Source: Phycisphaerales bacterium (GTDB lineage Bacteria; Planctomycetota; Phycisphaerae; Phycisphaerales; SM1A02). Taken from it: a DNA stretch of 64,000 nucleotides. The stretch's first letter is position 1; every line of letters starts with the position of its first letter. The position numbers and the translations under genes are program-made. The notes beneath the pieces were generated by a model. That model did not search any database. It was given only the letters and a program-made list of their open reading frames with translations, and was not told the DNA's origin. The DNA lies in assembly GCA_022446885.1 (NCBI GenBank), contig JAKVBU010000018.1, forward strand, positions 1 through 64,000, given 5' to 3'. Below are positions 1-64,000 of this stretch, piece by piece.

Positions 1-274
1 CTAGAAGTGTGGCGAGGCGCCAACGGACCCCTGCCGGACACCAGCGGCAGGTCCACATTGGAGCGGCGGGCCGAGCGATGTTGTTCCAGCCGGCACGCCT
101 CCAGCCACGATGCGCCCAAATCGCCGATTGCCCCCATTCAAGCCCTGACAAGGGCCCAAAAACGGCGATCAGGGCGAGCGTCGAAAAAGACAGTCTTTGT
201 GCCCAAACACCCGCTCTCCAGCAGCATAGATGAGAGTGAAAGAGCCGCCATGAACGCGGCGAGGAGACAGGTCC

Positions 275-1756
275 ATGACGAACCCCACCAAACTGACAAC
301 CCTCTGCCTGATCGCATCCACAGCCGCCGCCCAAACAGCGAGCGCTGCGGACATCTTTACTGGCTTCCTGAACACCCCCGACTACGGCGCACTTGCTGAG
401 ATCTCTGATGAGATTGCCCAGAACACTTCGCCATGGGCGAATGTCGACCTGTCGCACGTCGCCCAACTGGCACTGGAATTCAATGACGCCCCATCCGGCG
501 TCTTTGCAGGCCCGCTCGTCATGGAAACGGTGCAGGTCGACACCGGCGACGCTGTATGGGCCTTCGACAGCCTGCAAGACGCCATCGACTTCGCGCAGCC
601 TGGCGACATCATTGAGTTGCGCGACGGCCCCTACTACGGGCCCTACACAATCGACGGCAAGAACGACCTCGTCATTCGATCGGGCAATCTCGGCTCGCCA
701 TGCACGATCAACGGCCAAGGTGAGCACCGCGGCTTCATCATCACGACCAGCTCACAGATCACCCTCTCGCACCTGCAGTTCACAGACTGCAGCACCGACC
801 CCAATGCTGCCGCAACCCAGCAGGGCGCAGCGGTGAGCGCCTCTCAGTCGAATGACCTCCTGATCGAATTCTGTACGTTCACCGGAAACACGGCCCGCCT
901 TGATGGGGGCGGCGCTGTTGCAGTAACAAACAGCGCCTCACCGACCGTACGCGACTGCATCTTCTCCTCCAACTTCGCCAACCTCCCCGGCGGCGCCCTG
1001 TTGGCCCTGAACACCTCCGACTTCTCATTGACCGACTGCCTCTTCTCTCACAACACCTCCTTTGTTTCTGGTGGCGCAGTGGCACTGCACAACGCCGCAA
1101 AGAACGCCCATGACACCATTCGTGACTGCACGTTCTTTGACAACAATGCCGCTGACGGAGGCGCTCTTTGCCTGAACGTTGGTCTCGATTCCCCCGGCAA
1201 GACGTTCGTCTACGACTGCTCCTTTGTGGGGAACCGTGCGGTCGGCCTGGAAGGACGCGGCGGCGCACTGCTCATGGAAATGCACGCCACCGCATACATG
1301 TACGACTGCCTCTTCGCCCAGCAGCGGGCCGGACACGGCGCCGTCGCCGACCTCACCGGCGCCGCCTACCTGTCTGCCGAAAGATGCGCCATGGTTGGAA
1401 ACCGCGTGAGCAACGGCGAAGGTCTCTGCTCAGCGCTGGACTCCAGCTACGCCACCTTCGATGCCCCAATCACCGATTGCCAGGCTCGACTCTCGGTCGC
1501 CAATGGTGGCGAGGTGTTCGCCACAGGATCGCGTAGCGATCTTCTGGGCTGCGGATATGCCGCCGACCTCAACCTCGATGGCCATGTCAACACAACCGAC
1601 CTCATCGCACTGCTTCAGGAATGGGGCCCTGCTTATCGAAGCCGAGCCGACATCCATAGTATTGATGGCGGACGCGTGGACCACGTCGACGTGGTAGACC
1701 TGTGGGCCCTCATCAGCGACTGGGGCGAGGAGACCCCCGACCCGCTGGCCCGGTGA
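275..1756 (+). CDS. Secreted right-handed parallel beta-helix protein with C-terminal dockerin-like domain
   Basis: 493 residues. The start is set by a GAGGAGA ribosome site just upstream and a clear signal peptide (residues 1-25, ending TASAA). Residues ~90-400 show the short beta-strand/turn periodicity of right-handed beta-helix proteins (repeated CxFxxN and GGGAVAVTNS-like turns), the fold of pectate lyases and polymorphic outer-membrane proteins. I see no catalytic signature, so a polysaccharide-binding or adhesin role is as likely as an enzyme. Residues ~431-486 carry two calcium-loop-plus-helix units (DLNLDGHVNTTDLIALL...WG, then a second weaker one), the dockerin-like tag recurrent in this window. 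It is transcribed alone; a strong hairpin terminator follows at 1804. Confidence 0.85.
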   Translation: MTNPTKLTTLCLIASTAAAQTASAADIFTGFLNTPDYGALAEISDEIAQNTSPWANVDLSHVAQLALEFNDAPSGVFAGPLVMETVQVDTGDAVWAFDSLQDAIDFAQPGDIIELRDGPYYGPYTIDGKNDLVIRSGNLGSPCTINGQGEHRGFIITTSSQITLSHLQFTDCSTDPNAAATQQGAAVSASQSNDLLIEFCTFTGNTARLDGGGAVAVTNSASPTVRDCIFSSNFANLPGGALLALNTSDFSLTDCLFSHNTSFVSGGAVALHNAAKNAHDTIRDCTFFDNNAADGGALCLNVGLDSPGKTFVYDCSFVGNRAVGLEGRGGALLMEMHATAYMYDCLFAQQRAGHGAVADLTGAAYLSAERCAMVGNRVSNGEGLCSALDSSYATFDAPITDCQARLSVANGGEVFATGSRSDLLGCGYAADLNLDGHVNTTDLIALLQEWGPAYRSRADIHSIDGGRVDHVDVVDLWALISDWGEETPDPLAR

Positions 1757-1803
1757 ACACAGGCGATCGCCCCCCCGCCCCAACTCTCCAGATCAAACAA
1801 CCC

Positions 1804-1843
1804 ACACCCCAGCAGTTGATCCCAACTGCTGGGGTGTTCTCTC
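1804..1843 (+). terminator. Strong intrinsic terminator after the beta-helix gene
   Basis: A perfect 15-bp inverted repeat, ACACCCCAGCAGTTG (1804-1818) and CAACTGCTGGGGTGT (1823-1837), closes a four-base loop and is followed by TCTCTCGT. It lies about 50 bases after the beta-helix stop codon, as expected for a Rho-independent terminator, although the T tract is interrupted by C. Confidence 0.75.
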
Positions 1844-1950
1844 GTAAACCCCTCATTCACCTACCAAGTGGCCTCCCCAAAGGCCGCCTGCCGCCCCCTC
1901 AGGAGGTATCTCCAGAATGCCCCTTATCTCATGGATGGATCTCCCATCCA

Positions 1951-2124
1951 ATGGCGACTATTGCCCGCGAGGGACCGGGCGTGGGAGGAGAGGATGATGC
2001 GAAACCTGCCATCTACACGCTGCTGACACGAGTGGGCCTTGCCAGCGGTATCGGATTCGTCGCGGCTGTACTGGTGGCTTCGAGTCGTGACGCATCCAAC
2101 GCCGCCGAAGCGCCCCCCTCATAG
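1951..2124 (+). CDS. Possible small membrane protein (57 aa), uncertain
   Basis: An open frame in the otherwise gene-free 1844-2171 stretch encodes a peptide with one hydrophobic segment (LASGIGFVAAVLVAS, residues ~36-50) after a short charged N-terminus. Two good ribosome sites lie here, AGGAGGT at 1901 and GGAGGAG just before 1994, but they are spaced for ATGs in other frames: 1917 (26 codons) and 1994 (10 codons). Either several tiny ORFs overlap, or a one-base indel separates the 1994 start from the hydrophobic frame. I do not recognise a family. Confidence 0.25.
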   Translation: MATIAREGPGVGGEDDAKPAIYTLLTRVGLASGIGFVAAVLVASSRDASNAAEAPPS

Positions 2125-2171
2125 CCCCCCCTCATCGACAGGCCGCTTCCCAAAGGTCTATCCTCGGGACC

Positions 2172-2921
2172 ATGCAGGGCAAGAAAGAGCTGCACCCGGT
2201 GGAAGCGAGCCCCCTGCACGCGCGGCGCGAGCGGGTCTTTCTTGTTCTGGCAGGGCTGTTTCTGGGCACACTCGCAATGCTCAACATTCTGGGCGTCCTG
2301 CGCTTCATCAAACTGGGAGAGGTGGAAACCCAGTCGCTGGGCACGCTCACCTTTGCCGTGGCGGTGGGCGTGCTCCCCTATCCGGTGACCTTTCTGTGCA
2401 CCGATCTCATCTGCGAGCTCTACGGCCGAGCCCGGGCCAATGCGGTGGTATGGGTGGGCCTGTTGCTCAACGGATGGGTGCTGTTCATTCTGTGGCTGGG
2501 CGGCGTACTCCCGGGCACTGAGACGCTGCCGGGTAAAGGCACGTTCTTTGATGTACGCACGCTGGCATTCAGCGCGACGTTTGCCTCAATGGCCGCCTAC
2601 TTTGCCGCCCAATTCACCGATGTGTGGTTGTTTCACTTCTGGAAGCGGGTCACCAAGGGCAAGCACCTGTGGCTGCGCAACAACGCCTCGACCATGGTTT
2701 CGCAACTCGTAGACACCGTGGCCGTGATCCTGATCACATTTTGGGTCGGCGGCTTGGCCGAAGTGGTCACCGAAGACTCACCCGTGGTTCAACAACTGAT
2801 TCTGCTGATCATCACCGGCTATCTGTTCAAGTTCGTGTGCGCAGCGATCGACACCATTCCCCTGTATTGGCTCGTGCCGCGCCTAGCCCGCTGGCTGGAG
2901 ATCGACACGAATCGCACCTGA
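2172..2921 (+). CDS. VUT-family (YhhQ-like) queuosine precursor transporter
   Basis: 249 residues with about six to seven hydrophobic segments. The hallmark DLICELYGR stretch is at residues 78-86, followed later by the polar NNASTMVSQLVDT segment and an intramembrane IDTIPLYW near the end; these are the conserved features of the vitamin-uptake-transporter/YhhQ family that imports queuine or preQ1/preQ0. Family membership is clear; the substrate is inferred from family knowledge. No preQ1 riboswitch is visible upstream, and no que or tgt genes are nearby. The gene abuts an ECF sigma factor remnant that begins right after its stop. Confidence 0.85.
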   Translation: MQGKKELHPVEASPLHARRERVFLVLAGLFLGTLAMLNILGVLRFIKLGEVETQSLGTLTFAVAVGVLPYPVTFLCTDLICELYGRARANAVVWVGLLLNGWVLFILWLGGVLPGTETLPGKGTFFDVRTLAFSATFASMAAYFAAQFTDVWLFHFWKRVTKGKHLWLRNNASTMVSQLVDTVAVILITFWVGGLAEVVTEDSPVVQQLILLIITGYLFKFVCAAIDTIPLYWLVPRLARWLEIDTNRT

Positions 2922-2922
2922 A

Positions 2923-3057
2923 GTCGCGGGGCTCTCCACCAGCGAGACGGCCCAAGCGCTGGGCATCAGTGCGCCAACTGTCCGCAGCGACTGGCACTTT
3001 GCCCAATACTGGCTGCGCATGAAACTCGAAGGCGGGCTCGACACCGCTGCCAGCTAA
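2923..3057 (+). pseudogene. 3' remnant of an ECF sigma factor (region 4.2)
   Basis: Starting two bases after the transporter stop, one frame reads VAGLSTSETAQALGIS and continues through PTVRSDWHFAQYWLRM to a TAA at 3055-3057. This is the helix-turn-helix of sigma region 4.2 as found in planctomycete ECF factors (LSxxEtAexLGISxxTVxrDWxxAxxWL). There is no start codon and no region 2 upstream; the frame closes at a stop inside the transporter gene (2884). It is therefore a stump whose 5' part was lost, probably when the transporter segment arrived or by deletion. Confidence 0.75.
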
Positions 3058-3128
3058 GCCGAGCAGGACCCCACGATCTGGGCACCGCCCCTCGCGTCAG
3101 ATACGCTGGTGATCAACGGAGCGACGCG

Positions 3129-4007
3129 ATGCCTGAGACTGACACCCCGCCCAATGTTGATCGCCCAGCCACGGGCGCAGACAACCTCGAAGCAACCATG
3201 GCCCATGAGCAGTCGCTCATCGACACCCGCTTCAGCAAAGAACTGCTCATCATGGGGCTGCTACCGGGCCTGTTGGCGACCGGCGTCATCTTTGCCATCC
3301 TCATGCAGTACCTCTCGCATGTGCTCATCTGGTGGGTGGCCCTGCTCATCGCCATTCCAGTGGGCCTGTTGTGCGGCATGGCCATCGTCAAGGGCGGAGC
3401 CAAGAAGCGGCTTCGGTTGGAGCGATGGTGCGCCCAGCACGGCTGGCAGTACAAGGAACACAGCAGTCACCCCCTGACCGATGCTGGGTTCATCAATCCC
3501 AAGGCGGCGAGTGGATCGGCCCTGCTCAATATGGGCGCCCGCCCTCGAGACCACCGATTCAAGGTGATCGACGGCCGGCACGTGTGCTTCACCTTCTTCG
3601 AGATTCAGCGAAGCAAGGACTCCTGGTGGCCCTGCACACGAGTCGTGCTGGAGACACCTGTCGCCGATCAGGGCACAGTCCAGATTGCCCACCACACGTT
3701 TGGCGATCACCACATGCCTCACACCCATGGCCTCAAGGCGGTCGACTTCGAGCTGGCCGACTTCAACAAGTCATGGACGGTGCTGAGCGACAACCCCAAA
3801 CTGGCCAGCGATCTGGTGACACAGGAACTCATGGAGCACCTCCTCACGCTCAATGGGCGATACCACTTTGAGCTGCACAATGGCCTGCTCCTGTTCGTGA
3901 TCATCGACGCCCGCCCTGCCACCCCGGAACACGCCCTGCCTACGCTTGAGCACTTCTGCAAGGCGGCGCCCCCCGACCTGCTTCCGCTGATCACATTTCT
4001 GTCCTGA
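3129..4007 (+). CDS. Hypothetical membrane protein, DUF3137-like architecture
   Basis: 292 residues. Two transmembrane helices sit at residues ~40-60 and ~65-88, followed by a basic stop-transfer (KGGAKKRLRLERW) and a ~200-residue soluble domain. The arrangement and the C-terminal NPKLASDLVTQELMEHLL segment recall DUF3137-type proteins, where a cytoplasmic domain follows a two-helix hairpin; that assignment is tentative. There is no signal peptide and no obvious catalytic motif. It lies alone between the sigma-factor stump and the M43 protease. Confidence 0.6.
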   Translation: MPETDTPPNVDRPATGADNLEATMAHEQSLIDTRFSKELLIMGLLPGLLATGVIFAILMQYLSHVLIWWVALLIAIPVGLLCGMAIVKGGAKKRLRLERWCAQHGWQYKEHSSHPLTDAGFINPKAASGSALLNMGARPRDHRFKVIDGRHVCFTFFEIQRSKDSWWPCTRVVLETPVADQGTVQIAHHTFGDHHMPHTHGLKAVDFELADFNKSWTVLSDNPKLASDLVTQELMEHLLTLNGRYHFELHNGLLLFVIIDARPATPEHALPTLEHFCKAAPPDLLPLITFLS

Positions 4008-4070
4008 ACCGCGCGTCAGGGCGCCCGCCCAAACGAACACTGCGGGTACAGTGCGGCTGGAGGTGGCTGG

Positions 4071-6191
4071 ATGAACGGGCTCTTGCTGGCGACATTGTGG
4101 GCGGCGACATTGACGGGCACGCAGGACAACACCGGCTTTGAGGCCCTGCCCGGCGGCATGGTCTGGGCTGAAGGCAAGCTCTGGCCATCGCTGCAAGATT
4201 GGCATGACTCACCACGATTTCGCCAGCGGGGTCGAGCCTGCGGCACCACGCTCACCGATGAGCAGCGGCGCTTTGGTGAACGCCGAGGCAGCACCTGCAG
4301 TTCAACCCACACTGATCCCACAAATCCCCACTACCCCGACTCGGGTGACTATCAGATCAAACTGGTGTTCCACGTGATCTGCGCAGATGACAACAGCGAC
4401 ATCACGAATTGTTCGGGATACCTGTCGCTTGCCACGATTCAGCAGCAGTTGAGTGTGCTCAATGGAGACTTCGCCGGCGACAGCAATGGTGCCGCTCACG
4501 ACACGCGCATCCAGTTCACGCTGGAGGGCGTCAGCTGGGTAAAGAACACCTTCTGGTACGGCGACTCCGACAGCGCCCGCGATGAGTTCTTTCAAAGGCT
4601 GAACGTAGACAAGGAACGCTACACCAACATCTACATCAACAGTGGTGGAAACGGTGGGCTACTGGGGCAGGCGACGCTGCCCTATGGCGTTGCTGGAAGT
4701 TGGAACGACTTCGTGATGATCGCCAATGACACGGTGCCCGGCAGCGGTGGCAGTTTCGGCCTGGGACGGACGCTGGTCCATGAAATCGGGCACAACTACG
4801 GCCTGTACCACACCTTCGGCGGGCCGAATGATTCTGATTCCAGCACCTGCCCCACCGGAGACTGCAATGCCTCCGGCGATCTGATCTGCGACACGGATCC
4901 GGAGCAGGACGCCAGCAGCGGCTGTACCCAGCGAAACACTTGCTCCGATCCGGATCCCATCCACAACTTCATGAACTACACCCATGACAGTTGTATGACC
5001 ATCTTCACCGCCGAACAGGGCACGCGGATGCGATGCACGCTGCAGACCTACCGCGAGCACCTGATCGACGGATCAGCGGGCACCGCCATTGGTGCCTGCT
5101 GCGTGAGTTATGGCTGCTACATCGCCCATCAGAGCGACTGCCAGACCTATGGCGGCACCTGGCAGGGTGCAGGCACATCATGCGAGAACGTGACCTGTGA
5201 TGGGGGCGGCAGTGATCCAACCGGCGCCTGCTGCCAGGGCATCAATTGCGCTTCAGATACCACTGCTTCGGAATGCGAGAGTTACAACGGCACGTGGCAG
5301 GGCGCGGGCACAACCTGCGGCGGCGTCACCTGCGATGGTGGCAACGATCCAACCGGCGCCTGCTGTCAAGGGGTCAATTGCGCTCCTGACACCACTGCTT
5401 CGGAGTGCGAGAGTTACAACGGCACGTGGCAGGGCGCGGGCACAACCTGCGGCGATGTCACATGTGAATCCGCCGACCCTGTGGGCGCTTGCTGCAACGG
5501 CTCGAACTGCACACCAGACATGACCGAGGCGGACTGCACGTATGACAACAGCGACTGGCAGGGTGAAGGATCAACATGTGGCAGCAACCCCTGCCTGACA
5601 GTTGACGGTGACACGTGCGATGCCGCCATCATCGTCAGCGCCGGATCGACCGAATTCAACACGACTGGCTACAGCATGAGCGACATGACGATGGATCCGA
5701 GCCAGTGCGGCGGATCGGCATCGGACATCGACGGCCCGGACATCTTCTTCAGTTGGAGCCCCGGCAGTTCAGGCAGCGCGACCATTGACACCTGTGATCT
5801 CTCCAGTTTCGATACGTCGCTGGTGGTCTACTCGGGCACAGATTGCGACATGCTTCACCAGGAAGCCTGCGATGGTGACACCGCCGACGAGTGGGACGGC
5901 TGCCAGGAGTACGCCTCAACGCTCGATCTGGAAGTTGAGTTGAACACCAACTACATCATTCGTGTGGGCGGCTGGGGTGTGACCGACTGGGGCGCAGGCA
6001 CGCTGAACATCGACTTCGATACCGACTGCATCGGCGACCTCAATCAGAATGGGGTGGTCTCACGAATCGATGTACTTCTGCTGCTGCAGGACTGGGGTCA
6101 GGAGGGATCCAGCAGTGATCTCGATGGAGATGGAACCGTCACCATGCTCGACCTCATCTACCAGCTCACCCACTGGGGAGTTTGCGGGTGA
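4071..6191 (+). CDS. Secreted M43 (pappalysin/cytophagalysin-like) metalloprotease with Cys-rich repeats, PPC-like domain and dockerin
   Basis: 706 residues. A short signal peptide precedes a catalytic domain whose zinc motif HEIGHNYGLYH is at 237-247 (ligands H237, H241, H247; general base E238). FMNYTHDSC (Met301) supplies the Met-turn; both fit MEROPS family M43. Four Cys-rich units of ~44 residues, each starting GACC, follow at residues ~341-510. Residues ~513-645 look like a PPC/jelly-roll domain (DGPDIFFSW, SSFDTSLVVYSG), and two dockerin-like loops end the protein (residues ~650-706). It is predicted to be extracellular and to degrade protein substrates. The GGAGGTGGCTGG before the ATG supports the start. 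Confidence 0.88.
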   Translation: MNGLLLATLWAATLTGTQDNTGFEALPGGMVWAEGKLWPSLQDWHDSPRFRQRGRACGTTLTDEQRRFGERRGSTCSSTHTDPTNPHYPDSGDYQIKLVFHVICADDNSDITNCSGYLSLATIQQQLSVLNGDFAGDSNGAAHDTRIQFTLEGVSWVKNTFWYGDSDSARDEFFQRLNVDKERYTNIYINSGGNGGLLGQATLPYGVAGSWNDFVMIANDTVPGSGGSFGLGRTLVHEIGHNYGLYHTFGGPNDSDSSTCPTGDCNASGDLICDTDPEQDASSGCTQRNTCSDPDPIHNFMNYTHDSCMTIFTAEQGTRMRCTLQTYREHLIDGSAGTAIGACCVSYGCYIAHQSDCQTYGGTWQGAGTSCENVTCDGGGSDPTGACCQGINCASDTTASECESYNGTWQGAGTTCGGVTCDGGNDPTGACCQGVNCAPDTTASECESYNGTWQGAGTTCGDVTCESADPVGACCNGSNCTPDMTEADCTYDNSDWQGEGSTCGSNPCLTVDGDTCDAAIIVSAGSTEFNTTGYSMSDMTMDPSQCGGSASDIDGPDIFFSWSPGSSGSATIDTCDLSSFDTSLVVYSGTDCDMLHQEACDGDTADEWDGCQEYASTLDLEVELNTNYIIRVGGWGVTDWGAGTLNIDFDTDCIGDLNQNGVVSRIDVLLLLQDWGQEGSSSDLDGDGTVTMLDLIYQLTHWGVCG
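5091..5600 (+). repeat. Four tandem ~132-bp repeats encoding Cys-rich GACC modules
   Basis: Units begin at 5091, 5223, 5355 and 5484, so the spacing is 132, 132 and 129 bases, all in frame. The second and third units are nearly identical at DNA level over most of their length (for example GAGAGTTACAACGGCACG occurs in both), while the first and fourth have diverged. This points to a recent internal duplication of one module. Each protein module has six to eight Cys in a C-C...C...C...W-Q-G...C...C pattern. Confidence 0.85.
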
Positions 6192-6467
6192 TCCAGTGAC
6201 GGCTGCAGCCACTTGGAGGGCCGGCACCGCCCGTTCGGGCACCAGATCGATGGAAGCTGGACAGATCTGGGCGGCAACACCTTCGACGAGGTCTGCCCAC
6301 CTGACTGCAGCGCCGACCTGACCGAAGACATGCAGGTCAACGTAGATGACCTGCTCCTGCTGATTGGCTGCTGGAGTGCAGCCTGCGGCGACGTCAATGG
6401 CGATGGAGCCACCAACGTGGATGACCTTCTGGAGCTCCTGAACCAATTCGGCATGGAATGCAACTGA
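6192..6467 (+). pseudogene. Orphan C-terminal stump: GSWTDLGGN motif plus dockerin-like domain
   Basis: Directly after the M43 stop (TGA, 6189-6191) the same frame continues open to a TGA at 6465. An ATG occurs at 6213, but no signal peptide or ribosome site supports a gene. The text contains IDGSWTDLGGNTFDEVCPP, the usual junction between a beta-helix domain and a dockerin in Phycisphaerae proteins, then two dockerin loops (VNVDDLLLLIGCW and DVNGDGATNVDDLLELL). It looks like the tail of another beta-helix gene, left by recombination between dockerin-coding segments. It could be made only by read-through of the M43 stop. Confidence 0.65.
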
Positions 6468-6476
6468 ACGCTCTGC

Positions 6477-6502
6477 GCTGCCCTTCAGTGTGAAGGGGCA
6501 GC
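6477..6502 (+). terminator. Hairpin downstream of the dockerin stump
   Basis: GCTGCCCTTC (6477-6486) pairs with GAAGGGGCAGC (6492-6502) around a five-base loop with one bulged base. No T-run follows, so it may be a weak terminator or an mRNA 3' protecting structure for the M43 transcript. Confidence 0.45.
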
Positions 6503-6577
6503 CTCTGATCAGGCCGCCTCAACCGATCAACCGCTATGGTGTCTCTTCTGATGTCCCCGGGGCTCTGGAGATCAACC

Positions 6578-7693
6578 ATGCCACTCAACCTTCTGATGCA
6601 ATCGACAATCGCGCTGATGGCTGCAGCGGTTTGCTGGACCAACGCCACCGCTGGTGAGTTCCCCGACGACTACTTCTTCAGCGGTGCCAAGCGACCGGCG
6701 CCGCTTCGAGCACTGGAGGGCAAAGACGCGGCTGAGTTGAGCACCAGCGCCTGGATCGGAGATGCCACCACCATTGCCGACCACCAAGGAGACGTGATCG
6801 TGCTCGACTTCTGGGCCACATGGTGCGGCCCCTGCGTGGCATCGATCCCCAAGAACATCAAACTGGTCAACGACTACAAGGACAAGGGCCTGGCCTTTAT
6901 CGGTATCCACGACAGCAACAGTGGATGGGATCGCGCCGATGCCATGATGAAGGACAAGGGTGTCAACTACCCCGTCGCCAAGGATGATGGTGGCACCACG
7001 ACCAAGGCCTACAGCTTGCAGTTCTGGCCCACCTACGTCGCGATCGATCGCAAGGGCAAGATCCGAGCCGCAGGCCTGCGTCCCGACAAGGTGGAAGACG
7101 TCGTCAAAGTGCTGCTGGCCGAGCCCGGTGGCCGCTCCGCCGCAACAGCCAAGAGCGAGTTCCCGACAGACTGGTTCGTAGGCGGCGACAAGAGGCCCGC
7201 CAGCCTACGCCGCCTCGAAGGCAAGCCAGCCCCCACGCTCGATGTGGAAACGCTCACCCAATGGATGGCGGCTGCTCCGAAAGCTGACGACTTCGACGGC
7301 AAGGTGCTGGTGCTGCGGTTCATGTCGCCCACCGACGCCCGCACCGCCAAACATCTCGACGCATGGCGAACACAAGCCGCTGAGTTGAACCCCCACGGCG
7401 TCGCCACACTGGGGCTCTGCGACCCCAAGTCCGACTGGGCCGCCCTGCAGGCAATTTGTGAAACCAGTAAGGCGCCCCCCATGCCCATCGCCATGGACCT
7501 GCTCCCGGAAGAGGGTGCCCTGCCCATGGGCCGCCATGGCGCTGCCTGCGGTGTACGCCTGTGGCCCACCACGATCATCATCGATCGCGCCGGCAATGTT
7601 CGGGCCGCCGGCATCGCCGACAAGCACGTCAAAGATGTCGTCGCAACGCTGCTGAAGGAACCCCTTCCCGAACCCGAGGCACCGGCTTCCTGA
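6578..7693 (+). CDS. Exported tandem TlpA-like thioredoxin-fold protein (second domain lacks CxxC)
   Basis: 371 residues from the ATG at 6578, chosen because it has a GGAG ribosome site and starts a clean signal peptide (residues 1-25, ending NATAG); an ATG at 6536 in frame would bury it. Residues ~50-190 form a TlpA/ResA-like domain with FWATWCGPC (Cys83, Cys86) and a cis-Pro region (FWPTYVAID). Residues ~205-360 repeat the fold (VLRFMSPTDA..., LWPTTIIID) but the CxxC position is occupied by SPTDA, so it cannot be a classical redox site. Both halves begin with FPTDW/FPDDYF and KRPASLRxLEGK-type lead-ins, showing an internal duplication. It is probably a periplasmic disulfide reductase. Confidence 0.82.
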   Translation: MPLNLLMQSTIALMAAAVCWTNATAGEFPDDYFFSGAKRPAPLRALEGKDAAELSTSAWIGDATTIADHQGDVIVLDFWATWCGPCVASIPKNIKLVNDYKDKGLAFIGIHDSNSGWDRADAMMKDKGVNYPVAKDDGGTTTKAYSLQFWPTYVAIDRKGKIRAAGLRPDKVEDVVKVLLAEPGGRSAATAKSEFPTDWFVGGDKRPASLRRLEGKPAPTLDVETLTQWMAAAPKADDFDGKVLVLRFMSPTDARTAKHLDAWRTQAAELNPHGVATLGLCDPKSDWAALQAICETSKAPPMPIAMDLLPEEGALPMGRHGAACGVRLWPTTIIIDRAGNVRAAGIADKHVKDVVATLLKEPLPEPEAPAS

Positions 7694-7708
7694 ATTCCCG
7701 GGCACACC

Positions 7709-8719
7709 ATGACTGAATCAAGCTCCATCACAGACTCCGTTTCCGAGGCGGGTGACACCCGCTCAGAATTCGCCCGCACCATCAGCAGTCGCGTCGGGCA
7801 GACCGTGGTCGGTCAACAAGTCGTCGTCGAGCGGGTGCTCATCGCATTGCTCACCGGCGGACATCTGTTGCTCGAAGGCGTCCCCGGCATCGCCAAGACG
7901 TTGCTCGTGCAGACAGTGGGCCGCGCTATCGACCTCGACTTCAAGCGGGTGCAATTCACCATCGACCTCCTGCCTTCTGACATCGTCGGCTCGGAGATTC
8001 TCGACAGCAAGACCGGCGAGTTTCGCATCCACAAGGGGCCGGTATTCACGAACCTCCTGCTGGCTGACGAGATCAACCGCGCCAGCCCCAAGGTGCAATC
8101 CGCCTTGCTCGAAGCCATGCAGGAACGCAAGGTGTCCATCGGCGACACCACGCACGTGCTACCTGCCCCATTCCTGGTCGTGGCCACGCAGAACCCGGTC
8201 GAACAGGCGGGGACGTTTGAGTTGCCCGAAGCGCAGTTGGATCGCTTCATGCTGCGTCACCGCCTCTCCTACCCGACGCAGGATGACGAAACCGAGGTGG
8301 TTCGCCGCGGCCTGAAGTTGCGGCTGCGTCGTGAAGGCGACGGGGCCGTGCCCATGAGCGCCTTCGACGCGATCGATGAGTCGAGCCCCTTCCAAGTGGG
8401 CGATCTCACCAGCGCCATGGAGCAAGTGCTCGATGTGCATGTGAGCGAGGTGTTCCTGCGTGACTGCATCGAACTTGTGTCACTGACCCGCAACCACAAT
8501 GACATTGAACTTGGCTGCTCCCCCCGCGCCGCCATCGCACTTGTGACGGCCTCGCGAGCAAGAGCGTTCATCCATGGCCGCGATTACGTGATCCCAGAGG
8601 ACTTCCTCGCCCTTGCCGAAGACGTGGTGCTGCACCGCATCCGGCTCACCTATGAAGCGCTTGCTCGCGGTCGCCGCGGCGAAGACGTGCTCCAAGACCT
8701 GCTGGGCTTGCTGGCCTGA
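7709..8719 (+). CDS. moxR: MoxR-family AAA+ ATPase
   Basis: 336 residues. Walker A is GVPGIAKT (57-64), Walker B is the LLADEINRASPKVQSALLEAMQE segment's ADEIN, and the sensor region contains VVATQNPVEQAGTFELPEAQ, all diagnostic of MoxR ATPases. These act as chaperone-like partners of VWA-domain proteins. It heads a tight run of genes (DUF58, membrane protein, two VWA proteins) and its stop overlaps the next start as TGATG at 8717-8721, which indicates translational coupling. Confidence 0.95.
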   Translation: MTESSSITDSVSEAGDTRSEFARTISSRVGQTVVGQQVVVERVLIALLTGGHLLLEGVPGIAKTLLVQTVGRAIDLDFKRVQFTIDLLPSDIVGSEILDSKTGEFRIHKGPVFTNLLLADEINRASPKVQSALLEAMQERKVSIGDTTHVLPAPFLVVATQNPVEQAGTFELPEAQLDRFMLRHRLSYPTQDDETEVVRRGLKLRLRREGDGAVPMSAFDAIDESSPFQVGDLTSAMEQVLDVHVSEVFLRDCIELVSLTRNHNDIELGCSPRAAIALVTASRARAFIHGRDYVIPEDFLALAEDVVLHRIRLTYEALARGRRGEDVLQDLLGLLA

Positions 8720-9606
8720 TGGATCTGGGGCACCCGGAACTGGGCCCGCCCGACGAACTTTCGCACGGCGACTTTGAATTCGTCGTGCGGAGGCTCGCCG
8801 ACGATCTCGCATTCGGAACAGATGCGTCGCGTTTCGTCGGCGGGGGTCTCGAGTACGCCCAGTCGAGGCCATACGCGCCCGGTGACTCAATTCGCCAGAT
8901 CGACTGGAAGATCACCGCCCGCACGCGTGGCACCTGGGTGAAGGAGTACGAAGCAATCAAGCGAACCGCCGTGCACCTCATGGTGGACACGTCCGCGTCG
9001 ATGACGACAGCTTCAACCAGACTCTCCAAACACGATCTGGCTATCTGGATCGCCGCGGCGCTCGGGCTGGTTGCCCAGCGACGCCTCAGCCCCTGCGCCG
9101 TGATCGGTGGCGGTGAGCGCGAAACACGATTCCAACCGAGCCTGCTGCGTAGCGATCTCTGGCAAGCGCTGGAACCCCTGCGAAGCGGTGTGCATCGTGA
9201 GGGCACCCAATTGGCCCAACGGCTGGAAGACCTGTCTGTGCGAGCCCGCCGGGCCAGCGTCATCGTGGCTCTGACTGATCTGCATGCGCCGGGCGCTGTT
9301 GATGCCCTCCGCCATGCAGCTCAAAAGCACGATGTGATCGTCATCGAACTGCACGACCCCGCCGAAGCAGGCGCCTTGGGCGGTGGCTTCTTCCGCGGCA
9401 ACGAAGCAGAGTCAGGACGGACCTTTACTGGTCACGGCGGCCTGCGGTGGACTTCAAAGAATGATCACATTGAGGAGCGCGACGCGGGGCACACACTGGC
9501 CCGTTCGGGCGTGAGCTGGCTCCAACTGCACACCGATCGGCCGTTCATGCCGCCGCTTCGGCACTTTCTGGCACACCGATCAGCGGTCGGCGGAGGCCGC
9601 ACCTGA
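8719..9606 (+). CDS. DUF58 protein of the Bat operon
   Basis: 295 residues, cytoplasmic (no signal peptide or membrane segment). The characteristic YAPGDSIRQIDWKITARTRG stretch (residues ~54-73) is the DUF58 signature. A VWA-like MIDAS start, VDTSASM, follows at ~92-98. DUF58 proteins are the usual partner encoded next to MoxR and are thought to link the ATPase with the membrane VWA proteins. Start and stop overlap both neighbours by one base. Confidence 0.92.
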   Translation: MDLGHPELGPPDELSHGDFEFVVRRLADDLAFGTDASRFVGGGLEYAQSRPYAPGDSIRQIDWKITARTRGTWVKEYEAIKRTAVHLMVDTSASMTTASTRLSKHDLAIWIAAALGLVAQRRLSPCAVIGGGERETRFQPSLLRSDLWQALEPLRSGVHREGTQLAQRLEDLSVRARRASVIVALTDLHAPGAVDALRHAAQKHDVIVIELHDPAEAGALGGGFFRGNEAESGRTFTGHGGLRWTSKNDHIEERDAGHTLARSGVSWLQLHTDRPFMPPLRHFLAHRSAVGGGRT

Positions 9607-10415
9607 TGCTCGGGGCGCTTCTCATCGCCGCCAGCGTGCTGGCGCAGGACGCACCCGAAGCGCTGCCAGATGCCAGCGTGGGCACCACCCGCGGCATCAC
9701 CGGCACGATCAGCGTGCAGGTGGACTCGGGCACGATTCGAGCACGCCCTGATCTCGCCCTCGACGATCCCCTGCTGGTGCGCATCGCCCAGATTCGGGAA
9801 CTGGAAGGTGGCGGGGCCATCTACGATCTGGAGTACATGGGCACGACTGCCGGCGTGCACGATCTGCGCGACGTGCTGGTGTTCGCCGACGGGTCACCCA
9901 TCGACAATCTGGATCCGATCGAAGTGGTGATCGCTTCCCACCTTGGCATTGACTCACCCGTTGATCTCGACATGACGGCAACCCCACCATCGTCTTTGCG
10001 TGGTGGGTACTTGTTCTGGCTCACGGTTCTGGCCATCGTGTGGCTGCTGGTGCCGATGGTCATCATCGCTCGGCGCATGATGCAACGTCCGCCGGTTTTG
10101 ACACCGCCGGCACCACCGCCAACCCTGGCCGACCAATTGCGACCACTGGTGCGGGCCGCCGCCCAAGGCGAACTCGATGTTGATGCACAAGCTCGCCTTG
10201 AGCTGCTCCTGCACAAGCACTGGCAGCGGGAATTGGCGCTCGACATGAAACCCCACGAGGTGCTTGCGGCCCTGCGGACACACTCGGAGGCTGGCCCCTT
10301 GGTGCGAGCCATTGAAAGTTGGCTGCACAACCCACGGGGCCAGAACCCCACGCCCGGTGAAATCAGCGAGTTGTTGGCCCCATATGACTCGATTCCGGCT
10401 CACGAGGCGACATGA
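9606..10415 (+). CDS. Bat-operon membrane protein, DUF4381/BatD-like
   Basis: 269 residues. An N-terminal signal segment (LGALLIAASVLAQD) is followed by a ~115-residue beta-rich exported region, a transmembrane helix at ~137-157 (WLTVLAIVWLLVPMVIIA), a proline-rich linker and a ~100-residue helical cytoplasmic tail. This matches the topology of DUF4381/BatD-type members of MoxR-DUF58-VWA operons. It overlaps the next gene by ATGA at 10412-10415. The family name is an inference from topology and position. Confidence 0.7.
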   Translation: MLGALLIAASVLAQDAPEALPDASVGTTRGITGTISVQVDSGTIRARPDLALDDPLLVRIAQIRELEGGGAIYDLEYMGTTAGVHDLRDVLVFADGSPIDNLDPIEVVIASHLGIDSPVDLDMTATPPSSLRGGYLFWLTVLAIVWLLVPMVIIARRMMQRPPVLTPPAPPPTLADQLRPLVRAAAQGELDVDAQARLELLLHKHWQRELALDMKPHEVLAALRTHSEAGPLVRAIESWLHNPRGQNPTPGEISELLAPYDSIPAHEAT

Positions 10416-11320
10416 CATTCTCGCACCCGTCGCTGCTGCTTCTGTTGGGCGTAGGCGTTGTGCTGATCGTGTTCGCCTGGCAACGCATGGGACCTGGGCT
10501 GGCCATGCCCTTCGACGATCGCACGCACAAGAAGCGACGCTTCACCGACTGGACCCTGCGGAGTTTCGACTGCATGCCCGCGATCGCGCTCATGGCGGCG
10601 GTGTGCATGCTGGCCGGGCCACAGGTGCTGCGGCGCCCAACTGACCAGCGTGTGCTCACCAATATCCAGTTTCTCATGGACGTGTCAGGCTCGATGACCG
10701 TCGGCCGTCGCTACGACATGGCCTCGGATGCAATCACCAAGTTCGTGGACACGCGGCCCGGTGATGCCTTCGGACTCACGCTGTTTGGCTCGCATGCCAT
10801 TCGATGGGTGCCCCTGACACGCGATCTGGATGTGATCCGAAATGCGATGGCGTTTGCAGATCCACAGCGCCAACCCAGGCACATGGGCGGCACCCGAATC
10901 GGGCACGCCCTCAACTTCGCCATGGGCAGCATGGTGGCAGAAGCATCCGAAGGCGACCGAATGATCGTGCTGGTATCAGACGGCGTCAGTAGCGATCTCT
11001 CTGGAGCAGCGGCCGCGATGGACATCGCAGACGACCTCAATGCCAATGACATCACCGTGTACCACGTGCATGTGGGCACCGGTAGCGTGCCAGCCGTGGT
11101 GCAGGATCTCGCCCGCGAAACCGGCGGCGAGGCATTTGTGGCTACCAACAAGCGAAGCCTGGACAACGTGTTCGCCCACATCGATCGCTTGCGGCCGGAT
11201 CGGTTCGAGCGCGGCGGCACAGTTGCAGTGGATTGGTTCGCCCCCTTCGCCATCACCGGGCTGATCGCGGCGGGGCTTCACATGATCGGCCTTGGTGGCC
11301 TGCGGGTGACGCCATGGTGA
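10412..11320 (+). CDS. VWA-domain membrane protein, BatA-like
   Basis: 302 residues. Two N-terminal membrane helices (residues ~5-20 and ~55-70) precede a von Willebrand factor A domain with the MIDAS motif DVSGSM (residues ~90-95) and the later VLVSDGVSSD. A final hydrophobic segment closes the protein. This is the standard layout of BatA in Bacteroides-aerotolerance operons, where VWA proteins sit at the cytoplasmic membrane with the VWA domain outside it. The stop overlaps the start of the second VWA gene. Confidence 0.9.
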   Translation: MTFSHPSLLLLLGVGVVLIVFAWQRMGPGLAMPFDDRTHKKRRFTDWTLRSFDCMPAIALMAAVCMLAGPQVLRRPTDQRVLTNIQFLMDVSGSMTVGRRYDMASDAITKFVDTRPGDAFGLTLFGSHAIRWVPLTRDLDVIRNAMAFADPQRQPRHMGGTRIGHALNFAMGSMVAEASEGDRMIVLVSDGVSSDLSGAAAAMDIADDLNANDITVYHVHVGTGSVPAVVQDLARETGGEAFVATNKRSLDNVFAHIDRLRPDRFERGGTVAVDWFAPFAITGLIAAGLHMIGLGGLRVTPW

Positions 11321-12309
11321 TGTCGCCCACGACAGCACTGGTCATCGCAGTTGCTGCGGGGCTGCTCGTGGCGATCACCGAGTGGCTGCATCAGCGACGA
11401 ACCTCGCGGGTCGCCCGACTGGCATTCGGTCGGCGCGGATCCCCCGCCGCGTGGACCGCCATCGCTCTGCCGCTGCGCAGCGTCGCCATGGCGGCGATGG
11501 TCTGGGGCATGCTCATGCTCGCGACGCTCGATCCCAAAGTTGACGATGACGTCACGCCGCTGGCGGCGAGCAAGCACCTGCTCATCGCATTTGACGTGAG
11601 CCCGTCGATGCACATCGAAGACGCCGGCCCAGAAGAGAGTGATCAGTCCCGCACTGTGTGGGCCGGCAAACTTGTGCAGGGCATTCTCGATCGCCTGGAT
11701 CCGAGCACGACCCGCGTCTCGATGTTGGCCTTCTACACGAGTTCGCTTCCGCTGTTCCAGGAGACCTTCGACAAGGAGGTCATCGCAAACGCCCTCGACG
11801 GACTTCCGCTGTACGCCGCCTTCGAACCGGGGCCGACTCGATTGCAGGAGGGCGTGGCAGCAGCATTGGACATGGCCAGAACCTGGATGCCCGGCACGGC
11901 CACGCTGCTGGTGGTCAGCGACGGCGACACCTTGACCGGAGCGGCTCCACCCCGGCTGCCAGCCTCCATCGCAGATGTGCTCGTGGTGGGCGTAGGCGAC
12001 CCAAATCGGCCCCAAACCGTGGGTGGGCATGCATCAAGGCAGGATTCCACCTCCCTGAAACAACTCGCAACCCGGCTGGGCGGGCTTTATCATCAGGGGA
12101 ACACGAAGCACCTGCCCAGCGATGTCCTCGATGGGCTTACCATGATTCAGCCTCGACTGGCCTCGGCCACCGGGCTCCGAGAGTTGGCACTGCTGACCTC
12201 CATCTGCGGGGCAGCGGCGCTGGCCTTGATCGGCCCGGCACTGGCGTTGGCGGGGATGCCAAGGCGACGTCATCAGACGATGCCACGAACAGGAGACGTC
12301 ACAGCATGA
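11314..12309 (+). CDS. VWA-domain membrane protein, BatB-like
   Basis: 331 residues from the ATG at 11314 (an ATG at 11320 is also possible). Two membrane helices lie near the N-terminus, then a VWA domain with MIDAS DVSPSM (about residue 94) and LLVVSDGDTLTG, then a C-terminal helix (LLTSICGAAALALIGPALALA). Overlap with the preceding gene indicates coupling, and its stop overlaps the next start (ATGA, 12306-12309). It is the second VWA partner of the MoxR system; the MIDAS is intact in both paralogues. Confidence 0.88.
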   Translation: MVMSPTTALVIAVAAGLLVAITEWLHQRRTSRVARLAFGRRGSPAAWTAIALPLRSVAMAAMVWGMLMLATLDPKVDDDVTPLAASKHLLIAFDVSPSMHIEDAGPEESDQSRTVWAGKLVQGILDRLDPSTTRVSMLAFYTSSLPLFQETFDKEVIANALDGLPLYAAFEPGPTRLQEGVAAALDMARTWMPGTATLLVVSDGDTLTGAAPPRLPASIADVLVVGVGDPNRPQTVGGHASRQDSTSLKQLATRLGGLYHQGNTKHLPSDVLDGLTMIQPRLASATGLRELALLTSICGAAALALIGPALALAGMPRRRHQTMPRTGDVTA

Positions 12310-13187
12310 ACGCCCTGACCCGAGTGAGCTGGACCGTGTGGGCCTTGGTGCCTGTCGTTGCGATCGCCGTGCACTTCGATGCCGGTCAGCACATGATGGC
12401 CCGAGACATCGCAGCCGACATGCTGGCAACTGCACAGGATCAACAGACGCTGGCGATCGAGAAGCAAGATGCAGCCTACGCCGCACATCTGCAGACGATC
12501 GAGGCAAGAGCCGCGACATTCCTGCCCGATGCAGATGCGTCCGCCCAGCAGCGGCTCGATGAAGCGTTGGCCGCAGAGGTCGAAGCGTATGAAGCCGCCT
12601 CGGTGCAGTGGGCCTCAACAGCCGACGCCTTCAAGGCCGTCGAGGAACAGTTGGGAACTGACAACGAGGCCGTCCTCGGTGAAGTGCAGTGGGCAAAGGC
12701 TCGGGCCCGTGTTCGTGCGGGCGATGTCTGGGACGGCGCCAACGATCTCGAAGAACTATTGGCAAAGGCGCAGCAGTCTGACGCCCCCGGCAGTGCAGCA
12801 CTTGCCAAGGCCGCACGCGAAGAGCTCGCTGCCGCCTGCTATTTCGGTGCTCGCCTGCTGCGACTTGAAGGCAAGCCCGCATCCGATTGGCGGCCTCAGG
12901 CCATTCGCGCTCGCCAGCACTTCCGCTACCTGGCCGAGGATGCCGCCCGCTCCTGCTGCGACACCACCGAGGTCCGGGCGCTCGAAGACAATGTCGAGCG
13001 GGCCATCAATCTTGAATTGATGGACTACAGCGAGCTCGAAGGGCAGCCGCTGCCCAAGCAGAGCCCACGGCAGGCCCGTGGAAACTGCAAGAGTTGCAGC
13101 AATTGCAACAATGTCTCGCAGAAGCCGCCAAAGCGCAAGGATGGCCGTGGGGCCGGCGGCGCAGCGCCAATCGGGCCCGGGTGGTAA
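12306..13187 (+). CDS. Bat-operon alpha-helical protein with CxxCxxC tail
   Basis: 293 residues from the ATG at 12306, which overlaps the previous stop. An N-terminal hydrophobic segment (WTVWALVPVVAIAVHF) is followed by a long Ala/Glu-rich helical region and a basic C-terminus containing CKSCSNCNN and a Lys/Gly-rich end. In other Bat operons a TPR protein (BatE/BatC) occupies this position; I do not see clean TPR repeats, so the equivalence is positional. The clustered Cys could bind metal. Confidence 0.65.
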   Translation: MNALTRVSWTVWALVPVVAIAVHFDAGQHMMARDIAADMLATAQDQQTLAIEKQDAAYAAHLQTIEARAATFLPDADASAQQRLDEALAAEVEAYEAASVQWASTADAFKAVEEQLGTDNEAVLGEVQWAKARARVRAGDVWDGANDLEELLAKAQQSDAPGSAALAKAAREELAAACYFGARLLRLEGKPASDWRPQAIRARQHFRYLAEDAARSCCDTTEVRALEDNVERAINLELMDYSELEGQPLPKQSPRQARGNCKSCSNCNNVSQKPPKRKDGRGAGGAAPIGPGW

Positions 13188-13268
13188 TTCGACAGCATCT
13201 CGCCGAAGGCCTCCCCACAGAGGCTTTGACGGAAGACCAAGAAGACTCCAAGAGAGAAGGACTGTGAC

Positions 13269-16200
13269 ATGTCGGTCGTGAGCCTTCGTTGCACGCTTGC
13301 TGCACTGTGCAGTGGTGTGTTGTGCACGTACGCCACAGCCCAGGTTCGCCCGGCCAAGCCACTGCAGCCGGCGCGGGTCGTTCCAGCAACGCCGATTACA
13401 CCCGGTCAGGGCGGCCCCGGCGGAGGTCCACAGTTGCCAGACGCGGTCATTCTGCCACCGGGTGTCACCGGCCCGATCGAGATGCCACCGGGCGGGCCCC
13501 AGGAGATGGGGCTGCAACCCCCTCAGGAGACAAAGTCCGCACCAATCTCGGGCATGAATGAGGCGGAGGCAGCCCGCATCATTGCCATCTACAACGCGCT
13601 TGAGCCAGATGCGCAAGAGGCGATGCGCGAACTCTATCTCACGCAAGACATCGACCTGCTGATGGTGATCGCCCGTATGAACGGCGCCGATGCCAAGCCC
13701 CTCATGCCCAGCTTCTCCCGCAAGAAGTTCAAGCGAACACCTCAGGCGGTGCTGGCCGCGCGAACCAAACTTGGGCTGGAGTCCTTCCGACCTGCCGAGA
13801 CAGCCGAGCCGCGTGAACTTGTCGAATGGCTTCACCTGAACGTGATGGCCGGCGAATGGGGTGAGTTGCAGTGGTTCCTGAACGAACGAGCTGGCGCCGA
13901 AGCTCCGGCGATGTACTCCCATGTGCTGCAGTCCACCAACCAAGGCGACCCGATGCTGCTGCCAGAAGAGGTGCTGGCGCTTGCAAATGCCGCACCTGAA
14001 GGCACGGAGGAAGTAGACAGCCCCACCGACTGGCAGATCGACATTTTGGGATCGATGCTCAAGCAGTCGGCCCAGCGAGCGTCGGTAGGCCCCATGCTGG
14101 AGCAACTCCACGCAGGCACCCGCCTCTTCGGTGGCGAGATTCCGGCCCATCAGGCCCGCACCGCAGCCCTGCTCACCAGAGCCGGTATGCCTCAGGAAGC
14201 CCATCGGTATCTGCCCGATCTGGATGCAGCTCGAACTGATCAGAACGGCCGCGCTCTTTTGATTCACGGGCTGTACCACGCTGACCTCGATGAGGTGGTT
14301 CCGGCATGGTCACTCTTTGGTGAGGTGGCGCTGCTGAGCGACGCCGACTTCAAACTTCGGCAGGAAGCGCTGCGGGAGGCCGTCAAGCGGCTGCCGGAAG
14401 TACCTGAGACGCAGGCCACCCAGTGGCTCATGCAAGTGTTTGCCGACGATCGACTCGCGCCAGCAGCGCTGGAGGTCATCGCCCTCGACGCCATGAACCT
14501 CAGCAAACGAGGCTTGTCTGTCACGGCCCGGGCCCGCACGATTCTGGTCATGAAGGCTGCGGTCGAGTCACTGCTGGCCTCAGGTCAGGTTGACTCCGAC
14601 ACCATTCGCGTGCCGCTGCGCATGCTGACGACCGGCCTCGTGATGGAAGCCGAAAAGATCGCTGAGGCGAGAACCACACCCAATCGGGTACCTCGCGAGA
14701 TCACACTGATGATGCGGGCGCTGCCCGATGAGTCCTGGCTGCAGTCGATCGAACCTTCGCTGGCATCACGGGCATACCGCGCCTTCATCCAAGTGGCGCT
14801 GCGGGCGGACGAGACCGACATCGCGCTCGACATTCTGCAACGAGGTGTTGCCAGCCACGCAGCAGATGCGCAGGTCATGGGCCAAGAGTTCCTCGACGGA
14901 TGGATCAAGCGACTTCGCCCCGATGCGGGCAGCAACCGGACTGCCGCCGCTCAGGCCATGCTCATGCTCTACGGCGGAGACATGTCCATGACAGCCGCAC
15001 CGCTGACACGAGGGCGGCAGGCACGCAACATCGCCCGGCTGGTCGAGGTGCTCGATCTGCTCAAGGCTCATGACGTCGATCCACAGGACGTGCCCAACCT
15101 CGTCTCGGCTTTCCGCGCCTGCCACAGCCGGAGCGAGGCCTACAGCGAGCCCTCGATCGAAGAAGTCTTCGGCCCCATCAGCGAGTTGCCCGCTCCGGTC
15201 GCATCCAAGTTGGCCGCCGCCATGCAGGCAGGCCTCAGCGGCGACTGGCGATCGCGTGAGGTGCAACAGCGATTTGGCATGCGACGCAATGCTGTGGAGA
15301 TCGCTGCTGTGGTCGAGGAGGGATATGCCCTGGCCGCCCGACTCATTGAACAAGCTCGATCGCTTGAACCCGACACGTGGCAGCACGCGATTGCCCGCGC
15401 TGCCCTGGCCTATGAACGGCTCGAGCACCGCCGGGCCCAAGCCGGTGAAGAACTGGCCGACTACGAGCAGCTGCGTGAACAGAGTTTCAACGCATTCCGC
15501 GACGCTGCCGTGGCATATGCCGATGCTGCAGCTCGCGGCGAAGTCGATCCTACGGCCGACGTGTTTTCGGTGTGGTTCAACGCAGCTGTCGGTGCCACCG
15601 ACCTGTCCACCGTGACACGAGACAACGTGCTGTATGAAGGGTCGGAGCGAGACACGCAGATCAACACGATCCGCGAGACGATTCTGGCCATGCCCGAGGC
15701 GGCTGCAGATGAGCACATGGCGCTTCTGGCAGGCGAGCTCACCACCGCCATCAACTCGCTGTCTCCCGAAGTGAAGCCGCGCGTTGTGGGGCATGCCCTG
15801 CGAATCGTGGGCGAACATCCCGCTGGCGCGACGCTGCGGCGAATTCAGTCACTCTATGACGACTTGCTCAAGAACGAGATTCATCTGCGACTGATTGTTG
15901 ACGGCGCTGATCGCATCGGCGCCGACCAACCATTCGCTGCGGTGCTCACGCTGCGTTACACCAATGCGGTTGATCGAGAGACCGACGGATTCGGCAAGTA
16001 TCTTCGAAACGGCGTCTACCTGTCGATGGGTGGCCGAGGCACCTCCATGAACTACCGCGATCGACTGGATCGGTCGATCCGTACAGCACTGAGCGAAGGC
16101 TTCGAAGTAGAGGGCATCGGGTACTTCGATCCGATGCACCCATCGCGTGAGGTACGCGAGAACGGCGAGTCGGGGTGGCAGGAGAAGCCACTGGCCTACA

Positions 16201-17141
16201 TCGCCCTCAAGGCGACCGATCCGAGCATCGAACGAGTGCCCGCCGTCACGATGGACATCGACTTCATGGATCAGACCGGCCCGGTGATCCTGCCCATCGA
16301 GTCCAACGCCCCGCTGGTCGATGCAGCCCGCGATTCCGACGCACGGCCGGTGCACGATCTCACTGTCGAGCAGATCGTGGATGTACGCGATGACGAAGCC
16401 GTTCTGCTGGAGATCACCGCGACAGGGCGCGGCATGGTGCCCCAGTTGGATCAACTTCTGTCAGGCATTGACAGTGCCCTGCCCGGATGGCGAATTGCTG
16501 ATGGAGGCCTCGAAACGCATGACATCGTGCTGCTTGAGTCTGCTGAATCCGATTCGGATCGGTTCTTTCTGCCCGGAGATGAAGATCCTGAGCAGGAATT
16601 GGAATTGGTCGGCGATGACGGCGTGCACCGACAAGCCACACAGCGACGTTGGAGCGTGCGCTACGTGCCCACGGCCTCCCCGACCGGCGGGAACTTCACA
16701 ATGCCCACGATGGTCGCCGGCATCAACGGCGAACTCGCGAACAAGACGTTCAGTGACATGGATCTGGTCGTCGTCGAGGGAGGCACCGTGCCCCTGGATG
16801 AAGGCCTGCGTCTGTGGTCATGGATCGCAATCGCCGTAGCACTTGTCGCGATCGTGGTGGCGCTGATTCTGCTGCAGCGTCGCAGTGTTGGTGGCACCTC
16901 GGACTCAAACGAAACCGACTGGATGCCGGCACGCGACACGCCTCTGAGTGCAATCGCGGCGCTTGAACGCATTGATCAGGCCTTCGGGCCTTCGATGTCT
17001 GAAGATCGACGAACCGCTCTACGTGACCAGATTCAATCACTTCAGGCGAAGTTCTTCAGCCCCTCCAGCGAGGCGGAGCCCGGTTCACTGCGGGACATCG
17101 TCGAGCGATGGGTGCAGGAAGTTCACGCGACACCGGCGTGA
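13269..17141 (+). CDS. Large (1290 aa) exported, C-terminally membrane-anchored protein of the Bat locus
   Basis: The ATG at 13269 has a GAGAAGGA ribosome site. A signal peptide (ending ATAQ), a Pro/Gly-rich linker (residues ~30-95), and a very long, mostly helical repeat-like region (~100-850) precede a more beta-rich region (~850-1180). A single transmembrane helix at ~1194-1215 (WIAIAVALVAIVVALILL) and a ~75-residue helical cytoplasmic tail end it. This topology (large periplasmic part, one helix, short tail) resembles an enlarged BatD. I recognise no catalytic motif. It lies 81 bases after the Bat genes on the same strand and is probably co-transcribed. Confidence 0.6.
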   Translation: MSVVSLRCTLAALCSGVLCTYATAQVRPAKPLQPARVVPATPITPGQGGPGGGPQLPDAVILPPGVTGPIEMPPGGPQEMGLQPPQETKSAPISGMNEAEAARIIAIYNALEPDAQEAMRELYLTQDIDLLMVIARMNGADAKPLMPSFSRKKFKRTPQAVLAARTKLGLESFRPAETAEPRELVEWLHLNVMAGEWGELQWFLNERAGAEAPAMYSHVLQSTNQGDPMLLPEEVLALANAAPEGTEEVDSPTDWQIDILGSMLKQSAQRASVGPMLEQLHAGTRLFGGEIPAHQARTAALLTRAGMPQEAHRYLPDLDAARTDQNGRALLIHGLYHADLDEVVPAWSLFGEVALLSDADFKLRQEALREAVKRLPEVPETQATQWLMQVFADDRLAPAALEVIALDAMNLSKRGLSVTARARTILVMKAAVESLLASGQVDSDTIRVPLRMLTTGLVMEAEKIAEARTTPNRVPREITLMMRALPDESWLQSIEPSLASRAYRAFIQVALRADETDIALDILQRGVASHAADAQVMGQEFLDGWIKRLRPDAGSNRTAAAQAMLMLYGGDMSMTAAPLTRGRQARNIARLVEVLDLLKAHDVDPQDVPNLVSAFRACHSRSEAYSEPSIEEVFGPISELPAPVASKLAAAMQAGLSGDWRSREVQQRFGMRRNAVEIAAVVEEGYALAARLIEQARSLEPDTWQHAIARAALAYERLEHRRAQAGEELADYEQLREQSFNAFRDAAVAYADAAARGEVDPTADVFSVWFNAAVGATDLSTVTRDNVLYEGSERDTQINTIRETILAMPEAAADEHMALLAGELTTAINSLSPEVKPRVVGHALRIVGEHPAGATLRRIQSLYDDLLKNEIHLRLIVDGADRIGADQPFAAVLTLRYTNAVDRETDGFGKYLRNGVYLSMGGRGTSMNYRDRLDRSIRTALSEGFEVEGIGYFDPMHPSREVRENGESGWQEKPLAYIALKATDPSIERVPAVTMDIDFMDQTGPVILPIESNAPLVDAARDSDARPVHDLTVEQIVDVRDDEAVLLEITATGRGMVPQLDQLLSGIDSALPGWRIADGGLETHDIVLLESAESDSDRFFLPGDEDPEQELELVGDDGVHRQATQRRWSVRYVPTASPTGGNFTMPTMVAGINGELANKTFSDMDLVVVEGGTVPLDEGLRLWSWIAIAVALVAIVVALILLQRRSVGGTSDSNETDWMPARDTPLSAIAALERIDQAFGPSMSEDRRTALRDQIQSLQAKFFSPSSEAEPGSLRDIVERWVQEVHATPA

Positions 17142-17222
17142 GTCTGAGCCCCTCCCCCACTTGACGGCGGCTCAGAAACGGGGAGGTACCGTGCGATTGC
17201 CATGTCGAATAGGCTTTGAGGC

Positions 17223-19652
17223 ATGCTGCTCATTTGTGCCCTGATGCTGACGGCTTCGGCCGATCTGACGCTCAAGCAACTCACTCAAGATCCCGCCTGG
17301 ATGGGCCGAGCCCCCCATCGCGCTTGGTGGGCTGACGACGGGCAGTCGATCTTGTTTCGGCGTCAGGCCGAGGATGGCGTGGCCTTCGAAACGATTGAAC
17401 TCGACCCGGGAACAGGCGACCTGCGCGTGGTCGAAGATGCCAACTTGCCCCTGGCCAACTCGCACGGTGGTGCGATGGACCAACGCAGACAACGCCGGCT
17501 CTTTGCACATGGCGGCGATCTGTTCATCAAGCACGTGGGCAGCTCTCGAGTGCAGCGGCTCACAGAGACACAAACTGTCGAGTCAAGCCCTCGATTCTTG
17601 GCCGACGATCGGCGCATCATGTTTCGGCGTGATGGCCGATACGTGATTCGCGATCTGGACTCAGGCGCCGAGCAGGATGTGCGCAGCATTTCGTTCAAAG
17701 ACCCGGAGCCTGAAGCGCAAGGCGAACTGAACGAAGAAACCAAGACGCCCGATCATCTTGAGGCCCAACAGGCGCACCTGTTCGAGACGCTTCGATCACG
17801 AGCGAATGACCGCGAACTGAAAGAGGCGCGAACTGAGGCGATCAAGGCGGCAGATACCCTGCGTCGCCCCGAGCCGGTCCGTTTGGGATCAGGCCGAAGC
17901 GAGCGATGGTCGTCGCTCTCCCCCGACGGACGCTGGCTGGCGGTGGTATCGGCCCCGAAGAGCCCCAGTACAGAACGAGACTCCATGCCGACCTTCGTGA
18001 CCGAGTCGGGCCGAGTCGAACACCGATCCGTTCGCGGACTGGCTGGCGACGGCAGCCGGGTCGATCAGACGTTGCAGCTTGTCGATCTCAGTTCCGGCGA
18101 AGTGCACAACGTTGATACAAGCGATTTACCCGGCATTGATGTAGACCCGCTGGCATGGCTGGATGAGGCGGGCGTTGTGGCAATTGATGAGACTCCAGTC
18201 GGCACTGACACTGAGGCGGAGTCAACCGACGCGCCAGCATCCCAGAGGCCTGAAGCGACAAAGACACCGCGGCCGATTCGATTCAGCGACATCGAGTGGT
18301 CGCCCGATGGCCGCCATCTGGTGCTGCAGGTGCGCTCGCTCGACCACAAAGATCGCTGGATCGCTGAGCTTGATCTGGGAAGTGGCACCCCACTCTTGTC
18401 CCCCATTCATCATGAGCACGATGAGGCGTGGATAGGCCGGGCGTTCACCAGCATGGATTGGCTGCGAGATGGATCCGCGCTGTGGTTTCAATCCGAGGCA
18501 GACGGATGGGGGCATCTGTACATCTGGGATCCGGGCACTGATGAAGTCAGGCAGATGACCCAAGGGCATTGGGAGGCGAGGTCTGTTCGAGAAGGCCCTG
18601 ACGGGAGACTCTGGTTCACGGCAGGCAAGGAGCGACCAGTTACAAGAGATGTGCATGTGCTGGATGTCAAACGCGGCACGATTCAGCGGGTGACTGAATT
18701 CGATGCCAGCGTAGACGCCTTCGCCCTCGATCCGCAGGGGCGACGTGTGCTCATGCGAGTCTCCAGTGCCACACGCCCACCCGAGATTGTCGTGCAAGAG
18801 GCTCGCGCTGGCGCCACACCTCGATGGTTGACCGATTCACGAAGCGAGGCTTATCTGAATCTCGACATGCCCGGCCCCGAGATCGTGGCGATTCCCTCCC
18901 CGCATGGCGGTGAGTTGTGGGCCAAGTTGTACCTGCCGCCAGAAGATGTGGAGCCCAGTGGTGCTGCCGTGCTCTTTCTCCACGGCGCCGGCTACCTCCA
19001 GAATGCCGACAACCAGTGGTCGAGCTACGCCAGAGAACACCTCTTCAACATGCATCTGGCAGGGCGCGGAGCGATCGTGCTCGATCTCGACTATCGGGCA
19101 TCTTCGGGCTACGGCCGCGATCACCGTGCGGCGATCTACCGCCAGATGGGTACGCCCGAAGTCGAAGACATGGAAACCGCAATCAAGTGGCTTGCAGCAG
19201 AGCACGGCGTCGATCCCGAACGAGTCGGCGCCTATGGTGGCTCCTACGGCGGCTTCCTCGTTTTGATGGCGATGTTCAAAGCGCCTGACCTACTGGCGTG
19301 CGGCGCTGCGTTGCGCCCCGTCACAGACTGGATGCACTACAGCGACGGGTACACCACTCGCATTTTGAATCGCCCCCAACGTGACGGGGAAGCCTACCGG
19401 GTGTCATCCCCCATCGAGCATGCCGAGGGTTTGTCTGCCCCGCTGCTCATTTGCCACGGCATGATCGACGACAACGTCTTCTTCAAGGACACGGTGCGGC
19501 TCACGCAACGACTCATTGAATTGGAGAAGACGAATTGGGATGTGGCCATGTACCCGGTGGAAGCCCACGGATTCCGAGAAGATGCCAGTTGGCTTGATGA
19601 GTTCCGGCGCATTGATTCGCTGTTTACCGAGCAACTGAACTTGCCTCGCTGA
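17223..19652 (+). CDS. S9-family prolyl oligopeptidase/dipeptidyl peptidase, exported
   Basis: 809 residues. A short signal peptide (LLICALMLTASAD) is followed by a WD-like beta-propeller region (residues ~20-570) and an alpha/beta-hydrolase domain. The catalytic triad is visible: Ser674 in GGSYGG, Asp749/750 in HGMIDDNVFF, and His782 in EAHGFRE. This is the DPP-IV/acylaminoacyl-peptidase layout; substrate is unknown but small peptides are expected. It is monocistronic, converging with the FkbM gene after only 21 bases. Confidence 0.92.
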   Translation: MLLICALMLTASADLTLKQLTQDPAWMGRAPHRAWWADDGQSILFRRQAEDGVAFETIELDPGTGDLRVVEDANLPLANSHGGAMDQRRQRRLFAHGGDLFIKHVGSSRVQRLTETQTVESSPRFLADDRRIMFRRDGRYVIRDLDSGAEQDVRSISFKDPEPEAQGELNEETKTPDHLEAQQAHLFETLRSRANDRELKEARTEAIKAADTLRRPEPVRLGSGRSERWSSLSPDGRWLAVVSAPKSPSTERDSMPTFVTESGRVEHRSVRGLAGDGSRVDQTLQLVDLSSGEVHNVDTSDLPGIDVDPLAWLDEAGVVAIDETPVGTDTEAESTDAPASQRPEATKTPRPIRFSDIEWSPDGRHLVLQVRSLDHKDRWIAELDLGSGTPLLSPIHHEHDEAWIGRAFTSMDWLRDGSALWFQSEADGWGHLYIWDPGTDEVRQMTQGHWEARSVREGPDGRLWFTAGKERPVTRDVHVLDVKRGTIQRVTEFDASVDAFALDPQGRRVLMRVSSATRPPEIVVQEARAGATPRWLTDSRSEAYLNLDMPGPEIVAIPSPHGGELWAKLYLPPEDVEPSGAAVLFLHGAGYLQNADNQWSSYAREHLFNMHLAGRGAIVLDLDYRASSGYGRDHRAAIYRQMGTPEVEDMETAIKWLAAEHGVDPERVGAYGGSYGGFLVLMAMFKAPDLLACGAALRPVTDWMHYSDGYTTRILNRPQRDGEAYRVSSPIEHAEGLSAPLLICHGMIDDNVFFKDTVRLTQRLIELEKTNWDVAMYPVEAHGFREDASWLDEFRRIDSLFTEQLNLPR

Positions 19653-19673
19653 CAGCCGTCGGCCGCAACAACG

Positions 19674-20381
19674 CTACGCCGGGGCAAAGAGGTAGTTTCG
19701 ATGTTCCTCGCCGGGCTTTCTGCACGGTCGCTGGGCATACGCCTCGATCGGAACCTCCTGCTTGCCGTCGAAGAACACCCCGACATAGCCCAGTGGTTCG
19801 AGGCAGGCCCGCACACGTTCAACCTGTTGATGGTGAATCTCCACCACGATCGGCGGCATGTCCTCTGTCAACAACTGTTGGGCTCCGGCGAACACACTTG
19901 CCTCATGCCCCTCGACATCACACTTGATCACCTTGACGGGCCGGGGGAACGTGGTCCTGATCGAGTCCAGCGTGAGCGTTGGCACTTCAATTCGGCCCCC
20001 AGAATCTTCCTGGCCTGGCACCCACTCAAGCGATGCACTTCCATCGCCCACCCCACGCCGAGAGAGTTGTGCAGTTGCCACGACGTCAGAAAGCCCGGCC
20101 ATTCGCAGATCCAGAACACCCTCTGGAGTGAACCATCGCCCCACCTGTTCGATCCTGTCCTTCAGTTCCGGCTGCGGTTCAAAGGCGACGACCCGCCCAC
20201 TTCGCCCGACGAATCTGGATAGCCAGTAGCAGTAAATGCCTTGGTTTGCCCCAATATCAAGCGCCGTGCCTCCCCGAAGCGACATTCGCCGCAACCATCG
20301 AAAGATGTCCCGCTCGGTTCTCCGGGCATACCGCTGAAATCTGAGGTAACTCCGGAATCGATCCTTAAGGCTGCACAACAT
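19674..20381 (-). CDS. FkbM-family SAM-dependent methyltransferase
   Basis: 235 residues. The SAM-binding motif I is ALDIGANQGIYCYWLSR (residues ~38-54), followed by VVAFEPQ (motif II) and VIKCDVEGHEASVF, the FkbM signature in which the methyl acceptor is usually a sugar or lipid hydroxyl. The basic N-terminus (RFRSYLRFQRYARRTER) is normal for these proteins. It is a single gene, convergent with the S9 peptidase. The substrate cannot be told from the neighbours. Confidence 0.9.
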   Translation of the reverse strand: MLCSLKDRFRSYLRFQRYARRTERDIFRWLRRMSLRGGTALDIGANQGIYCYWLSRFVGRSGRVVAFEPQPELKDRIEQVGRWFTPEGVLDLRMAGLSDVVATAQLSRRGVGDGSASLEWVPGQEDSGGRIEVPTLTLDSIRTTFPRPVKVIKCDVEGHEASVFAGAQQLLTEDMPPIVVEIHHQQVERVRACLEPLGYVGVFFDGKQEVPIEAYAQRPCRKPGEEHRNYLFAPA

Positions 20382-20441
20382 TAGGCGGCAAACTCCCGAT
20401 CAAGACAGGAGCGAAGGGTAACAAATGGGGTTGCGGGCCGA

Positions 20442-21017
20442 TCACTCTCGCCGACGATGTGAGTCAAGCAGATCATCGATCAGCGTGGTGTCGAGTTCCT
20501 GGTCTTTGGACTCGACGAGCAGTGCCTCGAGGGCATCCGATCGCTGCAATCGAACTGTCTCGGCCATTGCTCCAATGGCATCCCGCTCAGTGTTGTCTGA
20601 TGGATATCCGGCCATGATGCGGCTCCAGCGACCATCCGAAGCCTTCAGAAACTCGGCTTCGGCACGCGGTATGTAGGCAAAGTGAACATCCACCAGAGAC
20701 AGAAGTCCCGCAACATCAGCTGCACGTGGATGCTCAAGCAGACGAATACGGATGTCCCGATGTCTGCCCAAAGACCGAGACAGCCCCCCTGCGCGAACCC
20801 GGAACATCCTCAGTTCCAGCTTCGACGCCTCCAGCGGCGTCAGGCACGCGTTCAGCCCGGCCAACGTTCGATCGTTGAGGTGCAGCGTCGATCTGCAGGT
20901 GTCGGCCATGGCGGGGCTAGGCGCAGCTTCGGCCGCACCGGTACTGCCTTGGGCCTTGATCTCCCTGATCAAGCCTTGTTCACGCCTGATCTGGTGGGCA
21001 TGCATGGACGTCCGCAA
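20442..21017 (-). CDS. C-terminal half of a split helical secreted protein (hypothetical)
   Basis: 191 residues from the first ATG after the TGA at 21096-21098. Mostly alpha-helical with many Arg/Glu/Leu; no signal peptide and no known domain. The same frame is open from 21095 to this ATG and encodes 26 residues of similar helical character (ERWERLRHGYAADLDALR), so the natural product probably begins in the upstream half and this is the C-terminal part of one gene. As a separate gene it has no ribosome site that I can see. Confidence 0.5.
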   Translation of the reverse strand: MRTSMHAHQIRREQGLIREIKAQGSTGAAEAAPSPAMADTCRSTLHLNDRTLAGLNACLTPLEASKLELRMFRVRAGGLSRSLGRHRDIRIRLLEHPRAADVAGLLSLVDVHFAYIPRAEAEFLKASDGRWSRIMAGYPSDNTERDAIGAMAETVRLQRSDALEALLVESKDQELDTTLIDDLLDSHRRRE

Positions 21018-21095
21018 TGCATCCAGATCAGCAGCGTATCCGTGACGCAGACGCTCCCATCGCTCGTGCTCGCCGGGAAGAACGCCCTGTTGGTC

Positions 21096-21671
21096 TCATG
21101 CGTCGTCCGTGAGATCGAGCAGATTCGCCTTGAGTGAACCACAATGCACCTGCGGGCACAGCACGCTCGCTCGCCTGGCATGGGCAGCAAACCGAATTGC
21201 CGGCGCCTGTAACTCGCCGAGCACCTGCTCCAACTCGTCGAACAGAGCCCTGTCCAAACGCAATTGAGCATCCACCGCCTGATGACGGCGCGGCATGAGC
21301 TCGGCCATGAGCAGTTGATACTCAGATGGATCCCCCTGAAACTCCGCCACATCGCGTGAGGCATCGCACAACGGCACCAACGTCGCTTTGCACCAGTCAC
21401 TCACTGTTTGCAGATACCGCCCATGGACATCGGTGATGAATGCCGTTTGCTCCGGGGACAGCTGCAACTGCTCACTCAACTGCTGCATGTCCTCAGAACG
21501 GATCTCCGGAGGAAGGCGCAAGCTGACATGAGACAAGCCACTGCTCTGGAGTGCCTGCTGGCCATCCGAAGGCAAGGGGCTTGGGTCCTCTGCCAATGCA
21601 CCGGTCACGATGACCCCACACAGTGCGCTCAAGAGGACCAAGCACTTGCCCCCGACGACCCCCTGTCTCAT
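21096..21671 (-). CDS. N-terminal half of a split helical secreted protein (LSPEQ-type, hypothetical)
   Basis: 191 residues starting with a signal peptide (KCLVLLSALCGVIVTGALAED). The body is helical with an LSPEQTAFITDVHGRYLQ segment recalling LTxxQ/Spy-like periplasmic proteins of planctomycetes; that likeness is loose. It ends at a TGA after LLDLTDDA, but the frame continues open into the next coding region (20442-21017), so this stop may be a nonsense mutation, for example CGA to TGA. Its start overlaps the DUF1501 stop, implying co-transcription with PSD1 and DUF1501. Confidence 0.6.
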   Translation of the reverse strand: MRQGVVGGKCLVLLSALCGVIVTGALAEDPSPLPSDGQQALQSSGLSHVSLRLPPEIRSEDMQQLSEQLQLSPEQTAFITDVHGRYLQTVSDWCKATLVPLCDASRDVAEFQGDPSEYQLLMAELMPRRHQAVDAQLRLDRALFDELEQVLGELQAPAIRFAAHARRASVLCPQVHCGSLKANLLDLTDDA

Positions 21672-23107
21672 GTCAGCAGATCTCGCACAACGTGGCCGTG
21701 CACGTCAGTCAGACGAAAGTCACGCCCCATGTGGTGCACGGTCAGCCGCTCATGATCCATGCCCAGCAGATGCAGCATCGTCGCCTGTAGATCATGCACG
21801 TGTACCGGGTTCGCGGTGATGTTGTAGCCAAAGTCATCCGTATCGCCATACACGAATCCTGGACGCACACCCGCACCGGCCATCCACATCGTGAAGCAAC
21901 GCGGGTGGTGATCACGACCGTAGTCATTGGCCGTCAATGCACCTTGTGAGTAGTTGGTGCGGCCGAACTCACCGCCCCACACGACGAGCGTGTCTTCGAG
22001 TAGCCCACGCCGCTTGAGATCAGTGACGAGTGCGGCTGAGGCCTGATCGGTCTCCTTGCACTGCACTCGAATTGCCGAGGGCAGGCTGCCATGCTGATCC
22101 CACCCTTGATGGTAGAGCTGGATGAACCGAACATCACGCTGAGCCAGACGTCGGGCCAACAGGCAATTCGCAGCATATGTGCCCGGCGTGCGAGCATCCT
22201 CCCCATAGAGTTCGAAGGTCTCATCTGGTTCATCGGAGAGGTCTGAAACCTCGGGCACAGACAGTTGCATTCGGCTGGCAAGTTCATATTGAGCTATCCG
22301 AGACCGAATGGACTGATCCCCCACTGCATCGAACTGGCACTCATTGAGTTTGGCTAGCGCCTGAAGCATGTCCCGCCTCATATGGTGCGACATGCCCTCA
22401 GGATTGGTCAGATACAGCACCGGGTCTTTGCCTGCCCGCAGTTGCACGCCCTGATGCCGCGAGTCGAGAAAACCACTCCCCCAGAGCCGGGAATACAGCG
22501 GTTGGCCACCCTTGTTCGCCGTCACAAGCACGATGAAAGACGGCAGGTCGTTGTTCATCGATCCCAGGCCGTAATTCACCCACGAACCCATGCATGGCCG
22601 CCCGGCGATCTCGGAACCCGTTTGGAAAAACGTGATCGCGGGATCGTGGTTGATCGCCTCGGTATACATCGATCGCACGAAACACAGGTCGTCAACGATC
22701 TGGGCCGTATGGGGCATGAGTTCGCTCACCCATGCGCCCGCCCGCCCATGGCGAGCGAACTTGAACTGCGCTCCGGCCAACGGTAGAGATGATTGATTGC
22801 CCGACATGCCCGTGAGCCGCTGCCCTTTGCGCACGCTGTCGGGCAATTCCTCTCCGTTGCGCTGTTGCAGCAGAGGCTTGTGGTCGAAGAGATCCAGTTG
22901 CGATGGGCCACCACTCTGGAACAGGAAAATCACCCGCTTGGCCTTAGGGGCATGGTGCGGCCCGGGCATGACGGCACCGGGCACACCGGCCAGACCTTGA
23001 CGACTCAATGCACCCAATGCCATGGCACCAACGCCCATCGACATGCCCGACAGGAAGTGACGTCTCGTGACGTCCATCATGGTGCAGTCAGAACAGTTGG
23101 TCACCAC
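21668..23107 (-). CDS. DUF1501 protein, Tat-exported
   Basis: 479 residues, GTG start immediately after the PSD1 stop codon. The N-terminus has a twin-arginine motif (TRRHFLSGM) and hydrophobic stretch. The FLFQSGGPSQLDLFDHKP segment, WGGEFGRTNYSQG and DYGRDHHPRCFTMWMAGAGV are typical of DUF1501, an alkaline-phosphatase/sulfatase-superfamily group of unknown substrate that is abundant in Planctomycetota and nearly always paired with a PSD1 cytochrome, as here. Confidence 0.93.
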   Translation of the reverse strand: MVTNCSDCTMMDVTRRHFLSGMSMGVGAMALGALSRQGLAGVPGAVMPGPHHAPKAKRVIFLFQSGGPSQLDLFDHKPLLQQRNGEELPDSVRKGQRLTGMSGNQSSLPLAGAQFKFARHGRAGAWVSELMPHTAQIVDDLCFVRSMYTEAINHDPAITFFQTGSEIAGRPCMGSWVNYGLGSMNNDLPSFIVLVTANKGGQPLYSRLWGSGFLDSRHQGVQLRAGKDPVLYLTNPEGMSHHMRRDMLQALAKLNECQFDAVGDQSIRSRIAQYELASRMQLSVPEVSDLSDEPDETFELYGEDARTPGTYAANCLLARRLAQRDVRFIQLYHQGWDQHGSLPSAIRVQCKETDQASAALVTDLKRRGLLEDTLVVWGGEFGRTNYSQGALTANDYGRDHHPRCFTMWMAGAGVRPGFVYGDTDDFGYNITANPVHVHDLQATMLHLLGMDHERLTVHHMGRDFRLTDVHGHVVRDLLT

Positions 23108-26100
23108 TCATCTCCGCATCATCGCCGCGTCGGTATTCAAGATCGTCGAACACACCATCATCATCGCCGCAAGATCGCGATGGTCAATAAAGTCCACACC
23201 AGGCGCCGCTCCGATGGCCCCCAACGCGGTCGAATCGGCTCCATTCTGGTCTGCAGCAGCCAGTTGGGAGGCATGCAGATCCAGAAGTACCTCCAACTCA
23301 GCCTCTGTAGGCCGCCGGCTGGCAGTGAGCCGAAAGGCCTGCATCACACTCTGCTGTACGTCACCACCAGTGTCCTGCAGCACACGCTGGGCCAATACGC
23401 GAGCCGCCTCAAGGAACTGCTCATCGTTCATCAGGACCAATGCTTGCAGCGGTGTGTCGGTCTGTTCGCGTTGAGCTACACATGACTCCCGATGCGATGC
23501 GTCAAAGAGCATCATCGACGGCGGCGGCGAAGTTCGCTTCCAATAGGTGTAGAGGCTGCGCCGCCAACGCTGCTCGCCTTGGCCTGCGGGATAGGCATGC
23601 CCAGCCTTGTCCAGCCACAGTCCTGGCGGTTGCGGTGGAAAGACCGGCGGGCCGCCCATCTGCGATGCGAGCAGGCCTGAAGCCGTCAGTGCTTGGTCGC
23701 GCACCATCTCTGCCGTGAGTCGTCGAGCAGGCCCACGACCCAGCAGCCGGTTGTCTGGATCTGCTTGGACCAGTGCCGAGTCACCCACGGATTGTTGACG
23801 CCATGTCGCGCTGGTCACGAGCCGACGCAGCATCGCCTTCACATCCCATCCTGACTCGATGAAGTCCACTGCAAGCATGTCCAACAGGGCTCGATTCGAG
23901 GGGGACATGCCCTGCACCCCGAAGTCGCCGGGCGTCTCGACCAGTCCCCGGCCGAAAACCTGCGTCCAGAGCCTGTTCACAGCGACACGGGCAGTCAGTG
24001 GATTGGACGGATCAACCACCCAGCGAGCCAAATCCAGCCGGTCGTGAGCCGCATGCTCGGGCATCCCCAGCAGAGCGGGCATGCCCGGATCAACTGGCTC
24101 ACCGCGTGCGTCATAGCGGCCTCGCTCAAGCAGATAGGCCTGCTTGGGTTCAACCGAGTCGCGCATCGTCATGATCTGGGGCACACGATCACGGGCGGCT
24201 GCCAACTTGCGTCGCGCCTCGTGCAGGTCAGACCGGGCGCTTGCCCAGACGTCATCGACTCGCTCGAGCCAGAGATCGAACAGGGCATTGGGGCCGATCG
24301 TGTGACCAGAATCGTGCAACAGGGCGCACTCAGCGGGCGTCAACGCGACATCGAACACCTGTACCTCATCAACCCCGCCACCTGCGAATCCGTTATCTCT
24401 GAAACGCTGGCCTACGGTGAGATGTCCTGGGCCACCGCCCGTGATGCCGCGTGTGAGTTGATCCTGCACCACCTCAACAGCTGCCGGATCGCCGTTGATT
24501 GTTATCGCCAACCCCTCTGCCCGGCTCGAGCCATCGTGCGACACAGTGATGTGCGTCCAGGTGTCCAGTGGCAGCGCTTCGATGCCCCGGACACTGATGG
24601 CATCACCCGGCCAGAAGTGCACCAGTGACCAGATCGGGCGCCCCTCATCCAGCAGCAGGTGGTATCCCTGACTTCCTGCATCGGTCCAAGACTTCGATCG
24701 ATGAATCACCACCGCCCGCTCAAAGTGGCGAGGCACCTTGACCCAGAGCGAGAGCGTGATCGGATCTGCTCTTGTCGCATGCCCGACATCGGGAAAGTGG
24801 AGATTGTCGTCGCCCGACATCAATGCCGCTTTGCCCTTGACGCCCTCTATCGCTGCGGGTGAGTCGGCAACACCGCCGGGCGTTCCAGAAGCAACTGCAT
24901 TGGCGAGCGAACGCGACTCGACGTCATCCAGCGAGTACCGACCAGTGGGCGCAGCCAGCGATGGCGTTTCGCCAGTGCGACGCCATGTCTCAAATGCCGC
25001 CCGACGAGATGCCCGCAGGTCGGGCAATGCCGCCTCAAGTTCGGCGACCTCAGCAGAGAGCTGGGCGATCTGGGCCGATTGCTGGGCAGTGGGCAGATCG
25101 AGCGCCGGTGTAGGCACGGCTGCCGTGAAGTGTGAGTACAAACCGCACTCGTCGATGTCGTCGAAAAAGGCACTCAACTGCCAATACTCACGCTGGCTGA
25201 TGGGATCGAACTTGTGATCGTGGCATCGAGCACACTGCACCGTGAGCCCCAGCATGGTGGTTGAGAACGTGTCCACTCGATCGGCGACGTACTCGACGCG
25301 AAACTCCTCTTCAACACTGCCGCCTTCATTTGTCTGCCGGTGCAGTCGATTGAACGCAGTCGCCAACTTCTGATCATGCGTGGCGTCTGGCAGCAAATCG
25401 CCGGCAAGTTGCCACACGAGGAACTCATCGTGCGGGAGATTCTCATTGCAAGCTCGAACCACCCAGTCACGCCAAGGCCAGACATGTCGCCCCTTGTCGT
25501 TCTGATAGCCGTAGGTGTCGGCGTAGCGGGCGAGATCAAGCCAGTGTGCCGCCATGTGCTCACCGAAAGCCCCTTGAGCAAGCAGGCGGTCAACGGCTCG
25601 ACCCAGCGCGCCTGGCTCAATGTCGGCTTCGAAGGCGTCCATAGCTTCGATACTCGGCGGGAGACCGGTCAGATCGAAACTCGCGCGTCGCAGCAGCGTG
25701 GCTCGATCTGCTTCTGGTGCGGGCCCATGGCCTGCCGCTTCGAGCGCCGCCAACACATGTCGGTCCAGATCGTCTCTGCACCAATCGGCGTCAGTGACAG
25801 ATGGAAGCCCAGGTGAGCTGGGCGCAGTCCATGCCCAATGCTCGTGCCATGGTGCGCCAGCCTCGATCCACGCATGCAGCAGTTCGATGTCGTCCGCACT
25901 CAAACGGTGCCGCGATGTTCGAGGTGGCATGCGATCAAGCGGGTCATCGGCGCTGACACGACGCATGAGTTCACTGGCGTTGGCGTCATGCGGCACGACT
26001 GCGGGCCGACCGCTCGCACCTGCCGACAGAAACCCCTCTTGAGTATCCAGTCGCAGCCCGCCTTCACGCGTGGCCGAGTCCGGCCCGTGGCACTCGAAGC

Positions 26101-26179
26101 AATTCTGAGAGAGCAGTGGCCTGACCTGATCAGCCAGTTCACCACCTGCTGCCAGCGAGAGACAAAGAAGGGTCAGCAC
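23108..26179 (-). CDS. PSD1 and planctomycete cytochrome c domain protein (DUF1549/DUF1553) with LamG insert
   Basis: 1023 residues, GTG start. After a short signal segment comes a c-type haem site CFECH (Cys27, Cys30, His31) in the planctomycete cytochrome C domain, then DUF1549 ([15 protein letters not shown]...), with [21 protein letters not shown] before the insert. A concanavalin-like LamG_3 domain is inserted at ~430-640 ([25 protein letters not shown]). DUF1553 follows ([29 protein letters not shown] cut-point motif). The role is unknown; models propose electron transfer linked to polysaccharide handling. It is coupled to the DUF1501 gene without a gap. Confidence 0.93.
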
Positions 26180-26212
26180 CAGTCCACAATACCGGGAGTC
26201 CCGAACTCAGTG

Positions 26213-27514
26213 TCAAGGAGCGACCTGCTGGAACCCCTCGATCTGATCAACTGGCAACTGCAGTACTCCAGAGCCGCTGCGACCGAATAAGTCCAGATTC
26301 ACCACCAGATAGAGGGACTTGGTCATTGGCGGTGGTATCTCGAAGCACACCGTGTGAAACGCACTGTCTCCCGGCAGAATGTCGTCTGATCGCGACAACT
26401 CACCTTCGATCGACTTGTTCCATCCATAGTGGATCGGCCCGCGAATCACGTTGAGCACGTCGTCAATGAGATCGAATGAGGCCCGAGGAGAAGACGACTC
26501 CATCCTGAGAATACGACGCTGATCGGTGTTCTTGATGCCGAGCCTGATGATCAACATCTCATCAGCACCCTCCGAACCGCCTTCCAACTGGGGGACACCA
26601 ATGCGAGCCGTTTCGACCCTCAGTTTCAGGCCCTTGTCAGTAAACCAAGCCCCAAACTGAACTGGATCAATCGCTGCCAGCAGAGCCTCATCGGCTCCAG
26701 ATCCGGAAACCTCTTCGTTGTCACATGCATCCAGCACATTGTCGATCTTCACATGAGCACCACTCTCGATGAGCGCCAGAGTCACACCGGGGCTTCTATC
26801 CATCAATGTTGCTACATCAAGGGGGGTGTCGCCTCGGTGATTCTCCTCATTTACATCGACTCCCCCTTCACTCAATACTCGAATCATGTCCGGCGCTGCC
26901 GAAGTGTCGTTGAAGAGCACCACCACACCAATCGCGTTCCGCCCATCTTCATCTGTCGCACTAGCGTCAGCCCCAGCCTCCAGAAGCGCCTTGAGAACCG
27001 TTGGGTCAGCAACCGTTCCAGATGCAATGAGCAGTACTGGCTCGTTACGAAAGAGGCTCCCCGAATTGGCATTCGGATCAGCCCCTTTGTCGAGCAGCGC
27101 TTGAACCTGTTGTGCAGTTGTCGTCTCTTCGTATGCGAGCATGTACAGATCGTGGTCGAGTTGCTCCTGATCTTGCGATGCCCGCGGCGATGGAGACGCA
27201 TCGTCTTCAGGGCCCCAGGAAGGAAAGAGCAGCCCCCCACTGTCCGGCTTGGGCCCTTCTCGTCTTGCCATGTACCAATTGATGGTCGCAGTCGCAGCAG
27301 CATCCGCTGGCGATGCCAGCACCTCCGGCCCATCTACCGGCCTGCCGATCCAGAACCCGTCGGGCTTGGTCCAGTGCCAGTCCGAGACGTGGCTTTGTTG
27401 CACCCGATCCTCAACCCGAACACTGATACGGCCATCTGGCTCGCTTGAGCACCCGGCAAGAACAAAGGCGAAGGCAAAGGCCACCAGCCTCAACATGAAA
27501 CGTGCATCCCTCAT
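26213..27514 (-). CDS. Ankyrin-repeat lipoprotein
   Basis: 433 residues. A lipoprotein signal with lipobox VLAGC (Cys at ~22) is followed by three to four ankyrin repeats at ~140-260 (LLDKGADPNANSGS, LLEAGADASATDEDGRNAIGV, VLSEGGVDVNEENHRGDTPLDVATLMDRS). The C-terminal ~170 residues are beta-rich with no family I can name. An alternative ATG six codons downstream is possible. It is expected to be membrane-anchored and to bind protein partners. It lies 33 bases upstream of the PSD1 gene on the same strand and may share its transcript. Confidence 0.75.
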   Translation of the reverse strand: MRDARFMLRLVAFAFAFVLAGCSSEPDGRISVRVEDRVQQSHVSDWHWTKPDGFWIGRPVDGPEVLASPADAAATATINWYMARREGPKPDSGGLLFPSWGPEDDASPSPRASQDQEQLDHDLYMLAYEETTTAQQVQALLDKGADPNANSGSLFRNEPVLLIASGTVADPTVLKALLEAGADASATDEDGRNAIGVVVLFNDTSAAPDMIRVLSEGGVDVNEENHRGDTPLDVATLMDRSPGVTLALIESGAHVKIDNVLDACDNEEVSGSGADEALLAAIDPVQFGAWFTDKGLKLRVETARIGVPQLEGGSEGADEMLIIRLGIKNTDQRRILRMESSSPRASFDLIDDVLNVIRGPIHYGWNKSIEGELSRSDDILPGDSAFHTVCFEIPPPMTKSLYLVVNLDLFGRSGSGVLQLPVDQIEGFQQVAP

Positions 27515-27567
27515 AGTCTCAAATAGTAGTACACATTACGCAGGACGACTGAGCGACCCGCCTGCGG

Positions 27568-28449
27568 TCATCCCCGCCCTTGCAGCGCACTGTAAATCGC
27601 CCGAGTCGTGTCCGGCGTCGTACCGCAGCATCCACCCACGGTCGCGGCCCCGGCATCCAGCCATGAGAGGGCCAGTTGGGCGTAGGTGTCGGGGTCAACG
27701 GCATCGGTGTTCACCCACCCTCGCACCGGATCGGGGTGGCCGACGTTCGCCCAAACTGCGATAGGCGGCACCTTGGGCTGCAGGCTCGCCAGAAACTCGA
27801 CCTGATCCAACATCGCCCCGGCGCTGACGCAGTTGACGCCGATGAAGCAGGCATCCTCGATGAAGGGCATCAACTCGTGCAAGGGCATGCCGTCGAGCAG
27901 TACCCCCGGCGGGCCATCGTGACGCAGACAGAAACTGATGCCCCAGCCATCTGGCACTCGCTCGTGGGCCACGTCGGCTGCAGCAATTGCCTCGCGGGCG
28001 GTGCCTATCGTTTCGATCAGAATGCAGTCCACCCCGGCATTCAGCAGGTGGTCGATGTGCTTCGCGTGCTCGGCCATGCATGTGGCCGAGTCCGGCGCCA
28101 GATCGGGGCTGTAGCAGTCTTCGAGCGGGGCAACACTGCCCAACACGAGCGCATCGGGTGACACCTGGTCGCGAGCCCGCTGTGCGATGGCGACGGCCTG
28201 ACGTGTCAACGCCGCCGCACCCGCCTGCGGCCCGCCACGCTCGAGCGAACGTGCATGGGTGCGGAAGGTGTTGGTCGTGATCGCCCTGGCCCCGGCATTG
28301 AGATAGTCGCAATGCACCTGAAGCAAGGCCTCAGGCGCATCCGTGATTGCCCGAGCCGACCAGAGCGGCAGCGTGACATCCACGCCTCGGCGGTCAAGTT
28401 CCGTGCCAGTAGCCCCGTCGATGAGCGTCGGTAGCAAGGTGTTGAGCAC
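27568..28449 (-). CDS. Homocysteine S-methyltransferase family protein
   Basis: 293 residues with the TIM-barrel homocysteine-binding fold of MetH-N/BHMT/MmuM. DGATGTELDRRGVD opens the barrel, and the zinc-ligand cysteines are present in GVNCVSAG and VGGCCGTTPDTT. It probably methylates homocysteine using S-methylmethionine or a related donor; the donor is not determinable here. No neighbouring met genes. Confidence 0.9.
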   Translation of the reverse strand: MLNTLLPTLIDGATGTELDRRGVDVTLPLWSARAITDAPEALLQVHCDYLNAGARAITTNTFRTHARSLERGGPQAGAAALTRQAVAIAQRARDQVSPDALVLGSVAPLEDCYSPDLAPDSATCMAEHAKHIDHLLNAGVDCILIETIGTAREAIAAADVAHERVPDGWGISFCLRHDGPPGVLLDGMPLHELMPFIEDACFIGVNCVSAGAMLDQVEFLASLQPKVPPIAVWANVGHPDPVRGWVNTDAVDPDTYAQLALSWLDAGAATVGGCCGTTPDTTRAIYSALQGRG

Positions 28450-28558
28450 TCCAAACTGGACAGATCACCAAGGCCAAGACACCGCCAGCATCATCCCATG
28501 GGAATCGATGCCTGCATTGATGTCAGTCTCGCTCCACTGGCCCAGGCCTGGAACGCGA

Positions 28559-29482
28559 TCAGAACAACTCGCCCAGAAAATCCAGAAAGCCACCACCGGC
28601 TTCAACATCCATGTCGGTAGCCACTGCGTCGATGATGCCGTCTCCATCCACATCAATGGCCATGGCGTCGGCCACACCATCAAAATTGGTGTCTGCGACA
28701 ACAGCGTCAGCGATTCCATCGCCATCGATATCCATGACCACGGCATCGACCAGCCCGTCGCCGTTGACATCGGCCGCAACCGTGTCCACATAGCCATCGC
28801 CCGTGGTGTCGGCTCCGAAGAGATCTACCTGTCCATCGCCGTCAACATCCACTGCGATGGCGTCGGGCACGCCGTTCCCATCAACGTCGTATACGGCAGC
28901 TGATGCAACCGCCCCTCCAGAAAAGCCCGACTGGCTGGGCATTGGTGCAGCTGATGCAGACTGGCCCAACTGACTCATGACAAAGCCCATGAGCGCACCA
29001 CCGGCAAAGGACGTCAAGGGCACCCAATTCGTCTCTCCGCTGCGGCCGATCATGGCCTGCCTGGGCAATTGCCCTTGCTGGTTCATCGCCTCCAAATGCG
29101 AGGCCGAATATGGACCGTGTGTCTCACGCGTGGACGGAAGGTGAACGAAGAAGTCCCGATCGTTCGGATCCAACGGGCGGGCCGCCTTGGTAGCGGCAGA
29201 CGAAGGGGGCGACTGAGCCGCGGGAATGCGCGATCGAATGATGCCCGCCTCCTTCTCTGTCATCAGACCTTCACGCTGCAATTGATCAACATGGGCGCGG
29301 GCCTGATCAGACCCACCCGGTCCGGCAGAGGCGGCTTGAGCGCCAACAGGGTTCACACTTGATGCGATCAATCCCATTCGATTGACCAGCCGCTCAGCTG
29401 AATTGGCATCTGCGGCATCAATGCAAACTTCGATCCCACCTCCAAGTTGAGTCGATCCGGCCATCACCTTGAATCGGGGCAT
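28559..29482 (-). CDS. GYF_2-domain protein with seven 13-residue calcium-loop repeats
   Basis: 307 residues from the ATG at 29482, which has an AGGAG ribosome site (a TTG two codons upstream is the other option). The N-terminal ~50 residues form a small unknown domain, ~60-90 a short-helical SHOCT-like segment (LQREGLMTEKEAGIIRSRI), and ~110-160 a GYF_2-like domain (FFVHLPSTRETHGPYSASHL). Residues ~199-289 are seven exact 13-residue repeats of the type DVDGDGxxDAVxx, like thrombospondin type 3 calcium repeats. There is no signal peptide, which is unusual for such repeats. Function unknown. Confidence 0.7.
   Translation of the reverse strand: MPRFKVMAGSTQLGGGIEVCIDAADANSAERLVNRMGLIASSVNPVGAQAASAGPGGSDQARAHVDQLQREGLMTEKEAGIIRSRIPAAQSPPSSAATKAARPLDPNDRDFFVHLPSTRETHGPYSASHLEAMNQQGQLPRQAMIGRSGETNWVPLTSFAGGALMGFVMSQLGQSASAAPMPSQSGFSGGAVASAAVYDVDGNGVPDAIAVDVDGDGQVDLFGADTTGDGYVDTVAADVNGDGLVDAVVMDIDGDGIADAVVADTNFDGVADAMAIDVDGDGIIDAVATDMDVEAGGGFLDFLGELF
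28616..28888 (-). repeat. Seven 39-bp tandem repeats coding for DxDGDGxxDAVxx units
   Basis: Each repeat encodes 13 residues (for example DVDGDGQVDLFGA, DIDGDGIADAVVA, DVDGDGIIDAVAT). The register is perfect, without gaps, for 273 bases. Acidic side chains at loop positions 1, 3, 5 and 9 are kept in nearly all copies, so selection for calcium binding is likely. The copies differ at the DNA level, so this is an old array. Confidence 0.85.
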
Positions 29483-29592
29483 GTCCAATCTCCTGCCTGC
29501 AGCCTAGAGGAGATGGGCCCTGTCAATCAACACTCAGTCAGAGGATCAGGCACAGATGTCGCCCAAGCCTCCGTCAGGGGGCAAACTCATCA

Positions 29593-32280
29593 TCACTCCG
29601 GATCGGCTGGGGCTCCGTTGACCAACACTTGCGTGGGCATGGTTGGCGTGCCCGTAGCCTGAAATCCGATCGAGATCGACCCACCGGCAGGGATCGTGGT
29701 GGTCCACGACGGGTGCATCAACTCGATGACGCCCTGAGACTGCGACACGAGAACGGCATTCCAGACATTGTCCATCTCAAATGCGGCGTGCACGCTGACA
29801 TGCCAGTTGTCGATGGGCGTGTCAGCGTAGTTGTTGATCAGCAATTCACCGGTGAACCCTCCTGCCCACTGGTCATTGATAGACATGGACCACGAGAGCC
29901 CATCCAACTGACATGCGTCGGGCACGCCGTCGCCATCGTCATCAGGCATGCCATTGGCGATGTCACAGGCATCGGGAACGCCATTGCCATTGCAATCAGA
30001 CGCACCTTGCTGAATCTCGTAGGCGTCGGGCTCACCATCGCCATCGCAATCGCTCTGGCACACATCGGGGACTCCGTTGCCATCGAGATCCTGGGCTCCG
30101 CCGGCAATATCGTCTGCATCGTCAACGCCGTTGCCGTCGCAGTCAGCGACGCCCTCATCACCGAACACCAGACTGCCATCGTCGTACACAGCGATGGTCG
30201 AAGTCTTGATGACGGCGTCCTGCCCGAATGGAAGCGCGCTCAGCGACGGGTCGTTATCACGCGACCATGCCGATGGCGGGGCCGAAGCGTCGAGCCCGAT
30301 ACCGATCTGGCACTCACGCCTGTACGACGTGCCCGGGCCAGGGCCGAATGAGATACCGGTGTAGTCAACCTCCACCATGGCCAAACCAGTTGCAGGATCG
30401 ATGAGCGTGATGGGGCTCACAGTGGCGCCCTGCGTGAATGATGCATCCACCACTACGTCATCAATGGTCAAACCAGCGTCGAACACCTCGCTCAGATTGA
30501 GCCAGATCTTGAAGGACAACGCGTCGCTGAAACGCGCCGGCCATGCACTGCGGTTGTTCAGAAGGCATCGAACACGAGTAAAGGTGTCGGCATCCTCAAT
30601 GATTGACGCCTCGACGAACATCTCCTTGCCCCATGCGTCCTCGAGGGGCGGAAACTCAGCGTCTGGGAATGGGGTCCCACCATGCGTCTGTGCCATGCAG
30701 GCCAGCGCAGCGGTGATGCCAGCGTTGTAATCGCAGGCGACTTCGTTGGCGATGTAATCACCGCGATCATCCGCCCAGTCGAAGTCATCGGGAGATGCCG
30801 GGCCGCCCACCAAGGCGCCCCAGAGCACGTGCCGATTGGGCTCGGGATCCTGCAGTTGATCGTTCCATGATCCATGAGCCGTGCGATGGTGCGGCCGCTG
30901 CGGTGGGTTCTCACCGATCCCGCACATGTAACTCGACTGCCGCGGGTTGTCACCAAGGATGTAGTCAACCTGCGAAATGGCGAATGACCGGTACCTGCCA
31001 TCAGGGGCGTCGCCAACGAGATCGGCATACGCAGCCGCCAGATAGGCCGTGTTGGCTGCATAGCGCAACGATCCCCATGTGTCGAGCCAGGCCAGGCCGC
31101 CGGGTGTGTAGTCGATCCGACCATCAGGGCCGCCAACGGTCCAGTAGTCGAGCCACGCCTCTGCCTCATCGCGATACATCTGCTCGCCAGTCAAGGCCGA
31201 CAGCAACACCATGCAGCCGTAAGACTTGTCATCCCAGTTGTGCGTCCATGTCTTGTTGCCATGAAGGAAGTGCGTGTCGTAGATCGAACGGGCCCGATCG
31301 AGATAAGCCGCTTCGCCAGTGGCGCGATACAGCCACAAGGCGCTCCAGCAGAGTTCATCTTGCCACAGCGACCATGACCGGTAGAACGAAGTCACATCGG
31401 TGATCGTTTCGTGATACGCCCCCTGATGATCAAAGGCGAAATCGTGTAGTTCGCGAGCGTGCTGCAGCAGGGTGGCTGCGTATGCGGGGTCTTCTTGGGC
31501 GAAGACCATCGACGCCGCTGCAAGAAAGGCCGCGGCTTCGGCCGGAGGTTCTGAGCCGGGATCCTCAGCCGTCAGCCACCAGATCTTCGGCTCGTACGCA
31601 CTGGGGAAGACCTCAGCTGGTATCCACCACGCGTGCGACTGGGCCCCCTGCCCGATCTGCCCACAGAATACGTCGGGTTCCGGGTGGGCCTCGACGCACC
31701 AATCCGCATGCCAGCGAAGCGTGCTGCTCAAGTGCCCCCATTGCTGGGCCACGTCGTATCCCTCGCGGTAGTCAACGGCGCTCCAGGCGATCATCGTCAT
31801 GGCGCTGGTGATCGGCAGCACAAAGGTCGGCGTGTCGCCGGCATCCATCAACCGATGGCTTAGATCCACCGGCCACGTACCGTTGACCTGCGGGGCGTTT
31901 GCGATGTTGGTGAACGCATCGCCACGCCACGAGAGCCTGCTGTCTTCGGGCAGTTCTCCCGCTCGCTGCGCCTCGTAAAAGAGCAGCGATGCCTGCAACG
32001 CCTGGCTGTAGTTGAACTGGCCGGTGCCGGGATCTCCCGGACACTGACCCCAGCCATTTACGACGGCGAGCAGATCCATGACGTCAGTGACACCTGATCC
32101 ATCGAAGTCACTTGGGCACGCTCCCTCTATCGGGCAGTCGCCCCAGTTCTGCAGCACTTCGAGTAGATCGATCATGTTCACGGCCCCATCGCCATCGACA
32201 TCGGGGCATTGAGTTCCTGCGGTTGCGTTCATGGCGGCCGCTGCGACGATCACGATCGATCCGGCTGATTTGACAAGCAT
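29593..32280 (-). CDS. GH9 endoglucanase with N-terminal dockerin, CBM3c-like and CBM2-like domains
   Basis: 895 residues from the ATG at 32280, chosen for its AGGAG site and signal peptide (SIVIVAAAAMNATAG). Two dockerin-like loops lie at ~25-79, at the N-terminus unlike the other tagged proteins here. The GH9 domain (~88-535) has the catalytic-base motif DAGD (146-149) and the acid Glu513 in DYIANEVACDYNAG. A family-3c-like module follows (~550-690), then a planctomycete DGNGVPDxC calcium linker, then a CBM2-like domain (WAGGFTGELLINNYAD, ~800-895). It is predicted to hydrolyse cellulose or mixed beta-glucan processively outside the cell. Confidence 0.9.
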   Translation of the reverse strand: MLVKSAGSIVIVAAAAMNATAGTQCPDVDGDGAVNMIDLLEVLQNWGDCPIEGACPSDFDGSGVTDVMDLLAVVNGWGQCPGDPGTGQFNYSQALQASLLFYEAQRAGELPEDSRLSWRGDAFTNIANAPQVNGTWPVDLSHRLMDAGDTPTFVLPITSAMTMIAWSAVDYREGYDVAQQWGHLSSTLRWHADWCVEAHPEPDVFCGQIGQGAQSHAWWIPAEVFPSAYEPKIWWLTAEDPGSEPPAEAAAFLAAASMVFAQEDPAYAATLLQHARELHDFAFDHQGAYHETITDVTSFYRSWSLWQDELCWSALWLYRATGEAAYLDRARSIYDTHFLHGNKTWTHNWDDKSYGCMVLLSALTGEQMYRDEAEAWLDYWTVGGPDGRIDYTPGGLAWLDTWGSLRYAANTAYLAAAYADLVGDAPDGRYRSFAISQVDYILGDNPRQSSYMCGIGENPPQRPHHRTAHGSWNDQLQDPEPNRHVLWGALVGGPASPDDFDWADDRGDYIANEVACDYNAGITAALACMAQTHGGTPFPDAEFPPLEDAWGKEMFVEASIIEDADTFTRVRCLLNNRSAWPARFSDALSFKIWLNLSEVFDAGLTIDDVVVDASFTQGATVSPITLIDPATGLAMVEVDYTGISFGPGPGTSYRRECQIGIGLDASAPPSAWSRDNDPSLSALPFGQDAVIKTSTIAVYDDGSLVFGDEGVADCDGNGVDDADDIAGGAQDLDGNGVPDVCQSDCDGDGEPDAYEIQQGASDCNGNGVPDACDIANGMPDDDGDGVPDACQLDGLSWSMSINDQWAGGFTGELLINNYADTPIDNWHVSVHAAFEMDNVWNAVLVSQSQGVIELMHPSWTTTIPAGGSISIGFQATGTPTMPTQVLVNGAPADPE

Positions 32281-32617
32281 GCACTGCACTCCTGTTGAGC
32301 GAGGAATTGACGGGTCCATTCCTGCCCTGCCCTCGAAAGCGTCCAACACACGTCGGATGGAACAAGGTGGAATCGGACCACACCTCAGACACAATCCAAC
32401 TCCCACGATGACTGCGCACGCTGCATGATCTGGGCAGGTTTTTCGACTTCAATTCTGCTTGAAGTGTCGCATTGGCACCACCCGGCCACCCTTTTGATCA
32501 CTCAAGGCCGCTGTGACGTGTACTCAGCATCTGGCCAAAACTAGGAGATGGGCACATTCGATCGTAGGCTCCGCCCCGGGCCACCATCCCATTGGGGGGC
32601 TGCAGGAGCCAGAGCCC
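32281..32617. promoter_or_regulatory. Divergent control region between GH9 and GH81 genes
   Basis: This 337-base stretch has no convincing gene. It separates two divergent polysaccharidase genes and must hold both promoters. The only structured site I see is an inverted repeat, ACTTCAA (32446-32452) and TTGAAGT (32459-32465) with a six-base spacer, placed near the middle; it could be a regulator's operator. I cannot assign -35/-10 boxes with confidence. Confidence 0.4.
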
Positions 32618-35458
32618 ATGAACAGCAACTTGATTCGACAATGCACCGCTCTCACGCTGCTGATCCCTGTGTCCACGGTTGTTGGGCAGGACGTTCAGCA
32701 ACTTGGTGCCGGCAGCTACCAGATCGGCCTGCCCGATGGTGAAGTGGGCCCGTCACGCACCGACGGCATCCGGGTTGAGCCGCGAGTCACAAGTGACTTC
32801 ACCGGGCCAATACCAACGAATACCTGGTGGTCCAGCCTCATTTGGGAACGCTGGCCCTCTGATGCATTCGGTCAACCGATGCATGCCCACCCGCTCTCCA
32901 TGCAAGCCCAGTCGCACGGACTCATGCTCGGGCACCTCACCGACACATTCGCCACCGGCGTGGGCTATCAACACAGCCTGGGCGCTGGAACGATCGCGCT
33001 GCACGTGGGTATCGAGGGCCTGAATGCACCTCAAGTCGAAGTGGCACATGCGGGCGACTGGACGGTGACACCCAGATGGACCGACGGCACACGTCAATTG
33101 GAAGTGACATTTGGCCGAGGACTGCCCATCGTGCATGCCAGCGGATCCGGCGGTTCGCTCGTGGTGTCGATCGACCAGCACCAACACAGCTGGTCGGTGA
33201 TCGACTCCAGCGACACCGATCGAATCTTGCTCATCGGCGATCAGGTGTGGGGCCTGTTTGCGCCTGAAGAATCGAACTGGACGCAAACCGAGGGAACCTT
33301 TACCGCAGCGAATGCAACGGATGTCTGGGTCGGCGTGCTGCCCGATGCGTCCACCGTTGCGATCGACCTGTTTCGCGCGAGCGCCCGCCGCGTGCTTGAA
33401 GACACAAGCGTGCAGTGGGTGTGGAACAGCGTCGATCGCAGCGTGGACGTTTCCTGCAGTTTCCACACAGCCGATCCCGGACAAGACGTACTGACCTGCC
33501 TGTATCGACACCAGTACCTCAACCTGGATCCGCTGACCGTGCTGGGCACTTATCAATCGCCGCGAGGCGAGATGCGACTGGTTCAATCGCCGATGGTCCA
33601 GATGAAGTTTCCGATGCCGCCGATGCTGCCACTGCTGCCCGACACCGGTGGCGTTGACAACACACAAGTGCAGGCCGATCTGGATGCCGCCATGGCCGAG
33701 CCCGTCTCCTTCCCAGCTGACACATACTGGTGCGGCAAGGCCATGGGTCGGCGGGCCCAGTTGGCCCTGATTGCCGATCAACTCGGCGACATCGAGGCTC
33801 GCGACGCACTGCTCGCTCAGATTCGAGAAGTGCTCGAGTCGTGGCTGACAGTGGACACCGACAGCGACAACTCTGCCACAAACCCACTGCAGGCGGGATC
33901 GGCCACAGCGAGCAGCGGTGTGCAGATTCAGACAGTGGATGGTGCATCTGGGCCCGCTGCTACCGGCATGGGCAATGGTGACTGGCTGCGCTTTGCCGAC
34001 GTGACCTTTCCCGACGGCGTGCCGTTTAGATCGATGATCCGATTCGCTTCTGGGTCATCAAGCAGCGGCCTCGTACAGGTACGACTTGATGATGTGACTG
34101 GCCCCGTCGTTGCCGAGGCGGCGCTGGGGAACACCGGCGGATGGACAAACTGGTCCCAGATGGCGATGGGACTCAGCAACACCCAGTTGCTGGAGGGAAC
34201 ACATGATGTCTTCATCACCTGTTCAACCAACTCCGGGCAGGACATCCTGACACTTGACTGGTTCGCCTTCGAGTACCACGACGGCGTCGGCGATGATCGC
34301 TTGTTTGCACTCGATGAATCTTGGAACACCCTGATCGGCTATCCAGACTCATACGGATCGAGCAGCGAACTCAATGATCACCACTTTCACTGGAGCTACT
34401 TCATCATGGCAGCCTCCACCGTGGCTCGATTCGACCCGGACTGGGCTCACGCGGATCAGTGGGGCGGCATGATCGACCTGCTCATTGCCGACGCCGCGAA
34501 TCATGATCGCAATGAAAACCGCTTCTGCTTCTTGCGGCACTTCGAACCATGGGTGGGCTACTCCTATGCCGCGGGCCATGCGGGGTTTGCTGCGGGCAAC
34601 AACCAGGAGTCGTCCTCTGAGTCGATGCACTTTGCAGCAGCCTGCGTCATGTGGGGCGAAGTGACAGGCCGCGATCCAATTCGTGACATGGGACTGTTCC
34701 TCATGGCCGTTGAATCAGCAGCGATCGAACAGTATTGGTTCGATGTCGATGAAGCCGTGTTTCCCCCTGAGATGGCGCACGAGGTGGCCGGCATCGTGTG
34801 GGACTCGGGGGCCGACTATGCAACTTGGTGGACCGACAATCCAGAAGAAATCCATGGCATCAACGTGCTCCCTGTGACGGGTGGGTCGCTGTATCTGGGA
34901 CGACGACCAGAAGCAATGCAGCGGGCGTGGAACGAGTTGGTCGCCGAGAACGGCGGTGATCCGGTCGAGTGGCGTGACGTGCTCTGGTGCTGGCGGGCGC
35001 TCTTTGACCCGGAGGCAGCGCTGGCCATGCTGCAGGCGGACCCAGAGTTTAGCGCCGAAGCAGGATCTTCAAGAGCGTTCACCGGGCACTGGATCGGCGC
35101 GTTGTCGAGCCTTGGCACAATCGACGTCAACGTGCACGGCAATGCCCCGCTGTCGGCCGTCTTTGAACAAGATGGGCTTCGAACCTACGTTGCCCACAAC
35201 ACCGGCCCCGTCGATCAGGCTGTGCACTTCAGCGATGGCGTGCACTTGTGCGTGCCTGCCGGGGAGACCCTCTGGTCGTCTTCAGGGCAGGCTTGTGACG
35301 CTACTGGCGATGTGACGGGTGACGGGGCAGTCGATGTGTCTGACCTCACGACGCTCCTCGCCCAATGGGGCCCTTGCCCCAACTGCGCTGGCGACCTCGA
35401 CGGAGACGGTGTTGTAACGATCCTCGATCTACTGATCGTGCTCTCTAACTGGAGCTGA
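32618..35458 (+). CDS. GH81-like endo-beta-1,3-glucanase with inserted CBM6-like module and C-terminal dockerin
   Basis: 946 residues from the ATG at 32618 (GCAGGAG site; signal peptide ending TVVGQD). The GH81 features are PTNTWWSSLIW near residue 65, NDHHFHWSYFIMAAS, and NNQESSSES with Glu664 and Glu668, where family catalytic acids lie. Residues ~418-554 look like a CBM6 carbohydrate-binding module placed inside the catalytic domain. The conserved FDxxxGHSWA region reads FEPWVGYSYAAG, so usual Asp and His positions are Glu and Tyr. Two dockerin loops end the protein (~895-946). The predicted substrate is laminarin-like beta-1,3-glucan. Confidence 0.85.
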   Translation: MNSNLIRQCTALTLLIPVSTVVGQDVQQLGAGSYQIGLPDGEVGPSRTDGIRVEPRVTSDFTGPIPTNTWWSSLIWERWPSDAFGQPMHAHPLSMQAQSHGLMLGHLTDTFATGVGYQHSLGAGTIALHVGIEGLNAPQVEVAHAGDWTVTPRWTDGTRQLEVTFGRGLPIVHASGSGGSLVVSIDQHQHSWSVIDSSDTDRILLIGDQVWGLFAPEESNWTQTEGTFTAANATDVWVGVLPDASTVAIDLFRASARRVLEDTSVQWVWNSVDRSVDVSCSFHTADPGQDVLTCLYRHQYLNLDPLTVLGTYQSPRGEMRLVQSPMVQMKFPMPPMLPLLPDTGGVDNTQVQADLDAAMAEPVSFPADTYWCGKAMGRRAQLALIADQLGDIEARDALLAQIREVLESWLTVDTDSDNSATNPLQAGSATASSGVQIQTVDGASGPAATGMGNGDWLRFADVTFPDGVPFRSMIRFASGSSSSGLVQVRLDDVTGPVVAEAALGNTGGWTNWSQMAMGLSNTQLLEGTHDVFITCSTNSGQDILTLDWFAFEYHDGVGDDRLFALDESWNTLIGYPDSYGSSSELNDHHFHWSYFIMAASTVARFDPDWAHADQWGGMIDLLIADAANHDRNENRFCFLRHFEPWVGYSYAAGHAGFAAGNNQESSSESMHFAAACVMWGEVTGRDPIRDMGLFLMAVESAAIEQYWFDVDEAVFPPEMAHEVAGIVWDSGADYATWWTDNPEEIHGINVLPVTGGSLYLGRRPEAMQRAWNELVAENGGDPVEWRDVLWCWRALFDPEAALAMLQADPEFSAEAGSSRAFTGHWIGALSSLGTIDVNVHGNAPLSAVFEQDGLRTYVAHNTGPVDQAVHFSDGVHLCVPAGETLWSSSGQACDATGDVTGDGAVDVSDLTTLLAQWGPCPNCAGDLDGDGVVTILDLLIVLSNWS

Positions 35459-36613
35459 TCATGGGCTCGTTGATGAGGTTGATTGTTGCTGCGGCCTCGG
35501 ATTGGCGTCAGAGAACACACACAGATCAGCCCGCGGCAAGATCCGCACCGGCGACTCGTCCACCTGCCCTTCCTCATTGCACACCGCATCAAGACTGAGG
35601 TCCAGATGGGTAGCCATGAAGGGGTACATGGCGGCCCGCTTGGACGCCCCGTAGTCATGCCCTTCGCTGGCCAGGTGCACATTGGCTGCTGACTCCGGCA
35701 CGCCCAGCGCCGCATACACCCGCTTGACGTACGGAAACTCGACCATGGGCGTGTTGCTGGTCCAATCGCCACCACATGAAATCAGGAGCATGGGCCGCGG
35801 CGCGGCACAGGCCGCGATCTCAACATTGTTCGTGCGCCAGTCGCCTCCATCATGAATAGGCAGGCTGGACTCACAAGGGCAGCCGCCAAAGAAGTGGGCA
35901 GACACCATGACAACTGGCACGGACACACAAATGCGATCGTCGAGGCAGGTTGCCAGAAATGTCTGGGTGCCACCGCCACTTGAGCCGGTCATGCCGATAC
36001 GCGTGCCATCGACTTGTTCCAGCGACTGTATGAAGTCAATGACGCGCATGGAGTTGTCGCACTGAGCGACAAGTGCTTCGGGGGTTCGGTGGTCGCATTG
36101 CGTGGACTCCCCCCACCCGACCATGTCCCAGGCGAACACAGCCGCGCCCATGCGGGCAAGCGTTCCACAGCGAAGTTGATGATCTCGACGAAACCGACCC
36201 TCGGGATCGTCGCCGCGTGCTCGGGAGTGCCCGTGCGGGCACAGCACGGCTGGCCAGGGGCCTTCGCCATCGGGCAGATAGAGATTGCCCGTAATGAACA
36301 CGCCCGGCGTCGTCTCCAACGCAACGGCCTCGACGCTGTAGCCATCACATTCGATCGCAGGCCGCCTGACTGCGGGCACTGGCGGCCGCGGCTCCGGTTT
36401 CAACTTGAGCGTGCCTGCGATGTGTGACCGGATGGCGGCAGCCCGCTCCCTCCACTGCTGCGGTGTTGACCAAGTCTCACCCATCGCCTTGAGCGACTGG
36501 GCACCTTCAAGCTCGTCAATCGAGACCTGCGGTGGCCAGAACGGCCGATCCGCTTGCGCCACTGCAAGGCGACACATACAACCGAGGGCAAGCACGACGC
36601 ACCATCTGTACAT
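35459..36613 (-). CDS. Exported alpha/beta-hydrolase, acetyl-xylan-esterase-like
   Basis: 384 residues with signal peptide (VVLALGCMCRLAVAQ). The fold and motifs are those of large carbohydrate esterases of the dienelactone-hydrolase/AXE type: PAVLCPHGH oxyanion loop, nucleophile in GMTGSSGGGTQ, and late EGHDYG His. The stop is flush with the GH81 stop (TGATCA, 35456-35461), so the genes converge without a spacer. Its position beside GH9 and GH81 suggests de-esterification of plant or algal polysaccharide. A peptidase-like role cannot be excluded. Confidence 0.8.
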   Translation of the reverse strand: MYRWCVVLALGCMCRLAVAQADRPFWPPQVSIDELEGAQSLKAMGETWSTPQQWRERAAAIRSHIAGTLKLKPEPRPPVPAVRRPAIECDGYSVEAVALETTPGVFITGNLYLPDGEGPWPAVLCPHGHSRARGDDPEGRFRRDHQLRCGTLARMGAAVFAWDMVGWGESTQCDHRTPEALVAQCDNSMRVIDFIQSLEQVDGTRIGMTGSSGGGTQTFLATCLDDRICVSVPVVMVSAHFFGGCPCESSLPIHDGGDWRTNNVEIAACAAPRPMLLISCGGDWTSNTPMVEFPYVKRVYAALGVPESAANVHLASEGHDYGASKRAAMYPFMATHLDLSLDAVCNEEGQVDESPVRILPRADLCVFSDANPRPQQQSTSSTSP

Positions 36614-36650
36614 ACGCTGAGCATATCCACCCTCAGACGGCCCACCTGCG

Positions 36651-37169
36651 ATGCTCGATCAGCTGCACATTCGTGATGAACGCTCCGAAGATGCCGATGC
36701 AGTCCACGCCCTGCTGAAGGCTGCCTTTGGCCCCGATGACCCTGCTGTGCCACCGTTGGTAGACAGTCTGCGGCGAAACAACCGGTTGTCAGTGGCCCTC
36801 GTTGCTGAAGCCGGCGGTGTTCTGATCGCCTTCGCCGCTGCCAGTGAAGCATGGGCGCAGCATGGCGAGGCCGACATCGCGGCCATCGCGCCGGTAGCCG
36901 TCGTCCCCGCCTTCCAACGCAAGGGCATCGGCACCCGGCTCATGCGGGAGGTGCTTGATCGCTGTCGCCGAGCTGGGTTCGAAGCGGCCGTCGTGCTCGG
37001 CGATCCGGCCTTCTACTCACGCGTCGGGTTCACGCCTGCCACCGAGGCTCACCTGCATTGTGGCTGGTGCGATGGGCCGGCGTTTCAGGCCATTGCACTA
37101 CAGCCGGGCGCCTTGGAGAGAATCGACGGACTCGTGGAGTACGACCCCTGCTTCGACGAGTGCAATTGA
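36651..37169 (+). CDS. GNAT-family N-acetyltransferase, YhbS-like
   Basis: 172 residues, cytoplasmic. The acetyl-CoA binding motif A is VVPAFQRKGIGTRLMREVLDRC (R/QxxGxG/A signature), preceded by beta-strands with IAPVAV; AVVLGDPAFYSRVGFTPA is the typical YhbS-type motif B. The acceptor is unknown. It starts 37 bases from the divergent esterase gene and is followed after 31 bases by the oxidoreductase gene. Confidence 0.9.
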   Translation: MLDQLHIRDERSEDADAVHALLKAAFGPDDPAVPPLVDSLRRNNRLSVALVAEAGGVLIAFAAASEAWAQHGEADIAAIAPVAVVPAFQRKGIGTRLMREVLDRCRRAGFEAAVVLGDPAFYSRVGFTPATEAHLHCGWCDGPAFQAIALQPGALERIDGLVEYDPCFDECN

Positions 37170-37200
37170 ATGCCCCACCGGGCTCTATGATGGCGAGCAC

Positions 37201-38217
37201 GTGAGTACACCCGGCCCGTCACTGCGTTGGGGGATCGTCGGCACCGGCGGTATCGCTCGCGTGTTTGCCCACGCAATCACCCAATCAGACACGGGAACCA
37301 TCGGTCCCGTGTGCAGCCGATCGCTCACCAGCGCCGAGGCATTCTGCTCTGCCCACGGGGGCATGCCCGCCTCCGTCGACGAGGCGATCACAAACTGCGA
37401 TGCACTCTACATCGCAACACCCCACACTGAACATCGCAGTTGCGCCGTTGCGGCATTGGCCCAAGGTGTCGCGGTGCTTTGTGAGAAACCGATGACCACC
37501 AATGAAGAGGACACACGAGCCGTGGTTACAGCGGCCCGACACTCGAGCACGCCATTGATCGAAGGGTGGATGTATCGGTGCCATCCACAGATTGCAGGCG
37601 CACAGGACATCCTCCGGCGAGGCGAGATCGGCACGGTCGAGCACATTGAAGCGACATTCACCTTCGAGTCAGATGTCCCCCCGGATCACCGACTCCGCAA
37701 TCCAGCCTTGGGTGGTGGCGCCATCCTCGACATCGGCGGCTACCCGATGAGCATCGCCATGGCACTTGCAAGGCTGGAGCGAGCATTCGCTCGGGTTCAC
37801 ACCCTCGATGCACAGGCTTCGTTCGACACCACGGGAGTAGACGCATCCGCCAGCGCGGATGTGATGTTCGAGAGCGGCGTCTCTGCTCGACTGCACGTGT
37901 CCATATGCGAGCCCCCCTGCATGCACGTGATCGTGCGTGGCAGCGAGGGATCGCTCAGTTTGCCAGCCCCCTTCCTGCCTGAGTCTCAGCGACTGGGGCT
38001 GCAAGGGCGTGTTGAGATCGATCGAAGCGGCGAGATCGAGTCACATCTGTTCGAGGCACCGGCAGACTGTTTCAGCCTTGAAGCCCGTGCGATGGGTGGC
38101 CTCATTCAGCAAGGCATCATCGAACCGCCCGCCCCCATGGTCGGCCATGACGAGTCAATCGCCATCGCGTCCGCTCTGGACCTGTGGCGAACCAAAGCAG
38201 GTGCACAACAGACATGA
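37201..38217 (+). CDS. Gfo/Idh/MocA-family NAD(P)-dependent oxidoreductase
   Basis: 338 residues from a GTG at 37201; a start in the upstream GNAT gene would add no domain, and the Rossmann motif GIVGTGGIARVF (residues ~11-22) comes right after this start. The catalytic EKP motif is at VLCEKPMTTN and the C-terminal GGGAILDIGGYPMSIA helix follows, as in glucose-fructose oxidoreductase and dihydrodiol dehydrogenase. It overlaps the symporter start by ATGA (38214-38217), suggesting that the imported solute is its substrate, probably a sugar or polyol. Confidence 0.9.
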   Translation: MSTPGPSLRWGIVGTGGIARVFAHAITQSDTGTIGPVCSRSLTSAEAFCSAHGGMPASVDEAITNCDALYIATPHTEHRSCAVAALAQGVAVLCEKPMTTNEEDTRAVVTAARHSSTPLIEGWMYRCHPQIAGAQDILRRGEIGTVEHIEATFTFESDVPPDHRLRNPALGGGAILDIGGYPMSIAMALARLERAFARVHTLDAQASFDTTGVDASASADVMFESGVSARLHVSICEPPCMHVIVRGSEGSLSLPAPFLPESQRLGLQGRVEIDRSGEIESHLFEAPADCFSLEARAMGGLIQQGIIEPPAPMVGHDESIAIASALDLWRTKAGAQQT

Positions 38218-39875
38218 CGCTCGATCTGATCATCTTCTTTGCGGCGCTGGTTGTGGTCGCAGTCGTCTCGATCATGGCCTCACGCGGCGCGGATACCCGT
38301 GAGCAGTACTTTCTGGCAGGCCGAAAACTCACTTGGTGGCTGATTGGCTTTTCCCTTATCGCCTCCAACATCTCCACTGAGCACTTTGTCGGCATGACCG
38401 GCAATGCGGCTCGTTCGGGATTGGCCGTGGCCAGTTACGAGTGGCTCGCGATCCCTGCGCTGGTCTTAGTGGCCTGGTGGCTTCTTCCCATCTTTCTGCG
38501 GGCTGGCATCTACACCATTCCCGAGTTTCTGGAGCGCCGCTACGACCGAGCCGCCCGCAGCATCCTGGCCGCTCTGATGGTGTTCTTCTTCGTACTCACG
38601 GTGCTGGCCACTGTGCTCTATGGAGGCGCCGAGTTCCTCATCGGTGTGTTCGATCTGGACACACGGCTCGCCGGCGCCTGGGACATCAGTCTTGAGTCGG
38701 CAAATGCGTGGGCATTCAGCCTGTGTGTATGGGGCATCGGTGTCGCTGCGACCATCTATACGGTGATGGGCGGGCTTGGAGCCGTGGTTTGGTCCGACCT
38801 GCTGCAAGGTGCGGGCTTGTTGCTTGGGGGCCTGCTGGTACTGATTCTCGCTTTGATAGCACTCGGTGATGGCCAGGGCATACTGGCGGGCTGGGAATCA
38901 TTCACAAGTGCGAACGAAGACCGGCTTCATCTCATTCGAGCCTGGGATGACCCTGACATTCCCAGCCTCAGTCTGCTTACCGGCCTGTGGATTCCCGTCC
39001 TCTTCTACTGGGGACTGAACCAGTTCATCGTGCAGCGAACCTTGGCCGCGGGCTCACTGGCCCAGGGGCAGAAGGGCGTGCTATTTGCGGGCGCCATCAA
39101 ACTCGTGCTGCCCTTCCTCATAGTGATCCCTGGCATGATGGCTGTGCAGATTCTCGGCGACAAACTCGATGCCGACGAAATGGATCGGGCCTACCCCATG
39201 CTTCTGCAAGAGCTGCTGCCCGATGGCCTGCTCGGGCTGATGCTGGCGGCGGTGGCGGGCGCCGTCTTGAGCACCTTCAACAGTGGGCTGAATTCGGCCG
39301 CGACGGTCTTCACCCTCGACCTGTGGGGCACACATGTCCGCCCGGACATGTCCGACGCCGAGGCCGTGCGAGTTGGCCGCACCATGACGATCGTGCTGGC
39401 CGTGGCCGCTTGCATCTGGGCGCCGGTCATTCACAGCTTTGACGGCGTCTTCAACTACATCCAAGAGATTTGGGGCTTCGTCTCAGCGCCCACGTTGGCG
39501 ATCTTTGTGGCCGGGTTATTACTACCCCGAGTGCCCGCAGCAGCAGCGAAGGCGGCCCTCATCGTCGGCCCCGTGCTGTATCTGCTCAGCCGTCTGCCGG
39601 CTTGGGTCTGGTCCGATGACAGCGCCGCCGCGGCCGGAGGACTCATCGATGCCCTGCACAGCTACGCATCGATGGCCTTCCTCTATCACATGTTCATCAT
39701 CTTCCTCTTGTTGATGGCCTTGCAGTGGCTCTGGAGCTTGGCCTGCCCGCGCCCGATCACGGCCAAGGCCAGTGCTCAAGAGGAAGTAGTGAACATGCGC
39801 CCCTCCCGAGTGCTGCTGCCGGGCTCGATCGCCCTGCTGGCGGCCACGGGCATGCTCTACATCGTGTTTTGGTAG
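38214..39875 (+). CDS. Sodium:solute symporter (SSS/SGLT family), sugar-type
   Basis: 553 residues, start at the ATG that overlaps the preceding stop. About 13-14 hydrophobic helices. The N-terminal DTREQYFLAGRKLTWWLIGFSLIASNISTEHF pattern (RxxxxYFLAGRxLxWW) and the GAVLSTFNSGLNSAATVFTLDLW segment are SGLT hallmarks. It is translationally coupled to the Gfo/Idh oxidoreductase, which indicates a sugar or inositol uptake and oxidation pair. Confidence 0.92.
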   Translation: MTLDLIIFFAALVVVAVVSIMASRGADTREQYFLAGRKLTWWLIGFSLIASNISTEHFVGMTGNAARSGLAVASYEWLAIPALVLVAWWLLPIFLRAGIYTIPEFLERRYDRAARSILAALMVFFFVLTVLATVLYGGAEFLIGVFDLDTRLAGAWDISLESANAWAFSLCVWGIGVAATIYTVMGGLGAVVWSDLLQGAGLLLGGLLVLILALIALGDGQGILAGWESFTSANEDRLHLIRAWDDPDIPSLSLLTGLWIPVLFYWGLNQFIVQRTLAAGSLAQGQKGVLFAGAIKLVLPFLIVIPGMMAVQILGDKLDADEMDRAYPMLLQELLPDGLLGLMLAAVAGAVLSTFNSGLNSAATVFTLDLWGTHVRPDMSDAEAVRVGRTMTIVLAVAACIWAPVIHSFDGVFNYIQEIWGFVSAPTLAIFVAGLLLPRVPAAAAKAALIVGPVLYLLSRLPAWVWSDDSAAAAGGLIDALHSYASMAFLYHMFIIFLLLMALQWLWSLACPRPITAKASAQEEVVNMRPSRVLLPGSIALLAATGMLYIVFW

Positions 39876-39936
39876 ATGAAGACGACAACCTCATGTTGAG
39901 GCTGGACATGGCCACTGGAGTGGTCAAACTACGGGG

Positions 39937-41445
39937 ATGACAACGGCACGCACCTTGACCTCGACGGCCTGCCTGCTGATCACCTCATCCCTGACAGCAC
40001 AGTGGAGCGATGACCCTGCCCTCAACACACTCGTGTCGGGCGACCTGACTGACTGCGTCATCTCACACATCGCCACAGCGCCTGATGGTGGAACTTGGAT
40101 TGGCTGGTATGACGCCGGCAGTGGCTACGACATCATGGTGCAAAAACTCGACGCGTCGGGCACGCCGGTGTTCCCGGCCGCAGCCGTGGCGGCGTCCCAG
40201 TCGCTCAGTTGGGTACAGGACTTCGACATGTGCGCCGCAGGATCTGGATGCGCTGTGGCGTTCTCAGACGGCGAAACCGCCGACGTGGCTTTCATCGGAG
40301 CTGACGGCACGGTGGAGTGGTCACAGACATTCGGGGGCAATGGCGGCTATCACGGCAGTGCGCAGGTCTGTGAGACTAACGACGGGTTCATCGTCGCAGG
40401 ATGGATGGACGACTCGTCAACCAAGCTTCAACGGATGGACATAGATGGCACGCCCATGTGGGACACCCCAGTCGAACTCAGCGGCGCCGCCTTCTTCTCC
40501 ATGTCCGATCTCAAGCCCGCATCTGACCACGACGTGATTGCGAGCATGGTCAGCTACACGACCTTCAACGGTCCCAAGAAGCTCAAGGCCCAGCGAGTAC
40601 GGGCCGACGGGTCGTTCGTATGGGGCGAAGCGCCCATCGACGTGTTCACTTCCGGATCGCTGCAATACGGCAATTACCCGGAGTTCATCTCGGACGAAGC
40701 TGGCGGCGGCATCTTCACTTGGTACACCACCAGCAATCTGCAATCGTCGGTGCAGTGGGTAGACGCCGACGGAGTCAACCGCCTCGGCACAAACGGAACA
40801 GTGCTGTTCGCCTCCTCACTACCTCATGTGACGCCCTCTGCCTGCTTCGACTCGGCCAGCGGCGAAGTCACGATCTTCTGCACCAAGGCGTCGGGCAATC
40901 AGAGCGAGCACGGCATTCAGGCCACTCGTCTGCATCTGGATGGTTCCCAACTCTGGGGCGCCACAGGTGTTGAAGTGGCCCCGCTCAGCGCGAGTTCATC
41001 CCCATTTGACCTGCAGGTGCTGGATGCGGGGGATCAGGTGATCGCAACTTGGCTCCAACTGGACGTGGCGGGCGCAGGTACGGCTCAAGCTGTCGCCCTT
41101 TCCTCCGGCGGCATGAACAACTGGTCCCTTTTCTTCAGCACCGATGACGTCTCTCGCTCCGACCTCAAGAGCACCCTCAATGATGGGTCGGTCATTGCAG
41201 CCTGGTGCGATGAACGAGATGGCCAGAGTCGTGTGTATGCCCAGCGGATTGATCCGGATGGCTCACTTGGTGGCGACGGCAGTTGCGCAGGTGACTTCAA
41301 TGGCGACGACCACGTCACTGTAGATGACCTGCTGGCGATGCTGGCAGTCTGGGGCTCTGACGACGCCCAGTGCGATCTGAATGGCAACGGTGAAGTCGAT
41401 GTCGAAGACCTGCTGGCACTATTGGCCGTATGGGGCCCTTGCTGA
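39937..41445 (+). CDS. Secreted dockerin-tagged protein with beta-propeller-like repeats
   Basis: 502 residues. The signal peptide (MTTARTLTSTACLLITSSLTAQ) precedes ~420 residues of repeated beta strands in which phrases such as GGTWIGWYD...DIMVQKLDASGTPVF and LKAQRVRADGSFVWGEAPIDV recur, suggesting a propeller of about six blades. The last ~55 residues are two dockerin loops (DFNGDDHVTVDDLLAMLAVWG and DLNGNGEVDVEDLLALLAVWG). No catalytic residues are recognised. It is a monocistronic gene. Confidence 0.75.
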   Translation: MTTARTLTSTACLLITSSLTAQWSDDPALNTLVSGDLTDCVISHIATAPDGGTWIGWYDAGSGYDIMVQKLDASGTPVFPAAAVAASQSLSWVQDFDMCAAGSGCAVAFSDGETADVAFIGADGTVEWSQTFGGNGGYHGSAQVCETNDGFIVAGWMDDSSTKLQRMDIDGTPMWDTPVELSGAAFFSMSDLKPASDHDVIASMVSYTTFNGPKKLKAQRVRADGSFVWGEAPIDVFTSGSLQYGNYPEFISDEAGGGIFTWYTTSNLQSSVQWVDADGVNRLGTNGTVLFASSLPHVTPSACFDSASGEVTIFCTKASGNQSEHGIQATRLHLDGSQLWGATGVEVAPLSASSSPFDLQVLDAGDQVIATWLQLDVAGAGTAQAVALSSGGMNNWSLFFSTDDVSRSDLKSTLNDGSVIAAWCDERDGQSRVYAQRIDPDGSLGGDGSCAGDFNGDDHVTVDDLLAMLAVWGSDDAQCDLNGNGEVDVEDLLALLAVWGPC

Positions 41446-41524
41446 TCCCCGACCAGCACTGAGCCAGACATTCGCTCAGATCAATAGCCCGATCTGCGGC
41501 TTTGATTGGCGATAGGCTGGCTGC

Positions 41525-44113
41525 ATGGGCCCACTGCTGTTGACGCTCGCTGCTGCGCTGCTTGCGCAGGATGCCTCTCGCACTGATCTGGACGAGTCCG
41601 ACGTTCGCAATTGGACGCCGGATACGAGTGCAACTTGGGGCAATCCCGAGTGGCGGCGATTCGGCGATGCCAAGATTCGAGACGACCGCTTCACGCACAC
41701 CGACTATGGCCCGGTCTACGGCGCCACAATCGTGGTGCGTGATGATCAGTTTCGCGAGATCACACGAGCTCACAAGGGGCTGGGCATTCGACTCGGGGGC
41801 AAAGATGGTGCGCCGCGGGCAATGCTCGTCTACGACCGCAATCTGCTCCAGTGCCAGGGCGGTTGGATCGGCGGGTGGCTCAGACACAGCGATGAGCGAT
41901 TCGGGCTCATGGACATCCCGGGCAACCCTGTAGACCACACCTTCGTGCATCGCCCCCAGCAGGCGTGGTATCGGCCCGACACACCTGAAGCCGAGCGGGA
42001 CAGCTGGTGCTTCCCTCTTCCCGAAGACACGGGCCGGTTCGACGCGGTGCACTTGCGTGGCAATGACGTTCTGCTCGAGTACACCGCGCATGGCACTCGC
42101 ATTTTGGAGCACCCCACGCTGGCCCAGATCGACGGCAACTGGCGTCTGGTACGTCATGTGGATGTTGCTCCTGATGATGCCCCCCTCGAACTGCACTTGA
42201 GCGACGATCAGGTCGCCGTCAGTGGCGATGCCGATCTGCGTGGCTCAATTGTGCACGTGCCCCGAGGCATGCAACCTCGGCGATTCTCGATCGTGCATGG
42301 CGCCTCGACGGGCACACCCCCCATCGACTGCACGGCGCTGCTGGCACGCCCCACATCGCCACGGTGGCCGCAGGTGCTCGAAACCACCGTTGAAGCGGTC
42401 GGTCAGAGCGGCCCCTATGTGCACGATCGAATCGTGCCGCCGTTCGACAACCCCTGGAAGAGCTTGATGTTCCTTGGAGGGCTGGACTTTCTGCCAAACG
42501 GCGATGTGCTTGTTTCAACGCTCTTTGGAGACGTCTGGATTGTCTCGGAAACTGACAGCAACGCACCCAAGTGGAAGCGATTCGCCACCGGCCTCTACCA
42601 GCCGCTTGGCATTCGCGTTGTCGATGGTCGAATTCTCGTGATGGAACGTGGCCAACTCACACAGCTCCTTGATCATGACGGTGATGGCGAAGCCGACGAA
42701 TACCGCAACATCAACAACCGCTGGCATACGCCTGGCGATGCCCACTGCTACGACATCAATCTTGAAACTGATCCCGAAGGCAACTTTTTCTTCGTCAAGA
42801 ACGGCGGGTGGCACACGCCAACGGGCGGGTGCATTTTGAAGATCGCCGCCGATGGCACGGGCGATGCCGAAGTCTGGGCCACCGGGTTCAGGCACTGCAA
42901 CTCTCTTGGCATCTCACCCGAAGGTCAATTGGCTTCGGGGGGCCAACAAGGCACCTGGCAGCCCGCCACGCGCCTGGACCTGAATCGCGAGGGGGGCTTC
43001 TACGGGCTCATGGAAGCCTCGCACGATGAAGACATCGAGATGTACGACCGGCCCCTGCTCTGGATGCCGCTGGAGTGCGACAACAGCGCAGGCGACCCGG
43101 TCTTCGCCCCCGACGACTGGGGCCCCCTCGGCGGCGAGCTCCTGCACCTTTCATGGGGTCAGTGCTGGCTGCTGCATGTGCTGAAGGAAGAAGTTGATGG
43201 CATGCCCCAGGGCGCCGCTGTTGTTCTGCCGTTGGGCCGCATGATGGCAGGGCCCGCTCGCGGCCGATTCTCTCCCGCAGATGGCGACCTGTATGTGGCC
43301 GGCTGCATGGGCTGGCAAACATGGGGGCCGTGGGATGGTTCTTTAGATCGCATTCGCCACGTGCCTGGAAATGAGACGCTGCAAACACCGACCGCCATCA
43401 ACACCTTGCCTGACGGCGTGGAACTCGTCTTTGATCGACCGCTTGGAGAGGACGCGACTCTCGACCCGAGTGACTTCGAATTGCTGCAATGGAACTACCA
43501 CTGGCACGAGGGGTATGGCTCGCCGCACTTCTCGCTGCGGGAGTGGATGGAAGAAGGGCAAGACGAGGTGGACATCGATCGCGTTGTGATCGACTCAAGT
43601 CGTAACGCCGTGCAGATCATTGCCCCTGATCTGCGACCGGCCATGCAAACGCGCATCGGGTACGACCTGCACGATCACAGCGGCGAGTTACTCAAAGGCC
43701 TGGTCTGGGCCACCACGCACCGTGTCCCCTGCTCCGAAGCAGATGTCATTTCACTGCTCGACAGACCGGAAGCGGTGCTCGCCAATGCCGATATCGAACT
43801 GGCATGGAGCGGCCCCATGGAAGGCGCAGAAGTGCTGGTGCGGTGCGCCATGACCGAAGATGGCCACCCCGAGGGCATTGAGATTCCCATCGAGATTGAC
43901 GAGCCGGGGCGACATGTGCTGCAAATCGCCATGCGTGACCGCATGATCATCGCCCACCTCGATGGTGCGTTGATCATGGAGCATTTCGAAACCGACACAC
44001 GCGTGCCTGCTTCAGGCACCATTCATCTGCTGGGCGACTTCAGCCCTGAGGTTGTGGATCACTTTCGGGCTCTACCGGTGGCTGAGCCTCCGAAGGGGGA
44101 TCGGGAGCCCTGA
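41525..44113 (+). CDS. Secreted DUF6797-type protein with sorbosone-dehydrogenase-like propeller
   Basis: 862 residues with signal peptide (LLLTLAAALLAQD). Residues ~20-250 match the DUF6797 lead domain seen in planctomycetes and Verrucomicrobia. The central region (~300-620) has six-bladed quinoprotein propeller phrases (LDFLPNGDVLVSTLFGDVWIV, QPLGIRVVDGRILVMERGQLTQLLDHDGDGEADEY, GFRHCNSLGISPEGQLASGGQQGTW). I see no CxxCH haem motif, although relatives often carry one. Its 3' end overlaps the oppositely oriented cyclase-fold gene by 74 bases. Confidence 0.75.
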   Translation: MGPLLLTLAAALLAQDASRTDLDESDVRNWTPDTSATWGNPEWRRFGDAKIRDDRFTHTDYGPVYGATIVVRDDQFREITRAHKGLGIRLGGKDGAPRAMLVYDRNLLQCQGGWIGGWLRHSDERFGLMDIPGNPVDHTFVHRPQQAWYRPDTPEAERDSWCFPLPEDTGRFDAVHLRGNDVLLEYTAHGTRILEHPTLAQIDGNWRLVRHVDVAPDDAPLELHLSDDQVAVSGDADLRGSIVHVPRGMQPRRFSIVHGASTGTPPIDCTALLARPTSPRWPQVLETTVEAVGQSGPYVHDRIVPPFDNPWKSLMFLGGLDFLPNGDVLVSTLFGDVWIVSETDSNAPKWKRFATGLYQPLGIRVVDGRILVMERGQLTQLLDHDGDGEADEYRNINNRWHTPGDAHCYDINLETDPEGNFFFVKNGGWHTPTGGCILKIAADGTGDAEVWATGFRHCNSLGISPEGQLASGGQQGTWQPATRLDLNREGGFYGLMEASHDEDIEMYDRPLLWMPLECDNSAGDPVFAPDDWGPLGGELLHLSWGQCWLLHVLKEEVDGMPQGAAVVLPLGRMMAGPARGRFSPADGDLYVAGCMGWQTWGPWDGSLDRIRHVPGNETLQTPTAINTLPDGVELVFDRPLGEDATLDPSDFELLQWNYHWHEGYGSPHFSLREWMEEGQDEVDIDRVVIDSSRNAVQIIAPDLRPAMQTRIGYDLHDHSGELLKGLVWATTHRVPCSEADVISLLDRPEAVLANADIELAWSGPMEGAEVLVRCAMTEDGHPEGIEIPIEIDEPGRHVLQIAMRDRMIIAHLDGALIMEHFETDTRVPASGTIHLLGDFSPEVVDHFRALPVAEPPKGDREP

Positions 44114-45305
44114 GCGTCGCCGGCGGGCGAGTCCATGGCTTCAGCATCGCCAGTATCGCCATAGCTGTTCCGTAGTTGGCACTTCTTTCGAACACGCGGT
44201 CATTCCAGCTGCCGTCCACCTCACGCACAGAGAACAGCAGTTCGTTGATGCGATCACGCTTGGATGCGCGTTGATCTTCGGGCAGCAACTCAGCGGCATC
44301 AGCAGCGTGGTAGTGGGCGTAGAAGAAGTAGTACGGGGCAACGCCGTAAGGCGGCTTGTGCGTGCCGCTCTTTCTACGTCGCTTCTCCAACTCGCCCCAG
44401 TGCTCGATGAAGGCATCAACTGCCTGCGCGAGGCCCTTCGTGTTGCCTCTTCCACAACGCGCAAACACTGCTTCAACCGCCGTCATGCGCCCCATCGCGC
44501 CTGGGATCGAGGCGCCGTCTGCAGTGCTCTGCGAACGAGCGGAGTAGGCGACATTTCCTGACGTGGCCGATCGCGTCAGATCAAGTGCGCTCAACCCCCG
44601 CTGCAGCACTTGATCATCGACGGGCTCCCCTTGAGCGTCAGCCTCGAGCAGCGTCTGCACGCAGGGCGCAGTCATGAACGGGCTCACCCCACAGGGCTCG
44701 TCGATCCCGCGACGGGAATACGTCCACCCGCCGACCTTGGGAATCTCTATCTGCTGCAACGCTGCCAGATAGAAGTCAATCGCCGCTTCGACGTCTTCCT
44801 GCTGCGACTCCAAGATGGCGCCACACTCCCGCGCCGCCAGCAGAAACCGCAGGGCATAGCAGTAGCCCCAGCCACGAACGTCGTAACCGCCGTCGTAGTC
44901 GGGCGTCATCAATCGATGAGACCGCTGGGCGCACACAAAGTCGATGGCCCGAGCGATCGCCGCTTGCCGCGCCTCGTCTTCTTTCAACCCAGGTGCACGC
45001 AGCAGCGCTTCACCGCAGATACCAGTTCCACCTACGCGATAGCCAATGGGGATCTTTCCCCCCACTCGGTACACGCCTTGATAGGGCCACTCTGAAGGAC
45101 CGCCGCGTAACTCGGTGCCCTCCTGCATCTGCAGCAGCAACTCAACGCCTCGAGCCACGGCCGAGCGGATCGCCTCGGGCATGGCTGGCGGAGCATCTTC
45201 AGTGGCGTGGGACTGCCCCAGAGGTGCTGTTGGGCTTGAACCGGGTTCATCAGCGGCTGCCGTGATCAGCCCCAGTGCAATGACAGTGGAGGCCACGACA
45301 CTCAT
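44040..45305 (-). CDS. Exported prenyltransferase/squalene-cyclase-fold protein (alpha/alpha barrel)
   Basis: 421 residues with an N-terminal signal (VVASTVIALGLITAAAD). Helix-pair repeats such as GYDVRGWGYCYALRFLLAARE and VGGWTYSRRGIDEPCGVSPFMTA resemble terpene cyclase/prenyltransferase alpha/alpha barrels, but the DxDD protonation motif of cyclases is not seen, so it is more likely a non-catalytic or divergent planctomycete family. The C-terminus is Pro/Glu rich. Its start overlaps the FAD oxidase stop (ATGA, 45302-45305), so the two are coupled. Confidence 0.7.
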   Translation of the reverse strand: MSVVASTVIALGLITAAADEPGSSPTAPLGQSHATEDAPPAMPEAIRSAVARGVELLLQMQEGTELRGGPSEWPYQGVYRVGGKIPIGYRVGGTGICGEALLRAPGLKEDEARQAAIARAIDFVCAQRSHRLMTPDYDGGYDVRGWGYCYALRFLLAARECGAILESQQEDVEAAIDFYLAALQQIEIPKVGGWTYSRRGIDEPCGVSPFMTAPCVQTLLEADAQGEPVDDQVLQRGLSALDLTRSATSGNVAYSARSQSTADGASIPGAMGRMTAVEAVFARCGRGNTKGLAQAVDAFIEHWGELEKRRRKSGTHKPPYGVAPYYFFYAHYHAADAAELLPEDQRASKRDRINELLFSVREVDGSWNDRVFERSANYGTAMAILAMLKPWTRPPATLRAPDPPSEAQPPVEPESDPQPQG

Positions 45306-47089
45306 GCGTCTTCACTCCCAACCAGGTGGTGCCCGGTGAACATGTTGGTGGGGTCGAACTTCTTCTTGATCGCCAGCAGCCGGGCGTAATTGTCGCCCCA
45401 ATACTGGGCCTGCCAGTCTTCGTCGAAGTAGCTCGACTCGTTGACATAGCTGCCTGCACCAGGCGTCGCACTGCGGATGATGTCGTAGGCATGCTTCATG
45501 CGATCACGCTGAGCCTTGGCCTCGTTCATGTCGGGCGCGTGCCCCTCGACACCCGGGAAGGCGCTCTCCTGCCCTCCCGCGATGATGAAGAGCCCTGCAG
45601 CTGCCAGCACCTTTGGATTGATGCTCGTCTCAGCCGTTCGCCTTCGTGCTTCCTCGCTTGCGCCGTACAAGCCCTTGTTCAGATGTACGTACACCGTCGA
45701 GTGCCGCGTAGCCGCGAACATGAGATTGGCGAATGTGACCTCGTCGCCGAGCAGATCAGCGGGCATGTATCGACCGAAGTACTCCCAGATGAACCAGGAC
45801 ACCTGTATCTGATCGCCTGCCCACCAGAATTGCCCGGCTGATTCGCCTCCTCGATCGTCGGTGTGGACGCGGGATGGGTTGGTCTCTTCGATGTAGGGCA
45901 GATCCCATGCCTTTCGAAATGGCATCGCCTTCACGTTGAAGTCCACCTCGAAGTACGCAGCGTGCTTGGCCACTTCGTCGAAGACTTCCTGAAAGGCGGC
46001 TTTGGCACCTGATTCGTCGAGCCCTGACCAGGTCAATCCGAACTCAAGAGACTGGTCCTTGAAGGTGATGTGCTCACCCCAGCGTTCATTGGTCAGATTC
46101 TTGCGCCAACTCACGGCCAATGCCTGCAGCAGCATCAGGTAGGCCTCGTCGTTCTTGGCTTTGATCGTGCCGTTGACAAAGCCTGACTGTGACGGGGCCT
46201 CGTGCGTCTCCAGTGTCACTCGTGTGACGATGCCGAAGGTGCTGCCTCCGCCACCTCGTAGCGCCCAGAACAGGTCGCTGTCTTGATGGTCGTTGCAGAC
46301 ACGAACCTGACCGTCGGCTGTAACCACCTCCGCTTCGAGCATGCTGGCAGCGCCGGTTCCGTAGCGACGCGAGAAACTGCCAAAGCCGCCGCCCTGCATG
46401 AAGCCACCAGCCATTCCCACCGAGGTGCAACCGCCACCTTGCACGTAGCGCCCGTTCTTCGTCGTGACCTCGGTGTAGCCCTCCAGCCATCGTGCCCCGG
46501 CCTGGGCACTGACCGCCGGCACACCCTTCGTGCCCTCAGGGGCGCCCTGAGGCACGAACGACGCATGCGATGTCACGTCGCGCATGGCGTGGGTCCACAC
46601 CAACAGCGAGTCAGGGGCGTTGTTGCGACCGATGTAGTCATGCCCGGTGCCCTTGATCACGAGCCTGACCTTGTGCTCGCGGGCGAAGTTCACCGCGTGT
46701 TGAATGTCTTCAACCGTCTCCGCGGCCACGGCGTAGGGGCTGATCTTGTATTCCCATGCGTCGAGCCAGCCCGACGTCTGCGCGATACCAGCCTGATCCT
46801 CGATATAGAACGGATTTGAAAGAGACTTGATCGCCGCTGTGCATGCTTCGGCATCGGCCTTGGCGTGGGCGCCTGTACAGGCGATCAACGGCGACTCGGG
46901 CTTGATCAACCGCCCCTTCACCTGCACCTTGAGCTTGCCCCAGTCGCCATCTGTTGGCCAGTTCGGGGCATCGGTTGGCGACTGTCGGCCCAGCGCCGGC
47001 GTGGCGGAGACGATCGGCGCAGCCACCGCGACCCGCCCCAGCAGGCGATTGAAGGCACGTCTGGTCAATCGTGACAACGAGTTGCTCAT
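45302..47089 (-). CDS. Tat-exported FAD-linked oxidase, berberine-bridge (BBE) type
   Basis: 595 residues from the ATG at 47089 with an AAGGAGAG ribosome site. A twin-arginine signal (RLTRRAFNRLLG) is followed by a PCMH FAD-binding domain: KGTGHDYIGRNN provides the His that usually links the FAD 8-alpha carbon, and GGGCTSVGMAGGFMQGGGFG supplies a Cys where bicovalent BBE enzymes have the 6-S-cysteinyl bond. The C-terminal BBE segment (YWGDNYARLLAIKKKFDPTNMF) is complete. It is likely an oxidase of an alcohol, sugar or other small molecule outside the cytoplasm. It is coupled to the cyclase-fold gene downstream. Confidence 0.9.
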   Translation of the reverse strand: MSNSLSRLTRRAFNRLLGRVAVAAPIVSATPALGRQSPTDAPNWPTDGDWGKLKVQVKGRLIKPESPLIACTGAHAKADAEACTAAIKSLSNPFYIEDQAGIAQTSGWLDAWEYKISPYAVAAETVEDIQHAVNFAREHKVRLVIKGTGHDYIGRNNAPDSLLVWTHAMRDVTSHASFVPQGAPEGTKGVPAVSAQAGARWLEGYTEVTTKNGRYVQGGGCTSVGMAGGFMQGGGFGSFSRRYGTGAASMLEAEVVTADGQVRVCNDHQDSDLFWALRGGGGSTFGIVTRVTLETHEAPSQSGFVNGTIKAKNDEAYLMLLQALAVSWRKNLTNERWGEHITFKDQSLEFGLTWSGLDESGAKAAFQEVFDEVAKHAAYFEVDFNVKAMPFRKAWDLPYIEETNPSRVHTDDRGGESAGQFWWAGDQIQVSWFIWEYFGRYMPADLLGDEVTFANLMFAATRHSTVYVHLNKGLYGASEEARRRTAETSINPKVLAAAGLFIIAGGQESAFPGVEGHAPDMNEAKAQRDRMKHAYDIIRSATPGAGSYVNESSYFDEDWQAQYWGDNYARLLAIKKKFDPTNMFTGHHLVGSEDA

Positions 47090-47221
47090 GGCATGCTCTC
47101 CTTGGCTCAATCTACCAATTCAGAGGTGGTACTTGAGACGGTCTCAGTGGCCCTTTCCGCTTGGGTGATGGCCTAGGGCTGGTATGCTCGTGCAGTTGGG
47201 GATGGAGCATCAGGAGCCGGC

Positions 47222-50200
47222 ATGCGACAGTCAATCACCGCCCTCGTGCTCACGAGCACGATTACGTCCATCGCTGGAGCCGATGCCTGGAAGTTTCAGG
47301 CCGAGACCGTGCCTTGGGAAACGCAGACGCAGGGTCAGCAGCTGGTGGAACTTGTGCACCGCACCGCTGATGCTGCTTCGACGCACGCCCTGATTCGATT
47401 CGACCGCCCACCGACCGCACTGCAACGGTCGCTGCTCCTTGATGCAGGTCTGATCGTGGAACGACCACTGGGCGGGGCGAGCTACACGGCCCGCATTGAT
47501 CCGGCACGACTGGACCCCGCATCAGTGCTGGCGGCGGCGAATGTGCAGGAGATTCTTGATCTCCAGCCACAGTGGAAGCTGCATCGCTCACTGGCCGAGG
47601 GCGAAGTGCCGCGTTGGACACTGACGGGCGCCAATGCCCGTGCGGCCAATCCCAACGTGCCCGTCTACGTGATGTTCCATCCGATCAGTGATGACGCTGC
47701 ACTCGTGATTGACTCAGATGAGGCGCTTGCCATCGCCGATGGGCGGGTGGTTTCGACGATGCCGTCCATCGACGCGGTCGTGGCGATTCTGCCTTTCGAG
47801 TCGATCTGGACGCTGATTGAAGATGACCGGGTGCTCTACGTCGAGCCCGCACTGCCGCAGTTCAGCACCACCAATGCCAGCAACCGCGTGATTACGCAGG
47901 TCGACGATGTGCAGGCGGCCCCCTACAACCTTGATGGATCCGGCGTCAGTGTGATGGTTTACGACGGCGGGCATGCGGCCGTGCACGGAGACTTCGGCAA
48001 CCGGCTCACAGTGCGTGACAACTCCGGTACCAGCAATCACGGCACACATGTCTCGGGCACGATCGGCGGCGATGGCAGCGGCAGTGGCGGGACGCACCGC
48101 GGCATGGCACCCGGCGTCACGATCGAGAGCTACGGCTTCGAACAGGAAGGCGGCCTACAGGAAGGCTTCCTCTACACAGACCCAGGCGACATCGAGGCCG
48201 ACTACTCTCAGGCCATCAACTCATTCGGTTGCGTACTGGCCAACAACTCAATTGGCACAAATACTGCGCCCAACGGTTTCCCTTGCGAGTGGACCGGCAA
48301 CTACGGCGTGACAAGCAATCTGATCGACCATGTCGCCAGTGGTGGTTTGGGTGGAGACATCCGCATCGTGTGGGCCAACGGCAACGAGCGCCAGACCGAT
48401 CGGTGCGGGTCCTACTACAACACGACCGCACCACCTGCATGCGCCAAGAACCACATTACGGTGGGCGCACTGAACTCCAACGACGACTCGGTGACCTCGT
48501 TCACAAGCTGGGGCCCCACCGATGACGGCCGTATCAAGCCAGACGTCTCCGCGCCAGGGTGTCAGAGCGACGAAGACAGTGGGGTCACCAGCTGCTCCAG
48601 CAGTGGTGGCTATACAACCATGTGCGGCACGTCGATGGCATCGCCCACGGTTTGCGGCATCAGTGCCCTGATCCTGCAGGACTTCAGGGCGAACTTCCCT
48701 GAGCGCCCCGACATGGCCGGGCACACGCTCAAGGCTCTGCTTGCGCACACCGCCCATGACGGCGGCAATTTCGGCCCCGACAATCAGTACGGCTACGGAT
48801 CCGTGCGCACACAAGCCGCCATCGACCACATGCGGCAGGAAAACTTCGCCGAGAGGACCATCGCCGATGGCGAAGTGCAGGAAGTGCTGGTCTTTGTTGA
48901 AGAGGGGCAGTCAACCGTCAAGGCCACCATCGCGTGGAACGACGTTCCTGCGACGCCGTTGGTCGAACCAAGCCTCGTGAATGACATCGATCTGAAGATC
49001 ATCGATCCCGCCGGCACCACCCATTGGCCCTGGACGCTGGTCCCGGGCGATCCTGGCGCACCTGCCGTTCGCACCGGCCCCGACCACCTCAACAACATCG
49101 AACAGGTGCAGATCGACAATGCCGTGCCGGGCGTCTACCGCGTGGTCATTTCCGGCACCAACATCGCTGTGGGCTCGCAGGACTACGGCCTGCAGGCCTC
49201 ACCGATGCTGGTGAATTGCTCCAGCGCCGGGCACCCGTCTTTGAGCGGTGGACATCTGGCCTGTGGCGCCACGGTGGGCCTGCGCGTGGTTGACTGCGAT
49301 CTCGACCTCGATTCCGAAGTGATCGACAACGTGGTGGTGGATGTTGAGGCATCAAGCGGCGACCTGGTGTCCGTGACACTCGTTGAGACAGGCACCGCGA
49401 CCGCTGCATTCTCCGCGGAAGTCGTCCTGGGCGAAGATCTCATTGCCTACGAAGGCGACACGGTCAAGCTCATTTATGTGGATGCCGACACGGGTGACGG
49501 CAGTGGTGACACGGTGACCGCCACGGCAATCGTAGACTGCTCCCCCGCCGAGCTCCTCGACGTGGCCATCGAGTCGATCGGCGCCTTTGACGCCATCGTG
49601 CATGTGCACACCAACGAGGATGTGCGTGTGGATGTCTGGCACGGCCTGAGCTGCGCCGATACGGCAACCGTCACAAGCGGCGGCGGCTACTCGTCATCAA
49701 GCGAGGTCACCATCGACGATCTCAACGAGGACACGACGTACTTCGTGGAGGTTGTGTTGACCGATCGTGCCGGAAACGAGTCGTCATTCAACAACGGTGG
49801 GTCGTGCTGGAGTTTCCACACGATGGACATCCCCAACTACTTCACGGAGATGTTCACCGCATTCGACTTGGACGGACTGTCCATCACCTTCGATCCCAAC
49901 GGCACCGAAGAGGGATACGACGCGTGTATCGAGGACATCGACGAATTGCCCACGCCGCCGGACATCGGCGAGTCGATCGGACTGGGCGACGACAGCAGCA
50001 CCGCCCGGAGTGTTGGCGAGGATGTCTATCTGTATGGCGTTGCCTATGACGAACTCCACATCTGCAGCAACGGCATGATTCGGTTCGACAGCGGCTCGAG
50101 TGACTACACGGAGACGCTCCAAGAGCACTTTGAGGCGAAGCAGATCGCCATGCTCTGGGACGATCTCAATCCCTCCAATGGTGGCACGGTCCGCTTCGCT

Positions 50201-50593
50201 GATCTTGACGACCGCGCTGTTGTCACGTTTGATGGCGTTCCGGAGTACTCAAGTTCCGGCAGCAACACGTTCCAGTGCGAGTTGTTCCATGATGGAACGC
50301 TGCGATTGACCTGGCTGGGTGTATCGAGCCCAGACAGCATCGTGGGCCTGTCTCGCGGCGAAGGCACGCCACCGGCGTTCATCGAAAGCGATCTGTCGAA
50401 TCTGATTGACTGCGATGCGGTGCTCACCGGCGACCTCAACGCCGACGGCATCGTTGACGTCAACGATCTCCTGATGGTGATCGGGGCGTTCGGGCCATGC
50501 CCGGGCTGCATCGAAGATATCGACGGCGACGGTCTGGCTGGCGCCAGCGATATTCTCATCGTGTTGGCGAATTGGGGTCAGACCAGCGGCTGA
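47222..50593 (+). CDS. Subtilisin-like serine protease (S8) with dockerin-like C-terminus
   Basis: 1123 residues. The signal peptide (ITALVLTSTITSIAGA) and a ~220-residue propeptide-like region precede the S8 domain. Catalytic triad: Asp248 (VMVYDGGHA), His273 (NHGTHVSGT) and Ser471 (CGTSMASPT); the oxyanion Asn lies in VWANGNER. After ~610 come beta-sandwich modules, a fibronectin-like region, and a nidogen-like ELHICSNGMIRFDSGS domain (~930-1060). Two dockerin loops end it (DLNADGIVDVNDLLMVIGAFG). It is predicted to be an extracellular or surface protease; the weakly conserved GHAAVHGDFG after Asp is the less common form seen in the kp43-type subtilases. Confidence 0.9.
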   Translation: MRQSITALVLTSTITSIAGADAWKFQAETVPWETQTQGQQLVELVHRTADAASTHALIRFDRPPTALQRSLLLDAGLIVERPLGGASYTARIDPARLDPASVLAAANVQEILDLQPQWKLHRSLAEGEVPRWTLTGANARAANPNVPVYVMFHPISDDAALVIDSDEALAIADGRVVSTMPSIDAVVAILPFESIWTLIEDDRVLYVEPALPQFSTTNASNRVITQVDDVQAAPYNLDGSGVSVMVYDGGHAAVHGDFGNRLTVRDNSGTSNHGTHVSGTIGGDGSGSGGTHRGMAPGVTIESYGFEQEGGLQEGFLYTDPGDIEADYSQAINSFGCVLANNSIGTNTAPNGFPCEWTGNYGVTSNLIDHVASGGLGGDIRIVWANGNERQTDRCGSYYNTTAPPACAKNHITVGALNSNDDSVTSFTSWGPTDDGRIKPDVSAPGCQSDEDSGVTSCSSSGGYTTMCGTSMASPTVCGISALILQDFRANFPERPDMAGHTLKALLAHTAHDGGNFGPDNQYGYGSVRTQAAIDHMRQENFAERTIADGEVQEVLVFVEEGQSTVKATIAWNDVPATPLVEPSLVNDIDLKIIDPAGTTHWPWTLVPGDPGAPAVRTGPDHLNNIEQVQIDNAVPGVYRVVISGTNIAVGSQDYGLQASPMLVNCSSAGHPSLSGGHLACGATVGLRVVDCDLDLDSEVIDNVVVDVEASSGDLVSVTLVETGTATAAFSAEVVLGEDLIAYEGDTVKLIYVDADTGDGSGDTVTATAIVDCSPAELLDVAIESIGAFDAIVHVHTNEDVRVDVWHGLSCADTATVTSGGGYSSSSEVTIDDLNEDTTYFVEVVLTDRAGNESSFNNGGSCWSFHTMDIPNYFTEMFTAFDLDGLSITFDPNGTEEGYDACIEDIDELPTPPDIGESIGLGDDSSTARSVGEDVYLYGVAYDELHICSNGMIRFDSGSSDYTETLQEHFEAKQIAMLWDDLNPSNGGTVRFADLDDRAVVTFDGVPEYSSSGSNTFQCELFHDGTLRLTWLGVSSPDSIVGLSRGEGTPPAFIESDLSNLIDCDAVLTGDLNADGIVDVNDLLMVIGAFGPCPGCIEDIDGDGLAGASDILIVLANWGQTSG

Positions 50594-50649
50594 ACGCATA
50601 CCCCCGACGAACACTGCTCACCCTGACTGCCTCTCAGACTTGAGACGGC

Positions 50650-51378
50650 TCAGCGCCTACGTCGCCCTACCATCGCAACAAGGGGCAACAGCCCCAGTGC
50701 GCCTGGGCCGGGCACTGCAGACCAGGTGAAAGACACGTCAGAAGAGACACCCGTGGCAGTGCCATCAAAGAACAAAGCCGCGTAGTCTTCCCATGCCTGA
50801 TCGGTGTAGACCAAGGTGTATGCACCGGGGCCGAGGATCCCGTCTGCAACTCCAGCCGCGGCGCCGCCATCACCCTCGATAGCAGTTGTCCAAATCGTGT
50901 CCTGCGTATCGGTCGAAATCAGCGACACTGCAGCGCTGGCGTGGAACCAGTCACTTGACACGCCGCCCATGACCCATGAGTTCATCACAAACTCGATTGA
51001 CCACTCCATGGTCTGGTGCGTTTCGAAACTAATGCTGACCGTGTTGAATGCCGATGCGGCGGGGTACTGCCCCATAAACTGTGCCTCAAGCAACATGGCT
51101 GAATCTGCGGCAATTGTCGCACCACTACCGTCTGCTGCCTGATCTACGGCCAGGGCGCCTATGACCTGAGCCGATGCGCCACCGATCATCGCCACATCTG
51201 CCTCCCACCAGTCCACCGACGCCTCCGTGTAGGTCTCATTGGAGATGTTGAAACTGTCCCACTGGTCATTCTCGTCCCACACGTCCCCATGGATGGATGA
51301 CGAATACGCCCAGGCGACAACATCCGCGCTGGCCCATGGTGTGAACAGGCAGATAGCAGCCTATGCACTCGATCGCAT
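50650..51378 (-). pseudogene. PEP-CTERM-like secreted protein with in-frame amber codon in its signal peptide
   Basis: The uninterrupted frame runs from a GTG at 51282 to the stop at 50650 (210 codons) and ends in the sorting tail PGPGALGLLPLVAMVGRRRR. It has no signal peptide if started there. Upstream in the same frame the text reads AAICLFTPWASADVVAWAYS, preceded by a TAG (51361-51363) and then MRSSA starting at an ATG (51376-51378) with a GAAGAGAG-like ribosome site. Restoring one sense codon (for example TTG for TAG) would give a normal signal peptide. The gene is therefore probably inactivated by a point mutation, or this base is a sequencing error. Confidence 0.65.
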
Positions 51379-51530
51379 GTGAGGTCTCTCTTCCCGCGAC
51401 GATTGTCGCCACGGAGCCTATTGAAAAGATTCGCCGGTCAACAGACAAGCACGAGCTACTCAGAACACGACGAAACAGCCCGCCATCTGGCCTCAAGGGG
51501 CTGTCGGGCATTGCAGGCCAAAACGCAAGA

Positions 51531-51557
51531 AAGGACGCGCCCGGGCGGGGCGTCCTT
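51531..51557 (-). terminator. Intrinsic terminator of the small membrane-protein gene
   Basis: AAGGACGC and GCGTCCTT (51531-51538 and 51550-51557) form a hairpin around an 11-base GC-rich loop. On the minus strand it is followed by TTCTTGCGTTTT, a T-rich tract, about 80 bases after the stop of the gene at 51629-51820. Confidence 0.65.
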
Positions 51558-51628
51558 CCTGGCTGGGTGCATCTTCCCTCGGGATTCGCACACCCATTGA
51601 GTGCGAGCCGCACACTCGCCGCGCCGAA

Positions 51629-51820
51629 TCAGGCGGCTCGCTGCTCCATTGCGAGGGTGTGCTGGGGCGTAGGGGGTGCAGTCTCTTCCGGCTGCGCCGC
51701 CTCGGCATATCGCACTGGGTTGACACGCTTGACCACCTCATAGCGTGTCCACCAGAGCGGGCCTGCCGCCAGCATGCCTCCCGCAAGGGCCATGGCCTGG
51801 ATTCTCCAGAACCGTGTCAT
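51629..51820 (-). CDS. Small membrane protein (63 aa), unknown
   Basis: The ATG has a strong AAGGAGAG ribosome site seven bases away, and a terminator follows the gene, so it is likely real although short. One transmembrane segment (AMALAGGMLAAGPLWW, residues ~9-24) is followed by a basic stretch and an Ala/Pro/Glu-rich tail (AAQPEETAPPTPQHT). I do not recognise a family. It is transcribed away from the efflux operon. Confidence 0.65.
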   Translation of the reverse strand: MTRFWRIQAMALAGGMLAAGPLWWTRYEVVKRVNPVRYAEAAQPEETAPPTPQHTLAMEQRAA

Positions 51821-52082
51821 CCGTCTCTCCTTCCGGACTCTTCCCTGAGCCCCGCGGCGGGTCTCTTCCTGCCCGCCGCACGATCACCATGCCCTCGATG
51901 TGGAGCGCGTCATGCCAAAAGCACAAAAACCTGATCAACCGCCCTGCACAGGCTGCAATCAGGCCTGCGATACCTCGATGACCGAAAAAAGAGGCCGCCA
52001 GACAACGCTGAAGGGCGATCTACTCCCGCTCGAACACTGCCGCCTTGTGGCAGGTCGTTCCAGGACGTAGGCTGGGGTGTTC

Positions 52083-52511
52083 ATGATGCTTGGCCGACGA
52101 GGACTGACGCACCGATGCATCGCGCTGCTGCTGGCAGCCCTGATGCCCCTTTGCTGCTGTGTGATGAACTCCATCACCGGCGGTGGATGCTGCAGTTCAC
52201 CACCAGCATCAGAGGCAGCTTCGTGCTGTACACCAGCGAGTTGCTGCATCTCTGAAGCCACGTCGGCCGAGATGCCAACCGACACACCGGACACAACATC
52301 CGGATGCGTCTGCTGTCTGAAGGCGCCCGGCCCGGTGTTCGACTGGACGGTTCCCGTAGACAACTTCGGTGTCGAGTTGCCCAACGTGAGCCTCGATGTA
52401 CTCGCCTCGATGCCAACCGCGGCCTCGGCCCCGGCGTTTGCCGGTCGAGCCCCCCCGCCTTCATGGCACAGCGCCGCCCCCTTGCGCGGCTGCACCATTC
52501 TCAACTGCTGA
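52083..52511 (+). CDS. Cys-rich small exported protein heading the efflux operon
   Basis: 142 residues from the ATG at 52083 (GTG at 52077 possible). A hydrophobic N-terminal segment ends in LCCC, then come repeated Cys pairs (GGGCCSS, ASCCTPASCC, GCVCCLK): 15 Cys in all, 13 of them in the first ~90 residues. The C-terminal half is Ala/Pro rich and ends CTILNC. A metal-binding or thiol-rich periplasmic peptide is the natural reading, but it could be a lipoprotein cleaved at LCCC. It lies 80 bases before the TolC-like gene, with which it is probably co-transcribed. Confidence 0.6.
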   Translation: MMLGRRGLTHRCIALLLAALMPLCCCVMNSITGGGCCSSPPASEAASCCTPASCCISEATSAEMPTDTPDTTSGCVCCLKAPGPVFDWTVPVDNFGVELPNVSLDVLASMPTAASAPAFAGRAPPPSWHSAAPLRGCTILNC

Positions 52512-52591
52512 ACCCTGCTGCTTGATCACTGCATGCGGCCCAGCCCTGCTGCGCCGTTTGACTTGTGTCCTGCATCAGGAGTTTCTGCACC

Positions 52592-54025
52592 GTGTTCAAT
52601 TCATCACTTGGGCGAACAGCGCCCCATTTGCTCATTTCATCCGCGCTGCTGACAGCATCGGGCTGCGCCAGTCTCGACGCACGCGACGAGATTGCCGCAG
52701 CTGCCGACCTCTCCCGCCGCGTCTCGTCCAATGTTGACGCCGCTGAGCTCTGGCGTCTGCCGGTAGAGGCCGACTCCCCCGCTTGGGACGGCACCTCGCC
52801 GCTCACCTATGACGCCGCGGTCGCCGTGGCCCTGCAATCGAATCCACAACTGCGACAGACACTGTCGATGATTCGTGCGAGCCGGGCCCACTGGGTGGAA
52901 GTTGGCCTGCCTCCGAATCCGACCGTCTCATTCGGTATCGGTGTCGCCGTCGATTCGATGGCCGGAGCTCCGGCGTTCGTTCAGGGGCTGCAGATGCTCT
53001 CCTGGTTGTGGAAGAACCCCCATCGTGTCGCCGCTGCCGAAGCTGATCTTCGAGCGGCCGTGTTCGCATCGGGATCCATGTGCGTAGACTTGATGGCTCG
53101 CACACGCACCCAACTCGCAGCCGTACTGGCGGCCCAGGAGTTGCTGGAATTCGATCGCCAGTACGCCCGGATCGCAGCCCACACAGTGCAGTTGGTGACT
53201 GCTCAGGTAAACGCCGGTGAGATCCCTCAGTTTGAACTCGATCGAGCAAATATCGATCTGGCCCGGGCCGAGGCAGCCCAGGTAGATGCACAACATCAGT
53301 TGTTGCAGGCAAAGCTGGAGTTGCTGCAGTTGATGGGCCGCCCGGAGGCCCCCACGAACTGGCAGGCGTCCGGTGCACTTCCCCCCGAGTGGGTCATTCC
53401 CGATGACGAACTCGCGCTACTCACGCTTGCTTCCACCGGCAGACTCGATGTGGCCATAGCCGCCGAGGCCGTGCATTCGGCGGCGGCGAATCTGGGGCTG
53501 GCCGATACGCAGCGGTTTCCAGAGATAGCGGCCATGGTGTCGTGGCGGCGGAGCTTCGGAGATCGACAGGGCGTCGTTCCGGGGGCGTCGATCACGATTC
53601 CGATCCTCAACAATGGAGATCCTGCCATTGCCCGGCAGGCGGCGATGCTCGAGTCGGCTCGGCTGGATCTGCTCGCCGCTCAGGAGAAGGCCCAGTCTCA
53701 GGTGCGTGTCGACCTCAGCCGCCTGCGCAACGCACGGGCCCAGGTGAACAATCTTCGCTCCAGCCAGCTCGATTCTGCTCGCAGTGCCTACACACGTTCG
53801 GAGGCATCATGGAAGGCTGGCGAAGCGAACCTCAACACCTTCCTCGACACGCAACGCAAGCTCATCCGCGTCGAACGGGATCTGGTACGGCAGTCATTCA
53901 AGGTGATGGAGGCGATGTGTTCGCTGCGCAAAGCTGTCGGTGGCAGTTTCGATGCCGATCTTGACGCCGTGCCAGACATCCAAATCAAACGGCGTCCTGA
54001 GACGCCCGTGCAGAAGGAGGCCTGA
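52592..54025 (+). CDS. TolC/OMF-family outer membrane efflux lipoprotein
   Basis: 477 residues from a GTG at 52592, chosen over an in-frame GTG at 52565 because it has an AGGAG site nine bases away. A lipobox (LLTASGCAS) follows the signal segment. The body is the duplicated coiled-coil/beta-strand layout of outer-membrane factors (TYDAAVAVALQSNPQLRQTLS, GEIPQFELDRANIDLARAEAAQV, then a second half ending RKLIRVERDLVRQSFKVMEAMCSLRKAVGG). It forms the outer-membrane duct for the following HlyD-like adaptor and ABC transporter. The next gene starts two bases after its stop. Confidence 0.92.
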   Translation: MFNSSLGRTAPHLLISSALLTASGCASLDARDEIAAAADLSRRVSSNVDAAELWRLPVEADSPAWDGTSPLTYDAAVAVALQSNPQLRQTLSMIRASRAHWVEVGLPPNPTVSFGIGVAVDSMAGAPAFVQGLQMLSWLWKNPHRVAAAEADLRAAVFASGSMCVDLMARTRTQLAAVLAAQELLEFDRQYARIAAHTVQLVTAQVNAGEIPQFELDRANIDLARAEAAQVDAQHQLLQAKLELLQLMGRPEAPTNWQASGALPPEWVIPDDELALLTLASTGRLDVAIAAEAVHSAAANLGLADTQRFPEIAAMVSWRRSFGDRQGVVPGASITIPILNNGDPAIARQAAMLESARLDLLAAQEKAQSQVRVDLSRLRNARAQVNNLRSSQLDSARSAYTRSEASWKAGEANLNTFLDTQRKLIRVERDLVRQSFKVMEAMCSLRKAVGGSFDADLDAVPDIQIKRRPETPVQKEA

Positions 54026-54027
54026 GC

Positions 54028-55362
54028 ATGTCCCTCTCACAAGACAAGATTCCCATGCCCCCGAGGCACTGGTTCATGCGCATCGGACTGCCGCTGACTC
54101 TGCTTGTCGCCGTGGCCACATTACTGGTCGTGTCAGCCTGGTCGAGCATCGTTCCGGCACGTGCCGTTCCCACGGCAACGGCGCTCATGCGTGAGGTGGA
54201 GACCGAAGTTACGGCCACTCCCGACGATGACGACTCAACCGTCATTCTCGCGCCCGGTTGGGTTGAGCCCGAGCCATTTGGCACGTACGTGGCAACGCTG
54301 GCGCCGGGTGTAGTCGAGGCGATACTCGTGCTCGAGGGCGATGTCATCACTGAGGGCCAGCCGGTCGCCCAGCTGGTCACCGACGAAGCACAATTGGCAT
54401 TGAAGACAGCCGATGCCAAGGTGAATGCCGCCGGTGCGGCACTGACCAGTGCCATTGCTTCGGCCCAGTCCCTTCCCCCACAGATTCGGGCCGCTGAAGC
54501 AGCGCTGCATGCGATTGAAGATGAGCATCGGCGGAAGGCCACGCTCGTTGAGTCGGGCGCCGTCGCGGCTGGTCCGGTCGAGCGTCTGCGACTTCGGGTA
54601 GAAGGTGCACAAGCTGACCTGGAACGGCTGCAGGCGATGCAGGCGGTGGCCCAGGCAGCTGTTGACTCGGCCCGCGCCGCCATTGACACGGCTGTGATTC
54701 AGCGTGATCTGGCCGCCCTGACGCTCGAACGCATGACGGTTCGATCACCGATGGACGGCATCGTGATGGAACTAATGGCTGCCCCTGGTTCCGTGCTTGG
54801 TTTCAACCATGAAAACCATGGCTCGCATGTGCTGCACATGTACGACCCGATGCGGCTACAAGTGCGAGCGGATGTCCCGCTCGCTGATGCTGCTGGTGTG
54901 GGTGCCGGACAGCAAGCACACATCAGTGTAGATTTGCTGCCGGATACCGTCTTCAACGGTGAGGTCTTGCGCTTCGTGCATCGAGCGGATCTTCAGAAGA
55001 ACACTGTTGAAGCAAAGGTCCGCATCAACGCCCCCTCGCCCCTCCTCAAACCCGACATGCTGGCCCGGGTTCGCATTCTTCCCCCAAAGGTTGATGGAGA
55101 GATATCGCGACAGCGCGTGGGCCGTGTGCTCGTGCCTGCCGAAGCGATTGCCAACGACACAGTGTGGATTGTGAGTGGTGATGGTGACAGCGGCCTGATC
55201 GAATCGCGATCGGTGCAGTCAGGAAGCGGATCGTGGGATGGATGGGTCGAGATCGTCGATGGTGTTCGACCTGGCGATCAGGTGATTCTCGATCGCGACG
55301 GGTTGTCGCCTGGCGATCGTGTCCGCGGTGTTGAGCGATCACCGCAAGGAGATGCGTCGTGA
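54028..55362 (+). CDS. Periplasmic adaptor (HlyD/MacA/RND-type membrane-fusion protein)
   Basis: 444 residues. An N-terminal membrane anchor (PLTLLVAVATLLVVSAWSSI) precedes a biotinyl-lipoyl-like hairpin split by a long coiled coil (residues ~130-245) and beta-barrel and membrane-proximal domains (RVLVPAEAIANDTVWIV). It is expected to bridge TolC with the inner-membrane ABC permeases. It overlaps the ATPase start by four bases (ATCG... 55359-55362). Confidence 0.9.
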   Translation: MSLSQDKIPMPPRHWFMRIGLPLTLLVAVATLLVVSAWSSIVPARAVPTATALMREVETEVTATPDDDDSTVILAPGWVEPEPFGTYVATLAPGVVEAILVLEGDVITEGQPVAQLVTDEAQLALKTADAKVNAAGAALTSAIASAQSLPPQIRAAEAALHAIEDEHRRKATLVESGAVAAGPVERLRLRVEGAQADLERLQAMQAVAQAAVDSARAAIDTAVIQRDLAALTLERMTVRSPMDGIVMELMAAPGSVLGFNHENHGSHVLHMYDPMRLQVRADVPLADAAGVGAGQQAHISVDLLPDTVFNGEVLRFVHRADLQKNTVEAKVRINAPSPLLKPDMLARVRILPPKVDGEISRQRVGRVLVPAEAIANDTVWIVSGDGDSGLIESRSVQSGSGSWDGWVEIVDGVRPGDQVILDRDGLSPGDRVRGVERSPQGDAS

Positions 55363-56045
55363 GCAATGCCTTCATTCGTTGCCGTGGTCTGACCCGCACG
55401 TACATGCGCGGCGCCGAGGCCATCACGCCGCTACAGGACCTCGATCTTGACATCGACCGAGGCCGATTTGTGGCGCTCATGGGCCCATCGGGCTCGGGCA
55501 AGACCACGCTGCTCAATCTGCTGGCGGGCATCGATACGCCCACCGGCGGTGAACTGCATGTGGGTGACACAGCGGTGCACGCCTTGTCGCGCAGTGCCTT
55601 GGCCTCGTGGCGTGGGGCTCATGTGGGTTACATCTTCCAGCTCTACAACCTCGTGCCAGTATTGACCGCCTACGAGAATGTCGAGTTGCCCCTGTTGCTA
55701 CAGTCGATGTCTCGGCGCCAGCGGCATGATCGCGTGTGCGAGGCGATTGAATCTGTCGCCATGTCGGATCGCCACGGACACTACCCACGGCAACTTTCCG
55801 GGGGGCAGGAGCAGCGGGTGGCAATTGCTCGGGCGATCGTGACGCAGCCTGATCTGCTTCTGGCCGACGAGCCCACCGGCGATCTTGATCGGGAAACGGG
55901 CACGGCGATCATGGACCTGCTCAAGCGGCTCAATACCGAGGAAGGTCGCACGATCGTGATGGTCACGCATGACCCAGCTACGACCGACTGGGCCGACACC
56001 CTGCTGCATCTGGAGAAGGGCAAACTGCTGGAGGCGGCGACATGA
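55359..56045 (+). CDS. ABC transporter ATPase, MacB/LolD-type
   Basis: 228 residues. Walker A GPSGSGKTT (about residues 39-47), Q-loop region with YIFQLYNLVPVLTAYENVELP, signature LSGGQEQRVAIARAI and Walker B LLLADEPTGDLD are all intact, with VTHDPATTDWAD providing the H-loop. The LolD/MacB/FtsE-like length and the LTAYENVELPL segment fit mechanotransmission-type ABC systems. It overlaps the permease gene by ATGA (56042-56045). Confidence 0.95.
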   Translation: MSNAFIRCRGLTRTYMRGAEAITPLQDLDLDIDRGRFVALMGPSGSGKTTLLNLLAGIDTPTGGELHVGDTAVHALSRSALASWRGAHVGYIFQLYNLVPVLTAYENVELPLLLQSMSRRQRHDRVCEAIESVAMSDRHGHYPRQLSGGQEQRVAIARAIVTQPDLLLADEPTGDLDRETGTAIMDLLKRLNTEEGRTIVMVTHDPATTDWADTLLHLEKGKLLEAAT

Positions 56046-57202
56046 GGCGTTTGCTTCGACTCGTTCCACTTGTGTGGCGCACTGTTCGTCGCAGCCCGAT
56101 ACGCAGCGGGCTGACCATCGCTGGCATCGCGGTGGCGATGTACATGTTCACGGCGGTGGAAGCCATGCGCAGTGGTGTGCGTAGCGCAACCGAGGCCACC
56201 GCTGAAGATGCAACGCTGGTGGTGTATCGCGAGAATCGCTACTGCCCCTTCACCAGTCGTCTGCCACAGTGGTATCAAGATCGCATTGAGCGTATTGATG
56301 GGGTGCGAAGCGCCGTTCCCATGCAGATTTTGGTGAGCAATTGCCGTGCGTCGCTCGATGTCGTCACCTTTCGCGGTGTGCCGGAATCGTCGCTGCAGGC
56401 GTCTTTGGCGCAGGGGGCATCCATTTCGGATGGCTCACCTGAGCAGTGGCGCCGCCGCAGTGATGGAGCGCTTGTTGGCCGTTCGCTTGCCGAGCGTCGT
56501 GGCCTGAAGGTGGGCGATCGGTTCTCTGCTGCAGGCATCACGGTGTTCGTGGCTGGCATTCTCGATAGCGACGAAATGCAAGATCGCAATGCGGCGTGGG
56601 TGCACCTGCCCTTCCTGCAGGAGGCGATGCATCGTGGTGGCACTGGCGGCGACGTGACGCAGTTCAACGTGTTTGTGGATGACCCGACACGCATGGACGA
56701 CATCGCTGGTGATATAGACGCCCTGTTCAGGCATGACGAGCGGCCGACATCGACGAGGCCCGAGAAGGCCTTCATTGGTCGAGCGGCCCGCGACATCGTG
56801 CATCTGGCGGACTTCGCCGGATGGCTCGGTTGGGGTGCCTTGGCGGCGGTGTTTGCCCTGATCGCCAATGCCATTGTTCTGGCGATGCGGGATCGGATCC
56901 GTGATCACGCCGTGCTGCAAACACTGGGGTGGACTGGGCCGCTCATCGGCTGGATGGTGATTGTCGAGGGTGCCTTGCTGGGCCTTGCCGGCGGATTGCT
57001 CGGCGCGTTGGGCGCTTGGGGCACGGTGCGGCTGGGTCGATTCGCCATGACGATGGAGGGCACGTCGATCGAGATATCCACTTCTGTCGGCACTGCCTTG
57101 TTGGGAATCGCTCTGGCCTTGGGTCTGGGCATGCTTGCCGGTGTGGTGCCGGCGCTTCGTCTATCTCGTCGTGATATCGCGACCTGTTTCAGGGCGGTTT
57201 GA
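56042..57202 (+). CDS. FtsX/MacB-family ABC permease 1
   Basis: 386 residues. One N-terminal membrane helix, a large periplasmic MacB_PCD domain (~45-255), then three membrane helices (~265-385) of the FtsX type ending in PALRLSRRDIATCFRAV. Four helices with the PCD between the first and second is the MacB/LolC/E topology. Cys at CPFT and SNCRASL give a possible pair in the periplasmic part. It starts inside the ATPase stop and the next permease starts right after its own stop. Confidence 0.92.
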   Translation: MRRLLRLVPLVWRTVRRSPIRSGLTIAGIAVAMYMFTAVEAMRSGVRSATEATAEDATLVVYRENRYCPFTSRLPQWYQDRIERIDGVRSAVPMQILVSNCRASLDVVTFRGVPESSLQASLAQGASISDGSPEQWRRRSDGALVGRSLAERRGLKVGDRFSAAGITVFVAGILDSDEMQDRNAAWVHLPFLQEAMHRGGTGGDVTQFNVFVDDPTRMDDIAGDIDALFRHDERPTSTRPEKAFIGRAARDIVHLADFAGWLGWGALAAVFALIANAIVLAMRDRIRDHAVLQTLGWTGPLIGWMVIVEGALLGLAGGLLGALGAWGTVRLGRFAMTMEGTSIEISTSVGTALLGIALALGLGMLAGVVPALRLSRRDIATCFRAV

Positions 57203-57205
57203 GTG

Positions 57206-58366
57206 ATGTCGAAACGAAGACTGTTGCCGCTTGAGTACGCCGTTCGGAATCTGGGTCGATCACCGGGTCGGCTTGCCTTGACGATGGGCGGCAGCGCCTT
57301 GGTCGTGCTGCTTGTGCTCACCGCCGTTGGATTTGTGACGGGCATGCGGGCCACCATGGTCTCCAGCGGTGGGCCCAGCAATGTGATTCTGTTGGGTAGT
57401 GGATCTGAAGAGAGCATTGAGCGTAGTGAGGTGCCGGTGCGTGCCGCTGGAATCGTGGCTGCAAGTGTGCCGGGCCTGCTGCAGCAGGCGGGGTTGGATG
57501 CGGTGTCACCCGAAGCCCATGTGGCCATGCCTCTGGGCGAGGGCCAGGGCATGACCGTGATCCGCGGCGTCAAGCCTGAGGCATTTCTGGTGCATGATGT
57601 GCGGGTGATTGCTGGCGCCGCCCCTCGCAGTGGTCGCAATGAGTTGCTGGTGGGTCGGATTGCTGCTCAGGGCATGGGTTTTGATCCACCGGAGCGTGCG
57701 ATTGGTGCGCAGGTGCAACTTGATGACGATGTGTACAGCGTTCGTGGCGTGCTTGGGGCCGGCGGCGCTGTTGCAGAGGGTGAGTTGTGGACATCGCTGA
57801 CTGATCTGATGGAGACCACGCAGCGGGACACGCTGTCGTGCGTGGTCGTGACGGTCGATGATGCTGTGCCCGCCGATCTGGAAGACTTTGCGACGACGCG
57901 ACTCGATCTGGAGTTGGCGTCAATGCCTGAGGCCGATTACTACGCGACCTTGTCGAGTTTCTTTCGTCCGATCGAACTCATGGTGTTGGTGACGGCCCTG
58001 CTCATTGCAGTAGGTGCGGTGTTGGGCGGGCTCAATACGAGTTATGCGGCCTTCGCGTCGCGCGTTCGGGAGATTGGCACCTTGCAGACGTTGGGCTTTT
58101 CGCGACTGGCGATCGCCTGGTCGCTGGTACAGGAGTCGCTCATTGCCGCTGCTGGGGGCACGCTGGTTGCATGTGTGCTGGGCTTGTGGGTGTTGGATCA
58201 GGCCGTGGTGCGGTTTTCCATGGGGGCATTTGGGATTCGCGTTGATGCCGCAGTCTTGGCCTGGGGGTTGGCGGCGGGTGTGTTGTTGGGCGTGCTAGGT
58301 GCGCTCTTGCCGGCGTGGCGTTGTCTGCGTCTGCCGATTGCTGAATCACTGAAGGCGGGGGAATGA
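57206..58366 (+). CDS. FtsX/MacB-family ABC permease 2
   Basis: 386 residues from ATG 57206 (a GTG one codon upstream is equally possible). Same four-helix, MacB_PCD layout as its neighbour (N-terminal helix ALVVLLVLTAVGFV; final block VLAWGLAAGVLLGVLGALLPAWRCLRLPIAESLKAGE). The pair would form a heterodimeric permease with the ATPase, as in LolCDE. Wobble positions in this gene look richer in T than in neighbouring genes, which may hint at a different origin, though I could not compute it. Confidence 0.92.
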   Translation: MSKRRLLPLEYAVRNLGRSPGRLALTMGGSALVVLLVLTAVGFVTGMRATMVSSGGPSNVILLGSGSEESIERSEVPVRAAGIVAASVPGLLQQAGLDAVSPEAHVAMPLGEGQGMTVIRGVKPEAFLVHDVRVIAGAAPRSGRNELLVGRIAAQGMGFDPPERAIGAQVQLDDDVYSVRGVLGAGGAVAEGELWTSLTDLMETTQRDTLSCVVVTVDDAVPADLEDFATTRLDLELASMPEADYYATLSSFFRPIELMVLVTALLIAVGAVLGGLNTSYAAFASRVREIGTLQTLGFSRLAIAWSLVQESLIAAAGGTLVACVLGLWVLDQAVVRFSMGAFGIRVDAAVLAWGLAAGVLLGVLGALLPAWRCLRLPIAESLKAGE

Positions 58367-58401
58367 CAATGACCAAAACAATTCCTATTGGAGGTGCTCT
58401 C

Positions 58402-59001
58402 ATGCGTTCTTTGCTGTCTTGTGTGCTGTCCTTGGTTGCCGCCGTGTTGATGACAGGTTGTGGTGAGTCGAAGCCGGCTCAAAACACCGCTGGCGAGGGG
58501 GCATCTGGCACGTCGGCGCAGGCTGAAGCGAAGGTGCCGTCTTCCTTTTTCACGCAGTCGCGACCGGCAGATGTCGAGGATCTCAAGGCTGTGCGTGATA
58601 GCGCCGCCAAGGGTGACAGCGTGTCCTTCCTTGCTCGCGTTGGTGGTCGGGTCAAGCCTTTCAGTGGGTCGTCTGCTGTCTTTGTCGTGACGGATCCGGG
58701 GCTGCTTTCGTGCGAGATCATGGCGTGTGATGATCACTGCTCTGTCCCCTGGGACTACTGCTGTGAGGATCCGGATGATCTCAAGATGGGCATGGCGAGT
58801 GTTCGGCTGCTCGATGAAGCTAGCGTTCGCCCCATTCGCACAACCGCCGAAGGTGCCGGCGGCTTGGAGCCGCTGAAGTTTGTGGTGGTCTCGGGCACCG
58901 TGAGCGACATCAATGACGACGGCCTCTTCGTGGTGGATGCCCAGCAGGTCTGGGTCGGTGGCAAGCCAACGTTCAAGGAGCCACGTGCAGGGAGTGAGTG
59001 A
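58402..59001 (+). CDS. Cys-rich lipoprotein, last gene of the efflux operon
   Basis: 199 residues from the ATG at 58402 (GGAGGT site). A lipoprotein signal (LVAAVLMTGC, Cys at ~19) is followed by a low-complexity linker and an OB-fold-like domain. It contains SCEIMACDDHCSVPWDYCCE, i.e. five cysteines plus His, a planctomycete-type signature that I think is a metal or cluster site; no family name is certain. Position after the two permeases suggests it is an accessory to the exporter. Confidence 0.65.
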   Translation: MRSLLSCVLSLVAAVLMTGCGESKPAQNTAGEGASGTSAQAEAKVPSSFFTQSRPADVEDLKAVRDSAAKGDSVSFLARVGGRVKPFSGSSAVFVVTDPGLLSCEIMACDDHCSVPWDYCCEDPDDLKMGMASVRLLDEASVRPIRTTAEGAGGLEPLKFVVVSGTVSDINDDGLFVVDAQQVWVGGKPTFKEPRAGSE

Positions 59002-59066
59002 GCCCCCTCTGGTTTGGCAGTGCGTGGCTCATGCAGTCGAACCAATTCACCTCACCGCGACGCAGA

Positions 59067-60854
59067 TCAAGGACACACCCCCCATTGCATGAGAATGACG
59101 AGCACGTCAGGGATGTCGATCACCCCGGATCCATCAAAGTCGGCCGCGGTTTGAGTTGTGCCCCAGGCATCGACGGCCAGCGTGAGATCTGACACGTTGA
59201 CCACGCCGTCGAGGTTGACATCACCTGCACAAGACCCCCCCGACCCGCCATATGGCCCCATGTTCCAATTGTCGCAGATCTGTTTGAGCGAATAGAGCCC
59301 GAATCGATCTGCTGGCATGGGCAGGGCTGCGCTGTTGGGGCCGGTGTACACCGTCGAAGCGGCATCGGTGCCCTGCGTGGCGCCGTGGAAGCTGCTGGTG
59401 AATGCAAAGCAGTCAGACGGCTGCCCCCACCCGAAGAAGGGAAGTAGCCCGCTCTTCTCCACGCTGAACATCTGCACGATGCGATCAGGTGAACTGGCGG
59501 TCATCGGCGGGAAGCGCCAGTCGATCGACAATTCGGTGAATCTGTACGGCAGACTCTGACCACCGGAATCTTCGTTCGACCCTGTGGCGGTATTCGCGTC
59601 GGCCGTGGGTGGATCTCCAGCGATCTTGTACACCACCCCGGCCGCGGCCTGCGATGGGATAGTAGAGCCGTCCGGCGCTTCCAGATACAGCCGTGGATAT
59701 GTGGGCATGAATGGGATCATGGACCCTGTACCCGTCAGGTCGACGCCGCTGCCGTTCGACGTCGAGGCGATCGTGCCCATTCCACACGAATCGGGCAAGC
59801 GTTGCATGACGTTGACCAGCGACGAAGCGATGTCCACCGACGAGCGAATGGTGTAGGTCGAACCACTGGTGCAATCGCAGTCGCTCGAGTCACTGATCCA
59901 CCGCCAGAAATCTGAAGTGCTCGATCCAGCCACACGTGTGTCGACGCAGGCCGAATACACCTGCATGTATGCCCGCTGCAGCAGCGGGCTGCTGGTTGAT
60001 CGCCACGGCAGATAGCCGGCATTTGCGGAAAGCAGCGATGTGTAGGCCGCCATGTCGGGGTTTCCAGCAGCAGCAGCCCACAAACCATCGGACCCAGTCC
60101 CCCCGGGCCAGGGCGATGATGCATCTTGAGGTGCGGGCAGGTCGGCAACCATGATCTTGGTTCCAGTGTGGGCCGCGAATCCGAATGTCATTGAGATGTC
60201 AAGATCGGCCACAGCCGGCGAAGCGAGCGTGGCCTTGTATTGATCCAGCCAAATCGCGATGTCCAGATATTTGGGCATTCCTCCCGACCCTTCAGGATCG
60301 AGGGCGAATGCCTTGACGGGATTGGCCCCCTGCAGTTGATTGTTGGCCATGAGCGCTTCCAGCCAGCCCATAGCATTGGGCAAACGATCGAAGACTGCCG
60401 GCAGCAGGCTGGGGGCCATCGAGCCGCCCGACGGGCTGCCACTCCAGCACCCACAAGCAGGATCAGGAGAGACATCCGGGCCGAAACTGAAGTAATCAAT
60501 CAGCAATTCGACATCTGAGACATGGGTGTGAGCCTGCTTGAGAAAGCCCACGAAGGTCAGGTCGCCATTGCTGTCCGTGAGGCCAGCGGTCGGATCGTAG
60601 AAGGCCTCCCACCCCTGGATGCCGCCGCTGTCGGGGCTACACGGATCGGTCACGTACAGCACCAACCGCGGAGGCGGGTGTGCGGCCAGCCATGTCAGCA
60701 GCCACTGGTGGTAGGCGGGCAGCGTGATGTTGTCAGGATGTGTCTCATTCCTGGGCGAGTTGTCGCGGTAGTCCCACAGGATGTAGTCGTTCAGGGTGAA
60801 CGCCGGTGACCCGGTACCTGACAAAGCGGCCGTCAATATGAATGAAATCAGCAT
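59067..60854 (-). CDS. Dockerin-tagged secreted protein of unknown family
   Basis: 595 residues. The signal peptide (MLISFILTAALSGTGSPA) is followed by ~500 residues with no domain I know. The first ~230 residues read like a barrel of alternating strands and helices: LVLYVTDPCSPDSGGIQGW, VELLIDYFSFGPDV, KAFALDPEGSGGMPKYLDIA, DISMTFGFAAHTGTKIMVADL. The Asp/Glu in ALDPEGSGG and the aromatic environment would suit a glycoside hydrolase, but this is a guess. Two dockerin loops (DVNLDGVVNVSDLTLAVDAWG and DFDGSGVIDIPDVLVILMQWG) end it. It converges with the efflux operon. Confidence 0.55.
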   Translation of the reverse strand: MLISFILTAALSGTGSPAFTLNDYILWDYRDNSPRNETHPDNITLPAYHQWLLTWLAAHPPPRLVLYVTDPCSPDSGGIQGWEAFYDPTAGLTDSNGDLTFVGFLKQAHTHVSDVELLIDYFSFGPDVSPDPACGCWSGSPSGGSMAPSLLPAVFDRLPNAMGWLEALMANNQLQGANPVKAFALDPEGSGGMPKYLDIAIWLDQYKATLASPAVADLDISMTFGFAAHTGTKIMVADLPAPQDASSPWPGGTGSDGLWAAAAGNPDMAAYTSLLSANAGYLPWRSTSSPLLQRAYMQVYSACVDTRVAGSSTSDFWRWISDSSDCDCTSGSTYTIRSSVDIASSLVNVMQRLPDSCGMGTIASTSNGSGVDLTGTGSMIPFMPTYPRLYLEAPDGSTIPSQAAAGVVYKIAGDPPTADANTATGSNEDSGGQSLPYRFTELSIDWRFPPMTASSPDRIVQMFSVEKSGLLPFFGWGQPSDCFAFTSSFHGATQGTDAASTVYTGPNSAALPMPADRFGLYSLKQICDNWNMGPYGGSGGSCAGDVNLDGVVNVSDLTLAVDAWGTTQTAADFDGSGVIDIPDVLVILMQWGVCP

Positions 60855-61162
60855 GACTTACGTCCTCCTGCAGGTACAGCCAGACTACTGCAGAACGCCC
60901 ATCTGCATCCACTACCCCTCATCAACGCCTGGGCTCTTGACTGCATTAGTTCAGAACCGGCAGCCATCGGCGCCATCATGACTGACCGCGTGCCGAATCG
61001 GGCTGCGTCTTGAATCAGGCCGGATCTTGAACCAGGTCTCATCTCAGACAAGGTCCTATCTCAGACAGGGCCATACCTCAGAGAGGGCAGGCCCCTGCCC
61101 GAGGTCTCCCGTGAATCAACGGCCCGGGCAGACGTTCAATCCTCTTGCCCTATGATGCGGCC
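60855..61162. other. Gene-free 308-base interval
   Basis: No gene is supported here. It contains a degenerate 17-bp tandem repeat (61008-61092) and a short hairpin GGGCAG...CTGCCC (61085-61100) ahead of the peroxiredoxin gene, whose promoter must lie here along with that of the minus-strand dockerin protein. Confidence 0.5.
61008..61092. repeat. Five degenerate 17-bp tandem repeats upstream of the peroxiredoxin gene
   Basis: Successive 17-base units start at 61008, 61025, 61042, 61059 and 61076. Each begins with TCT or CCT and is TCTCAGACAGGGCCATA-like; units 3 and 4 share TCTCAGACA, and units 1 and 2 share TCTTGAA. The 17-base spacing is exact for all five. No coding or hairpin explanation fits; a clustered binding site for a regulator is possible. 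Confidence 0.7.
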
Positions 61163-61639
61163 ATGAATACTGGATCACCTGCACCGGATTTCACCCTGTT
61201 CGACACGGACGGCAACGAGCAGACGCTCAGCGCACATCGCGGCTCGCCCATCGTGCTCGCTTTCTTCCCCGCCGCCTTTACAGGTGTCTGCGAGACAGAA
61301 GTGTGCGCCTTCCGCGACGCCATGGCCACCTTCAACGATGTCGGCGCCACCGTCTGGGGCATCGCGGTGGACTCACGCTTCACGCTGGCGGCCTTTGCCC
61401 AGAAGAACGACCTCAACTTCCCCTTGCTGAGCGACTACAAGCGCAGCGCCACCGACGCCTACGGCATTCGGTTTGAAGGGCTCGCGGGCATGGACGGCTA
61501 CGACGTGGCCAACCGCAGCGTGTTCGTGATCGACGCCCAAGGCAACCTGTCCTGGCAGTGGATCGCAGAGAGCCTAGGCGACGAACCCCCATATGACGAG
61601 GTCAAAGCCGCCGTCGCGGCCCTGACGTCCAACACCTGA
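61163..61639 (+). CDS. Peroxiredoxin (AhpC/TSA, AhpE-like)
   Basis: 158 residues from the ATG at 61163 (a TTG six codons upstream would add nothing). Peroxidatic Cys43 lies in FFPAAFTGVCETE, the classical PxxxT/SxxC motif, with Cys48 five residues further on as a candidate partner. It reduces hydrogen peroxide and organic or peroxynitrous peroxides with a thiol donor in the cytosol. It is followed 31 bases later by the symporter operon, and preceded by the 17-bp repeat array. Confidence 0.93.
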   Translation: MNTGSPAPDFTLFDTDGNEQTLSAHRGSPIVLAFFPAAFTGVCETEVCAFRDAMATFNDVGATVWGIAVDSRFTLAAFAQKNDLNFPLLSDYKRSATDAYGIRFEGLAGMDGYDVANRSVFVIDAQGNLSWQWIAESLGDEPPYDEVKAAVAALTSNT

Positions 61640-61670
61640 ACCTCGCACCACAACGCAGGAGCAGTTCAAC

Positions 61671-61877
61671 ATGAGTGATCAAGGCCCATCCAATGCCTAC
61701 GCCTGGCTGCTTGCCAGTTCAGTCATCTTGCTCTTCATCTGCGGTCTGGTGGGGCTGTTTTCGGCCCTCAACCAGATGCCCTTCTGGAGTGACCTGCCGA
61801 CCATGGGCGGCGCCCTCTGGCTGCTGGTTGGAGCGCTTGCCTTCGCAGCCACGGCACGCATTCTGACGCCGCGTTGA
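61671..61877 (+). CDS. Small two-helix membrane protein (68 aa) of the symporter operon
   Basis: Two hydrophobic segments (LLASSVILLFICGLVGLFSAL and GGALWLLVGALAFAATA) separated by a short polar loop; no known family. GCAGGAGCAGTTCAAC before the ATG gives a good ribosome site. Its stop overlaps the TTG start of the DUF4212 gene, so it is coupled to the symporter subunits and may be a third small component. Confidence 0.65.
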   Translation: MSDQGPSNAYAWLLASSVILLFICGLVGLFSALNQMPFWSDLPTMGGALWLLVGALAFAATARILTPR

Positions 61878-62221
61878 GCACCCAAAAGACGAACTCGCAT
61901 GAGACATCGGAGGTTGCTTCGACACAGATCAGCCCCTCGAAGCAGGCCGAATCGCCTTCGCCAACGGGCGATGTCAGCGGCCACTTCCACGCCAATCTGA
62001 AGCTGATCGCGTTGCTTCTTGCGGTCTGGGCCTTCGTGGCGTTTGGCTTGGGCATTCTCATGGCCGACTGGCTCAATCAGTGGAGACTGCCTGGCACCAC
62101 CTTCCCCCTTGGCTTCTGGTTCGCCCAGCAGGGTTCGATCTACGTCTTTGTGGTGCTCATCCTGATCTATGTACGGTCGATGCGACGCATTGACCGTCGC
62201 TTCGGGGTGGATGAGGCCTGA
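61874..62221 (+). CDS. DUF4212 small symporter subunit
   Basis: 115 residues, TTG start overlapping the previous stop; no other start lies before the first membrane helix. Two membrane helices (LIALLLAVWAFVAFGLGILM and FWFAQQGSIYVFVVLILIYV) match the DUF4212 family, which is always encoded just before a VC_2705-type solute:sodium symporter. TTPP/GFWFAQQGS is the conserved region. Its stop overlaps the next start (TGATG). Confidence 0.88.
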   Translation: MSTQKTNSHETSEVASTQISPSKQAESPSPTGDVSGHFHANLKLIALLLAVWAFVAFGLGILMADWLNQWRLPGTTFPLGFWFAQQGSIYVFVVLILIYVRSMRRIDRRFGVDEA

Positions 62222-64000
62222 TGCACATGCTGGCCACATTGGGCATACAGGGCTGGACGTTCCTGCTGGTCGGACTGAGTTTCTCGCTCTACATCGGTAT
62301 TGCCATCTGGACCCGGGCCCGCAGCACGGGCGACTTCTACGTGGCCGGACAGGGCGTGCATCCAGTGGCCAACGGCCTCGCCACTGCAGCCGACTGGATG
62401 AGCGCCGCCAGCTTCATTTCAATGGCGGGCATCATCGCCTTCAAGGGCATGGGCGGAAGTGTCTACCTCATGGGGTGGACTGGCGGATACGTCTTGCTTG
62501 CTCTGCTCCTGGCGCCCTATCTTCGCAAGTTTGGCAAGTTCACCGTGCCAGACTTCGTTGGTGATCGATTTTCCAGTCAGGTCGCGCGGGTTGTCGCGGT
62601 GCTCTGCGCCTTGTTCGTGTCGTTCACCTACGTGGCGGGCCAGATGCGCGGCGTGGGCATCGTCTTCAGCCGCTTTCTGGAAGTGGACATCACGCTGGGC
62701 GTGATCATCGGCATGGGGCTGGTGTTTTTCTACGCGGTGCTCGGGGGCATGAAGGGCATCACCTACACACAAGTGGCCCAGTACTGCGTGCTGATCTTTG
62801 CCTTCATGGTGCCGGCGATCTTCCTGTCGATCATGGCCACCGGGCATCTGCTGCCACAGACCGGCCTTGGAGCACAATTGGAATCCGGCAGCGGCCTGCT
62901 GCAGAAGCTCGACACACTGCACGCTGATCTGGGATTCGATCAGTACACGAACTACGGCGGCGGCCTGTTCAACATCGTCTGCATCACGGCGGCCCTCATG
63001 CTGGGCACGGCCGGCCTGCCGCATGTGATCATTCGCTTTTACACCGTCAAACGTGTGCGCGACGCCCGCTCAAGCGCCGGCTGGGCCCTCTTGTTCATTG
63101 CCATTCTCTACACGACGGCTCCGGCCATCGCCGTATTCGCACGAACGAACCTCATCGACTCGGTGCACGCCAAGCCATACAACGATGCGCCTGCCTGGTT
63201 CGGTACTTGGGAAGACTCGGGGCTGCTGGCCTGGCATGATCGCGACGGCGACGGTGTGATCACCTATGCCCCGGGCAAGGTGGTGCAGGGGCGACCGGTG
63301 TTCCTCGACCCTGAAGCAGGAACGCCCGTTCGCGGCGCCCACGGCCAGCGGCTGATCGATGTGACAACGGCCATGCCTGATGGTTCAGCCCGCCTTGCGC
63401 CGGGCCGCAACGAACTCTATGTAGACCGCGACATCATGGTGCTCGCCAACCCCGAGATCGCGGGGCTGCCCGACTGGGTCGTTGCCCTCGTGGCTGCAGG
63501 CGGGCTGGCTGCAGCGCTCTCTACCGCGGCAGGTCTGCTCATGGTGATTTCCAGCGCAGTCAGCCACGACCTCATCAAACGCACTCTTGTTCCAACCATC
63601 TCTGAACAGGGTGAATTGCTGACCGCCCGTATTGCCGCTGGTGTCGCCGTGATCTGCGCAGGCCTGCTGGGCATCTTCCCACCCGACTACGTTGCTGCTG
63701 TCGTGGCATTTGCGTTCGGGTTGGCAGCATCGAGTTTCTTCCCGGTGATTCTGCTGGGCATCTTCTGGGCTCGGTTCAATGCTGCCGGTGCCATCTCCGG
63801 CATGCTCACCGGGCTGACATTCACCACCGGATACATCGTGTGGTTCAAATTCATCGATCCCGGGGCGAACTCGGCCGACAACTGGCTGCTGGGCGTTTCA
63901 CCCGAGGGCATCGGTGCCCTCGGTATGGTGCTCAACCTGCTCGTCGCGGTGCCGGTGGCATTGATGACCAGACCGCCCAGCGATGAGATCAGGGACATGG
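62221..64000 (+). CDS. Sodium:solute symporter, VC_2705/ActP-type (cut by window end)
   Basis: 593 residues are visible, 5' complete, the 3' end is missing. At least 11 membrane helices, with STGDFYVAGQGVHPVANGLATAADWMSAASF at the start and GGLAAALSTAAGLLMVISSAVSHDL later, the signature of acetate/pyruvate-type symporters paired with DUF4212. An extra-membrane segment around residues ~325-405 (DRDGDGVITYAPGKVVQ) is typical for this subfamily. It probably imports a short-chain carboxylate; substrate not determinable. Confidence 0.93.
   Translation, partial: MHMLATLGIQGWTFLLVGLSFSLYIGIAIWTRARSTGDFYVAGQGVHPVANGLATAADWMSAASFISMAGIIAFKGMGGSVYLMGWTGGYVLLALLLAPYLRKFGKFTVPDFVGDRFSSQVARVVAVLCALFVSFTYVAGQMRGVGIVFSRFLEVDITLGVIIGMGLVFFYAVLGGMKGITYTQVAQYCVLIFAFMVPAIFLSIMATGHLLPQTGLGAQLESGSGLLQKLDTLHADLGFDQYTNYGGGLFNIVCITAALMLGTAGLPHVIIRFYTVKRVRDARSSAGWALLFIAILYTTAPAIAVFARTNLIDSVHAKPYNDAPAWFGTWEDSGLLAWHDRDGDGVITYAPGKVVQGRPVFLDPEAGTPVRGAHGQRLIDVTTAMPDGSARLAPGRNELYVDRDIMVLANPEIAGLPDWVVALVAAGGLAAALSTAAGLLMVISSAVSHDLIKRTLVPTISEQGELLTARIAAGVAVICAGLLGIFPPDYVAAVVAFAFGLAASSFFPVILLGIFWARFNAAGAISGMLTGLTFTTGYIVWFKFIDPGANSADNWLLGVSPEGIGALGMVLNLLVAVPVALMTRPPSDEIRDM

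Follow-up and report, generated by a model that had tools for sequence, protein, structure and literature searches.

In the window, that is the whole stretch of 64,000 nucleotides analysed here, we found on the minus strand a gene for a PEP-CTERM-type surface protein in which a TAG codon interrupts the signal peptide. This is probably an accessory gene that was recently inactivated by a single-base nonsense mutation in its signal peptide, leaving an effectively null allele. The gene, apparently stand-alone, would encode a PEP-CTERM/exosortase substrate, and the mutation would end translation within the signal peptide, once five codons have been read. Since a protein lacking its signal peptide would not be exported, and since a restart at GTG 51282 (the sole notable in-frame restart after the TAG) would give a cytosolic product devoid of that peptide, the allele should be effectively null. 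We infer that the TAG is a true base of the organism, that it stems from a recent mutation and that the gene yields no useful protein.

Anatomy of the interrupted frame

Read on the minus strand from 51378 down, the gene begins ATG CGA TCG AGT GCA TAG GCT GCT ATC TGC CTG. Its features are listed below.

51376..51378, minus strand: ATG, presumed start codon of the gene, with purine-rich GGGAAGAGAG just upstream
51364..51378, minus strand: n-region of the signal peptide, MRSSA
51361..51363, minus strand: in-frame TAG (amber) codon
51325..51360, minus strand: remainder of the signal peptide, AAICLFTPWASA; cleavage is likely after ASA (placed by eye)
50725..51324, minus strand: mature orphan domain, for which neither family matches nor orthologues were found
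50653..50724, minus strand: PEP-CTERM-type sorting tail, WSAVPGPGALGLLPLVAMVGRRRR, recognised with a profile built from 19 of this genome's own tails
50650..50652, minus strand: TGA stop codon of the gene
51538..51552, minus strand: terminator-like hairpin of a small upstream gene, conserved in a congener

The sequence-only reading had described the ATG, the in-frame TAG at 51363-51361, the open frame and the VPGPG...RRRR tail, and all of these are present. It had also given the start a ribosome site; here the ATG holds, but the purine run GGGAAGAGAG upstream of 51378-51376 is only a weak Shine-Dalgarno match and not a textbook one. Downstream of the TAG, the frame runs from 51360 to 50653 as 236 codons free of stops and ends in the PEP-CTERM-type tail SAVPGPGALGLLPLVAMVGRRRR. 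An AlphaFold2 model of the protein, built from the single sequence, reached a pLDDT of 41.5 and was not taken on to a fold search, and an Rfam scan of the whole window returned no RNA families.

By scoring the frame with the codon usage of the neighbouring genes, we obtained +66 bits for 50653-51282, the other five frames ranging from -45 to -161. For the 26 codons that separate the TAG from GTG 51282 (51283-51360), the score was +4.4, against -14 and -6 in the other same-strand frames; this score is weak when taken alone because one antisense frame nearly equals it (+4.0), and the coding assignment of 51283-51360 therefore rests mainly on its signal-like sequence. Only when the TAG is read across does the N-terminus, MRSSA-X-AAICLFTPWASA, look like a signal peptide, judged, as all signal peptides were here, by eye and by hydropathy. 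A frameshift rescue was rejected, as neither of the two alternative frames in the start region shows a hydrophobic signal.

Translation might instead start at GTG 51282, or at a rare start nearer the TAG, with no signal peptide at all and with MRSSA arising by chance. A GGGG lies just upstream of this GTG, but only about two bases away. Moreover, hydropathy is -0.11 at the GTG start versus 1.75 across the TAG, the signal-like stretch sits exactly upstream, and an exosortase-type tail would be pointless in a protein that is not exported. We thus hold such a start to be very improbable.

We then estimated how often such an arrangement occurs by chance, by scanning the six frames of the window for stop codons with an in-frame ATG and a loose ribosome site at most 15 codons upstream, and with a hydrophobic signal-like stretch carrying an A-X-A-like site spanning the stop. 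Only 4 of 2746 stop codons were flagged, among them the TAG at 51363-51361; the open frame behind it is long (236 codons), whereas those behind the other three have 29-70 codons. The other three are antisense to strong genes, so that the scan shows no further split gene in the window.

These results bear on the possibility that the gene is intact and the TAG an artefact, namely a base-call or consensus error, or the allele of a minority strain, in a draft assembly. The genome is a draft of 108 contigs, and the lesion is a lone one in a frame that is otherwise clean and shows no decay elsewhere, both of which would fit an artefact. On the other hand, the scan found no other split gene in the window. 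Substitution errors are as a rule rare in polished consensus sequences, whereas real nonsense alleles are common in bacterial accessory genes. Altogether, we consider an artefact unlikely, and rank it below an inactivated gene.

Regarding the age of such an inactivation, 77 single-base changes could create a stop across the 236 codons and no further stop is present. The lesion is therefore probably not old, although this limit is loose; the clean frame also fits a base error or a still functional gene. In bacterial pseudogenes with a single nonsense codon, among the in-frame stops surveyed in PMC7918605, one stop likewise lies in an open, coding-like frame. The present case differs from them in having no orthologue that could reveal the ancestral codon or date the lesion.

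The sorting tail, its siblings and the exosortase

A typical PEP-CTERM protein carries a signal peptide, is encoded by a single-gene operon and has no homologues beyond its tail (PMC1569441). Like the known PEP-CTERM/exosortase substrates (TIGR02595, EpsH family PF09721; PMC1569441), the gene has a Pro-x-Pro motif, a hydrophobic stretch (here a helix) and a basic cluster at the very end, all within its tail, together with an orphan mature domain and an apparently stand-alone position, in a genome that has many siblings and one clear exosortase. It differs from them in two respects. First, its signal peptide is interrupted by TAG. Second, the standard tail contains the Glu of PEP, whereas this tail reads VPGPG and is matched only by the profile of own-genome tails (E 1e-9, the profile including this tail itself). 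A TIGR02595 search up to E 10 listed 21 other places and not this tail; several sibling tails likewise fall below the TIGR02595 cut-off. The tail aligns with 18 other tails of the same genome with invariant P-x-P and RR columns, and the own-genome profile finds 28 tails in this genome and 3 to 29 per genome in 20 relatives.

The exosortase (C16:14103-14897, 147.6 bits) carries the C-x-G, N-x-x-R and H-x-x-x-G motifs. A weak exosortase-like hit that contains one in-frame TGA (G000:C24:7883-8035, L158) may be a remnant or a chance match.

Among the other 27 PEP-CTERM frames of the genome, a signal-like N-terminus was seen in all complete ones except a short frame on contig C87. One frame, on C21, is cut by the contig end, and the frame on C44 shows a normal start, MKKFMLTAAGLASVGLAGTAMAA, upstream of an internal ATG. 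The arrangement with an in-frame TAG, which the sequence-only reading had proposed to look for in other genes, is shared by no sibling frame, and none of the siblings other than those on C21 and C87 shows a single stop inside its signal peptide. The C87 frame (tail at G000:C87:84307-84378, minus strand; L031 / L100) measures 120 aa, follows two in-frame stops and lacks a clear signal peptide, and no other sibling ends in TAG; it is probably a truncated or decayed sibling. Together, the tail family, the exosortase, the intact signal peptides of the siblings and the coding score give good support to the earlier view of a PEP-CTERM gene whose signal peptide is cut by a nonsense codon.

TAG as a terminator in this genome

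The sequence-only reading had also suggested that the organism might read through TAG at a low level. In the window alone, TGA ends 32 of 33 called genes, which made TAG look rare. This hint of TAG avoidance disappeared in a 464 kb genome sample, where the stops of 321 genes, called approximately from codon usage by a home-made procedure in the sampled stretches, are TGA in 281, TAG in 29 and TAA in 11. The preference for TGA is thus strong at both scales (32/33 and 281/321; L159-L178), and TAG accounts for ~9% of terminators. Given that 29 of the 321 called genes end in it, TAG is a working terminator in this genome, and for many of these genes the extension of the frame past TAG is short and non-coding. 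Moreover, no CUA anticodon was found among the 47 tRNA genes of the genome, RF1 (C29:19769-20833, L069) keeps VPATE and GGQ, and RF2 (C65) keeps SPF and GGQ. The RF1 score of 348 bits is below the TIGR00019 cut-off of 423; as the key motifs are intact, this probably reflects divergence of the lineage.

A TAG-recoded genome would be recognised by a CUA tRNA, a lost or changed RF1 and avoidance of TAG, and this genome has none of the three. Reassignment of TAG to an amino acid, for which the apparent rarity of TAG in the window had spoken, is thus refuted by the tRNAs, RF1 and the terminator counts, and genome-wide readthrough is not supported on the same evidence.

The gene could in principle still be functional if low-level readthrough of this one TAG set the dose of a surface protein. 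Beyond the TAG the frame remains intact, and conserved in-frame stops with suspected readthrough have been reported in bacteria, in a survey that nonetheless assumes most such events not to be functional recoding (PMC7918605). Against this speak the 0 of 47 tRNAs with CUA, the intact RF1 and the share of TAG among terminators, as well as an arrangement that is absent from the sibling frames and conserved by no orthologue. Dose control of this kind is therefore improbable, and we give an even slimmer chance to its specific form, in which leaky termination within the signal peptide would limit how much of the surface protein is exported.

A lineage-specific gene and its meaning

An inactivated accessory gene, as we favour it, leaves the question of the intact allele, which the earlier reading had proposed to seek in homologues. 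We searched for orthologues in genome contigs, viral contigs, plasmids and 100 relatives, and also in 400 genomes of the order, and obtained only tail or insignificant matches; an exact pattern spanning the TAG site had zero matches in genome contigs. With no orthologue found, the intact allele was not seen and the original codon cannot be read. The TTG proposed earlier is hence a guess, several sense codons being one substitution away.

Two congeners, G001 (L154) and G002 (L153), keep the genes that flank the site, with an S8 peptidase on one side and a small minus-strand gene plus an efflux operon on the other. Between these syntenic flanks, the PEP-CTERM gene is absent in both, G001 carrying an unrelated short frame at this position. 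The gene is thus a lineage-specific orphan, gained here or lost elsewhere, and its loss would probably cost little.

The small upstream gene (about 51630-51820, minus strand, about 62 aa, MTRFWRIQAMALAGGMLAAGPLWWTRYEVVKRV...) is conserved in both congeners, is too short for the ORF list (limit 80 aa) and is followed by the terminator-like hairpin. As one such hairpin was found vs 1.0 expected by chance, its conservation is the better evidence for it. The lineage-specific segment extends upstream as far as the hairpin at 51538..51552.

Most likely, then, this case is an ordinary inactivating mutation or an assembly base error, with no unusual genetic code. It matters mainly for annotation: an automatic gene caller would overlook the gene or place its start at GTG 51282, giving a protein that has no signal peptide. 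It also shows by example that genes for PEP-CTERM substrates in this group can be accessory and turn over fast: this one occupies a site from which it is missing in congeners, and was then apparently lost by one mutation.
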